From assembly GCA_902768125.1 (NCBI GenBank), contig CACXKA010000018.1:1-41222 (forward strand): 41,222 nucleotides of DNA. Reading direction: 5' to 3'. The stretch is from an uncultured Bacteroidales bacterium (lineage in GTDB: Bacteria; Bacteroidota; Bacteroidia; Bacteroidales; Bacteroidaceae). This document shows, one piece after another, positions 1 through 41,222 of the stretch; the stretch's first letter is position 1; each line of letters begins with the position of its first letter. Made by a program: the position numbers and the translations under genes. A model generated the notes under the pieces. The model did no database searches. It saw only the letters and a program-made list of their open reading frames with translations, and had not been told where the DNA came from.

Positions 1-322
1 GCTCGCGGCACTCCTTGCTGCCCGTAGCAGCATTCATCGCCATCGCGGTGAGGTAGTGACCACCCACATGGCCGTCCAGTCCGTCCCAGTTGGGATAGGT
101 CGGTTTCTTAGGAGTCAGTCCAGCTTCCTTACGGTAAGGAGCCAACAATCGGTCGCAGTCATACTGCAGTAACGTCTTGATATTCAAGTCACGCGCCTTC
201 TGGAGCGGTCCGTCCAGCAAAGTTACATCACCCAGCGGAAACTCATCGTTGTAGAGTTTGTCTTGTGCCACAGCCATCAGTCCGAAAGCCAGAAGCAGGG
301 AAAGGAAAAGAAATCGTTTCAT
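1..322 (-). CDS. Secreted GH127-like glycoside hydrolase, N-terminal part (cut by window edge)
   Basis: The reading frame opens at an ATG (complement of 320-322) and runs off the left edge, giving about 107 residues. It begins with a signal peptide (MKRFLFLSLLLAFGLMAVAQ). The mature start carries the segments LGDVTLLDGPLQKARDLN, LLQYDCDRLLAPYRKEAGL and LDGHVGGHYLTAMAMNAATG. These match the N-terminal signature of the DUF1680/GH127 family (beta-L-arabinofuranosidases and the related GH146), in which a conserved 'DGP', a 'DRLLxxxRxxAGL' and a 'GHxxGHYL' block line the active-site entrance. The catalytic cysteine/zinc region lies outside the window. In Bacteroidetes such enzymes act in the periplasm on arabinose-containing plant glycans; that role is inferred from family. 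The gene faces away from the IS remnant just upstream of it. Confidence 0.82.
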   Translation of the reverse strand, partial: MKRFLFLSLLLAFGLMAVAQDKLYNDEFPLGDVTLLDGPLQKARDLNIKTLLQYDCDRLLAPYRKEAGLTPKKPTYPNWDGLDGHVGGHYLTAMAMNAATGSKECRE

Positions 323-381
323 GATAATAATATATAATGTATAATTTAACGTGAGTTCGACGAATTATAATTCATTGAAAA

Positions 382-413
382 TTTGGTAATTAGCGATATT
401 TTCAGTACCTTTG
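382..413 (+). promoter_or_regulatory. Promoter of the IS transposase
   Basis: TTTG at 382-385, a 20-nt spacer and TACCTTTG at 406-413 match the Bacteroidetes promoter form exactly. The start of transcription is expected near 420, about 34 nt before the transposase ATG. Confidence 0.7.
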
Positions 414-454
414 TAGCGACTAAACAACAAATGTTCACTAAAAGATATCGCTAA
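390..454 (+). promoter_or_regulatory. Inverted repeat bracketing the transposase promoter (possible fold-back translation block)
   Basis: TTAGCGATAT at 390-399 is the exact reverse complement of ATATCGCTAA at 445-454. The right arm ends on the A of the transposase start codon, and the left arm lies upstream of the -7 element. Only transcripts entering from outside the IS would contain both arms, so only they could form the hairpin that hides the start codon. Confidence 0.55.
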
Positions 455-615
455 TGTTTACCGAGGACAAAGTTACAGAAATTTTTTGTATGGCAGATGA
501 TTTTTGCAAGTTATTTGATTCAATGATGGCAAAATATACGATTCCCACGCCTAAAAAGCACAAATACCATCGTTCTGGCACACTTTCCAAGTCAGAAGTC
601 ATGGTGAGGAACTGA
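454..615 (+). pseudogene. Truncated IS982-type transposase (N-terminal 51 residues plus fusion tail)
   Basis: The frame starts MFTEDKVTEIFCMADDFCKL and continues to HRSGTLSKSEVMV. I recognise this as the N-terminus of transposases of the IS982 group that are common in Bacteroidales; complete enzymes are around 300 residues. After codon 50-51 the sequence changes to that of a thioredoxin-like gene and meets TGA at 613-615, giving a 53-residue product without any catalytic DDE residue. It keeps its own promoter, so a short peptide could still be made, but no transposase function is possible. The family call is from memory of the N-terminal motif; the truncation is directly visible. Confidence 0.72.
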
Positions 616-872
616 AGGGCAAGAACATCCAGTTTGTCTATATCACTTCAGAGACTTCTCCGCTGGACAAATGGCAGGAAATGATCGGTGAAATCGACGG
701 TTCTCACTTCTATCTGACCCAAGAGCAGTACCAGTATCTCCTCAGTCACTACGACTCGACAGGCATCCCGACTTATGCGCTCTACGACGCGCAGGGACAG
801 CAGACGTACAAGCAAATCGGCTTCTCAGGCGTGGATCCGTTCAAGTTCGAGATTGAGAAAGTGCTGAAGTGA
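606..872 (+). pseudogene. 3' fragment of a TlpA/thioredoxin-like protein gene
   Basis: Reading from codon GAG at 606 gives EELKGKNIQFVYITSETSPL, then the helix-like LDKWQEMIGEIDG and the C-terminal TGIPTYALYDAQGQQTYK. This is the back half of a thioredoxin fold of the TlpA/AhpC type: a 'FVYIxxE' beta-strand, then the cis-proline loop 'GIPTY' and the last strands. The CxxC half, signal peptide and start codon are absent; the IS remnant ends where the missing part should begin. An ATG at 681 gives a 63-residue open frame, but it starts inside the fold and is unlikely to be a real gene. Most likely the IS entered an old tlpA-like gene and a later deletion removed the rest of the IS together with the gene's 5' part. 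Confidence 0.75.
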
Positions 873-877
873 GTAAA

Positions 878-912
878 GGTTAACGGTTAACGGTTAACGG
901 TTATAGGTTAAC
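878..912. repeat. Five tandem 7-bp units GGTTAAC
   Basis: GGTTAAC occurs at 878-884, 885-891, 892-898 and 906-912, with the variant GGTTATA at 899-905. It sits directly after the thioredoxin-like stop codon and before the terminator. A related AGCGGTTA motif recurs at 40017-40031. Confidence 0.85.
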
Positions 913-923
913 GAATAAAAGGT

Positions 924-951
924 CTCCCGTATAAAATACGGGGGATTTTTT
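924..951 (+). terminator. Rho-independent terminator upstream of lon
   Basis: CTCCCGTAT (924-932) pairs with ATACGGGGG (936-944, one G-U) around an AAA loop, followed by six T (946-951). It closes the thioredoxin-like remnant. Its T-tract overlaps the -33 box of lon. Confidence 0.8.
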
Positions 952-980
952 GTCTATGTGATTTTTTTTTCTTACCTTTG
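949..980 (+). promoter_or_regulatory. lon promoter
   Basis: TTTG at 949-952, 20-nt spacer, TACCTTTG at 973-980. A start near 987 would leave a leader of about 50 nt. No CIRCE-like or other heat-shock operator was noticed. Confidence 0.7.
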
Positions 981-1035
981 CACCCGTTTTAATAGAGGAA
1001 ATTGATTAAGAGAAAAACAAACAAGGAGATTGAAG

Positions 1036-3456
1036 ATGGATTTCAATTTTGATGAGATCATAGACGAAACGCCAGTGGAAGGCAAAATCAGTTTTATCAC
1101 AAGCATTGACAACCCCCTCAACAAGGGGAACATCGAGCGGGAGGTGTCGCCAGAGAACTTCATCCCGATTCTGCCATTGCGTGGCGTGATGCTGTTCCCT
1201 GAAACGATGCTGCCTATCTCGATTGGCAGGGATTCGTCGCTGAAGTTGCTGAAAGAAGCGCAGAAGAAGGACATGACAATTGCTGTGTTCACGCAGGTGG
1301 ATGATTCCACCGATGAACCTGACTACGACCAACTCTATCATACAGGTGTGATTGGCAAGGTGCAGAAGATTATCAAGCTGCCTGATGGCGGCCGTACTGC
1401 CCTACTCCAAGGCTACTCTCGTGTACGCCTGATTGAGTTGGGTTGGAACGGTGGCTACAACATTGGTCGTGTGGACAGCTATCCTGAGACAGAGCCAGCA
1501 AGAGGCAATCGCGAATACATGGCTGTGGTGGATGCTTGTCGTGAGACCGCCATCAAGCTGATGCGCACCAACGAGCAATCCATTGGTTCGGCTTTTGCAC
1601 TGAACAACATCACGGATCGCACGCTGATCATCAACTTCATTTGCTGCAACCTCAACATCAGCAACAAGGAACGTATCGTGTTGCTGGAGGAAAACAACCT
1701 GTTCGACCGTGCCTACCGTCTGTTGGGCATCTTGCAGCGTGAGTACCAGTATGTGACCCTGAAGATGGATCTCCAGATGCGCACTCGTGAGGAGCTGGAC
1801 AAGCAGCACAAGGAGTATTTCCTGCGTCAGGAAATGGAGACCATTCAGGAGCAGTTGGGCGAGTCGGGTGCTGATGAAATACAGCAGTTGCGCGAGCAAG
1901 GCAAGAAGAAGAAGTGGAACAAAGCGACTGCCAAGGTGTTCAATGAGGCGTTGGACAAGATGGCTCACATGGGCAATCACACCCCTGACTATCAGACAGA
2001 ATACACTTGGGCAAAGACGATGCTCGAACTCCCTTGGGGCGAGACGACGAAGGACAACCTCAGCCTGAGCAATGCCGAGAAGGTGCTGAACAAGGACCAC
2101 TATGGCATGGAGAAGGTAAAGGAACGCATCATCGAGCACTTGGCTGTGCTGAAGATGAGAGGCGACTTCAAGAGTCCTATCCTCTGTCTGTATGGTCCTC
2201 CAGGAGTCGGCAAGACTTCGTTGGGCAAGAGCATTGCCAGGGCGATGAAGAGGAACTACGTGAGAATGTCGTTGGGTGGCTTGCATGACGAGGCAGAGAT
2301 TCGTGGTCATCGTCGCACTTATGTGGGTGCGATGGCTGGACAAATCATCAAGAACATCAAGAAGGCTGGCAGCAGCAACCCTGTGTTTATCCTCGATGAA
2401 ATCGACAAAGTGACACAGCAAACCAATCAGGGCGACCCTGCTTCAGCCTTGCTCGAAGTGCTCGACCCAGAACAGAATGTGGCATTCCACGATAACTATC
2501 TCGATACAGATTACGACCTGTCGAAGGTGATGTTCATCGCGACAGCCAACAATATCTCCACCATTCCTGCCCCACTTCTCGACCGTATGGAGTTGATTGA
2601 GGTGAGCGGCTATCTGACTGAGGAGAAGATTGAGATTGCCAAGCGTCACCTGGTGCCCAAGGAACTGGACAACCTGGGCATGAAGGACAGCGGCGTGAAG
2701 ATTTCCAAGCGTGCCATCGAGAAAATCATTGAGGATTACACGCGTGAATCTGGTGTGCGTGAACTGGACAAGAAAATCAACAAGGTGCTCCGCAAGGTGA
2801 CTCTCAAATACGCCAAGGAAGGTGTGTTGCCCGAGGGTGAACTGAAAGTGGAGGACGTGAAGGAATATCTGGGCACAGAGCCATACAGCCGTGACAAGTA
2901 TCAGGGCAATGACTACTATGGTGTGGTGACAGGTTTGGCTTGGACAAGTGTGGGTGGAGAGATTCTCTTCATCGAGACCTCCATCAACAATGGCAAGGGT
3001 GAAAAACTCGGCTTGACAGGTAACTTGGGCGATGTGATGAAGGAATCAGCCACGATTGCCTTGCAATACCTGAAGGAACATTGCGACCTCATCGGCATCC
3101 AACCTGACTATTTCGAGAGTCACAACATTCACATTCACGTGCCTGAAGGAGCAACCCCCAAGGATGGTCCATCGGCTGGTATCACCATCGCCACTTCGTT
3201 GGCAAGTGCCATCACGAAGCGCAAGGTGAGAAAGAACATTGCGATGACTGGCGAGATCACCCTGCGAGGAAAGGTGCTGCCTGTGGGTGGTATCAAGGAA
3301 AAGATTCTGGCAGCCAAGCGTGCCGGCATCACAGACATCCTCATCTGTCACGAGAACAAGAAGAACATTGAGGACATTCCAGCCAAGTATGTGAAGGGCG
3401 TGACCTTCCACTATGTGGAGAACGTGAAGGATGTGTTAGATTTTGCACTGTTATGA
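1036..3456 (+). CDS. lon: ATP-dependent protease Lon
   Basis: Lon is a cytosolic AAA+ serine protease that degrades misfolded and regulatory proteins. The 806-residue product shows the complete family order: N-terminal substrate-binding LAN domain ([20 protein letters not shown]), a coiled-coil middle, Walker [10 protein letters not shown] (from residue 387), Walker [10 protein letters not shown], and a C-terminal protease domain with the catalytic serine in PKDGPSAG (Ser713) and the catalytic lysine in VGGIKEK (Lys754). I start it at ATG 1036, because AGGAG (1024-1028) lies 7 nt before it; a TTG six nt upstream is too close to that site. Its stop overlaps the start of tgt (ATGA), so the two are co-transcribed from the promoter at 949-980. 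Length and motifs are normal for LonA. Confidence 0.97.
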
Positions 3457-4583
3457 CATTCCAACTACAATATAACGACTCGAAAACCAACGCGCGTGCT
3501 GGTCTCATCCATACGGATCATGGAGACATCCAGACACCTATCTTCATGCCTGTGGGCACACAAGCCTCTGTGAAAGCGGTGCATCTGCATGAACTGAAGG
3601 ATGACATCAAGGCGCAGATCATCTTGGGCAACACCTACCATCTTTATTTGCGTCCAGGACTGGAAGTGCTGGAGAAGGCAGGAGGCTTGCACAAGTTCAA
3701 TGGATTTGACCGTCCAATGCTGACCGACAGTGGTGGCTTTCAGGTGTTCTCTTTGGCAGGCATCCGCAAAATCAAGGAGGAAGGCGTGGAGTTTCGTAGT
3801 CACATTGATGGCAGCAAACATGTCTTCACCCCTGAGAAGGTGATGGACATCGAACGCTCGATTGGTGCCGACATCGTGATGGCATTCGACGAATGTCCTC
3901 CAGGCACCAGCGATTACGACTACTCCAAGAAGTCGTTGGAACTGACGGAACGCTGGCTCGACCGCTGCATTAAGCGATTCAACGAGACAGAGCCCAAGTA
4001 TGGTTATCAGCAGAGCCTCTTCCCCATCGTGCAAGGTTGCACCTACAAGGACTTGAGAGAACGTGCCGCTGAGAATGTGGCTTCAAAAGGAGCAGACGGC
4101 AATGCCATTGGTGGTTTGGCGGTGGGAGAACCCACAGAGGTGATGTATGAGATGATCGAAGTGGTGAATGCCATCCTGCCCAAAGACAAGCCTCGTTACC
4201 TGATGGGTGTGGGTACTCCTATCAATCTGTTGGAAGCCATTGAGAGAGGTGTGGATATGTTCGACTGTGTGATGCCGACAAGAAATGGACGCAATGCCCA
4301 GATTTTCACGAAGCATGGCACCATCAACCTGCGCAATCAGAAATGGGACTTTGACTTCTCACCCCTCGACCCAGAAGGAACATCCTATGTGGACACAGCC
4401 TACACGAAGGCGTACGTGCACCATCTCTTCAAGGCACAGGAAATCCTCGCCTTGCAGATAGCCTCCATCCACAACCTGGCATTCTACTTGTGGTTGGTGG
4501 GTGAGGCACGTCAGCACATCATCGCAGGCGACTTCAGCGTGTGGAAGGCAAAGATGGTGGATGAATTGGGACGAAGAATATAA
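3453..4583 (+). CDS. tgt: Queuine/preQ1 tRNA-ribosyltransferase (Tgt) lacking the zinc cysteines
   Basis: Tgt exchanges guanine-34 in the anticodon of tRNAs with GUN anticodons for the queuosine precursor preQ1. The 376-residue protein has the substrate motif DSGGFQVFS (Asp92), the GGLAVGEP segment and the nucleophile in MFDCVMPTRNGRNAQ (Asp271). What is odd is the C-terminal zinc site: the usual CxCxxC (in 'PECDCYTC') reads PEGTSYVD here, so the three cysteines are Gly309, Ser311 and Asp314. The fourth ligand, histidine in ASIHN (His340), is present. All catalytic residues remain, so I expect an active enzyme that folds without structural zinc; this may be general in this clade. The start overlaps the lon stop by 4 nt, so lon and tgt form one transcription unit. 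Confidence 0.95.
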   Translation: MTFQLQYNDSKTNARAGLIHTDHGDIQTPIFMPVGTQASVKAVHLHELKDDIKAQIILGNTYHLYLRPGLEVLEKAGGLHKFNGFDRPMLTDSGGFQVFSLAGIRKIKEEGVEFRSHIDGSKHVFTPEKVMDIERSIGADIVMAFDECPPGTSDYDYSKKSLELTERWLDRCIKRFNETEPKYGYQQSLFPIVQGCTYKDLRERAAENVASKGADGNAIGGLAVGEPTEVMYEMIEVVNAILPKDKPRYLMGVGTPINLLEAIERGVDMFDCVMPTRNGRNAQIFTKHGTINLRNQKWDFDFSPLDPEGTSYVDTAYTKAYVHHLFKAQEILALQIASIHNLAFYLWLVGEARQHIIAGDFSVWKAKMVDELGRRI

Positions 4584-4621
4584 GGTTATACATTATATAT
4601 ACATAAGAAGAAGGTAAAAAG

Positions 4622-5881
4622 GTGGTTCTATTCGAAGAAGTAAACGGAAAGCTGGTTCCTAAAGGTAGCGAGGAAGACATCAAGGCATACCTTGACTACA
4701 AGAAGGGACAGACAAAGAAGAGCCGACATCGCTCCCTGCGTTCGAGAGCGAGAGGTGGTTCCTCTGCCTTCAAGTGGTTGGCTGACCACTCCCCTCTTTC
4801 GCGACTTGACCGATACATCATCGGCAAGTTCTTGGGCACTTACTTCTTTTCCATCATCCTGATCATCAGTATCGCTGTCGTGTTCGATTTCAACGAGAAT
4901 ATTGACAAGTTCTTGCAACATGACGCACCAATGGAGGAAATCATGTTCGACTACTACCTGAACTTCATTCCCTTCTACTCCAACCTGTTCAGTCAGCTGT
5001 TCGTCTTCATCGCCGTTATTTTCTTCACCACCAAACTGGCAGACAACTCTGAAATCATCGCCATGCTTTCAACGGGCACCAGTTTCGCAAGAATCGTGCG
5101 ACCTTACATGATATCAGCTGCCATCATCGCCTTGCTCAACTTCGGATTGGGTTCGTATGTGATTCCAAAGGGCAATGTGAAACGTGTGAGATTTGAGAAT
5201 AAGTACAAGAACAGAGGACGACAGGACTTCAGTGCCAACGTGCAGTTGGAAGTGGATAGTGGTGTGATTGCCTACTTCGGACGTTATGAGGAAAGCATGA
5301 AGATGGGTTTTGAGTTCACGCTCGACAAGTTCGAGGACAAGAAACTGGTCAAGCACTTGCAAGCCATGACCATCCAATACGACACCCTCTCCTACGAGCC
5401 TTACCATTGGATCATCACGGGTTATCAGACACGTGATCTGCAAGGTATGCGAGAAATCATCCAGTCGGGCAGCAAACTCGACACCATCATTCCTATCCAA
5501 CCCCAAGACCTGATGGCTTCACGAGACATGGAGATGACGCTCACGACCCCAGAACTGAGCACCTACATTGACCGCCAGAAGGAACGAGGCTTTGCCAATA
5601 TCCAACAATTTGAAGTGGAATACTGGAAACGTGGTGCGACCTCTTTCGCCACCTTCATCCTGACCATCATTGGCGTGTCCATCTCTGCCCGAAAACGCAA
5701 GAACGGAATGGGTATTGCATTGGGTATCGGTTTGGCGTTGACCCTCACCTATATCATGTTCCAGACGGTGACATCAAGTATGGCCATCAATGCCAACTTC
5801 CCTGCTGCCATCGCTGTGTGGATTCCCAACTTCGTGTTTGCGCTCATCGCCTTGTATTATTACAAGAAAGCACCGAGATAG
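4622..5881 (+). CDS. LptF/LptG-family lipopolysaccharide export permease (YjgP/YjgQ)
   Basis: The 419-residue inner-membrane protein has the LptF/G layout: two helices near the N-terminus (YIIGKFLGTYFFSIILIISI and a second near 105-130), a third near 150-175, a periplasmic beta-jellyroll domain (about 180-330), then three C-terminal helices ending in a short basic tail. LptF/G form the channel of the LptB2FG ABC transporter that extracts LPS from the inner membrane and hands it to LptC. An LptC-like gene lies 4.4 kb downstream. No ATG precedes the first helix; GTG 4622 is the only usable start after the tgt stop. It gives an uncommon ~60-residue charged cytosolic extension (EEVNGKLVPKGSEEDIKAYL, then a Lys/Arg-rich stretch). 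The 38-nt gap to tgt suggests the same operon. Whether it is LptF or LptG cannot be decided here. Confidence 0.88.
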   Translation: MVLFEEVNGKLVPKGSEEDIKAYLDYKKGQTKKSRHRSLRSRARGGSSAFKWLADHSPLSRLDRYIIGKFLGTYFFSIILIISIAVVFDFNENIDKFLQHDAPMEEIMFDYYLNFIPFYSNLFSQLFVFIAVIFFTTKLADNSEIIAMLSTGTSFARIVRPYMISAAIIALLNFGLGSYVIPKGNVKRVRFENKYKNRGRQDFSANVQLEVDSGVIAYFGRYEESMKMGFEFTLDKFEDKKLVKHLQAMTIQYDTLSYEPYHWIITGYQTRDLQGMREIIQSGSKLDTIIPIQPQDLMASRDMEMTLTTPELSTYIDRQKERGFANIQQFEVEYWKRGATSFATFILTIIGVSISARKRKNGMGIALGIGLALTLTYIMFQTVTSSMAINANFPAAIAVWIPNFVFALIALYYYKKAPR

Positions 5882-5916
5882 TTGAGAGTTTAGAGTTTAG
5901 AGTTGAGAGTTTAGAG
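5881..5916. repeat. Direct repeat GTTGAGAGTTTAGAG, 21-nt spacing
   Basis: Two identical 15-bp copies, 5881-5895 and 5902-5916, start at the last base of the permease stop codon and fill most of the gap before the helicase gene. Low-complexity A/G/T repeats of this kind occur at several gene junctions in this window. Confidence 0.75.
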
Positions 5917-5940
5917 AATTGAAAATTGACAAAACAAAAT

Positions 5941-7215
5941 ATGTATTTTGACGAATTAGACATATCGAACGATTTGCTTGACGCACTCGATGCGATGAAC
6001 TTCGAAGAGTGCACCCCCATACAAGAGCAAGCCATCCCCAAAATTCTGGAAGGGCATGACCTGATGGGTATTGCCCAGACGGGAACGGGAAAGACGGCTG
6101 CCTATCTGTTGCCTGTGCTGGATGAACTGAGTCATGGGAACTACCCACAAGACTCAGTCAACTGCATCATCATGGCACCCACTCGTGAGTTGGCACAACA
6201 GATTGACCAGCAGGTGGAAGGCTTTGCCTACTATCTCGACGGCGTGTCATCTGTGGCTGTGTATGGAGGCAATGACGGCATCCGATTTGAGCAGGAGCGC
6301 AGAGGTTTGGAATTAGGTGCCGACATCATCATCGCCACACCAGGACGACTCATCAGCCACTTGAATGGTGGACATATAGACCTGAAGAAAGTATCGTTCT
6401 TCATCCTCGATGAAGCGGACCGCATGCTGGACATGGGTTTCTACGACGACATCATGAAGATTGCCTCTTTCTTGTCGGAGAAACGACAAACCATCATGTT
6501 CTCTGCCACGATGCCTGACAACATTCAGAAACTGGCTCAGAACATTCTGCACAACCCTGTGGAGGTGAAGATTGCCGTGTCGAAACCAGCAGAAAAGATT
6601 CAGCAGACAGCCTATCTCTGCTATGACGGCATGAAGGACAGAATCGTGGAGAAAGTGCTGAGTGACGACACCCTCGACCGTGTCATTCTCTTTGCCTCTT
6701 CCAAGCAGAAAGTCAAGGAGTTAAATATCACGTTGAAAAGGAAAGGTTTCAATGTGGGTGCGATGCATAGTGACTTGGTGCAAAGGGAACGTGAGGAAAT
6801 CATGTTGGCATTCAAGAACAGACGCATCAGCGTGCTCATCGCCACAGACATTGTGAGTCGAGGCATTGACATTGATGACATCCAGATGGTCATCAACTAC
6901 GATGTGCCACGCGATCCAGAGGACTATGTGCATCGCATTGGACGTACGGCTCGTGCCAACAGAGAAGGACAAGCCATCACGATGGTGACGCCCAAGGATT
7001 GGCAACACCTTCTCAAAATCGAACGTCTCATCGAGAAAGAGATTCCCAAACCTGACCTTCCTGAAGGATGTGGCGAGAAACCCGAAATGAGTACAGGAAA
7101 GAGACGTCACACACCAGGCAGACATGGAGGAAAAGGTCGCTACAACAAACGGGGACATGGAGGAAAACGCAACGGGAAACCCAAAAACAACCCTTCAAAC
7201 AACGCTCAACAGTAG
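5941..7215 (+). CDS. DEAD-box ATP-dependent RNA helicase (RhlE-like)
   Basis: A 424-residue RNA helicase with every superfamily-2 motif in order: Q motif (FEECTPIQ), motif I AQTGTGKT, Ia PTRELA, Ib TPGR, II DEAD, III SAT, V ATDIVSRGID and VI HRIGRTAR. The last ~45 residues are a basic Gly/Arg/Lys/Asn-rich tail (GRHGGKGRYNKRGHGGKR) typical of RhlE/CsdA-type helicases that bind structured RNA non-specifically. Such enzymes help ribosome assembly and RNA turnover, often at low temperature; the exact substrate is not visible. I use ATG 5941 rather than an upstream TTG (5926), because it directly precedes the conserved Q-motif region (YFDELDISNDLLDALDAMNF). It probably belongs to the upstream transcription unit, as no promoter-like match was seen in the repeat-filled gap. 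Confidence 0.94.
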   Translation: MYFDELDISNDLLDALDAMNFEECTPIQEQAIPKILEGHDLMGIAQTGTGKTAAYLLPVLDELSHGNYPQDSVNCIIMAPTRELAQQIDQQVEGFAYYLDGVSSVAVYGGNDGIRFEQERRGLELGADIIIATPGRLISHLNGGHIDLKKVSFFILDEADRMLDMGFYDDIMKIASFLSEKRQTIMFSATMPDNIQKLAQNILHNPVEVKIAVSKPAEKIQQTAYLCYDGMKDRIVEKVLSDDTLDRVILFASSKQKVKELNITLKRKGFNVGAMHSDLVQREREEIMLAFKNRRISVLIATDIVSRGIDIDDIQMVINYDVPRDPEDYVHRIGRTARANREGQAITMVTPKDWQHLLKIERLIEKEIPKPDLPEGCGEKPEMSTGKRRHTPGRHGGKGRYNKRGHGGKRNGKPKNNPSNNAQQ

Positions 7216-7288
7216 CGAATCCACGCAACAAACGGGGTCTTTCAACTTTTTTAACTCGCATAAAGAACAAGAACTCCATAAAAAGGAT

Positions 7289-7296
7289 TAATTTTG
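7289..7296 (+). promoter_or_regulatory. -7 element (TAATTTTG) before the outer-membrane protein gene
   Basis: TAATTTTG matches TAnnTTTG and lies 34 nt before the ATG. No TTTG is found at the expected -33 spacing, so the promoter may be weak or need an activator. Confidence 0.5.
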
Positions 7297-7330
7297 CAGT
7301 CGAAAACAATTGTTTATCACCAAATATAGA

Positions 7331-8680
7331 ATGAATAAGTTAACACTTGCCATCATTGTCACATCGTGCGCGCTTGCAGCCCATGCACAAAACGGCATCA
7401 ACACCCCCTACTCTCGCTATGGCTTCGGCATCCAGTCGGAACGTGCCATGGGATTCAACAAGGGTATGGGTGGCATTGCGCAGGGATTTCGCAATGGTCG
7501 AGAAATCAATATAGCCAATCCTGCTTCCTATTCAGAAGTGGACTCACTCACTGCCCTTTTCGATATTGGTATCTCATTGCAAAACAGCAACCACAAGATG
7601 GGTAGCTTGCAGCAGAATATCCGCAACAGCAGTTTTGACTACTTTGCCTTCCAGTTCCGTGCCTTTAAGCATGTTGGTATGACATTGGGTATCATGCCTG
7701 TAACCAACATCAAATATAATTTCTCTTCAACGGGTGAAACCCTTGAAGGAACAGAGAACGTGACTTCCACCTACAGCTTCAATGGTGATGGTGGTTTGCG
7801 CGAGGTGTTCTTTGGTACAGGATGGCGTCCTTTCCGCCCAATCTCTTTGGGTTTCAATGTCCGCTACATCTGGGGCGATTACACACATAATGCCAGGATG
7901 ATGTTCAGCGAGAGTTCTGCTTTCCACCTTGCCCGCACATATACAGGCGAGGTTGGCACCTATAGTTGGCAGGCAGGTTTGCAATTCATTCAACCCCTCA
8001 ACAAAAAGGACAAGATTGTGATTGGTGCCACTTACACCTATGGTCACAAACTGGGTAGTGAGGCGACGCGAACCACGCAGACGCTGAACAGCTCGACCGT
8101 TGAGGAGGCAACCAGCGACACCATCAAGAATGCGTTCCAGTTGCCCCATGCCATTTCAGCAGGTGTGACTTTCTATCATGCCAACACGCTTCGTGTGGGT
8201 GCTGATTTCGAATTGCAGAAATGGTCTGAATGCCGATTCCCCAATCAGCAGACAGGCGTTTCAGACGATATTCCCTACGCTTCCACGAAAGGTCAGCTCA
8301 ACGACCGCACCAAGATTTCTGCAGGTCTTGACTGGACACCAAGCCCATACTCTTCATCTAAGTTCCTCAAACGTTGCACCTACAAGTTAGGAGGATACTA
8401 CGCACAGACCTATGCCAAGGCTGATCCAACAGGCATCGTCACTGACAAACCATACGAGTTTGGACTGTCGGCTGGTATCACCCTCCCCATCTCCAACAAG
8501 AACACATCGTGGAACAACACGGCTCCTCGCATCAACGTGGCTGTGCAATGGGCACACACCAACATCCCATACCTCAACGCTGCCACCATGCGAAAAGGAA
8601 CACTCGAAGAGAACTATCTCCGCTTCTGCTTAGGTATCACGTTCAATGAGCGTTGGTTCTACAAGATGAAAGTGAAGTAA
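7331..8680 (+). CDS. Conserved Bacteroidetes outer-membrane beta-barrel protein
   Basis: A 449-residue protein with a clear signal peptide (MNKLTLAIIVTSCALAAHAQ, cleavage after AQ). The mature protein starts NGINTPYSRYGFGIQSERAM and is followed by many short alternating strands with aromatic girdle residues, for example FDYFAFQFRAFKHVGMTLGI and SLGFNVRYIWGDYTHNARM, and ends on aromatic- and charge-rich strands (WFYKMKVK). This pattern fits a barrel of about 14 strands, similar in outline to the FadL/porin-like proteins of Bacteroidetes, but I cannot assign a ligand. The ATG at 7331 is chosen because the signal peptide starts there; an upstream in-frame TTG would add non-signal residues. It stands before a TPR gene with its own promoter; the two plus the LptC-like genes look like an envelope-assembly neighbourhood. 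Confidence 0.8.
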   Translation: MNKLTLAIIVTSCALAAHAQNGINTPYSRYGFGIQSERAMGFNKGMGGIAQGFRNGREINIANPASYSEVDSLTALFDIGISLQNSNHKMGSLQQNIRNSSFDYFAFQFRAFKHVGMTLGIMPVTNIKYNFSSTGETLEGTENVTSTYSFNGDGGLREVFFGTGWRPFRPISLGFNVRYIWGDYTHNARMMFSESSAFHLARTYTGEVGTYSWQAGLQFIQPLNKKDKIVIGATYTYGHKLGSEATRTTQTLNSSTVEEATSDTIKNAFQLPHAISAGVTFYHANTLRVGADFELQKWSECRFPNQQTGVSDDIPYASTKGQLNDRTKISAGLDWTPSPYSSSKFLKRCTYKLGGYYAQTYAKADPTGIVTDKPYEFGLSAGITLPISNKNTSWNNTAPRINVAVQWAHTNIPYLNAATMRKGTLEENYLRFCLGITFNERWFYKMKVK

Positions 8681-8770
8681 CAACGGTTAAAAGGGGCGTT
8701 TCAGTATCTCAAATAGACTTTTCCCTATCAATAAAAAGGAAAAAACCACCTGAGTCTGAATTTCATTCGC

Positions 8771-8778
8771 TAACTTTG
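8771..8778 (+). promoter_or_regulatory. -7 element (TAACTTTG) before the TPR gene
   Basis: TAACTTTG followed by C at 8779 is a full match to TAnnTTTGC. A start near 8785 gives a leader of about 48 nt. The -33 box is not conserved. Confidence 0.6.
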
Positions 8779-8832
8779 CACCGTCAAACGACATAAATAA
8801 GAAATTAGAAAACTTAAAAACAATAGAAGATT

Positions 8833-10275
8833 ATGAAAAAGATTTTATTTGCTTGCACCCTTGCCATGATTGCAATGGCTGCATCTGCACAAAACCTCAA
8901 AGGTACTGCTGTGAACGACCGCATCGGACATGGACAAGACTCTCTCGAAGTGCTTGGCAGTCTTTCTCTCTATCAGGAGGCTTACAAGCGCAAGAGCTAT
9001 GCTGAAGCGATCGAACCTTGGACGTTCGTATTCGAAAAGGCACCACTTTCTCAGGTACGTATCTATAAGGATGGTGCTTGGATTTTCGAGCAACTCATCC
9101 AGCAAGAGAGTGATGCTGGCAAGAAGAAGGAGTATTTCGACACGTTGATGAAAATCTACGATCAGCGTCTGAAGTACATGGATGCACTCAACTCTTTCTC
9201 TTCTGAGAAGGACCAGTCTTCCAAGGGAGGTATTCTCTGCCGCAAGGCTTATGACTCTTACTTCTTCAACCCAACTCCCAATGTTGAAAACTCTTATGCA
9301 ATGTTCAAGGAGGGTATCAACGACACTGGTAACGATACTGAGGGTTTTGTGCTCTATGGTTTCATGCAATTGAGTGATGCTCGTTACAAGGCTAACAATG
9401 AGAAATATCGTGAGGATTATATCAACGACTACCTCCTTGTGACTGACATCTGTGGCAGACTGTTGCAGCAGGCAAACGAGTATGAAACTCAGGTGATTCC
9501 TGCTGACCCCAACTCTGAGGATTCAACTAAGTGGGTGGAGCAAGTCATCCTGGATCCAACAGCAGAAAAGATCATCGCCAACTATCAGCCTCCATTCGAT
9601 CAAGCAGAAGAGTTGTTCGTGAATTCAGGTGCTGCTGACTGTGATGCACTCGACAAGATCTATCGTCCAAAGGTAGAGGCTAACAAGACTGACAACACAT
9701 ACTTGACTGGCGTGCTGAAAGTCCTCTCAAGCTTCGACTGCGACAAGAGCGACCTGTATGACATTGCAGCTGACTACTCTTATCAGATCAACAAGACTCC
9801 TCAGGCTGCCATTGGTAAGGCTTCTAAGTGTCTGAAGGCAAACGACACCAATGGTGCCATCAAGTACTTCGACGAGGCAATCTCATTGCTGGATGACAAC
9901 GCAAGCAAAGGCAAGTATGCTTACATCGTTGCAGCACTCCTCTACAAGAAAGGCAACACCAGCGGCTGTCTCAACTACATCAACAAGACACTCCAATACA
10001 ACCCATCCAATGGTGGTGCATACCTGCTGAAAGCCAGCATCGTGGCACGCAGTGGTAGCCGCAAGGACATTATGTCAACTGCTCCTTACTGTCTCGCTAT
10101 CGATATCTGCAACAAGGCAAAGGCTGTTGACCCATCTTGTGCAGGTAGAGCTAACCGTGCCATCGCTAACTACACAGCTAACCTCTATCCAAAGTCTGAG
10201 GGCTTCATGGCTGGTATCAAGGCTGGTACTCCTGCTTCTACTTCTTATGGTTCAACGACCATCCGTTTCCGCTAA
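8833..10275 (+). CDS. Secreted/periplasmic TPR-like repeat protein
   Basis: The 480-residue product begins with a signal peptide (MKKILFACTLAMIAMAASAQ) and is otherwise largely helical. Repeats of tetratricopeptide type are visible near the N-terminus (SYAEAIEPWTFVFEKAP) and in the C-terminal third (KANDTNGAIKYFDEAISLL and GNTSGCLNYINKTLQYNP). TPR folds bind other proteins, so a role as a periplasmic scaffold is likely but not shown. It lies 52 nt before the LptC-like gene with no promoter match in the gap, so the TPR, LptC and beta-helix genes probably form one operon driven from 8771-8778. No enzymatic motif was seen. Confidence 0.82.
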   Translation: MKKILFACTLAMIAMAASAQNLKGTAVNDRIGHGQDSLEVLGSLSLYQEAYKRKSYAEAIEPWTFVFEKAPLSQVRIYKDGAWIFEQLIQQESDAGKKKEYFDTLMKIYDQRLKYMDALNSFSSEKDQSSKGGILCRKAYDSYFFNPTPNVENSYAMFKEGINDTGNDTEGFVLYGFMQLSDARYKANNEKYREDYINDYLLVTDICGRLLQQANEYETQVIPADPNSEDSTKWVEQVILDPTAEKIIANYQPPFDQAEELFVNSGAADCDALDKIYRPKVEANKTDNTYLTGVLKVLSSFDCDKSDLYDIAADYSYQINKTPQAAIGKASKCLKANDTNGAIKYFDEAISLLDDNASKGKYAYIVAALLYKKGNTSGCLNYINKTLQYNPSNGGAYLLKASIVARSGSRKDIMSTAPYCLAIDICNKAKAVDPSCAGRANRAIANYTANLYPKSEGFMAGIKAGTPASTSYGSTTIRFR

Positions 10276-10327
10276 ACAGCCTATTTGCAGGGTAATTACC
10301 GCCCAACGGACAAGTAACATTTGACCA

Positions 10328-10948
10328 GTGAAAAGACTCACACATACAATTAGCGTTGCAGCAGTCATCTTGGCTGCTGCAACGCTATTGTTCCCTTCTT
10401 GCAGCGACAATAACGAGAAAGTGGGACCAGACATTGGCGAACGAGATTCCTTGCCCACCCTCAAAAGTGTTGGTGTCAGCACCCTCATCAGCGACTCTGG
10501 CATCATCCGCTACAAAATCATCTCAGAAGACTGGTACATCTACGACAAGAAAGAACCACAATACTGGTCATTCGAAAAGGGCCTTTTCATCGAACGTTAC
10601 AACACCTCCTTCCAAGTGGATGCCTTCATCTCGTGCGACACAGCTTATTTCTACAACCAGCAGGAACTCTGGGAACTTCGTGGACGTGTGTTGATGAAGA
10701 ACCTGAAAAACGAGACATTCAAGACTTCCCTGCTGTTCTGGGATCAACGTGCGCATCGCATCTATTCGTCTGCCTATATGGAAATTGACGGAGAGACACG
10801 CAAACTCTCTGGCTATAACTTCAGCAGTAACGAGCAGATGACAGACTATATCATTCACTCATCGAAGGGACAATTCCCTTTAGAAGACCATTCTCCCACT
10901 CCACAGCCTGACCCAGCCATGATGGCTCAACAAAACGATAGTTTATGA
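10328..10948 (+). CDS. lptC: LptC-like LPS export lipoprotein
   Basis: A 206-residue protein with a lipoprotein signal (MKRLTHTISVAAVILAAATLLFPSC compressed around the lipobox LFPSC, Cys25). The body shows the LptC pattern: SGIIRYKIISEDWYIYDKK, then FEKGLFIERYNTSF and alternating strands ending with LWELRGRVLMKNL and the late element GETRKLSGYNF. LptC is the periplasmic link that passes LPS from LptB2FG to the LptA bridge; Bacteroidetes versions are lipid-anchored rather than held by a transmembrane helix. The only start is GTG 10328. The stop overlaps the next start by 4 nt (ATGA), so it is translationally coupled with the beta-helix lipoprotein gene. The call is from motif pattern and context; the residues after 180 are a low-complexity tail rich in Pro and Gln. 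Confidence 0.8.
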   Translation: MKRLTHTISVAAVILAAATLLFPSCSDNNEKVGPDIGERDSLPTLKSVGVSTLISDSGIIRYKIISEDWYIYDKKEPQYWSFEKGLFIERYNTSFQVDAFISCDTAYFYNQQELWELRGRVLMKNLKNETFKTSLLFWDQRAHRIYSSAYMEIDGETRKLSGYNFSSNEQMTDYIIHSSKGQFPLEDHSPTPQPDPAMMAQQNDSL

Positions 10949-12375
10949 GAAAACAAATTTATATGATGTTCTTGGGAGCAATGATGACGTTGCTTTTCCC
11001 TGCTCTGTTCTCTTCGTGCAGCGATGATGAACAAATGACTGCCGACAAGAATGCCCAACTGAGCTTCAGCCAGGATACTGTGTCGTTTGACACTGTGTTT
11101 GCAGGCATCACATCGCCTACAGAACGTGTGCGTGTGTACAACAAGAACAACAAAGGACTGCGTATTGTGAACGTGAAGTTGGAGTCTGGTGGAACATCAG
11201 GATTCATGATTAACGTGGATGGTCAGAACGGCACTTCCATCAATGATGTGAAAGTACTGAAGGAAGACAGTGTTTTCCTTTTTGTCAAGGTGAATGCACC
11301 TACAAGTTCTTCGATGGAACCGACAGAAATCAAGGATGTTGTCATCTTCACCCTCGAAAGTGGCGTGCAACAGAAAGTGGTCTTGAAGGCTTCTGGACAG
11401 AACATGACAGCCTTGAACGGGAAAGTGCTGAAAGAAGATATGGTGATGAGTGCCAATGAGTTGCCTTATGTCATCTATGACAGTTTGGTGGTGGCGAAAG
11501 AGGCAACCTTGCGTATTACAGAAGGCACGACGCTCTATTTCCATAATGGTGCCAGCCTCATTGTGCATGGTTCTCTGAAGATTGATGGAACGCAAGAGAA
11601 GCCTGTCACCTTGCGTGGTGACCGTCTGGACAAGATGTTTGACTATCTGCCTTACGACCGCCTTGAGAATCAATGGGGAGGTATTTACCTATACCCTACT
11701 TGCAAAGAATGCGACATCAATTATGCAGATATTCACAGCGGGAATTATGGTCTGATATGCGATGGAATCGAAGGAAAAGTGAATCTTTCAAACTCTGTCA
11801 TCCACAATGTGGCAGGTTGTGGACTCTATTTGGAAGACTGCAATGCACTGGTGGTAAACACACAAATATCAAATGCCAAGGATGATTGTGTGGGTATCTA
11901 TGGCGGAACAGCTGACTTCTACCATTGTACGATTGCGCAGTTCTACCCTTGGAAGGCAGACAGAGGTCATGCTCTCTATGTGAGCAACTACATAGGTGAT
12001 GAGGAACACTTGACGCAATCCATCAATTTCTATAACTGCTTTGTAACAGGATATGCTGATGACGAAGTGTATGGCAATCCTGGTGACAAACCCTTCAACT
12101 TGAAATTCCATCATTGTGCTCTCATGACAGAAGTAAGTGACGAGACCTACTTCCACAATTGCATTGCAGAATCAAAAGATTCTGAAACATACAAGGATAA
12201 GAATTTCAAGACCTTCGACACACACGCCTACATCTATGACTTCCGTCTCGTTGAAGGCAGTGTGGCACGTGGCAATGCTTCCACAACTGAGGCAGCACTC
12301 TATCCGACCGACCGGTTAGGTGTGGCTCGTGGTGAGAAGCCTGATGCTGGGTGCTACCAATTCCAAGAAAAGTAA
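10945..12375 (+). CDS. Lipoprotein with right-handed beta-helix domain
   Basis: A 476-residue lipoprotein: signal ending in the lipobox LFSSC (Cys25) followed by SDD, an N-terminal Ig-like domain (about 40-150, with FDTVFAGITSPTERVRVYN of the choice-of-anchor type), then a parallel beta-helix (about 150-420). The helix is shown by stacked short turns such as GTTLYFHNGASLIVHGSL, SGNYGLICDGIEGKVNLSN and IHNVAGCGLYLEDCNALVVN. Helices of this kind bind or cut polysaccharide; no catalytic residues are recognisable, so a structural or LPS/glycan-binding role is as likely as an enzymatic one. It is coupled to the LptC-like gene by an ATGA overlap, and in this context a role in outer-membrane assembly is plausible. 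The following spacer holds nested palindromes. Confidence 0.85.
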   Translation: MRKQIYMMFLGAMMTLLFPALFSSCSDDEQMTADKNAQLSFSQDTVSFDTVFAGITSPTERVRVYNKNNKGLRIVNVKLESGGTSGFMINVDGQNGTSINDVKVLKEDSVFLFVKVNAPTSSSMEPTEIKDVVIFTLESGVQQKVVLKASGQNMTALNGKVLKEDMVMSANELPYVIYDSLVVAKEATLRITEGTTLYFHNGASLIVHGSLKIDGTQEKPVTLRGDRLDKMFDYLPYDRLENQWGGIYLYPTCKECDINYADIHSGNYGLICDGIEGKVNLSNSVIHNVAGCGLYLEDCNALVVNTQISNAKDDCVGIYGGTADFYHCTIAQFYPWKADRGHALYVSNYIGDEEHLTQSINFYNCFVTGYADDEVYGNPGDKPFNLKFHHCALMTEVSDETYFHNCIAESKDSETYKDKNFKTFDTHAYIYDFRLVEGSVARGNASTTEAALYPTDRLGVARGEKPDAGCYQFQEK

Positions 12376-12409
12376 GATACTCTTTCGATGAAATCGGGGG
12401 AAAATTAAA

Positions 12410-12447
12410 GTGGATACTCCTGCCAGAACTGGTCTCGGAGTATCCAC
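12410..12447. repeat. Perfect 11-bp inverted repeat with an inner 4-bp stem
   Basis: GTGGATACTCC (12410-12420) is the exact complement of GGAGTATCCAC (12437-12447). Inside lies a second stem, CCAG (12423-12426) with CTGG (12429-12432). There is no T-run after it, so it is not a typical terminator for the upstream gene. Confidence 0.85.
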
Positions 12448-12464
12448 GCCTTCTAATTGATAAA

Positions 12465-12528
12465 GTGAGAAAAAATGTATCATTCAGATCACGGATACGT
12501 TGCTCACGCAGCCTTTTCGTGCTGAATG
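12465..12528. repeat. Two overlapping, mutually exclusive hairpins
   Basis: Fold 1 pairs GTGAG (12465-12469) with CTCAC (12503-12507) and GTATC (12477-12481) with GATAC (12494-12498). Fold 2 pairs CATTCAG (12481-12487) with CTGAATG (12522-12528) and CACG (12490-12493) with CGTG (12518-12521). The arms overlap, so an RNA could adopt only one at a time. Confidence 0.6.
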
Positions 12529-12559
12529 TATGCCTTTAGTTCTCGCGAATGAAGGCATA
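12529..12559. repeat. 8-bp inverted repeat with inner stem
   Basis: TATGCCTT (12529-12536) pairs with AAGGCATA (12552-12559); inside, TTC (12540-12542) pairs with GAA (12547-12549) around TCGC. It follows directly after the preceding hairpin. Confidence 0.75.
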
Positions 12560-12679
12560 ATCATCTGAAAATAATTTCTATTTCATTCAATCATTAATTT
12601 CTCTATGCGATAATTTTAAATTACTTTTTTCATTCAATTCTTACATATATTCTCGTGTCTATATTACTTTCTATTATTA

Positions 12680-14266
12680 TCAGAACGGAGCGTTGCCTGG
12701 CATGGAAGAAATATCCAATCCACCGAAGGAATCATCGTCTATGCCTCCCATATTTAACTTGGACGGAGTTGGCTTGATCGTGCCGTCATCAGTAGGCATC
12801 GGAGGGAAGTCGTCATCCAGATTGAGGAATCGTGCGAACTCACTACGGAAACGCAGACGTACATCTCCCACTGCACCATTACGATGCTTGGCTATAATGA
12901 TTTCTGCCACACCCTTGGTGTCGTTGCCATATTGGTCCTTCATAATCTTATAGTACTCAGGACGATGGATGAAGCATACCATGTCGGCATCCTGCTCGAT
13001 GGCACCTGATTCACGAAGGTCACTCAGCTGAGGGCGCTTACTGTCTGGGCTATCAGGATTGCTGCTCGAACGCTGTTCCACTGAACGATTCAACTGCGAC
13101 AACGCTATGATAGGGATATTCAATTCCTTTGCCAAACCCTTCAGCGAACGGGAGATGGTCGAGACTTCTTCCTGTCGAGAGTTGTACGACATACCCGATG
13201 CATTCATCAGCTGGAGGTAATCAATGATAATCATCTTCACCCCGAAGTCACGCACCAAACGACGGGCTTTTGTACGAAGTTCAAAGACAGAAAGCGATGG
13301 TGTATCATCCACATAAAGGGGGGCTCCAAAAAGATCTCGCATCCTGGTGTCAAGTTGCTGCCACTCGTACTTCGCCAACTGACCGCTCTTGATTTTCTCA
13401 CCAGAAATCTCGCAGACATTCACCAACAGACGATTCACTAACTGCACATTGCTCATTTCAAGAGAGAACATCGCAATAGGAATTTGGCGGTCAACTGCCA
13501 TATTGCGAGCCATTGACAACACAAATGCCGTCTTACCCATTGCGGGTCGTGCTGCAATGATGATGAGGTCAGAGTTTTGCCAACCAGATGTCATCGCATC
13601 CAACTTGTCAAAGCCAGAAGCAAGTCCGGAAAGACCGTCTGTTCGGGCTGCCGCTTTCTGAAGAAGTTCGTATGCTTCATTGATGACTGGGTCAATCTGT
13701 GTGAAATCTTTCTTCAGGTTCGACTTGGAGAGTTCAAACAACTGGCCTTCCGCCTGCTGCATCAGCACTTCGATGTCTTGTCCTTCATCAAAAGCCTGTT
13801 TCTGAATGTTGCTTGTATAAGATATGAGATCACGCGCCAATGCCTTTTGAGCCACTATGCGCGCATGATATTCCAAATGTGCTGCCGACAGCATGGAACG
13901 GGAAAGTTCCGCCACATAAGCCGCCCCACCTGCATTTTCCAAATCGCCACTCTTCTGCAACTGCTCTGTAACCGTCAACAAGTCAATGGGAGAGTTGGTT
14001 GCTGCCAATGACTGGATGGCTTGGAAAATGGCCTGATGCTTAGAGTCATAGAAAGAATGGGGCTTCAGGAAGTCAGAGACAGTACCAAACGCATCCTGTT
14101 CAATAATGCACGCGCCCAATACAGCCTTCTCAAACTCTACGGCCTGAGGCTGCAATCTGCCTAACTGCGCAAGCTGCTCTTGTTCACTGCTGCGTACAGT
14201 CTTTCTACGAGATGTGGGTCTTTGTTCTGGCATTTTATTGGTTTTGGATTTATGCGCTTTTGGCAC
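12680..14266 (-). CDS. dnaB: Replicative DNA helicase DnaB
   Basis: DnaB is the hexameric helicase that unwinds DNA at the replication fork. The 528-residue protein has the N-terminal DnaG-binding domain (about 40-145, RLQPQAVEFEKAVLGACI), a linker, and the RecA-like domain with Walker A AARPAMGKTAF (near residue 243), the Walker B MIIIDYLQLM, the ALSQLNRSVEQR segment and LSDLRESGAIEQDAD. No intein interrupts it. The first 38 residues are a basic extension rich in Lys, Arg and Ser; a second ATG at codon 12 (14231-14233) is an alternative start, and both are downstream of the promoter at 14299-14330. It is transcribed away from nqrA; the shared spacer carries DnaA-box-like sites. Confidence 0.97.
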   Translation of the reverse strand: MPKAHKSKTNKMPEQRPTSRRKTVRSSEQEQLAQLGRLQPQAVEFEKAVLGACIIEQDAFGTVSDFLKPHSFYDSKHQAIFQAIQSLAATNSPIDLLTVTEQLQKSGDLENAGGAAYVAELSRSMLSAAHLEYHARIVAQKALARDLISYTSNIQKQAFDEGQDIEVLMQQAEGQLFELSKSNLKKDFTQIDPVINEAYELLQKAAARTDGLSGLASGFDKLDAMTSGWQNSDLIIIAARPAMGKTAFVLSMARNMAVDRQIPIAMFSLEMSNVQLVNRLLVNVCEISGEKIKSGQLAKYEWQQLDTRMRDLFGAPLYVDDTPSLSVFELRTKARRLVRDFGVKMIIIDYLQLMNASGMSYNSRQEEVSTISRSLKGLAKELNIPIIALSQLNRSVEQRSSSNPDSPDSKRPQLSDLRESGAIEQDADMVCFIHRPEYYKIMKDQYGNDTKGVAEIIIAKHRNGAVGDVRLRFRSEFARFLNLDDDFPPMPTDDGTIKPTPSKLNMGGIDDDSFGGLDISSMPGNAPF

Positions 14267-14298
14267 ACGTCGATGGGCTTCCCCACTTTATCGGGTTG

Positions 14299-14330
14299 CA
14301 AATTTAGTAAGAATTTTTAATACAAACAAA
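14299..14330 (-). promoter_or_regulatory. dnaB promoter
   Basis: On the minus strand TTTG (14330-14327), a 20-nt spacer and TAAATTTG (14306-14299) match the Bacteroidetes form exactly. The transcript would start near 14292, about 26 nt before the ATG. The DnaA-box-like sites begin 16 nt upstream of its -33 box. Confidence 0.7.
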
Positions 14331-14345
14331 CACAAAATTTAAAAG

Positions 14346-14418
14346 TTATCAACACTTTTGGCGAAAAACTGTTGATAACTTTGTTGATAAATCGATTTCA
14401 TCGGTCAACTTATCCACA
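14346..14418. promoter_or_regulatory. Cluster of four DnaA-box-like 9-mers (candidate oriC or DnaA-regulated region)
   Basis: TTATCAACA at 14346-14354 (+), TGTTGATAA at 14370-14378 and 14382-14390 (the same 9-mer on the minus strand), and the perfect consensus box TTATCCACA at 14410-14418 (+). An A/T-only-rich stretch follows at 14419-14453 and could serve as the unwinding element. Four sites in 73 bp is far more than expected by chance for a 9-mer with at most one mismatch. The gene order (dnaB left, nqr operon right, divergent) would suit an origin, but regulation of dnaB by DnaA is an alternative. Confidence 0.6.
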
Positions 14419-14611
14419 AAAATTAAAAAGTAAAAAAAAGTTAAATTTTTTATCGGCTATTGTTGTCACTTTGCTCGATGGATGTTTTTCCATTCTCAAT
14501 TGAGTGGCACCATTGATTTCACAGACCTATCCCTATCCCATCGTCTATGCTTTTTTCAAGGAATTTTAATAAATATGTGGTCGGAAATTTCGGCAATCCA
14601 TTTTAAAGTAG

Positions 14612-14619
14612 TACCTTTG
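14612..14619 (+). promoter_or_regulatory. nqr operon promoter (-7 element TACCTTTG)
   Basis: TACCTTTG at 14612-14619, with TTTC (three of four bases of the -33 box) at 14588-14591 after a 20-nt spacer. A start near 14626 leaves a leader of about 65 nt before nqrA. Confidence 0.65.
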
Positions 14620-14690
14620 TGCCGTTTTTAGAATAACGAGTCGACACACAAGGTAAGAGAGAAATATATCATAGTTAATATTAACAAATT

Positions 14691-16034
14691 ATGGCGAATG
14701 TAATTAAAATTACGAAAGGCTTGAACATCAACCTCAAAGGTAAGGCTGCTGCTCAGGTTTCTGCCGTTCCTGCATCGAAAGTCTATGGACTGGTTCCCGA
14801 TGCGTTCTGGGGCATGAAGCCGAAAGTGGTTGTCAAGGAAGGGGATGAAGTGAAAGCTGGTGATGCGTTGTTTGTCAACAAGCAGCATCCAGAAGTAAAG
14901 TTCGTCTCTCCAGTTGCGGGCAAGGTGACGCTCGTGGAGAGAGGCGACCGTCGTAAAGTTTTGAGCGTTCAGGTAGAAGCTGCTGCGCAACAGGCGTATG
15001 TTGACTTCGGGAAGAAGGACGTGAAGTCGCTGAATGGTGAGCAGGTAAAGGCTGCCCTCCTCGAAAGCGGACTTTTCGGATTCTTCATTCAGCGCCCTTA
15101 TGCCGTTGTCGCTGACCCCAACGATGCGCCTAAGGGTATTTTTGTGTCTGCCATTGCAGACATGCCGCTCGCCGCTGACATCGACGTAGTGTTGAAAGGC
15201 AATGAAGCCGATTTCCAGACAGGTATCTCTGCGCTTTCCAAGCTGGCAAAGGTGTATCTGGGCGTAAAGCCAGGTAGTGCACTTGCCAACACGCAAGATG
15301 CAGAAGTGACCGCATTCAGCGGTAAGTGCCCTGCAGGAAACGTGGGTGTTCAGATCAACCACGTCAATCCTATCAACAAGGGCGAGGTGGTTTGGACTAT
15401 TGGTGCAGAAGAAGTCGTGTTCATCGGACGACTCTTCAACAAGGGCATTGTTGATCTCACCCGCACGATTGCTGTGGCTGGTTCTGAAATCAAGGAGCCT
15501 CAGTACAAGCAGGTGCTCATTGGTGCCAAGATTGGTGACATTGTGGCAGGCAACTTGAACACAGACAAGAAAGTGCGTCTCATCGATGGCAACCCACTCA
15601 CGGGTATGCAAACCACCGAGGATGCATTCATTCTTGCCCATTCCACCGAGGTAACTGCTATTCCTGAAGGTGACGAAGCCAACGAACTTTTCGGTTGGAT
15701 TGCTCCACGCTTCAAGAACTTCTCCGTCAGCCGTTCTTACTTCTCTTGGCTGTTGCCTAAGAGTAAGGAATATGTGCTCGACGCACGTGTGAAGGGTGGT
15801 CACCGTCACATGATTTTCAGTGGTGAATACGAATCAGTATTCCCTATGGACATCTATCCAGAACAACTCGTCAAAGCCATCATCGCTGGTGACATCGACC
15901 GCATGGAAGCCCTCGGCATCTATGAGGTGGCACCAGAAGACTTCGCTGTGGCAGAGTTTGTGGATAGCTCTAAAGTTGAACTCCAGCGCATTGTTCGGGA
16001 AGGTCTCGACATGCTGCGTAAAGAAAACGAATAA
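14691..16034 (+). CDS. nqrA: Na+-translocating NADH:quinone reductase subunit A
   Basis: NqrA is the peripheral cytosolic subunit of the six-subunit Na+-NQR complex, which oxidises NADH, reduces quinone and pumps Na+ out. The 447-residue protein opens ITKGLNINLKGKAAAQ, then a biotinyl/barrel-sandwich-like domain (VVVKEGDEVKAGDALFVNKQ, SPVAGKVTLVERGDRRKVLS) and the NqrA SLBB-type region, ending with a helical C-terminus. This is the normal NqrA architecture and length. It is the first gene of nqrABCDEF and is followed by nqrB after 5 nt, which indicates coupled translation. Confidence 0.96.
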   Translation: MANVIKITKGLNINLKGKAAAQVSAVPASKVYGLVPDAFWGMKPKVVVKEGDEVKAGDALFVNKQHPEVKFVSPVAGKVTLVERGDRRKVLSVQVEAAAQQAYVDFGKKDVKSLNGEQVKAALLESGLFGFFIQRPYAVVADPNDAPKGIFVSAIADMPLAADIDVVLKGNEADFQTGISALSKLAKVYLGVKPGSALANTQDAEVTAFSGKCPAGNVGVQINHVNPINKGEVVWTIGAEEVVFIGRLFNKGIVDLTRTIAVAGSEIKEPQYKQVLIGAKIGDIVAGNLNTDKKVRLIDGNPLTGMQTTEDAFILAHSTEVTAIPEGDEANELFGWIAPRFKNFSVSRSYFSWLLPKSKEYVLDARVKGGHRHMIFSGEYESVFPMDIYPEQLVKAIIAGDIDRMEALGIYEVAPEDFAVAEFVDSSKVELQRIVREGLDMLRKENE

Positions 16035-16039
16035 GCATT

Positions 16040-17215
16040 ATGGGACTTAAGAAAATTCTTGACAACTTGAAGCCTACCTTCTCAGAAGGAGGTAAGCTCA
16101 GCGCTTTCGGCTCTCTTTTTGATGCAGCGGAGACATTCTTCTTTGTGCCCAACGAGACAGCCAAGGTGCGTGGCGCACAGATTCACGACGCCATCGACTC
16201 CAAGCGCTCCATCTTCTTTGTAGTAATTGCGCTGATTCCAGCCATCCTCTTCGGTATGTTCAACATCGGTTATCAGCACGCACTCGTTACAGGTGGTTGC
16301 ACTCCTGATGCTTGCCCATGTGCAGATGTTTGGGGTAACTTCCTCTACGGACTTGCCGTGATGCTGCCTAAGATTGTGGTGAGCTATGCAGTAGGTCTTG
16401 GCATCGAGATTATAGTGGCACAGTGGAAGAAGGAAGAAGTTCACGAGGGATTCTTCGTGACGGGTATCCTCATTCCGCTCATCGTCCCTGTGAACTGCCC
16501 ACTTTGGATCATCGCTGTGGCAACTGCTTTTGCTGTGATTTTTGCAAAGGAAGTGTTTGGTGGTACGGGTATGAACATCTTCAACCCTGCCCTCGTCACT
16601 CGTGCATTCCTCTTCTTCGCTTATCCATCCATGATGTCAGGTGACAAGGTTTGGGTGAACGAGAAATATCTGGACAGCATCAATGGTCCTCTGAGCGTGG
16701 ATGCAGTTTCTGCTGCCACTCCTCTTGGTCAGTTGGCTGCAGGCGACCCAGTGACTGCCACTCCTATGCAGACCATCATCGGTACAATCCCCGGTTCCAT
16801 CGGTGAAACCTCTGTGATTGCCATCCTGATTGGTGCGGTCATCCTCATCTGGGCGAACATCGCAAGCTGGAAGATCATCCTTTCCACATTTGCAGGCGGT
16901 GCCCTGATGGCTTACTTGCTCCGTTACGATGGTGCACAGAACTTCGAATGGTGGGAGCAGCTCACCGTCGGCGGTTTCTGCTTCGGTGCCGTGTTCATGG
17001 CAACCGACCCTGTCACCAGCCCTCGTACAGAAGGTGGTAAGTGGATCTTCGGATTCCTCATCGGTGCCATGGCCATCATCATCCGCGTGCTCAACCCTGG
17101 TTTCCCAGAAGGTATGATGCTCGCCATCTTGCTGATGAACGTGTTTGCTCCATTGTTCGACTACTTCTTCGTACAGGCTAATATTAACAAGCGCGCTAAG
17201 CGTGCCAAAAAGTAA
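16040..17215 (+). CDS. nqrB: Na+-NQR subunit B
   Basis: NqrB is the large membrane subunit (391 residues here) that carries riboflavin and a covalently bound FMN and contributes to the Na+ channel. About ten membrane segments are visible, for example FFVVIALIPAILFGMFNIG, FVTGILIPLIVPVNCPLWII and IAILIGAVILIWANIASW. The FMN is attached by a phosphoester bond to a threonine in the motif DAVSAATPLG; here Thr227. The motif reads S-A-A-T rather than the common S-G-A-T, but the Thr is present. The gene lies 5 nt after nqrA and 15 nt before nqrC. Confidence 0.96.
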   Translation: MGLKKILDNLKPTFSEGGKLSAFGSLFDAAETFFFVPNETAKVRGAQIHDAIDSKRSIFFVVIALIPAILFGMFNIGYQHALVTGGCTPDACPCADVWGNFLYGLAVMLPKIVVSYAVGLGIEIIVAQWKKEEVHEGFFVTGILIPLIVPVNCPLWIIAVATAFAVIFAKEVFGGTGMNIFNPALVTRAFLFFAYPSMMSGDKVWVNEKYLDSINGPLSVDAVSAATPLGQLAAGDPVTATPMQTIIGTIPGSIGETSVIAILIGAVILIWANIASWKIILSTFAGGALMAYLLRYDGAQNFEWWEQLTVGGFCFGAVFMATDPVTSPRTEGGKWIFGFLIGAMAIIIRVLNPGFPEGMMLAILLMNVFAPLFDYFFVQANINKRAKRAKK

Positions 17216-17230
17216 AGGAGGACACAAGAA

Positions 17231-17860
17231 ATGGCAAAAATGAATACAAATGGCAATGCATATACTATTATTTATGCATCCGTGATGGTCATCATCGTGG
17301 CATTCCTCCTCGCTTTCGTGGCTTCGGCTTTGAAACCGACACAGGACGCCAACGTGGCTCTCGACACGAAGAAGCAGATTCTTTCCTCTCTGAACATCCG
17401 CGACCTTGCCGATGCTGAGGCAGAAGCAAAATATACTGAGGTCATCACCAGCGGCGAACTCAACAGCCCTACCCTTACAGCCAATGTGGATGGTGAGGAG
17501 AAGCTCATCGTTGCCGTGAAGGGTGCAGGACTTTGGGGTCCACTTTGGGGATGGGTTTCCATCAACAAGGACGGTGAGACCGTGTATGGCACGTTCTTCA
17601 ACCACGAGTCTGAGACTGCTGGTCTGGGTGCCCGCATCAAGGAGCAGTGGTTCCAGGATTTGTTCAAAGGCAAGAAGATTTATCAGGACGGCAAGGTTGC
17701 CCTGGGCGTTTACAAGCAGGGCAAGGCTCCAGCCACACTTCCTACAGAGAATTATGTAGATGCTGTGACAGGTGCGACCCTTACTTCCAATGGTGTTAAC
17801 GACATGATTCAGAAGTGCCTCTCTGACAATCAGGGCGCAATTGAAGCATTTAAAAATTAA
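17231..17860 (+). CDS. nqrC: Na+-NQR subunit C
   Basis: NqrC has a single N-terminal helix (YTIIYASVMVIIVAFLLAFV) and a periplasmic FMN-binding domain. The covalent FMN site is the threonine in DAVTGATLTSNGV (Thr183). The segment LWGPLWGWVSINKDG and the HESETAGLGARI block are typical of the family. At 209 residues it is a little shorter than the Vibrio protein (about 257) but contains the complete domain. The upstream AGGAGG (17216-17221) is an unusually good ribosome-binding site for this group. It is followed by nqrD after 14 nt, again preceded by AAGGAGG-like sequence. Confidence 0.96.
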   Translation: MAKMNTNGNAYTIIYASVMVIIVAFLLAFVASALKPTQDANVALDTKKQILSSLNIRDLADAEAEAKYTEVITSGELNSPTLTANVDGEEKLIVAVKGAGLWGPLWGWVSINKDGETVYGTFFNHESETAGLGARIKEQWFQDLFKGKKIYQDGKVALGVYKQGKAPATLPTENYVDAVTGATLTSNGVNDMIQKCLSDNQGAIEAFKN

Positions 17861-17874
17861 GGAGGACAAAGAAT

Positions 17875-18507
17875 ATGAGTTTATTTTCTAAAGAGAATGG
17901 CGAAGTTTTCATGGGTCCGCTCAACTTGAACAACCCAATTGCAGTTCAGGTCCTCGGTATTTGTTCGGCTCTGGCTGTCACTTCGCAGTTGAAGCCTGCT
18001 ATCGTGATGGGACTCTCTGTGACCGTCATCACAGCATTCGCAAACGTGATTATTTCCTTGCTGCGCAAGACTATTCCGAACCGCATCCGCATCATCGTTC
18101 AGCTGGTGGTCGTTGCCGCTCTCGTGACGATTGTGAGCAACATCCTCAAGGCATACGTCTATGATGTGAGCGTTCAGCTTTCAGTTTACGTAGGTTTGAT
18201 CATCACCAACTGTATCCTCATGGGACGTCTCGAGGCATTTGCCATGCAGAACGGTCCTTGGGAGAGTTTCCTCGATGGAATCGGCAATGGTCTCGGTTAT
18301 GCAATCGTGCTCGTCGTCGTGGGTTTCGTCCGTGAGCTTCTCGGATTCGGCACCCTGTTCGACTTCCAGATCATCCCCGACTGTGCTTACGTCGAGAACG
18401 GTGGTCTGTACCTCAACAACGGTATGATGACCATGCCAGCCATGGCGCTCATCATCGTTGCTTGCGTCATCTGGGCACATCGTGCTTATAATAAAGAAAT
18501 AGAATAA
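17875..18507 (+). CDS. nqrD: Na+-NQR subunit D
   Basis: A 210-residue membrane protein with six hydrophobic helices (for example NPIAVQVLGICSALAVTSQL and IIVQLVVVAALVTIVSNIL). NqrD and NqrE are inverted-topology paralogues that hold a 2Fe-2S centre between them, using the cysteine in the helix ITNCILMGRLEAFAMQ; that cysteine is present here. Its N-terminus (SLFSKENGEVFMGPLNLNNP) is cytosolic in the family. The gene is 14 nt after nqrC and 33 nt before nqrE. Confidence 0.96.
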   Translation: MSLFSKENGEVFMGPLNLNNPIAVQVLGICSALAVTSQLKPAIVMGLSVTVITAFANVIISLLRKTIPNRIRIIVQLVVVAALVTIVSNILKAYVYDVSVQLSVYVGLIITNCILMGRLEAFAMQNGPWESFLDGIGNGLGYAIVLVVVGFVRELLGFGTLFDFQIIPDCAYVENGGLYLNNGMMTMPAMALIIVACVIWAHRAYNKEIE

Positions 18508-18540
18508 GTGTAACATACCTAATCAACAAAAGACAGAATT

Positions 18541-19170
18541 ATGGAACATTTCATTAGTTTGTTCGTTCGCTCCATTTTCGTGGACAACATGATTTTCGCT
18601 TTCTTCTTGGGTATGTGCTCTTATCTCGCAGTATCCAAGACAGTGAAGACATCGTTCGGACTCGGTGTGGCAGTCACCTTCGTGCTCCTCATCACCGTTC
18701 CTGTCGATTATTTGCTCCAGACGAAGGTGCTCGCCAATGGCGCTTTGGCCGAAGGCGTTGACCTGACCTTCCTTGCATTCATCCTCTTCATTGCAGTCAT
18801 CGCCGGCATGGTTCAGCTCGTCGAGATGGTGGTGGAACGCTTCTCCCCTTCCCTCTATGCTGCGCTGGGTATCTTCCTGCCGCTGATTGCCGTGAACTGT
18901 GCCATCATGGGTGCATCGCTCTTCATGCAGCAGCGCATCCTGCTCGATCCTGAGACCTCCACTCAAGCCATCTCTGGCGTGGGCGACTGCGTGGCATACG
19001 CACTCGGTTCAGGTATCGGCTGGACACTTGCAATCGTAGGTTTGGCTGCCATCCGTGAGAAGATGGCTTACTCTGATGTGCCAAAGCCCCTCCAGGGACT
19101 CGGCATCACATTCATCACCGTAGGTCTCATGGCAATGGCATTCATGTGTTTCTCTGGTCTCAAAATCTAA
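18541..19170 (+). CDS. nqrE: Na+-NQR subunit E
   Basis: A 209-residue, six-helix membrane subunit, paralogous to NqrD with inverted topology. The N-terminal half-motif [20 protein letters not shown] and the second-half motif [18 protein letters not shown] each carry one cysteine used for the shared 2Fe-2S cluster, and both are present. The length equals the family norm. It lies 17 nt before nqrF. Confidence 0.96.
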
Positions 19171-19187
19171 AAGAAAGGACATAGCAA

Positions 19188-20474
19188 ATGGATATGACAT
19201 TTATATTATATAGTATAGGAGTGTTCTTGGTGATCGTGCTCGTGCTCGTCATCATCCTCCTTGTTGCTAAGAAGTACCTTTCTCCAAGCGGTAATGTCAC
19301 CATTACCATCAACGGAAAGGATAAGCTCGAAGTGGAACAAGGCTCCAGCCTGCTCTCCACCCTCGCAGCTCACGACGTCTACCTTCCCTCAGCCTGCGGC
19401 GGCAAGGGCTCTTGCGGACAGTGCAAGTGCCAGGTGGTAGCCGGCGGCGGCGAGATTCTCGACTCAGAGAAGGGACACTTCACCCGCAAGCAGATCAAGT
19501 CAGGCTATCGTCTCGGCTGCCAGTGCAAGGTGAAGGGCGACCTCGAAATCAAGGTGGACGACTCAGTGATGGGCGTGAAGGAATGGGAATGCACCGTGAT
19601 TGGCAACAAGAACGTGGCAACCTTCATCAAGGAATACAAAGTGGCCCTGCCTCCAGGCGAGCACATGGACTTCGAGCCTGGTTCCTACGCACAGATCAAG
19701 ATTCCGCCCTTCTTCATCGACTACGACAAGGACATCGACAAGAGCCTCATTGGCGACACCTACCTCCCTGCATGGGAGAAGTTCGGACTCTTCCCACTCA
19801 AGTGCGTCAACGAGACCCCGACCATCCGTGCATACTCCATGGCGAACTATCCCGACGAAGGCGACATCATCACCCTCAACGTCCGCATCGCCACACCTCC
19901 ATTCAAGCCAAAGGACCAGGGTCCGGGCTTCATGGACGTGAACCCAGGTATCGCATCCTCTTACATCTTCTCGCTCAAGCCAGGCGACAAGGTCATCATG
20001 TCAGGACCTTACGGAGAGTTCCGTCCACAGTACGGCACAGGTCGTGAGATGATTTGGGTCGGCGGTGGTGCCGGCATGGCTCCGCTCCGTGCACAGATCA
20101 TGCACATGCTCAAGGGCAACGGCATCGCACCCGAAGACCGTCAGCGCCCAATGCACTACTTCTACGGAGCACGTGCCCTCGAGGAGATTCCATTCCTCGA
20201 CGACTTCCTCGCCCTCGACAAGGAATTCGAGAACTTCCACTTCCACCTCGCCCTCGACCGTCCCGATCCGAAGGCAGACGAGGCAGGCATCAAGTACACG
20301 CCAGGATTCGTGGCACCAGTGATGGGCGACACCTATCTCAAGCAGCACGAGAATCCAGAAGACTGCGAGTACTACCTCTGCGGTCCTCCAATGATGGCAA
20401 AGACCGTGCTCGACCTGCTCCACTCCCTCGGCGTCGAAGACGACATGATCCGATTCGACAATTTTGGTGGATGA
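19188..20474 (+). CDS. nqrF: Na+-NQR subunit F (NADH dehydrogenase, FAD and 2Fe-2S)
   Basis: NqrF is the entry point of electrons: it takes hydride from NADH to FAD and then to a 2Fe-2S cluster. The 428-residue protein has one N-terminal helix (YSIGVFLVIVLVLVIILLVA), a ferredoxin domain with cluster cysteines Cys70, Cys76, Cys79 and Cys111 (CGGKGSCGQC and GCQC; the same spacing as the Vibrio enzyme), an FAD-binding barrel (RAYSMANYP) and an NADH domain (GGGAGMAPLRAQI, YYLCGPPMM). It ends FDNFGG, as the family does. Codon use is strongly C-ended, as expected for a highly expressed respiratory operon. It is the last gene of the operon. Confidence 0.97.
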   Translation: MDMTFILYSIGVFLVIVLVLVIILLVAKKYLSPSGNVTITINGKDKLEVEQGSSLLSTLAAHDVYLPSACGGKGSCGQCKCQVVAGGGEILDSEKGHFTRKQIKSGYRLGCQCKVKGDLEIKVDDSVMGVKEWECTVIGNKNVATFIKEYKVALPPGEHMDFEPGSYAQIKIPPFFIDYDKDIDKSLIGDTYLPAWEKFGLFPLKCVNETPTIRAYSMANYPDEGDIITLNVRIATPPFKPKDQGPGFMDVNPGIASSYIFSLKPGDKVIMSGPYGEFRPQYGTGREMIWVGGGAGMAPLRAQIMHMLKGNGIAPEDRQRPMHYFYGARALEEIPFLDDFLALDKEFENFHFHLALDRPDPKADEAGIKYTPGFVAPVMGDTYLKQHENPEDCEYYLCGPPMMAKTVLDLLHSLGVEDDMIRFDNFGG

Positions 20475-20477
20475 CGT

Positions 20478-20508
20478 AGGAGAAAAAGGTTAATAATCTT
20501 TTTCTTCT
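20478..20508 (+). terminator. Hairpin directly after nqrF
   Basis: AGGAGAAAAAG (20478-20488) pairs with CTTTTTCTTCT (20498-20508, one G-U) around a 9-nt loop, beginning 4 nt after the nqrF stop. It has no clean T-run, so it may end transcription weakly or protect the 3' end. Confidence 0.5.
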
Positions 20509-20612
20509 CGGCAGGGGATGGTAGTAGCTTTCTGGGAGGCAAGGACACGAAGCCGAAGCAGAAAGCGAACGAACATCGGTGGGAGACTATCAGTGGAAAA
20601 ACATATACACGC

Positions 20613-20652
20613 AAAAAGGAAGGACGCATCCAAACGCCCTTCCTTTTTTTTT
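20613..20652. terminator. Bidirectional terminator between nqrF and the HU-related gene
   Basis: AAAAGGAAGG (20614-20623) pairs with CCTTCCTTTT (20638-20647), with an inner CG/CG pair. It is followed by a long T-run on the plus strand and, read the other way, by five T from the A-run at 20613-20617. It suits both converging genes. Confidence 0.8.
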
Positions 20653-20687
20653 CATGTTCATAAAGGTTGCGCCCAAAGGCGCGAACC

Positions 20688-21194
20688 TCAGTCGCCCGTA
20701 TCAAAGCCACCAGAGCCTCCGTTGTTGCCACCTCCACTATCACCACCGCTTGGGGTGTCACCTCCGCTTGGAGTTCCTCCTCCATTCTCTTCTTCCTCAT
20801 CCTCTTCTCCAGCCTTAGCCCACACGAGCTTGGCTGACTTGACCGCGGCTTCCACATCATCGCCTGCACGGTAGTAGAGCGTGGGCTTGACGTCTTCAAG
20901 TTTCATGTCCTTCTCGTCCTCGTACCAGCCGCTGGAGCACGACGGATAGAGCTTGCCGATTGGACCGAGGTCGACGATGTAGCCCTGCTTCAGCATTTCC
21001 GCCACGCTGTCGAGGCACAGTTCGAAGGCCATGCGCAGCTCTGCCTTGTGCATGGTCGTGTTGTGACCCGCCTCCTTCACGATTTCGTCGAAGTCGGCTG
21101 TGCCGTTGGTGATCACTCGGGCTGCAAAGCCCAACTGCTTCGTGATGGGGTGCTTGCTCCCCACCTTCTTGATTTTCAGCTTTAACTGTGGCAT
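20688..21194 (-). CDS. HU-related DNA-binding protein with acidic/Gly-rich tail
   Basis: The 168-residue protein belongs to the Bacteroidetes 'histone-like' HU-related family (TIGR01201 type): the first ~125 residues give the HU fold pattern (LKLKIKKVG, then GFAARVITNGTADFDEIVKE, and the helix LRMAFELCLDSVAEMLKQG followed by YIVDLGPIGKLYPS). These proteins bind and bend DNA. The last ~40 residues are low-complexity: an EEDEEEE run, then Gly/Ser/Pro repeats (GGGTPSGGDTPSGGDSGGG). Acidic tails on DNA-bending proteins usually weaken or tune binding. The promoter I find lies about 310 bp upstream, with a 22-nt repeat array in the transcribed leader. It converges with nqrF over a bidirectional terminator. 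Confidence 0.87.
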   Translation of the reverse strand: MPQLKLKIKKVGSKHPITKQLGFAARVITNGTADFDEIVKEAGHNTTMHKAELRMAFELCLDSVAEMLKQGYIVDLGPIGKLYPSCSSGWYEDEKDMKLEDVKPTLYYRAGDDVEAAVKSAKLVWAKAGEEDEEEENGGGTPSGGDTPSGGDSGGGNNGGSGGFDTGD

Positions 21195-21234
21195 AAATCA
21201 ATTGGTTTTAAGTAGTTAAACAATATGGTTTGGT

Positions 21235-21496
21235 GAAAGTCTCGGGACTTTTGCATGATTGAGCGTGGACTTTTGCCTGAAAGTGTGGGACTTTTGATAA
21301 AAAGTCTTAGGACTTCTTTCTCATTGAGCGTGGACTTTTGCACGAAAGTCTGGGACTTTTCTCTGAAAGTCCCTGCTCAATCACTCCATCGAGCGTGCTC
21401 AATTGTGTAATCGAGCCTGTCCAATCGTTTCATCGAGTGTGCTCAGTCATTTCGGCAAGCGCGTCCAGTTGTCAATAGGCTGCACTCAGTCGTCAA
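21235..21496. repeat. Degenerate 22-nt tandem repeat, 12 units, each a small palindrome
   Basis: Units start at 21235, 21257, 21279, 21300, 21322, 21344, 21365, 21387, 21409, 21431, 21453 and 21475 (ten of 22 nt, two of 21 nt). Each joins a left half, either GAAAGTC (A) or ATTGAGC/ATCGAGC (B), to a right half, either GGACTTTTG (a) or GCTCAATTG (b). A and a are complementary to each other, as are B and b. Units 1, 3, 4 and 6 are A-a; 2 and 5 are B-a; 7 is A-b; 8-10 are B-b; 11-12 are decayed. There are no spacers of a CRISPR kind. Confidence 0.88.
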
Positions 21497-21506
21497 CTTC
21501 CGAAGA

Positions 21507-21539
21507 CAAATGTATGCAATCCTCCTGCACTTCTTCAAA
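21507..21539 (-). promoter_or_regulatory. Promoter of the HU-related gene, upstream of the repeat array
   Basis: On the minus strand TTTG (21539-21536), a 21-nt spacer and TACATTTG (21514-21507) match the Bacteroidetes form. Transcription would start at about 21500, just before the first array unit met by the polymerase, giving a leader of about 300 nt made of the repeats. I found no other match closer to the gene. Confidence 0.6.
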
Positions 21540-21751
21540 AATCAAGTGCGAAAAAATCTGAAATTCTTCCGTCTTTAGCTTTTATTAGCTACAGCCCATC
21601 ATTTATTTGGTAAAATTAAGTGAAAAAGAAGTTCGGGACGGCAATAAGTACAAAAAAGAAGCCCGTGCTGTTTGCACAGTCTCTCTTCTGCTTTCTTCTT
21701 TATATTTAATATTATTCCTCTACAAACCATTTTCATTTTTTCCCCCATTTC
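21540..21751. other. Divergent AT-rich spacer with no recognisable gene
   Basis: These 212 bp lie between the two diverging promoters. I see a weak hairpin (GCACTT at about 21528 with AAGTGC at about 21545) overlapping its left edge, and nothing that resembles a gene or riboswitch. Confidence 0.6.
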
Positions 21752-21783
21752 TTTGTCTATTCCAATCCTTTTCCGTAATTTTG
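21752..21783 (+). promoter_or_regulatory. Promoter of the lipoprotein gene at 21971
   Basis: TTTG at 21752-21755, a 20-nt spacer and TAATTTTG at 21776-21783. The predicted leader is about 180 nt, long for this genome region. Confidence 0.7.
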
Positions 21784-21883
21784 ACACCGCATTCAGTAAA
21801 GAGTGCAAGACATATTGCTCAATAGTTTCACAATCACCACCACGAGAAAGAGCAAACATATAATATTGGCGCTGCACCCACAG

Positions 21884-21951
21884 GGCGCAGATTTCCCATA
21901 TTTACATGTGGCTTGTGGTGAGCCGTGAGACGTATGGCGAAAGTCTGCGCC
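21884..21951 (+). promoter_or_regulatory. Long-range hairpin in the lipoprotein leader
   Basis: GGCGCAGA (21884-21891) pairs with TCTGCGCC (21944-21951), extended inward by three further pairs (one G-U), enclosing about 46 nt. It lies 20 nt before the start codon, inside the predicted 180-nt leader. It does not match a riboswitch class I know. Confidence 0.5.
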
Positions 21952-21970
21952 TCTTTCGTGTAATTATAAA

Positions 21971-22975
21971 ATGTGTATGATGAAGAATATAGGAAAAAAT
22001 GTTTTGGGAATGCTGGTGACGATGGCATTCACTTCTTGCGCCAGCATCGTGACGGGTTCAAAAGCGACCGTGTTGCTTGAAGGGGAGTTGCCTGACACAC
22101 TGACCATCCAAACCAATGTGACAACTTATGCTGACGTAGTGCTTCCTCAACAGGTGGAAGTGAAGCGAAAACGTTTGAAAGAGCCCATTCAGGTGTTGAA
22201 GGACAGTATGGAGGTGGCACAAGTTTATCCAGGAAGAAAGACCAATGATTACTTTTGGGGAAATCTGGCATTCGTAGATGTAGTAGGCATGGGAATAGAT
22301 TGGGCTACGGGCAGCATCTATGAGCCTGCCCATGATGTGTGTGTGCTGAACAGGACACAATCGGGCATCATGGTACAATACCCTCCGAAAGTGAAGAAGC
22401 CTGCCAATTTTTATCGTCATGAGATTGGCGGTGGAATGGCTGTGGACGCATACGAGAATAAAAGCCGATTCCACGAGATGGAAGATGTAGTTGAGCGACG
22501 GTTGGGATACAAATCCGAAAATCAAACCATGTATATGGGTGCGGCATCTGTGGGACTGCGCTATTATTATCACATGGATGAGCATTGGGCGGTCGGATTG
22601 CAGTTGGGGCGTGTGGGATACTATACTCATTACGCCAAGAATAGTGCTGACGGGAAAGAACAAGATGCTAACCTTCTGCTGCATTCACCCTACCTGATGG
22701 CAACGACCAAATATTATTGGAAACCAACGGGCGTTGTGTCGCTCTACTCAAAGGGCGGCATCGGAGTACAGCGTCGCCACCTCTATTTCCGTGCATACAA
22801 GAATCAGGCTGACAACCGCTTCTTCGATGAGAAGAAATGGCTTCCAGCCTTTCAGTTCTCTCCTATAGCTATCGAGGTGGGACGCCGCAACTTCCGTTTC
22901 TTTACCGAGCTGGGGTATGGAACGGAGGGCTTCCTCAGCTTTGGTATCACCTATCATTTCAAGAGAGTCCGCTGA
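21971..22975 (+). CDS. Lipoprotein with C-terminal outer-membrane barrel-like domain
   Basis: A 334-residue product whose signal ends in a lipobox (MAFTSC followed by ASIVTGS). The 'CASIVTG' start is common to small lipoproteins with a PEGA-like beta domain, and the next ~90 residues fit such a domain (ATVLLEGELPDTLTIQTNVT). The part from about residue 140 has alternating amphipathic strands (EIGGGMAVDAYENKS, ASVGLRYYYHMDEHWAVGLQ, FRFFTELGYGTEGFLSFGIT) and ends in YHFKRVR, as in small OmpA/OmpW-size barrels. It therefore looks like a surface or outer-membrane protein; its function is unknown. Three in-frame ATGs (21971, 21977, 21980) could start it. It has its own promoter and a structured leader. 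Confidence 0.75.
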   Translation: MCMMKNIGKNVLGMLVTMAFTSCASIVTGSKATVLLEGELPDTLTIQTNVTTYADVVLPQQVEVKRKRLKEPIQVLKDSMEVAQVYPGRKTNDYFWGNLAFVDVVGMGIDWATGSIYEPAHDVCVLNRTQSGIMVQYPPKVKKPANFYRHEIGGGMAVDAYENKSRFHEMEDVVERRLGYKSENQTMYMGAASVGLRYYYHMDEHWAVGLQLGRVGYYTHYAKNSADGKEQDANLLLHSPYLMATTKYYWKPTGVVSLYSKGGIGVQRRHLYFRAYKNQADNRFFDEKKWLPAFQFSPIAIEVGRRNFRFFTELGYGTEGFLSFGITYHFKRVR

Positions 22976-22984
22976 TGCTGTTTT

Positions 22985-23563
22985 TTAGAATGCTTCTGCC
23001 ATCAAATCCTTTCGACCGATAAGACTGAAGATGGTGATGTCGTTGTCTTCGTTGAGGATTCGGAGAGTTCGGAGAATCTCGTTAAGCGTGGAACCGCTGG
23101 TTGTCACATCGTCGATGATGAGCACGTTCTGTTTCCGAATCGAGGCACAAAGTTCTTCATCAGCTTTGTCCGCAAATAATTCTTCCATCTTGTGAAGCGA
23201 TGGTTGGGCAAAACGATAGATGTACCTCAGCATGTACTGATTGACTTTGCTGGACGATTCGGGCATCACCACAAGGTCGTAATTGTAGAGACTGATTTGT
23301 TTGTCGAGATCATCCACGGCTTTCTTGATGAAGTTGGTCAAATCGGGATGCTCTTGCAGAGAGTCCGTGAACTTGAGGTACTTGATAAAAGCACTACGCA
23401 CAGAACTTTCCACTTGTTCCGTGAACTCATAACCATAGTAGAAGCACTTGCCGAATGCTTCCACTTGATAACCGCTACCTGTCAGAGAGATAATATCCGC
23501 TTTGCCATCGTGCTGAAAATCAAACACGAATTTCTTTTCTTCTTGGTTATACGTAATGCCCAT
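22985..23563 (-). CDS. Phosphoribosyltransferase-family protein
   Basis: The 192-residue cytosolic protein carries the PRPP-binding signature VLIIDDVTTSGST (about residues 146-158), which is the hallmark of type I phosphoribosyltransferases: two acidic residues hold the ribose and the TTSGST loop holds the 5'-phosphate. The region before it (YDLVVMPESSSKVN) corresponds to the pyrophosphate loop. The N-terminal half is not like Hpt, Apt, Upp or PyrE, so the acceptor is unknown; ComF-like or regulatory functions are possible. Single gene with its own -7 element, ending 9 nt from the lipoprotein stop on the other strand. Confidence 0.8.
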   Translation of the reverse strand: MGITYNQEEKKFVFDFQHDGKADIISLTGSGYQVEAFGKCFYYGYEFTEQVESSVRSAFIKYLKFTDSLQEHPDLTNFIKKAVDDLDKQISLYNYDLVVMPESSSKVNQYMLRYIYRFAQPSLHKMEELFADKADEELCASIRKQNVLIIDDVTTSGSTLNEILRTLRILNEDNDITIFSLIGRKDLMAEAF

Positions 23564-23586
23564 AGCGTTATTGTTTTATCTGCGTG

Positions 23587-23594
23587 CAAAGATA
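23587..23594 (-). promoter_or_regulatory. -7 element (TATCTTTG) before the phosphoribosyltransferase gene
   Basis: The minus strand reads TATCTTTGC, a full match to the -7 consensus, about 24 nt before the start codon. It lies directly behind the terminator of the upstream operon. Confidence 0.6.
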
Positions 23595-23595
23595 C

Positions 23596-23633
23596 GAAAA
23601 AAAACGCACCATGCAATACATGATGCGTTTTTC
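23596..23633 (-). terminator. Rho-independent terminator of the 26605-23654 operon
   Basis: Read on the minus strand, AAAAACGCA pairs with TGCGTTTT across one mismatch and an inner CATG/CATG stem (plus positions 23601-23613 with 23619-23632), followed by eight T. It lies 20 nt after the last gene of the operon. Confidence 0.8.
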
Positions 23634-23653
23634 TTATATTATTATCCTTTTTG

Positions 23654-24223
23654 TTATTCTATTGCAATCCATTCGGGTGTCACCTCCACCTTGTCACCGA
23701 GCTTCTGAACGAATTTGTTGTAGGTGTCCTCGTCCACTTCCTTGCCATTGACGGAGTAGCCCTCGTACTCGACTTCCTGTTCGTCGGAGAAGATGTCGAA
23801 TTTCATGTTCATATCGGCAGAGGAGACGACGCGGCTGTTCTTCAGTACGGAATAGGCTTCATCGACCTGACCGGGAGAGATGTAGCTGTGGTAGCCCACG
23901 GCATTCTTGTACACCTCGATTTCGCTGCACGCATCGGCATCGGCAAGAAGCGTGAGGCTGTCGCCGTCGAGGGAGAACACACCCTGCCAGTCCTGGCTCT
24001 CGTCGCCACGCACCCAGAGCTCTGGCTTGCCGTCGCCGTCGATGTCCACGAGGGCATAGTCCTTGAGCTTCGTGTCGTCGGCACTCTTGGCAAATCGGGG
24101 ATAGGCATACTCATTCAGAATGACTTCCCTGTACTTGTTGATGTCGAAGTTCTTCTTTTCCTGTGCCTGACAAGTGAGCGTCAGCAGAGGAAGTAGCAGT
24201 AATAAAATCCTTTTCATATTCAT
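23654..24223 (-). CDS. Small secreted protein with a 'DIDGDGKPELWV' repeat
   Basis: A 189-residue protein with a signal peptide (MNMKRILLLLLPLLTLTCQAQ). The segment ALVDIDGDGKPELWVRGD is the Ca2+-binding loop found in FG-GAP/VCBS-type repeats and in many secreted Bacteroidetes proteins that report 'value of a device or measurement'. Only one such loop is present, so it is not a full propeller. The rest is not recognised. The cysteine in LTCQAQ could make it a lipoprotein, but AQ cleavage is more likely. Its start overlaps the stop of the preceding gene by 4 nt (ATGA), so it is the last gene of a coupled operon and is followed by a terminator. Confidence 0.7.
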   Translation of the reverse strand: MNMKRILLLLLPLLTLTCQAQEKKNFDINKYREVILNEYAYPRFAKSADDTKLKDYALVDIDGDGKPELWVRGDESQDWQGVFSLDGDSLTLLADADACSEIEVYKNAVGYHSYISPGQVDEAYSVLKNSRVVSSADMNMKFDIFSDEQEVEYEGYSVNGKEVDEDTYNKFVQKLGDKVEVTPEWIAIE

Positions 24224-25098
24224 TGAGAGATTACTAATAGTTGTTCGCCTGCTTCGATGGCCTTCTTGATGTCCTTGCCGCCGCTTTGCACTTTGCAGAG
24301 GCTGATGTCCTCGCCCTGCACGGACTCAATCTTCAGCTTGCCAATCTGCTGTCTCGCCTCACGACCTGCCACCATCTTGACAGTATAGACGCCAAAGTGG
24401 ATGCCTGCATAGGCTCCCTCGCGGTTGCCCAAGTCAATATAGACGGTCTTCTGCTTGTCCTTCTTCACGGCATTGCCCTCGATGATGTTCGCCTGCAGCG
24501 GAAGGGTGCGGTTGAGCCAAGTGGAGATGCGGTTCACAAGCGCGCCCATGCCACTCCTGAAAGCTTCCTCTTGGCTGGCGTTGATGGATGAGCTGGTGCC
24601 AGAGGTCGAAAACGCGGGAGTGGCAAACACGTCACCACTCACCACATCGGTCAGGGTGATGCTCACATCCACATCGCCCTTGTATTTGATGCTGATGTGG
24701 GTGCGACCGTTCTTGTCTTTGACGGATGAGGTTTCCGATGATGCTGCAAGGTTGGTGATGTTGACATCAGCCACGAAGTTGCCTGTCTCCGACTCGTCGC
24801 CGAACTGGGCCTGACGCTCGCTGAGACGATAACGATAAGAGTTGGAGAGACCACGCACCACGGCTGTCTTCACCATCTCCTGAAACTCGGGTGCCTGCAC
24901 GGTTGCCTTGCCTGTGGCTGCAGCCCTCATGATTTGACCGAGCGCGTTGGTCGAAGACATATTCTCGGTGGGGTTGGAGTATCGCACCTCGCCCAGGTAG
25001 ATGCTGTAAACCTGATTTCTCTCAACCTGAGCAGATACGGAGATGGCGCAGCTGATGAGTGCCGCCAACATGAACCATGTTCTATACGTTCTTTTCAT
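24220..25098 (-). CDS. Secreted CsgG/FlgT-C-like protein
   Basis: 292 residues with a signal peptide (MKRTYRTWFMLAALISCAISVSA). The middle part (VADVNITNLAASSETSSVKD, then ISIKYKGDVDVSITLTDVVS) has the strand pattern of CsgG/LpoB-type periplasmic domains, in which a short ligand-independent beta-sheet reports on 'metabolic' lipoproteins. The C-terminal segment (VYIDLGNREGAYAGIHFGVY and IGKLKIESVQGEDISLCKV) resembles the FlgT C-terminal domain, known from flagellar and other envelope assemblies. This suggests an envelope-assembly factor, but the assignment is from pattern only. It is the third gene of a four-gene minus-strand operon and is translationally coupled to the next. Confidence 0.6.
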   Translation of the reverse strand: MKRTYRTWFMLAALISCAISVSAQVERNQVYSIYLGEVRYSNPTENMSSTNALGQIMRAAATGKATVQAPEFQEMVKTAVVRGLSNSYRYRLSERQAQFGDESETGNFVADVNITNLAASSETSSVKDKNGRTHISIKYKGDVDVSITLTDVVSGDVFATPAFSTSGTSSSINASQEEAFRSGMGALVNRISTWLNRTLPLQANIIEGNAVKKDKQKTVYIDLGNREGAYAGIHFGVYTVKMVAGREARQQIGKLKIESVQGEDISLCKVQSGGKDIKKAIEAGEQLLVISQ

Positions 25099-25128
25099 AC
25101 GCTTTCTTATGTGTGGATGAATAATGCC

Positions 25129-26124
25129 CTACTCTGTTGGTGCTGGTGCCTGAGCCTTACGCAACACCAACGAGGTGATCTTCATGCCCTCGTTGAGAAC
25201 TGCCGTGCCTGAGAAATACTGCACCTCACCACCCTCAGCCGATGCATGCTCGGCAGGAGAGCCAGACTCGGTATCCAATGCGGAGTGAGAACCACGCTTG
25301 AAGGTCTCTTCCTCCAAGGAGAATTGTGCATTGAAGAGATTCCTGCCACCCGCATTGACCTTGGTGACATTGAGGTTCTTCACGTTGAAGACAATCATGC
25401 GACCCGACGAATGCATGTTGGACATATAGGCATAGATGTCTTCCAACTCGGGATTCGCCTTGCCGATGTAAGAATTGATTTCAGCAGCAAGTGTTGCCTC
25501 GATGGTTCCTTTGTCGTTGTCGCCCAAAGCATCGAAATGAGCGGTGAGGGTTTCCTTCACGGCAGCCTTCTCCTCGACGGAGATTTCCTCGTTGTCCAAT
25601 TCCAACATCAACTTGCGAGCCTCTGTCAGGTACTTGCCTCGTGAGAACTGGTTGATGTACTGCTCGAATGCCTCGCGAGTGTTGTCCTCAACAGCCTGTG
25701 CGAAGGAGAGCGAATCGTACTTCTGGTTGGCATTGTTGAGATAGAAACCATCAGGATGCAAGTCGAGGAAATGACGGACTGCCTGCAACGTCATGGTGCC
25801 TTCAACAGCACGCCAGTCATCACGCTCCGTGAAGAAACGGTCGTGCAGGTCCTTCAACTGTGAATAGTGGAAGGCATCAGAGTTGTAAGTGTCGAAATAC
25901 TCGTTGAGCGCTGCCTCGAGAGAATCCAACTGATAGGTATTCTCATAACGGATGATGTTGTCGTAGGCTGTGCGTTCATCGGCATCATTGCCACCATGAA
26001 AGAAAAGAAACCACGCGCCCACTCCTGCCAACACAAGAATGACGAGTGAGATGACGATAATGGTGGGTACCGCGCTCTTCTGGGCTGGCGGATTTTGATT
26101 TTGGTTGTTGTTTTCGAGTGTCAT
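25129..26124 (-). CDS. Single-pass membrane protein with a helical periplasmic domain
   Basis: 331 residues. A short Asn/Gln-rich cytosolic start (ENNNQNQNPPAQ) is followed by one transmembrane helix (TIIVISLVILVLAGVGAWFLF, residues 21-41) and a large extracytoplasmic domain. Its first half is helical with TPR-like pairs (RTAYDNIIRYENTYQLDSLEAA, in two pieces; AFEQYINQFSRGKYLTEARKL), and its second half has strands (MIVFNVKNLNVTKV, EVQYFSGTAVLNEGM). No family is recognised. It sits 7 nt downstream of the preceding gene and 30 nt before the CsgG/FlgT-like gene, so all act together, probably at the inner membrane-periplasm face. Confidence 0.72.
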   Translation of the reverse strand: MTLENNNQNQNPPAQKSAVPTIIVISLVILVLAGVGAWFLFFHGGNDADERTAYDNIIRYENTYQLDSLEAALNEYFDTYNSDAFHYSQLKDLHDRFFTERDDWRAVEGTMTLQAVRHFLDLHPDGFYLNNANQKYDSLSFAQAVEDNTREAFEQYINQFSRGKYLTEARKLMLELDNEEISVEEKAAVKETLTAHFDALGDNDKGTIEATLAAEINSYIGKANPELEDIYAYMSNMHSSGRMIVFNVKNLNVTKVNAGGRNLFNAQFSLEEETFKRGSHSALDTESGSPAEHASAEGGEVQYFSGTAVLNEGMKITSLVLRKAQAPAPTE

Positions 26125-26131
26125 ATATATA

Positions 26132-26605
26132 TTATTGTATTATAGTTGGCAGAAGGTTGTTGGAGTCGTTGGGCACAGACTCTGTCTCACCACCCATGAA
26201 AAGTGAGTCGAGCGTCTCTTCGGGCAACAGGGTGTCTGTCACGAGCGTGTCCTCTGGCTGCATCTCATAAATGGGAACAATCGGCTCTTCCTCCACAACG
26301 GCAGCATCCTGGATGGTGTCGCCCGTGCCTTCGAAGGCATGCATCTCAGGACGAGCATTCTTGTCGAACATCAGCACACCAATGAAGAAGATGGCGGAGA
26401 GCACCAAATAGAGTGTGGTGGAATGCTTGACTAATTTACTGTCGGAAGACTCACGCCACGAAAGATAGAAATAGGCACAAGAGATGAGCATCCAGAGAAT
26501 GCCAATCCACGTGAAGCCAAAAAGAAAGCTTTTGACAAGGATGCAGATGAAGATGCTGACTGCCACCACCAGCCCCAAGTCACTATAAGAATTTCTGCGT
26601 TGCAT
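26132..26605 (-). CDS. Small inner-membrane protein with acidic C-terminal tail
   Basis: 157 residues from the ATG at 26603-26605 (MQRRNSYSDLGLVVAVSIFI). Three hydrophobic segments lie in the first 90 residues (LGLVVAVSIFICILVKSFLF, WIGILWMLISCAYFYL, STTLYLVLSAIFFIGVLMF), followed by an acidic, Pro-rich extracytoplasmic or cytosolic tail. The open frame extends further upstream to 26668, but the -7 element at 26643-26650 places the transcript start inside that extension, so it cannot be translated. No family is recognised. First gene of the four-gene operon running to 23654. Confidence 0.7.
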   Translation of the reverse strand: MQRRNSYSDLGLVVAVSIFICILVKSFLFGFTWIGILWMLISCAYFYLSWRESSDSKLVKHSTTLYLVLSAIFFIGVLMFDKNARPEMHAFEGTGDTIQDAAVVEEEPIVPIYEMQPEDTLVTDTLLPEETLDSLFMGGETESVPNDSNNLLPTIIQ

Positions 26606-26642
26606 GGACGTGATAAATAAACCTTTTAATTGTTTCCGTGTG

Positions 26643-26650
26643 CAAAGGTA
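26643..26650 (-). promoter_or_regulatory. -7 element (TACCTTTG) of the four-gene operon
   Basis: Minus strand TACCTTTGC. It decides the start of the first gene (see 26132-26605). Back-to-back with the plus-strand promoter 43 bp away. Confidence 0.65.
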
Positions 26651-26692
26651 CAATTTTTCACATTTCACTCTTCACTTTTCACATAAAATCAC

Positions 26693-26700
26693 TACCTTTG
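26693..26700 (+). promoter_or_regulatory. -7 element (TACCTTTG) of the RsiV-like gene
   Basis: TACCTTTGC, 25 nt before the ATG at 26725. The same 9-mer drives the divergent operon, so the two units form a compact divergent promoter pair. Confidence 0.65.
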
Positions 26701-26724
26701 CACCACAATTTGGGACATTGGACA

Positions 26725-27558
26725 ATGAAAAGGCATATTGCACATTACATATATCTGTTTTTAGGGATTTCTTTCACTATCTTCTGGATGGCATGCGATT
26801 CGAACAAAGATTGGCAAAACATCGAATTCTACAATGTGAAGAAAATGGAAAAATTGACGGAGAAACCTCTCGACAACGAGGAGGATTCCACCGGCTTTGA
26901 ATCTTTGCACAAGACAGGAGAGAGAGAAATGGATGTGAAGGTGGACATGCAATTCATGAAGGCGGAGAATGTGTCCAGCGAGAAGGTGTGCAACCTCATC
27001 AACGGACATCTGATTGAATTACTCTTGAATCAGTCAAGCAACCAGAGCATTGATGACGCTATTGCCCAATACATGGAAGATGTGAAGTCGGAATTTCATG
27101 GCGACGATGTGGCAAACCTGTATCACGACCACCTGACAGGACGGGCTGAATACGGAATGGAAAATGTCATCAATTATCGGATGCTGGAGGATGTCTTCAC
27201 AGGAGGAGCACATCCCTGCAAGATGACCACCATTTTGCGATTCGACACCCAGACAGGCGATTTCATCACACTCGATCAAGTGTTCCCCACTACCAATCAA
27301 CTCCAATTGCAAAATATTCTGCTGACAAAACTGATGAAAGATCAAAATGTCCACTCTTTGGAAGAACTGCATAAGAAAGGCATTCTGGAGATGACGGATA
27401 TGTTCGTCAGCAGCAATTTCGCCCTTCGCGAAGACAGCATCGAATTCTATTATAATGAATACGACATTGCTCCCTACGCCTCTGGAGCTTGCACGATTTG
27501 TGTAAGCTACGAGGACGTGAAGGATGTCATTTCCGCTAAATGGGAAAACCGTAAGTGA
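26725..27558 (+). CDS. RsiV/DUF3298-like lipoprotein
   Basis: 277 residues. The signal ends in the lipobox FWMAC (Cys24) with DSNKD after it. The C-terminal ~140 residues follow the DUF3298/RsiV pattern: VFTGGAHPCKMTTILRFDTQ, then TGDFITLDQVF and the final IEFYYNEYDIAPYASG. In RsiV this domain binds lysozyme and controls a sigma factor; here there is no transmembrane helix or anti-sigma region, only a lipid anchor, so it more likely binds a sugar or peptidoglycan ligand in the periplasm. Start is ATG 26725, placed after the promoter; an earlier in-frame TTG is upstream of it. Its last 23 nt overlap the 3' end of the Lrp gene on the other strand. Confidence 0.78.
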   Translation: MKRHIAHYIYLFLGISFTIFWMACDSNKDWQNIEFYNVKKMEKLTEKPLDNEEDSTGFESLHKTGEREMDVKVDMQFMKAENVSSEKVCNLINGHLIELLLNQSSNQSIDDAIAQYMEDVKSEFHGDDVANLYHDHLTGRAEYGMENVINYRMLEDVFTGGAHPCKMTTILRFDTQTGDFITLDQVFPTTNQLQLQNILLTKLMKDQNVHSLEELHKKGILEMTDMFVSSNFALREDSIEFYYNEYDIAPYASGACTICVSYEDVKDVISAKWENRK

Positions 27559-28009
27559 GTTTCAAGGTGTCCATCACAAAGAAGGAACGCACCTGAGAGA
27601 TATATGGAAACTCACCCAGCTTTTCAAGAATGAACTGCTGGTATTTCTGCATGCTGCTCACACAGACTTTTAGCAGATAGTCGCCATCGCCCGAGATGTT
27701 ATAACACTCAGTCACTTCGTTCCATGTGGCAACCGTCTCACTAAAGCTATTGGCAATCTGCTTGTTAATCTGCTTCATGGACACATTACAAAAGACCATG
27801 AAACCACGTTCCATCTTGTTGGCATCGAGCACAGCCACATAACCTTTGATGTAGCCCATTCGTTCCAAACGGCGCTGACGTTCATAAGTGGGTGTGACCG
27901 ACAGATGTATCTTCTGTGCCAACTCCTTGGTGGTCAGACGGCTATTGTCCTGAACGATGCGAAGAATCTGAAGGTCAATCTCATCGAGTTCGTGAATGTA
28001 GGTTTCCAT
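27536..28009 (-). CDS. Lrp/AsnC-family transcription regulator
   Basis: 157 residues: an N-terminal winged helix-turn-helix (LDEIDLQILRIVQDNSRLTT, KELAQKIHLSVTPTYERQRR) followed by the RAM ligand-binding domain (MERGFMVFCNVSMKQ, VTECYNISGDGDYLLKVCVS). Members form octamers that respond to amino acids; the effector here is unknown. The ATG at 28007-28009 is chosen because the helix-turn-helix starts right after it; longer frames run back into maf. It is the last gene of the nitroreductase-DUF2520-kdsC-maf-lrp series, 11 nt after maf, and its stop overlaps the RsiV-like gene tail-to-tail. Confidence 0.9.
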   Translation of the reverse strand: METYIHELDEIDLQILRIVQDNSRLTTKELAQKIHLSVTPTYERQRRLERMGYIKGYVAVLDANKMERGFMVFCNVSMKQINKQIANSFSETVATWNEVTECYNISGDGDYLLKVCVSSMQKYQQFILEKLGEFPYISQVRSFFVMDTLKLTYGFPI

Positions 28010-28020
28010 AAGTAATGATA

Positions 28021-28620
28021 TTAAAAGTTTTTTAATTCGGTATAAAGTCGTTGGATGGGCAATCCCATCACATTGAAATAAGAGCCTTCGATGCGAGTGA
28101 CTGCCACGTAGCCAATCCATTCCTGAATGCCATACGCACCAGCCTTGTCGAAAGGCTTGTAGTGGTCCACATAGTAAGCAATCTCCTCGTCTGTCAATTC
28201 AGCAAAAGTGACTTTCGAGGTGGAAGCAAACTGGGTGGTCTTCTCCTTTGTCACAATTGACACCCCCGTAATCACTTCATGCGCATGACCAGATAGTTCC
28301 TTGAGCATCTGTATCGCCTCTCCCCTATCCTTCGGCTTACCCAACATCTGCCCGTTGTCATACACGATGGTGTCGGCGGTGATAATCATTTCATCATCTG
28401 CCATCGATTGCTTGTAGGCTTCAGCCTTCTTGCCCGATATATACATGGGAATCTCCTCGCCCTTCAAAGTGACAGGATAACTCTCGTCAATATCTTGTAA
28501 AGTGCGCACCTCGAAGTCGATGCCCAATCCACCCAACAGTTCCTTTCTTCTGGGGGAATTGCTGGCAAGAACGACTCGATAACCCTCTACCAACCGAAAG
28601 CCGTGCTGTTGTGCATCCAT
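28021..28620 (-). CDS. maf: Maf-family nucleoside triphosphate pyrophosphatase
   Basis: Maf proteins hydrolyse non-canonical or modified dTTP/UTP-type nucleotides to the monophosphate, a house-cleaning activity. The 199-residue protein has the phosphate-binding start [12 protein letters not shown], the catalytic acidic residue in [20 protein letters not shown], the HEVITGVSI strand and the conserved [20 protein letters not shown] block ending GLPIQRLY. It is of the YhdE subgroup by these motifs. The first ~13 residues before [11 protein letters not shown] are an extension that overlaps the kdsC 3' end by 34 nt; an internal start cannot be ruled out. Second-to-last gene of the operon. Confidence 0.92.
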
Positions 28621-29114
28621 TTGTCTTGTGCTTTTAAGATTTGTTCCAGAATGTCACGCGCACAGCCCTCTCCTCCCTTCTTGTGGGAAATGTAAGTGCA
28701 CATGGCTTTGATTTCAGGGGCAGCATCAGCAGGACAGCAAGGCAAACCACATTGCTGCAGCACCTCATAGTCAGGAATGTCATCGCCCACATAGCAAATT
28801 TCCTCATTGAGAAGGCGATACTTCTCCTTCAGTTGGTTGTAGGCTTTGATCTTCACAGAGGCGCCCAGTATAACGTCCCTCAGTCCAAGACTCTCATAGC
28901 GAATGCGAACAGCCTGTGTCCTACCACCAGTGATGATAGCAAGGATGAGTCCGCACTTCACGGCATGCTGCATCGCATAGCCATCCTTGATGTTGACCGT
29001 TCTCATCGGATCACCGTTGGGATGCTGAGGAATGGTTTCACAAGAGAGGACGCCATCCACATCGAAGAAAACGGCACGTATCTTTTTCAAATCGTAGTTA
29101 ATCATAAACTTCAA
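28587..29114 (-). CDS. kdsC: KdsC-type 3-deoxy-D-manno-octulosonate 8-phosphate phosphatase
   Basis: KdsC removes phosphate from Kdo-8-phosphate in the pathway to the Kdo of the LPS inner core. The 175-residue protein is a capless HAD phosphatase: motif I FFDVDGVL (nucleophile Asp18, acid Asp20), motif II IITGG, motif III lysine in [14 protein letters not shown], motif [15 protein letters not shown]. The conserved [13 protein letters not shown] tail fits the KdsC group. Starts at 29114 or at the fourth codon (MINYDLKK) are both possible. The gene lies 12 nt after the DUF2520 gene, in the same transcript. Confidence 0.9.
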
Positions 29115-29126
29115 TTTTTCATTCTA

Positions 29127-29891
29127 TCATTTTTCCTCATGGATGCTTTTGCTCATGAGTTCATATATCTTTTGCATTTCAGGTTCTTCAGCAAGGAGTT
29201 GCAAATGCTTGTCCATCACATTAGTGTCCCAACGAACAGCAGGACCCGTTTGTGCCTCTTGGGGTGACATCGAATAGAGCTTGCTGGCTGTTTCATCTAT
29301 CAATGGGAGCATCACATTGAATGGAATATTCCCATGTTTCTTCAACAAATCTGCGCCCAAACTGAAACAATGATTGGCGAAGTTGCAACAGAAAACAGCC
29401 GACAGATGCAGGTACTTTCGGTTCTCGCTATCGAGTTCGTAAACGGTATCAGAAATGGTCAGGGCAAGTGTTTTCAGACATTGCAAATCATCTTCTTTCT
29501 TTGCCTCAATAAAACAAGGTATCACACTGAAATCCACCTCTTTATTCTTTGAGAATGTTTGCATTGGATAGAACACGCCACGACGTTCGAAAGGCAACAA
29601 ATCCATCGGCATGCTTCCAGCCGTATGAACAAACAATTGTCCTTCTCGTCCCTCATGCAACGCGGATGCCACAGATGCCAAGACGTCGTCCTTTACAGAG
29701 ATGATGAACACATCTGCACACTTCACCACTTCTTTCAGATTCGTTGTATGTGAACAATGCAACACGTCAGCCAAAGCGCTGGCAGATACTTCTGTCCTGC
29801 TATACACCTGCACAATTTCATGTCCTGCACGAAACAGTGCTTTACCCAAATTCGTGGCGAGATTGCCTGCTCCTATCAATACAACTTTCAT
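29127..29891 (-). CDS. Rossmann-fold DUF2520 protein (ProC/KpdG-like)
   Basis: 254 residues: an N-terminal NAD(P)-binding Rossmann domain (MKVVLIGAGNLATNLGKALF, with the GAGNLA loop) and a C-terminal helical dimerisation domain of the DUF2520 type (FCCNFANHCFSLGADLLKK, PLIDETASKLYSM, then AQTGPAVRWDTNVMDKHLQLL). This resembles pyrroline-5-carboxylate reductase and other 6-phosphogluconate-dehydrogenase-like enzymes; the substrate is unknown. The start is the ATG overlapping the nitroreductase stop (ATGA); the longer frame reaches back into that gene and lacks support. It is the second gene of the operon. Confidence 0.85.
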   Translation of the reverse strand: MKVVLIGAGNLATNLGKALFRAGHEIVQVYSRTEVSASALADVLHCSHTTNLKEVVKCADVFIISVKDDVLASVASALHEGREGQLFVHTAGSMPMDLLPFERRGVFYPMQTFSKNKEVDFSVIPCFIEAKKEDDLQCLKTLALTISDTVYELDSENRKYLHLSAVFCCNFANHCFSLGADLLKKHGNIPFNVMLPLIDETASKLYSMSPQEAQTGPAVRWDTNVMDKHLQLLAEEPEMQKIYELMSKSIHEEK

Positions 29892-30427
29892 GCTTCCTCT
29901 GGAAAAGGTCCCACATGCACATTCTCCCACTTCAAATTATCCTCGTCTTGTGGTTTACGTTCAATGGCTGGATAGCCAAAACCAATCACGCATTCCGCTG
30001 TGAGGTTCTCTGGATATCTAAGTAAGAAACGAAGCACGTTATCTGATGATTCACCATTCTCCATAAAACGGTTGCGAATCTGGCACCAGCAAGAACCCAA
30101 ACCCAAATCAGCTGCTTGATACTGCATCGTGACGGCAGCCAATGAAGCATCCTCACACCATGCATCTGTCACTTCTCTATCACCAAGCACCACGACTGCC
30201 ACTTTCGCTCCTGCGATAAACTGGCTGCCCATCGGACGGCAAAGAGAAATCTTCTCCAGCAGGTTCTTGTCATCCACCACCACAAAGTGCCAGGCACGAG
30301 TACCCTTACTTGTAGGTGACATCAATGCTGCACGAAGAATCGTCTGCAAATCTTCAGCCTTAATATCCTCGTCTGTAAACTTGCGCACACTACGACGCTT
30401 CTGTACTAAATCTTTGAAATTTTCCAT
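29888..30427 (-). CDS. Nitroreductase-family FMN oxidoreductase
   Basis: A 179-residue FMN-dependent enzyme: RRSVRKFTDEDI is the FMN phosphate-binding motif, SPTSKGTRAWHFVVVDD the second FMN contact, and AAVTMQYQAADLGLGSCWCQ the conserved helix-turn at the dimer interface. The family reduces nitro groups, quinones or flavins with NAD(P)H; the physiological substrate is not visible. It heads the five-gene minus-strand operon, overlapping the next gene by 4 nt, and is divergent from mltG. I found no clear -7 match on the minus strand in the shared spacer. Confidence 0.9.
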   Translation of the reverse strand: MENFKDLVQKRRSVRKFTDEDIKAEDLQTILRAALMSPTSKGTRAWHFVVVDDKNLLEKISLCRPMGSQFIAGAKVAVVVLGDREVTDAWCEDASLAAVTMQYQAADLGLGSCWCQIRNRFMENGESSDNVLRFLLRYPENLTAECVIGFGYPAIERKPQDEDNLKWENVHVGPFPEEA

Positions 30428-30510
30428 TGCTTATCAACTAAAATATGTGAATTTTGGGGTAAAGTTAGGAAACTTTCGTCATTCAAGCACCATCTTTGAG
30501 AGATTTTTCC

Positions 30511-30518
30511 TATCTTTG
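30511..30518 (+). promoter_or_regulatory. -7 element (TATCTTTG) before mltG
   Basis: TATCTTTGC is a full match. The transcript would start near 30525, leaving a leader of about 95 nt. A second near-match (CATCTTTG, 30491-30498) lies just upstream. Confidence 0.6.
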
Positions 30519-30620
30519 CCCTAACTTTTAAGGATTTGTAAGAACTGAATTGACATTTTTCCCACAAAAAAGTAAAAGAAGTACACATTTTTACTGAACA
30601 TTTCAACATATCAAGAAAAA

Positions 30621-31664
30621 ATGACTAAAGGAAAAAGATTCACTTGGGTTTGGATTGTCTTGTGCTGTTTGGCAATAGCAGTATTGGGTGGTGCATGGTG
30701 GTTGTATAGAAGTGGTTTCAACCTGAGCGAGCCCACCTATATCTATATTGATGCTGACGACAACGTGGATTCCATTGCTCAGAAGACGGAACGACAGGCA
30801 AACCCTGAAAATATGCGCGTGTTTCATCTTTATGCTGGATTGTTGAACTTGAAAGACAAAATCCGCACAGGACGTTATGAGGTGACACCAGAACTGACCA
30901 TGCTGAACTTCATTCGCGACATTCGCAATCACAACGAGAAACCCGTCATGCTGGTCGTTCCTTCTACCCGCACGATGGATGCGATGGCTGGAAAACTGGC
31001 CAATCAACTGATGGCAGACTCTGCTTCCATCGCTCAATATCTCCAAAATGAAACAAATATCAAGGCGTTGGGTTACACGAAGGAATCGTTGCCTGGCTTA
31101 TTCATTCCAAACACCTACGAAGTCTATTGGGATGTCAGCATCGAAAAGTTGATGGAACGCTTCCAAAAAGAAAATGCGGCATTCTGGAATGAGGAACGTC
31201 TGGGTAAGCTGAAAGAAGTGAGTCAGTATGCTGGTGAGGAGATGACGAAGGAGAAAGTCATCACCCTGGCTTCCATCGTTGACAGCGAGACAGCCAACAA
31301 CGGGGAAAAACACATCATTGCAGCTCTCTACATGAACCGTATGCGAAAGCCAATGCCATTGCAAAGTGATCCAACGGTCATTTTTGCTTTAGGCGACTTC
31401 TCCATTAGACGTGTCTTGCTCGAACACCTCAAAGTGGAGTCGCCCTATAACACCTATCGCAATACCGGTCTTCCTCCTGGTCCGATTCGCGTGCCCAGCA
31501 TTGCAGGTATCGATGCCGTGTTGAATCACGACAAGAACGACTATATTTATATGTGTGCCAAAGAAGATTTCTCAGGCACCCACAATTATGCCGTCTCTTA
31601 CGCAGAACATTTGCGTAATGCCGCTCGCTACACGAGAGCGCTCAATGAACGAGGCATCAAATGA
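30621..31664 (+). CDS. mltG: Endolytic peptidoglycan transglycosylase MltG
   Basis: MltG cuts growing glycan strands in the periplasm and sets their length. The 347-residue protein has one N-terminal helix (FTWVWIVLCCLAIAVLGGAW), a LysM-like region (IYIDADDNVDSIAQK) and the YceG catalytic domain: LFIPNTYEVYWD, the active-site segment ITLASIVDSETANNGEKH, PLQSDPTVIFALG, and YNTYRNTGLPPGPI. The second acidic residue of the 'SIVxxET' motif (Glu) is kept; the first reads Asp where many homologues have Glu. Length and order are typical. It stands first on the plus strand after the divergent spacer, 45 nt before the GH2 gene. Confidence 0.95.
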   Translation: MTKGKRFTWVWIVLCCLAIAVLGGAWWLYRSGFNLSEPTYIYIDADDNVDSIAQKTERQANPENMRVFHLYAGLLNLKDKIRTGRYEVTPELTMLNFIRDIRNHNEKPVMLVVPSTRTMDAMAGKLANQLMADSASIAQYLQNETNIKALGYTKESLPGLFIPNTYEVYWDVSIEKLMERFQKENAAFWNEERLGKLKEVSQYAGEEMTKEKVITLASIVDSETANNGEKHIIAALYMNRMRKPMPLQSDPTVIFALGDFSIRRVLLEHLKVESPYNTYRNTGLPPGPIRVPSIAGIDAVLNHDKNDYIYMCAKEDFSGTHNYAVSYAEHLRNAARYTRALNERGIK

Positions 31665-31709
31665 TCATCCCATTGACTAACTACTAACTATTTATTACTG
31701 ATCCTATTT

Positions 31710-34298
31710 ATGATTCAAATGAGCATGAAGAAATTATTCGTTTTACCGCTCCTATTGCTGATAGCAACCTCATTGTCAGCCCAACGCAAAGAGACCATCC
31801 TGCGTGACGGTTGGAAGTTCTCGCGCGGCGAGAAGTATGCATCCATGAACGCAATAGCACCATCGTTAGTGGGTTTCAATGACAGCAAGTGGCAAACGGT
31901 GCAAGTTCCTCACGATTGGGCGATTAGTGGACCTTTCGACAAGGAGATAGATAAGCAGACGGTTGCCATCGAGCAGAATGGCGAGAAGCAAGCCACAGAG
32001 AAGACAGGACGTTCGGGAGCGCTGCCTTGGATTGGAGAGGGTTGGTACCGCACCACCTTCAAAGTGGACAAGGAAAGCCAACGTGTTGTGCTCAACTTCG
32101 ACGGAGCGATGGCAGAACCGGATGTGTATGTGAACGGAGAGAAAGTGGGTGAATGGAAATATGGATACACACCTTTCAATATCGACATTACAGGTGTTGT
32201 GAATGGCGACGACACACCTAACACCTTGGCTGTTCATCTAAAGAACATGAAGGAAAGCAGTCGCTGGTATCCCGGATCAGGTCTGTACCGCCCTGTCACC
32301 CTGATTCAGACAGGCACGTCCCACATCCTCGATTGGGGCATCAATGTAGAGACGAAACAATGGAATGGGAAAACGCAGGAAGCCACCATTGCGTTGTCGG
32401 CTGACATTGCAGATGGAAGAAACTGCATTGTCCGGTTCTCCACACAAGACAAAACCATCGACGTCACGCCAGTGGTCCCTACTACTGCACGCTTGTTCAC
32501 ATCAAACGGAAATATAAAGGAGATGAATCTTGAGTACTTCGATACGCCTGCAGACGCTCATGCAACGGCTGAAATATCTATGGAAGATGTGGAATGCTGG
32601 TCACCCGAGCACCCCCGACTCTACGACCTCACCGTCAGCATCATTGCAGATGGCGGCAAAGGAGAAGTGCTTGACACAAAAACCGTGAAGTACGGCATCA
32701 GGACAGTGGAGGTGTCGGGAGAGAATGGCTGTTTCATGCTGAATGGAGAAGCCCGAAAAATCAAAGGCGTCTGCCTGCATCATGACCTCGGCATGATTGG
32801 CACTGCTGTCAACAAGGCAGCCCTCATCCGTCAGGTGGAACTGCTGAAGAGCATGGGATGTGACGCCATCCGTACCTCTCACAACACACCCTCACAGATG
32901 CAGATGGAAGTCTATGACTCTCTTGGCATGATGGTGATGGCTGAGAGTTTCGACATGTGGCAATGGCCTAAATGCAAGAACGGCTACAGTCGTTTCTATA
33001 AGGATTGGTGGCTGCGCGACCTCCATAACCTTGTCATGGCTCATCGTCTTCACCCCTCCATCGTGATGTGGTCCATCGGCAATGAGATTTCTGAACAGGG
33101 AGCCAAAGAGGGTAACCGCATGGCACGTGAGATGCAGAACTTCATTCACTTCCTCGACCCCACCCGTCCTGTCACATCAGGAATGGACCGCATCGATGAT
33201 GCCATCTCCTCAGGTTTTGCGCAAGTGCTCGACATTCCTGGCATCAACTACCGTACCCATCGTTATGAGGCTGCTTATGAGAAACTCCGTCATGGTTTCA
33301 TCTTGGGCAGCGAAACGGCATCTACAGTCTCTTCACGAGGTGTGTATAAGTTTCCCGTTCAACGTGTAGACGGCAAGGCATACAATGATGGGCAATGCTC
33401 CAGCTACGATGTGGAGGCTTGCTGGTGGTCAAATGTACCCGAAGAGGACTGGCTCCTGCAAGAGGACAAGGATTGGGTGATTGGCGAATTTGTATGGACA
33501 GGCTTCGACTATCTGGGTGAGCCCACTCCTTACGATGAATACTGGCCCAGTCGTTCCTCTTATTTCGGCATCTTTGACTTGGCGGGATTGCCCAAGGATA
33601 GATATTACCTCTATCGTTCCCATTGGAATCAAGACGAAACAACCATTCACCTGCTGCCACATTGGACATGGCCAGGACGTGAAGGCGAGGTCACTCCCGT
33701 CTATTGCTACACCAACTACCCTACTGCTGAACTTTTCGTGAACGGCAAGTCGCAAGGTAAAATCACCAAGAAAAGAGAGGTGGCAAAGGGAGCTGGCAAG
33801 GAGGGACGCATTTCCGACATCAATGATCCAGCCATCGACCGCTATCGTCTGCGTTGGAACAACGTCAAGTACGAGCCAGGCGAAATCAAGGTGGTCGTTT
33901 ATGACAAAGAAGGTAACGAAGTGGGTAGCGAGAGCATCAGAACGGCTGGTGCTGCTTCACAAATCCAGCTGACAGGCGACTTGGGTGCTCCCATCAAGCC
34001 TCTCAAGGCAGATGGTGACGACATCACTTTCATTACCGTCAACATCCTCGACAAAGACGGTAATCTCGTGCCTGATGCCAGCAACCCAATCAACGTGGAG
34101 GTGTCAGGAGCAGCTCAGTTCAAAGGTATCTGCAATGGCGATGCCACCAGCCTCGAAGTCTTCACCAAGCCCACGATGAAAGCTTTCCACGGACAGCTCG
34201 TCATTGGCATCCAAAGCAATGGCAAGCAAGGCACCGCCAACGTGAAAGTCACAGGCAAAGGCCTCAAGCCCGCCACTCTCTCCATCAATTGTAAATAG
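31710..34298 (+). CDS. Secreted glycoside hydrolase family 2 beta-galactosidase
   Basis: 862 residues with a signal peptide starting at the third in-frame ATG (31725, MKKLFVLPLLLLIATSLSAQ), which is likely the real start. Domains in order: sugar-binding jelly roll (about 30-210, VPHDWAISGPFDKE; WYPGSGLYRPVTL), Ig-like domain (about 215-330), TIM barrel with the acid/base Glu459 (WSIGNEISEQG) and the nucleophile Glu535 (GSETASTVSSRG), a DUF4982-like domain (VTPVYCYTNYPTAELFVNGK) and a final Ig-like GH2 domain. The VPHDWAI and RTSHN (IRTSHNTPS) motifs place it with periplasmic Bacteroidetes beta-galactosidases acting on host or plant glycans. No SusC/SusD genes are nearby, so it is an isolated enzyme here. 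Confidence 0.93.
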   Translation: MIQMSMKKLFVLPLLLLIATSLSAQRKETILRDGWKFSRGEKYASMNAIAPSLVGFNDSKWQTVQVPHDWAISGPFDKEIDKQTVAIEQNGEKQATEKTGRSGALPWIGEGWYRTTFKVDKESQRVVLNFDGAMAEPDVYVNGEKVGEWKYGYTPFNIDITGVVNGDDTPNTLAVHLKNMKESSRWYPGSGLYRPVTLIQTGTSHILDWGINVETKQWNGKTQEATIALSADIADGRNCIVRFSTQDKTIDVTPVVPTTARLFTSNGNIKEMNLEYFDTPADAHATAEISMEDVECWSPEHPRLYDLTVSIIADGGKGEVLDTKTVKYGIRTVEVSGENGCFMLNGEARKIKGVCLHHDLGMIGTAVNKAALIRQVELLKSMGCDAIRTSHNTPSQMQMEVYDSLGMMVMAESFDMWQWPKCKNGYSRFYKDWWLRDLHNLVMAHRLHPSIVMWSIGNEISEQGAKEGNRMAREMQNFIHFLDPTRPVTSGMDRIDDAISSGFAQVLDIPGINYRTHRYEAAYEKLRHGFILGSETASTVSSRGVYKFPVQRVDGKAYNDGQCSSYDVEACWWSNVPEEDWLLQEDKDWVIGEFVWTGFDYLGEPTPYDEYWPSRSSYFGIFDLAGLPKDRYYLYRSHWNQDETTIHLLPHWTWPGREGEVTPVYCYTNYPTAELFVNGKSQGKITKKREVAKGAGKEGRISDINDPAIDRYRLRWNNVKYEPGEIKVVVYDKEGNEVGSESIRTAGAASQIQLTGDLGAPIKPLKADGDDITFITVNILDKDGNLVPDASNPINVEVSGAAQFKGICNGDATSLEVFTKPTMKAFHGQLVIGIQSNGKQGTANVKVTGKGLKPATLSINCK

Positions 34299-34312
34299 GA
34301 CTCCGAGCTTGC

Positions 34313-34379
34313 TCGCCTGAGTACCGAAATATAAGAAATTAACAAAAAACGAAGAAATTGTCAAATTGTAAATGATATT
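34313..34379. repeat. Short spacer with CAAATTGTAAAT motif
   Basis: GTCAAATTGTAAAT occurs here (34358-34371) and again after nadE (about 36401-36414); shortened forms (ATTGTAAAT) occur at 34291 and 36366. These low-complexity units flank nadE on both sides and hold no promoter match. Confidence 0.55.
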
Positions 34380-36365
34380 ATGAATTACGGTTTTGTTAAA
34401 GTTGCATCAGCCATCCCTTCTCTGAAGGTTGCCGATTGCTCGTACAACATCCAGCAGATTGAAAGCCTCATTGTGCAGGCTGAAGGCAAGGGTGTTGAAA
34501 TCATCGTATTCCCTGAACTCTGCATCAGCGGATATTCCTGTCAAGACCTTTTCGGACAGCAGTTACTCCTTGAGAAGTGCGAAGAGAGCCTCTACAAGTT
34601 GCTCGACTTCACCCGTTCGCTCCAGATCATCGCCATTGTCGGCATGCCTGTGATGGTGAGTGGAGTCCTCACGAACTGTGCCATAGCCGTTCAGGGAGGT
34701 AAGATTCTTGGTGTGGTGCCCAAAACCTTCTTGCCCAATTACAAAGAGTTCTACGAACAGCGATGGTTTGTTCCATCGACGACTGCTGACGCTCGTCAGG
34801 TTCACCTCTGCGCACAGACCGTTCCTTTTGGTGCCAACTTGCTCTTCCACACTCAGAAGACCTGTTTCGCCATCGAAATTTGCGAAGACCTCTGGGCACC
34901 CGTTCCTCCAAGTAGCGAACTGGCGTTGAAGGGGGCTGAGATTATCTTCAACCTCAGCGCATCCAACGAACTGATTGGCAAGAACCAATATCTGCTTTCA
35001 CTCATCAGTCAGCAGAGTGCTCGTTGCATCGCTGGATATGTCTATAGTTCCTGCGGTTTTGGCGAATCCACCCAAGATGTGGTGTTTGCCGGCAATGCCC
35101 TCATCTACGAGAATGGTGCCCTTATTGCCCGCAGCAAGCGTTTTAGCCTTGAGCCACAGATGGTCGTTTCTGAAATCGACACAGAGCGGTTGCTCACAGA
35201 GCGTCGTCACAACACCACCTTTGGAGAGAATGTGCGCCTCTGTTCCCAACTGTCATCTGTCAACGCACAACTCCAAACGGTCCACATCCAAAGTCAGACC
35301 GTCAACCCCAACTACAACTTCGAGCTGACTCGCTGGATCAATCCGCATCCATTCGTTCCTGGTGGCAATGCCCTCAACGAACGTTGTGAGGAGATTTTCT
35401 CCATCCAGACTTCAGCCCTCGCCAAGCGCATCGTCCATACTGGCGCACGAAGCATCGTCATCGGCATCAGCGGCGGACTTGACTCCACGCTTGCCCTGCT
35501 TGTCTGCGTCAAGACGATGGATTTGCTCGAGCGTCCACGCAAGGAGGTCATCGGTATCACCATGCCAGGCTTTGGCACCACCGACCGCACCTACCACAAT
35601 GCGATGGCTTTGATGAAGTCGCTGGGCATCACCATCAAGGAAATCAGCATCAAGGAAGCATGTATCCGCCACTTCCTTGACATCGGTCACGACCTCAACA
35701 ACCACGACGTGACCTATGAGAACTGTCAGGCTCGTGAGCGCACGCAGATTCTCATGGATGTTGCCAACCAATGCAACGGTTTTGTCATTGGCACAGGCGA
35801 CCTCAGCGAACTTGCCCTTGGATGGTGCACTTACAACGCCGACCACATGTCCATGTATGGCGTCAACTGCTCCATTCCTAAGACCCTCGTCAAGCACCTC
35901 GTCAAGTGGGTGGCACTCACCAGCGTGGATAAATCCTCTCAGGAGACCTTGCTCGACATCATCGAGACGCCAATCTCACCAGAGCTGATTCCTGCCGACA
36001 TCGACGGAACCATCCTGCAGAAGACTGAAGACCTTGTGGGTCCATACGAACTTCACGACTTCTTCCTCTACAACTTCCTGCGTATGGGATTCCGCCCCGC
36101 CAAGATACTCTACCTTGCCATCCAGGCATTCATCAAGCAGACCTATACGGAAACCGACGAGATGGGAATGGAAGTCGGCAGCTACGACGAAGAGACTATC
36201 CGCAAGTGGCTCAAGACCTTCTGCCGTCGTTTCTTCAGTCAGCAGTTCAAGCGCAGCTGCTTGCCTGACGGTCCTAAGGTCGGTTCTGTTTCCCTCTCAC
36301 CAAGAGGCGACTGGCGCATGCCAAGCGATGCAAGCAGCGCCGACTGGCAAGCAGACCTCGATTAA
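34380..36365 (+). CDS. nadE: Glutamine-dependent NAD+ synthetase
   Basis: The enzyme makes NAD+ from deamido-NAD+, ATP and glutamine. The 661-residue protein fuses a nitrilase-type glutaminase (residues 1-290; triad Glu46 in FPELCISGYSC, Lys115 in PKTFLPNYKE, Cys168 in EICEDLWAP) to the synthetase domain (about 330-640) with the ATP pyrophosphatase loop SGGLDSTLAL and the metal/ATP segment TGDLSELALGWCTYN. This is the two-domain form that uses glutamine instead of free ammonia; ammonia moves through an internal tunnel. All catalytic residues are present. It is flanked by CAAATTGTAAAT-type repeats and followed 56 nt later by ettA. Confidence 0.96.
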   Translation: MNYGFVKVASAIPSLKVADCSYNIQQIESLIVQAEGKGVEIIVFPELCISGYSCQDLFGQQLLLEKCEESLYKLLDFTRSLQIIAIVGMPVMVSGVLTNCAIAVQGGKILGVVPKTFLPNYKEFYEQRWFVPSTTADARQVHLCAQTVPFGANLLFHTQKTCFAIEICEDLWAPVPPSSELALKGAEIIFNLSASNELIGKNQYLLSLISQQSARCIAGYVYSSCGFGESTQDVVFAGNALIYENGALIARSKRFSLEPQMVVSEIDTERLLTERRHNTTFGENVRLCSQLSSVNAQLQTVHIQSQTVNPNYNFELTRWINPHPFVPGGNALNERCEEIFSIQTSALAKRIVHTGARSIVIGISGGLDSTLALLVCVKTMDLLERPRKEVIGITMPGFGTTDRTYHNAMALMKSLGITIKEISIKEACIRHFLDIGHDLNNHDVTYENCQARERTQILMDVANQCNGFVIGTGDLSELALGWCTYNADHMSMYGVNCSIPKTLVKHLVKWVALTSVDKSSQETLLDIIETPISPELIPADIDGTILQKTEDLVGPYELHDFFLYNFLRMGFRPAKILYLAIQAFIKQTYTETDEMGMEVGSYDEETIRKWLKTFCRRFFSQQFKRSCLPDGPKVGSVSLSPRGDWRMPSDASSADWQADLD

Positions 36366-36421
36366 ATTGTAAATCAGAAATTAATAGTAAATCGTAAATA
36401 GTCAAATTGTAAATACACAAG

Positions 36422-38119
36422 ATGCCTACCGTTGACGACAAGAAAGTGATATTCTCGATGGTCGGAGTGAGCAAGACCATCCAGCAGAATCAAAAGCAAG
36501 TGCTCAAGAACATTTATCTCTCCTTCTTCTACGGAGCCAAGATTGGCATCGTGGGTTTGAATGGTGCTGGTAAGTCCACCTTGATGAAAATCATCGCTGG
36601 CATCGACCAGCAATATCAGGGACAAGTGGTGTGGGCACCTGGCTACTCCGTTGGTTACCTGCCACAGGACCCTCCACTCAACGAGGAAAAGACCGTCAAG
36701 GAAAACGTCATGGAAGGTGTGCAGCACATCTACGACACCCTCAAGGAATATGACGAAATCAACGACAAGTTTGGTCTGCCTGAGTACTACGAAGACCCAG
36801 ACAAGATGGAGAAACTGATGAATCGTCAGGCTGAACTGCAAGACATCATCGACTCCACCGATGCTTGGAACATTGACTCCAAGCTCGACCGTGCGATGGA
36901 TGCCCTCCATTGTCCACCTGCGGAATGGCCTGTAAAGAACCTCTCGGGTGGTGAGCGTCGTCGTGTGGCACTCTGCCGACTTCTTCTGCAACAGCCCGAT
37001 GTGCTGCTGCTTGATGAGCCAACCAACCACCTTGATGCCGAATCCATCGACTGGCTTGAGCAACACCTCCAGCAGTATGCAGGAACTGTCATTGCCGTCA
37101 CTCACGACCGCTACTTCCTTGATGATGTGTCAGAATGGATTCTCGAACTCGATCGTGGCGAAGGCATTCCTTGGAAGGGAAATTACTCCAGCTGGCTCGA
37201 CCAAAAGTCCAAGCGTATGGCTCAGGAAGAGAAGACTGCTTCCAAGCGTCGCAAGGCACTCGAACGAGAGTTGGAATGGGTGCGAATGGCTCCTAAGGCT
37301 CGTCAGGCAAAGGGAAAGGCTCGTCTGAACTCCTACGACCGAATGCTCAACGAGGAGCAGAAGGAGAAGGAAGAAAAGCTCGAAATCTTCATCCCCAATG
37401 GTCCACGTCTTGGCAACAAGGTCATCGAAGCCAAGCACGTGGCAAAAGCCTTTGGCGAAAAGACACTCTATACCGACCTCAACTTCAATTTGCCACCTAA
37501 CGGCATTGTCGGGGTGATTGGTCCTAATGGAGCCGGCAAGACTACCCTCTTCCGTCTTATCATGGGACTCGACCAACCTGATGCTGGCACCTTCGAAGTA
37601 GGTGAAACCGTCAAACTGGCTTATGTGGATCAGCAGCACAAGGATATCGACCCAGCACAAACTGTCTATCAGGTGGTGAGCGGTGGTAACGAGACCATCC
37701 GAATGGGTGGTCGTGACGTCAATGTGCGTGCTTACCTCAGCAAGTTCAACTTCAGCGGAGCCGATCAGGAAAAACTTTGTGGTGTACTCTCAGGTGGTGA
37801 GCGCAACCGTCTGCAACTTGCTTTGGCACTCAAGCAAGAAGGCAATGTGCTCTTGCTCGACGAACCGACCAACGACATCGACGTGAACACCCTCCGTGCC
37901 CTTGAGGAAGGTCTCGAGAACTTTGCAGGTTGTGCTGTCGTCATCAGCCACGACCGTTGGTTCCTCGACCGCATCTGCACCCACATCCTCGCATTCGAAG
38001 GTGATGGTAACGTCTTCTATTTCGAAGGTTCCTATACCGACTACGAAATCAACAAAGCCAACCGCCTCGGACTTGAAGAGCCCAAGCGCATCCGCTATCG
38101 TAAATTGATGGATGAGTGA
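36422..38119 (+). CDS. ettA: ABC-F translation factor EttA
   Basis: EttA is a soluble ABC-F protein with two ATPase domains; it binds the ribosomal E site and gates the first peptide bond according to the ATP/ADP ratio. The 565-residue protein has both cassettes: Walker A GLNGAGKST (45-53) with LSGGERRRVALCRLL and LLLDEPTNHLD, and the second GPNGAGKTT with LSGGERNRLQLALAL and LLLDEPTNDID. Between them is the linker/P-site tRNA-interaction motif region (basic helix KARQAKGKARLNSYD), and the 'arm' insertion in the first cassette is of EttA length. It has no membrane segment. The gene runs convergent to the lysozyme gene, ending 23 nt from it. Confidence 0.95.
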   Translation: MPTVDDKKVIFSMVGVSKTIQQNQKQVLKNIYLSFFYGAKIGIVGLNGAGKSTLMKIIAGIDQQYQGQVVWAPGYSVGYLPQDPPLNEEKTVKENVMEGVQHIYDTLKEYDEINDKFGLPEYYEDPDKMEKLMNRQAELQDIIDSTDAWNIDSKLDRAMDALHCPPAEWPVKNLSGGERRRVALCRLLLQQPDVLLLDEPTNHLDAESIDWLEQHLQQYAGTVIAVTHDRYFLDDVSEWILELDRGEGIPWKGNYSSWLDQKSKRMAQEEKTASKRRKALERELEWVRMAPKARQAKGKARLNSYDRMLNEEQKEKEEKLEIFIPNGPRLGNKVIEAKHVAKAFGEKTLYTDLNFNLPPNGIVGVIGPNGAGKTTLFRLIMGLDQPDAGTFEVGETVKLAYVDQQHKDIDPAQTVYQVVSGGNETIRMGGRDVNVRAYLSKFNFSGADQEKLCGVLSGGERNRLQLALALKQEGNVLLLDEPTNDIDVNTLRALEEGLENFAGCAVVISHDRWFLDRICTHILAFEGDGNVFYFEGSYTDYEINKANRLGLEEPKRIRYRKLMDE

Positions 38120-38142
38120 TGGCTTTCCCCTTGAGATTGCCC

Positions 38143-39990
38143 TTACTTCTGCTGGGATACAAACTCTTCAAACTGTTCTTTGTATCCATTGAAGATGTTG
38201 ATGTCTACCCCGCCATGAATGCCTGCCACACGACCATCGTAGCAGAGTTGCCAGAAGAGGAGGCGCACATCAGGACGGTACACATTGTAGCGGGCAATCC
38301 ACACTTGGTAGTTCTGACAAAGGTCGGGCGCATGAACCAGATGTGTCTTGACAAAATTCTGACTCACATAGAGGATAGGCTTCTTGCCAATGGAATGTTC
38401 AACGACTTGCAACCAAACACGCATATCGTTGAACATTCGTTCTTCCCCACCCGCTTCTTCAATTTGCTGATCCGTCGGCTCCACATCCAGTACAGGAGGC
38501 ATGTCGCCTGAAAGGATTTCCGTGTTCTCCAAGAAATACTTTGCCTGTTCCCTGCCCGTCGCTTTGAAAGAGAAGAAATGATAGGCTCCACAGATGATGC
38601 CATGATTGCGGGCATCGCGGGCATCCTGTTGGTAGTAGGCAGACTTGATGGTCACTCCTTGCGTCGATTTGATATAGATGTAGCTCACAGGGAAATTGAT
38701 GTCGCCCTCCATCTGCTTGTTGTTCCTCGCGCCCAAGGAAGTGATGCGCATCGCATTCCAGTTGATGCCATAAACACGCCCTCCAATCTCATGCTGATAA
38801 CGACTGATGTCGATACCATACACGCGATTGTCGCTATGCGTCATCTTCTCACCCAGATACTTGTTGTCAGCCCATTCACCAGCCTGCACCAGTTGTCCGT
38901 CTGCCACGAGGAACCCTCGTCCGTGCCTTCCTCCGTTCAGCCATTCGCCCTCGTAATAGTCGCCATTTCCATAGCGCATGACACCATAACCCTTTGGCTG
39001 TCCGTCCTCTGTCATCATGCCCTTGTAGGCATTCTCAAGCGTGTCGGTCGAAGCACCATAGAACAATGTGTCACGTTCAATATATCGGTAGAAATCCAAC
39101 GATGTCAACGCTCCACCTTCCACCAAAGGCGAATGGTAATTGAGATGACAGAATTTCCCCCTCCATTCGTAAATCAAGTCTGAGAAATCCGTGTTGCAAA
39201 ACAACGGAGTGCTGAGTGCCACACAGCTGTCAGGCATCTCTGTCAACGAATCATTCTTCAGCACCACAAAACGCACCTCCTCATTTTCCGAACGCATATG
39301 AAGCAAGGAAGGACGCTCCAAGAATCCGTTCGCAAGACGCAACGGCATCCCATCCTTTTCGTATTCTCTCACCACCTTCACCTCCATCTTTCGGGCATGA
39401 AGCATGAGAGAATCCAGCAACGCCGACATCTTCTTCATGTGGCGCATATCAGAAGTCAAGGCATAAGAATAATTAGCCACACCAATATATTCATTATCAG
39501 CAATGCTGTGGTGCAGCAGATAATAATCCACCTCATCGGCAATGCTGGCAGCGCGCTTCATTTCGTCCTCCATTCGCAGGCGGTTCCGTTCCATCATCAC
39601 CCCCAACTCTTTCGACACAAACTTTGCCTGCGACTCCATCTGCGATTCTTCATCCACAGCCAGAATCAGACCGTTGGCAGACGGAAACGACGACGAGCTA
39701 TTGACCCACACCCCTACATTCTCCGACTTCACCCAGGCAGAATCCTGATTCGTCGTCAATCCCACAAAAGTCGAATCTCGCTCAGAGAAACGGGAGAAAT
39801 AAGCCACCTCCTGCCCGTCAGCCATCAGGGCAAAACAAACGCGTTGCTGCACATCCACCTTAGCCCTCTCCACCTCCTCTTCTGTCCACGAACGGTTGAT
39901 GTAAATCACCCACACCACCAGTACAGCGACACCCACCAATGCCGCCACAATCCAACCCATCTTTGTTCCCCGTTTCATGGATTTCTTCAT
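38143..39990 (-). CDS. Membrane-anchored MORN-repeat GH25 lysozyme-like protein
   Basis: 615 residues in an unusual order. A basic start and one helix (MGWIVAALVGVAVLVVWVIY) anchor it, so the rest lies in the periplasm. A helical domain (about 40-320) of unknown type follows. Next are MORN-type units (about 333-375: YGVMRYGNGDYYEGEWLNGG and QAGEWADNKYLGEK). The C-terminal third (about 390-612) is a GH25 muramidase: YGIDISRYQHEI, IYIKSTQGVTIKSAYYQQDA, YHFFSFKATGREQAKYFLEN and the catalytic pair in PVLDVEPTD (Asp and Glu near residues 500-504), ending FWQLCYDGRVAGIHGGVDIN. GH25 enzymes cut beta-1,4 bonds in peptidoglycan. MORN motifs bind lipids or proteins, so this may be a membrane-tethered remodelling enzyme. 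No promoter match was seen upstream. Confidence 0.86.
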   Translation of the reverse strand: MKKSMKRGTKMGWIVAALVGVAVLVVWVIYINRSWTEEEVERAKVDVQQRVCFALMADGQEVAYFSRFSERDSTFVGLTTNQDSAWVKSENVGVWVNSSSSFPSANGLILAVDEESQMESQAKFVSKELGVMMERNRLRMEDEMKRAASIADEVDYYLLHHSIADNEYIGVANYSYALTSDMRHMKKMSALLDSLMLHARKMEVKVVREYEKDGMPLRLANGFLERPSLLHMRSENEEVRFVVLKNDSLTEMPDSCVALSTPLFCNTDFSDLIYEWRGKFCHLNYHSPLVEGGALTSLDFYRYIERDTLFYGASTDTLENAYKGMMTEDGQPKGYGVMRYGNGDYYEGEWLNGGRHGRGFLVADGQLVQAGEWADNKYLGEKMTHSDNRVYGIDISRYQHEIGGRVYGINWNAMRITSLGARNNKQMEGDINFPVSYIYIKSTQGVTIKSAYYQQDARDARNHGIICGAYHFFSFKATGREQAKYFLENTEILSGDMPPVLDVEPTDQQIEEAGGEERMFNDMRVWLQVVEHSIGKKPILYVSQNFVKTHLVHAPDLCQNYQVWIARYNVYRPDVRLLFWQLCYDGRVAGIHGGVDINIFNGYKEQFEEFVSQQK

Positions 39991-40149
39991 TTACACTCCC
40001 TATTTCGTTTAGCGTTCAGCGGTTAGCGGTTATTGACACCCCGCATGGCTAAACCTCAAACCTCTTATCGTATCTTTAGCACGCTTGGCTTGCCAAGAAA
40101 CCTCAACCTTCAGCTCGGCGGAGCCAAACCTCCAACCTTCATCTTTCTA
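39991..40149. repeat. Spacer with short AGCGGTTA and CAAACCT-type repeats
   Basis: AGCGGTTA-like units (about 40008-40031) resemble the GGTTAAC array at 878-912. Further on, AAACCTCAAACCT, AAACCTCAACCTT and AAACCTCCAACCTT (40053-40138) are near copies, with small palindromes (CTTGGCTTGCCAAG at about 40083; GCTCGGCGGAGC at about 40114). No gene is seen. Confidence 0.6.
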
Positions 40150-41016
40150 TTATGATTCCTTGTTCCAAAGTTCAAGTAGCTGTTCACCTACATCACTTGG
40201 TAGCAGGGCACCAGAATGTCCTTTAGACCAATCAAAAGAAGGAATAGATTCCCTTAGCTTGTCAAGAGAAATAGGAGGAACTTTCCCTGGTTTCACAGGA
40301 TCCATACAAACCATATCCACATACATTCTCCGTTTGGTGGAACCAGCCCAATCATCTGAAGGGTATGGGTCGGACAAGAACTGTCCGTTGAACACAATAC
40401 CAGCCTTGTCATCGCCCACACGCATCATGTAGAAGAAATCACCCCTTTTAGCCTCTTCCCATTCATAGATGCTCCAATTCATACAGAACATACCATGTAT
40501 CATATCAGCAACACATTCTTCATAGTCTTTTTCCGTAAACGAACTGATGGATGGGTTCCATCTCATCAGATATGTTTTAGCATCTTGTAGTAAAGGCACT
40601 ATTTCAAGACTCATCTCCCATATACAGCTGTCACCATTAGGGTCTTCTTCGATGGGCATGCCCGATTGGTAATTAAAACGAGCACCAGGCGTCGTTTCTA
40701 TATCAATAATGCGTGAAATGCAGCCTCCTTCGTCGCCAAGAAGGATTAAAAAGTTCAGCGAATGTCTTATTTCGTATGGAAATTCGCCATCGTTATAAAA
40801 GTAGCAGCTATGATTTGTGTTTGGTGATTCTTCGACATCCAAAACAGGCTTTCCGTCAACATTCTCCAGAAGTCCGTCCTGAGTCTGCTCATTGATTTCA
40901 ACATGAATATGCGTAATCTCTCCAGTACGCACCTTATCTATTACTTCATTATCAGTTTTGAGAGTAATAGAAATCTCGTCAAGATCCACTTCCTTGTTCT
41001 TTCTTTTTATGTCCAT
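40150..41016 (-). CDS. Unrecognised acidic protein
   Basis: 288 residues, with no signal peptide or transmembrane helix, so cytosolic. The start (MDIKRKNKEVDLDEISITLK) and the body are rich in Asp and Glu. The C-terminal part (GDFFYMMRVGDDKAGIVFNG, then RRMYVDMVCMD and LRESIPSFDWSKGHSGALL ending in LLELWNK) has a compact alpha/beta character; the 'FDWxxGHSGxLL' pattern is one I have met in small uncharacterised or immunity-like proteins, but I cannot name a family. It lies 71 nt from the RhuM fragment on the same strand, so the two may be in one accessory unit. Confidence 0.6.
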   Translation of the reverse strand: MDIKRKNKEVDLDEISITLKTDNEVIDKVRTGEITHIHVEINEQTQDGLLENVDGKPVLDVEESPNTNHSCYFYNDGEFPYEIRHSLNFLILLGDEGGCISRIIDIETTPGARFNYQSGMPIEEDPNGDSCIWEMSLEIVPLLQDAKTYLMRWNPSISSFTEKDYEECVADMIHGMFCMNWSIYEWEEAKRGDFFYMMRVGDDKAGIVFNGQFLSDPYPSDDWAGSTKRRMYVDMVCMDPVKPGKVPPISLDKLRESIPSFDWSKGHSGALLPSDVGEQLLELWNKES

Positions 41017-41087
41017 AGGCTTAATTTCTTACATTTACACAAACAAAACTTTTTCATACTTGATTTTCTTCATCATTCACAGTGGAT

Positions 41088-41222
41088 TTAGATGTTTTTC
41101 TTTCTTCCCAGCTCTGCATCTGCACGCTCCACAATCAGTTCTGCAGCCGTATGCCCATGCACAGCATAGTGCATTTTGTTCTGCATCATCTTGAAGAACA
41201 TCTTCGTGGTAGGAGCATCACG
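41088..41222 (-). CDS. C-terminal part of a shortened RhuM-family protein (cut by window edge)
   Basis: The frame enters at the right window edge and ends at TAA (41088-41090), giving 44 residues: RDAPTTKMFFKMMQNKMHYA, then VHGHTAAELIVERADAELGR and KKNI. The 'FFKxxQNKMHxAxxGHTAAEx' block is the core of RhuM-family proteins, first noticed in Salmonella pathogenicity island 3 and common next to type I restriction systems. Complete members continue for about 80-120 residues after the 'ERADA' segment; here the frame stops after only eight more. So the C-terminus is missing, or this is a natural short form. Confidence 0.7.
   Translation of the reverse strand, partial: RDAPTTKMFFKMMQNKMHYAVHGHTAAELIVERADAELGRKKNI

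Follow-up and report, generated by a model that had tools for sequence, protein, structure and literature searches.

HU-family proteins are architectural proteins that bind DNA non-specifically or with weak specificity. Among systems in which repeated sites lie next to a DNA-binding protein gene, the iterons of plasmid replicons are helically phased repeats of ∼22 bp beside the gene for the protein that binds them, an arrangement that permits autoregulation, and the direct repeats of ParR-parC and the dispersed sites of ParB-parS likewise include sequences that adjoin and regulate the gene of their binder, although the proteins concerned have folds unrelated to that of HU. REP/BIME sequences, with their associated RAYT proteins, are dispersed intergenic palindromes in which one family is tied to one gene. 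Within the Bacteroidota, the canonical HU protein PG0121 of Porphyromonas gingivalis is a member of the HU superfamily that has been discussed together with a long inverted repeat, although its binding is called non-discriminatory and the available portion of the paper mentions no phased array before its own gene (PMC3969353). The nearest published element to the arrays described here, judging from the accessible part of its description, is BrickBuilt of P. gingivalis, comprising 23-nt tandem repeats in 19 dispersed intergenic copies (PMC4596501), one of which, BrickBuilt_14, is located between PGN_0871 (minus strand) and PGN_0872 (plus strand), a PF00216 DNA-binding protein (PMC4596501, Table 1). 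The likeness is one of repeat length and dispersal, and BrickBuilt differs in having leader and tail segments with small inverted-repeat ends; no link to HU-type proteins is drawn in the portion of that paper used here (PMC4596501). The term HU-HIG appears in one paper (PMC11035120), and none of the openly licensed papers returned by literature searches describes, in its title or the start of its abstract, a link between HU-HIG genes and repeat arrays.

Here, an array of dyad repeats upstream of an HU-HIG gene was examined within a 41,222-nucleotide stretch of DNA from an uncultured Bacteroidales bacterium, referred to throughout as the window. The encoded protein matches PF18291 (E = 1.9e-14; 54.2 bits against a cut-off of 26.2; residues 8-122) and misses the cut-off of TIGR01201 HU_rel (40.1 bits against 68.6), while a PDB sequence search with it returned one irrelevant match (E = 0.73). 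Protein searches identified close homologues in other Bacteroidales metagenome-assembled genomes, mostly from ruminant gut according to the record titles. The neighbourhood comprises the HU-HIG gene, an oxidoreductase with Fer2 and FAD/NAD-binding domains and an ORF at 21971-22975 with no Pfam match. The glycine-rich acidic tail of the protein recurs elsewhere in its own genome, at C6, C13, C15, C20 and C33, the recurrences at C6, C13 and C20 being in or beside other HU-HIG genes. The features of the locus are as follows.

20688..21194, minus strand: HU-HIG gene (PF18291), ATG at 21194; 168 aa, HU-type domain followed by an acidic, Gly-rich C-terminal tail
21236..21490, minus strand: whole array, 12 dyad units at 21-22-bp spacing
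21536..21539, minus strand: TTTG, candidate -33 element
21507..21514, minus strand: -7 box TACATTTG, starting 24 nt before unit 1
21475..21490, minus strand: unit 1, degenerate, closest to the promoter
21454..21469, minus strand: unit 2, degenerate
21432..21447, minus strand: unit 3, B-B
21410..21425, minus strand: unit 4, B-B
21388..21403, minus strand: unit 5, B-B
21366..21381, minus strand: unit 6, hybrid B-A
21344..21359, minus strand: unit 7, A-A, one half off by 1 nt
21323..21338, minus strand: unit 8, hybrid A-B
21301..21316, minus strand: unit 9, A-A
21280..21295, minus strand: unit 10, A-A, one half off by 1 nt
21258..21273, minus strand: unit 11, hybrid A-B
21236..21251, minus strand: unit 12, A-A, core ending 41 nt upstream of the ATG

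The array consists of 12 units of 16 bp, each reading ANNGNNC-NN-GNNCNNT and set off from the next by a 5-6-nt linker, with successive unit starts, in gene orientation, separated by 21, 22, 22, 22, 22, 22, 21, 22, 21, 22 and 22 nt. A reading made previously from the sequence alone had proposed 12 units built from two interchangeable half-motifs (A and B) with a period of about two helical turns, and both the composition and the 21-22-bp spacing are borne out: the array has a chain score of 20.7, compared with a maximum of 4.5 and a mean of 1.8 among 1000 dinucleotide shuffles of 300 nt, and the best chain elsewhere in the window (21151-21560 excluded) scores 3.6. The unit pattern was derived from this same array, which makes its six anchor positions partly circular at this locus, and the independent test of the pattern is provided by the homologous loci considered below. 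Typing by nearest half-motif gives four B-B, four A-A, two B-A and two A-B units, the clear hybrids being units 6, 8 and 11 and the fourth being one of the two degenerate units on the promoter side. Contrary to the earlier description, then, some of the units are not clean palindromes; similarly, the unit cores occupy 21236-21490, and extending the array to 21539, as had been done, takes in the promoter. The diverged units and linkers of only 5-6 nt set the array apart from CRISPR. In common with iterons it is a series of phased direct repeats of ∼22 bp, but Pfam profiles place no replication initiator gene among the adjoining genes, the linked gene instead being HU-HIG; the dyads are composed of mixed half-sites, arrays of the same kind occur away from any such gene, and the contig, on our own reading, carries housekeeping genes. 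Elsewhere in the window, short runs of 7-nt repeats located mostly between ORFs (874-913, 5880-5916, 26656-26684, 36383-36415 and 40009-40032) recall the heptamer repeats that PMC4679880 reports for some Bacteroidetes.

The elements at 21539-21507 constitute what is presumably a Bacteroidota-type promoter with -33 and -7 elements. The arrangement TTTG-N21-TACATTTG is present on the minus strand exactly as first described, with the array between the -7 box and the ATG, and an mRNA leader of ∼300 nt is plausible for the HU-HIG gene from this layout.

Next, the regions upstream of related HU-HIG genes were examined. A significant periodic array (p<=0.005, the floor of 200 shuffles) is present in 21 of 22 close-clade loci, the window included, the remaining locus (L004) having p=0.05; L100, with only 15 nt of upstream sequence, was omitted from this set. 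Linkage of the array to the HU-related gene in relatives, between promoter and ATG, was among the earlier predictions and is upheld, and the contrary outcome, that the array be absent from close relatives or unlinked to the gene, is contradicted by the same 21 loci. The letters of the array vary by lineage, being ATCGACC-ac-GGTCAGT in L003 and its kin, ATCGAGC-ac-GCTCAAT in L094, ATCGGGC-ac-GTCCAAT in L095, AAAGTCC-ac-GGACTTT in L097 and ACTGAGT-gc-ACCCGAT in L068 and L086, and the number of units ranges from 4 to 12. Among 133 unit spacings, 115 are of 22 nt, 13 of 21, three of 23 and two of 20, a count in which chaining permitted spacings of 20-24 and mildly favoured 22, and in which a few leading units of L101, L103 and L104 are spurious; an unconstrained periodicity test also has lag 22 as the commonest among lags 17-27.

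The promoter phase of the arrays was assessed with a -7-like box defined as T[ATC]N[ATC]TTTG within 130 nt upstream of the array, the nearest being taken. Such a box is present in 18 of the 22 loci (absent in L092, L101, L102 and L104), and in 15 of these 18 the first unit begins 24 nt after the box, modulo 22, even though the first unit in those 15 loci lies anywhere from 153 to 296 nt upstream of the ATG. Of the exceptions, L005 is off by 1 nt, L004 by 2 nt, and L103 is out of phase. With a stricter box, TANNTTTG, found in seven loci, three are exactly in phase and two more are within 2 nt. These counts come from related loci and are non-independent, although the arrays differ in sequence and length.

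In a wider comparison, a score of at least 22 at lag 21-23 was obtained for 45 of 131 PF18291-type upstream regions and for 1 of 119 control upstream regions (Fisher 9.6e-14). In an initial control set of 131 regions, 18 reached p<=0.005, several of these sharing a divergent HU-HIG array, and 12 overlapping controls were dropped to leave the 119. The upstream regions were sampled from ∼115 of about 505 PF18291 matches in 45 genomes, mostly the best-scoring; L055, which lacks a start, and L100 were omitted, removal of five identical copies reduced 137 rows to 132 (16 from the protein-homologue search and the rest from whole genomes), and 131 were evaluated. No array was detected at p<=0.005 in 66 of the 131. 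Genomes contain 3 to 23 PF18291 matches, ordinary HU included, the six-frame search also picking up ordinary HU genes in 9 of 14 control genomes, and among the 131 upstream regions L074 at least belongs to a protein resembling ordinary HU. Array motifs differ between HU-HIG paralogues within one genome, and protein and motif correlate weakly among the close-clade loci (Mantel r=0.29, p=0.028). Linkage alone does not name the binder, because gene and array are inherited together. As a separate observation, Gln at residue 28 is common to the L092 and L097 proteins and occurs in none of the 20 other rows; these are the two loci with AAAGTCC-type arrays throughout, and they are not sisters in the tree.

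The position of the array between promoter and ATG is compatible with the first of two possibilities raised at the outset, an RNA leader in which transcribed, stacked hairpins control translation or termination of the HU-HIG mRNA, perhaps while bound by the HU-HIG protein itself. The sense RNA is indeed more stable than shuffled sequences (mean z -3.93 over 22 arrays), but the antisense strand is no less stable (mean z -5.11), with sense outperforming antisense in 8 of 22 arrays by z and in 5 of 22 by MFE. If mRNA hairpins were selected, imperfect pairs would be expected to be G·U; instead, A·C mismatches outnumber G·U both within units (129 vs 81) and across linkers (105 vs 68), with A·C in excess in 15 loci, G·U in four and a tie in three, which argues against selection at the RNA level. 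For the mismatch and folding tests the leading spurious units were trimmed in L101, L103 and L104, L104 being cut to five units. Moreover, a unit that joins an A half to a B half is unable to pair internally as a hairpin, and such hybrids account for 4 of the 12 window units, three of them clear and the other degenerate, and for 9 of the 32 units in the seven arrays of genome G028. Additionally, some arrays without an HU-HIG gene lie between convergent genes, a setting that offers no leader, and no Rfam family scores above its gathering threshold within 20500-22000. The proposal that stacked mRNA hairpins are under selection is accordingly not supported; the type of mismatch and the comparison of sense and antisense folding lead us to reject an RNA leader as the main explanation, and such a leader is improbable. 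The compensatory changes anticipated for an RNA are seen in part, in that the two arms co-vary between lineages, but without the preference for G·U that an RNA would bring; arms changing together are also expected of a dyad DNA site and do not point to RNA specifically. Between the two possibilities, the results speak for sites in DNA, and the second one, an array of protein-binding sites in DNA, appears from these sequence comparisons to be the best fit.

A further alternative is that the array is a neutral minisatellite, its 22-nt repeats generated by replication slippage and functionless. Near-identical units in some arrays (L098, L104) are what slippage would leave, but the units of the window and of G028 are strongly diverged and have nevertheless kept their spacing and half-sites, and the promoter phase is kept as well, making this explanation very improbable. 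Across the 22 arrays, mean identity between units is 0.82 and 0.78 for the two half-sites and 0.49 for the linkers.

The letters that vary within the half-sites were examined also. In G028 the half-site anchors are A1, G4 and C7, and positions 2, 5 and 6 played no part in unit finding; where a letter departs from the commonest base at these positions, it is that base's complement in 29 of 29, 9 of 10 and 17 of 20 cases, respectively, compared with a weaker 9 of 13, 9 of 14 and 9 of 13 in the window, the shared ancestry of the half-site copies limiting the weight of all these counts. A protein that reads the minor groove, such as one with the HU fold, hardly distinguishes A:T from T:A or G:C from C:G. 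The degeneracy of the half-sites may thus point to minor-groove reading, as a lead and no proof, and position 3, where C, T or A is found, is at odds with it.

Arrays with the same motif but no HU-HIG gene were identified in some genomes. In the genome of the window a second array (L077, C3:260956-261128; 83% identity over 173 nt) lies between convergent ORFs which, judging the translations by eye, encode a serA-like dehydrogenase and a secreted protein, and its counterpart in G006 (L187) is between the same two ORFs. Genome G028, home of a more distant homologue (L005), has six additional arrays with the L005 motif, of which L176, L181 and L190 are flanked by convergent ORFs and L178, L180 and L191 by tandem ones, and no HU-HIG-like ORF is present within 1-1.5 kb on either side of these six; ORFs in G028 were called mechanically, and genes flanking the gene-less arrays were named from their translations by eye. 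The four longer gene-less arrays of G028 each carry one B-A hybrid unit. The longer G028 arrays (L175, L176, L178, L180, L181) have this unit in a polar form with the centre 'ta'. With 150 candidates scored of 1164-1412 per genome, model R1 matched G028 26 times, at seven places, and gave a single weak match in G016 and another at the window array, with none among the 150 scored in G006 or in G020. Searches for extra gene-less arrays of L003 in G016 and of L015 in G008 found none. Three other candidates were rejected: L168 as a window-class array, being a 23-bp triple, and L169 and L170 as arrays of any kind, being chance similarities inside other genes by eye.

A second class of array, comprising three 17-bp palindromes at 23 bp, is located upstream of MSIPYRK-like genes, with lag 23 at p<=0.005 in 15 of 23 such upstream regions; those triples that were read by eye precede the promoter and do not follow it. 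Motif also goes with HU-HIG group: among MSIAYRK-type genes, CGTACCCCTCGGGTACG or close variants of it are present in five of nine upstream regions, from five genomes, and in the three dispersed G020 copies examined; of the remaining four, three (L052, L056 and L152) lack the CGTACCCCTCGGGTACG motif and a different palindrome is present in L157. Some array families in these other clades have 18-40 dispersed copies. In G034, 40 places were scored (of 50 candidates), each ∼63-70 nt long and containing three 17-bp palindromes at 23 bp; every place agrees with 52-63 positions of the 63-nt query, and 33 of the 40 fall outside predicted ORFs. One element of this G034 family (L121/L287 and L248-L286) is immediately upstream of an HU-HIG gene. 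The L138 motif occurs at 22 places in G001 and 14 in G067, one of them just upstream of a similar HU-HIG gene (L060), and the L129 motif at 18 places in G020. The L138 and L221-L228 loci of G001 and G067 are TTCYAAGCGCTTRGAA triple arrays, which in each of the two genomes also precede a similar HU-HIG gene. G020 has two dispersed families (L117 and L129), and the HU-HIG paralogue that follows a member of one family is not the paralogue that follows a member of the other. The motif query from one genome also matches other, related genomes in places.

Dispersal on this scale (40, 22, 14 and 18 places in G034, G001, G067 and G020), together with the published parallel of BrickBuilt in the part of PMC4596501 drawn on above, is what would be expected if the arrays were REP/BIME- or MITE-like palindromes copied by a transposase or by recombination, one of which came by chance to lie before an HU-HIG gene. 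Dispersed extragenic copies, as in REP/BIME families, are also found for the window class, with one in the genome of the window and six in G028. In contrast, the association with HU-HIG is far above that of controls (45 of 131 against 1 of 119), window-class arrays vary in unit number and in letters, unlike copies of one element, and half-sites and promoter phase are kept where linkers are not. Nor is the linked gene here a transposase, and the rows phased at 21-23 bp and the leader copy in promoter phase also differ from REP/BIME sequences. Chance dispersal is therefore unlikely to explain the arrays as a whole, while a reading of this kind may still hold for the 23-bp triple elements.

If the arrays are protein-binding sites, the binder could be a protein other than HU-HIG, such as a small helix-turn-helix (HTH) protein or a global regulator, with the HU-HIG gene merely its target. 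An HTH-like ORF of 77-100 aa with a GRPxK/R tail, which has only weak Pfam matches to HTH domains, immediately precedes the array in at least 9 of the 22 loci (7 with a stricter pattern expression and 9 with a looser one); L003, with a run of N, and L091, with no tail, look alike by eye, and the genome of the window encodes an HTH protein beside L068 and L073. The tailed ORF is upstream of L068, L002, L086, L088, L089, L090, L093, L094 and L095, and also of L073. The count of 9 of 22 weighs toward a small HTH protein, the foremost competing candidate for the binder, and slightly lowers the standing of HU-HIG in that role. However, 11 of the 13 remaining loci, the window among them, have no HTH ORF in the upstream sequence covered (up to 1300 nt, and 426 nt in L103), and motifs differ between the HU-HIG paralogues of one genome, so that a different binder is, on present evidence, rather unlikely.

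The reading that we consider probable, from comparison of these sequences, is that HU-HIG binds the phased arrays, represses its own gene and, in some genomes, marks other chromosomal sites. The array would serve as a DNA operator whose successive dyad sites are occupied by dimers of HU-HIG, the product of the gene that follows, with the ∼22 bp spacing allowing neighbouring dimers to stack on one face of the helix; the fixed promoter phase and a filament bound over the first transcribed bases would then block or throttle transcription of the gene. The protein would read half-sites separately and largely via the minor groove, in which case A/T and G/C swaps and mixed A/B units would be tolerated, and the same protein would also occupy the gene-less arrays of matching motif in some genomes. 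HU-HIG may consequently be a sequence-addressed nucleoid protein and more than an autoregulator. The array with its linkage, spacing and promoter phase, the pattern of mismatches and the existence of gene-less copies are computed results; HU-HIG as the binder, repression, reading through the minor groove and an architectural role are inferred. Much more tentatively, the HU-HIG paralogues could together form a sequence-addressed code for chromosome organisation, in which each reads its own array family (∼1-40 per genome) via the minor groove, imposes a defined architecture on these loci and gauges its own amount through the array at its own gene.

If this reading is correct, a branch of the HU family with its own long, phased and fast-changing arrays would represent a new sequence-specific HU system, and many HU-HIG paralogues would gain testable targets. 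The arrays and their linked genes would provide natural protein-site pairs for working out how the HU fold reads sequence, and BrickBuilt and other orphan repeat families may find their explanation in such a system.
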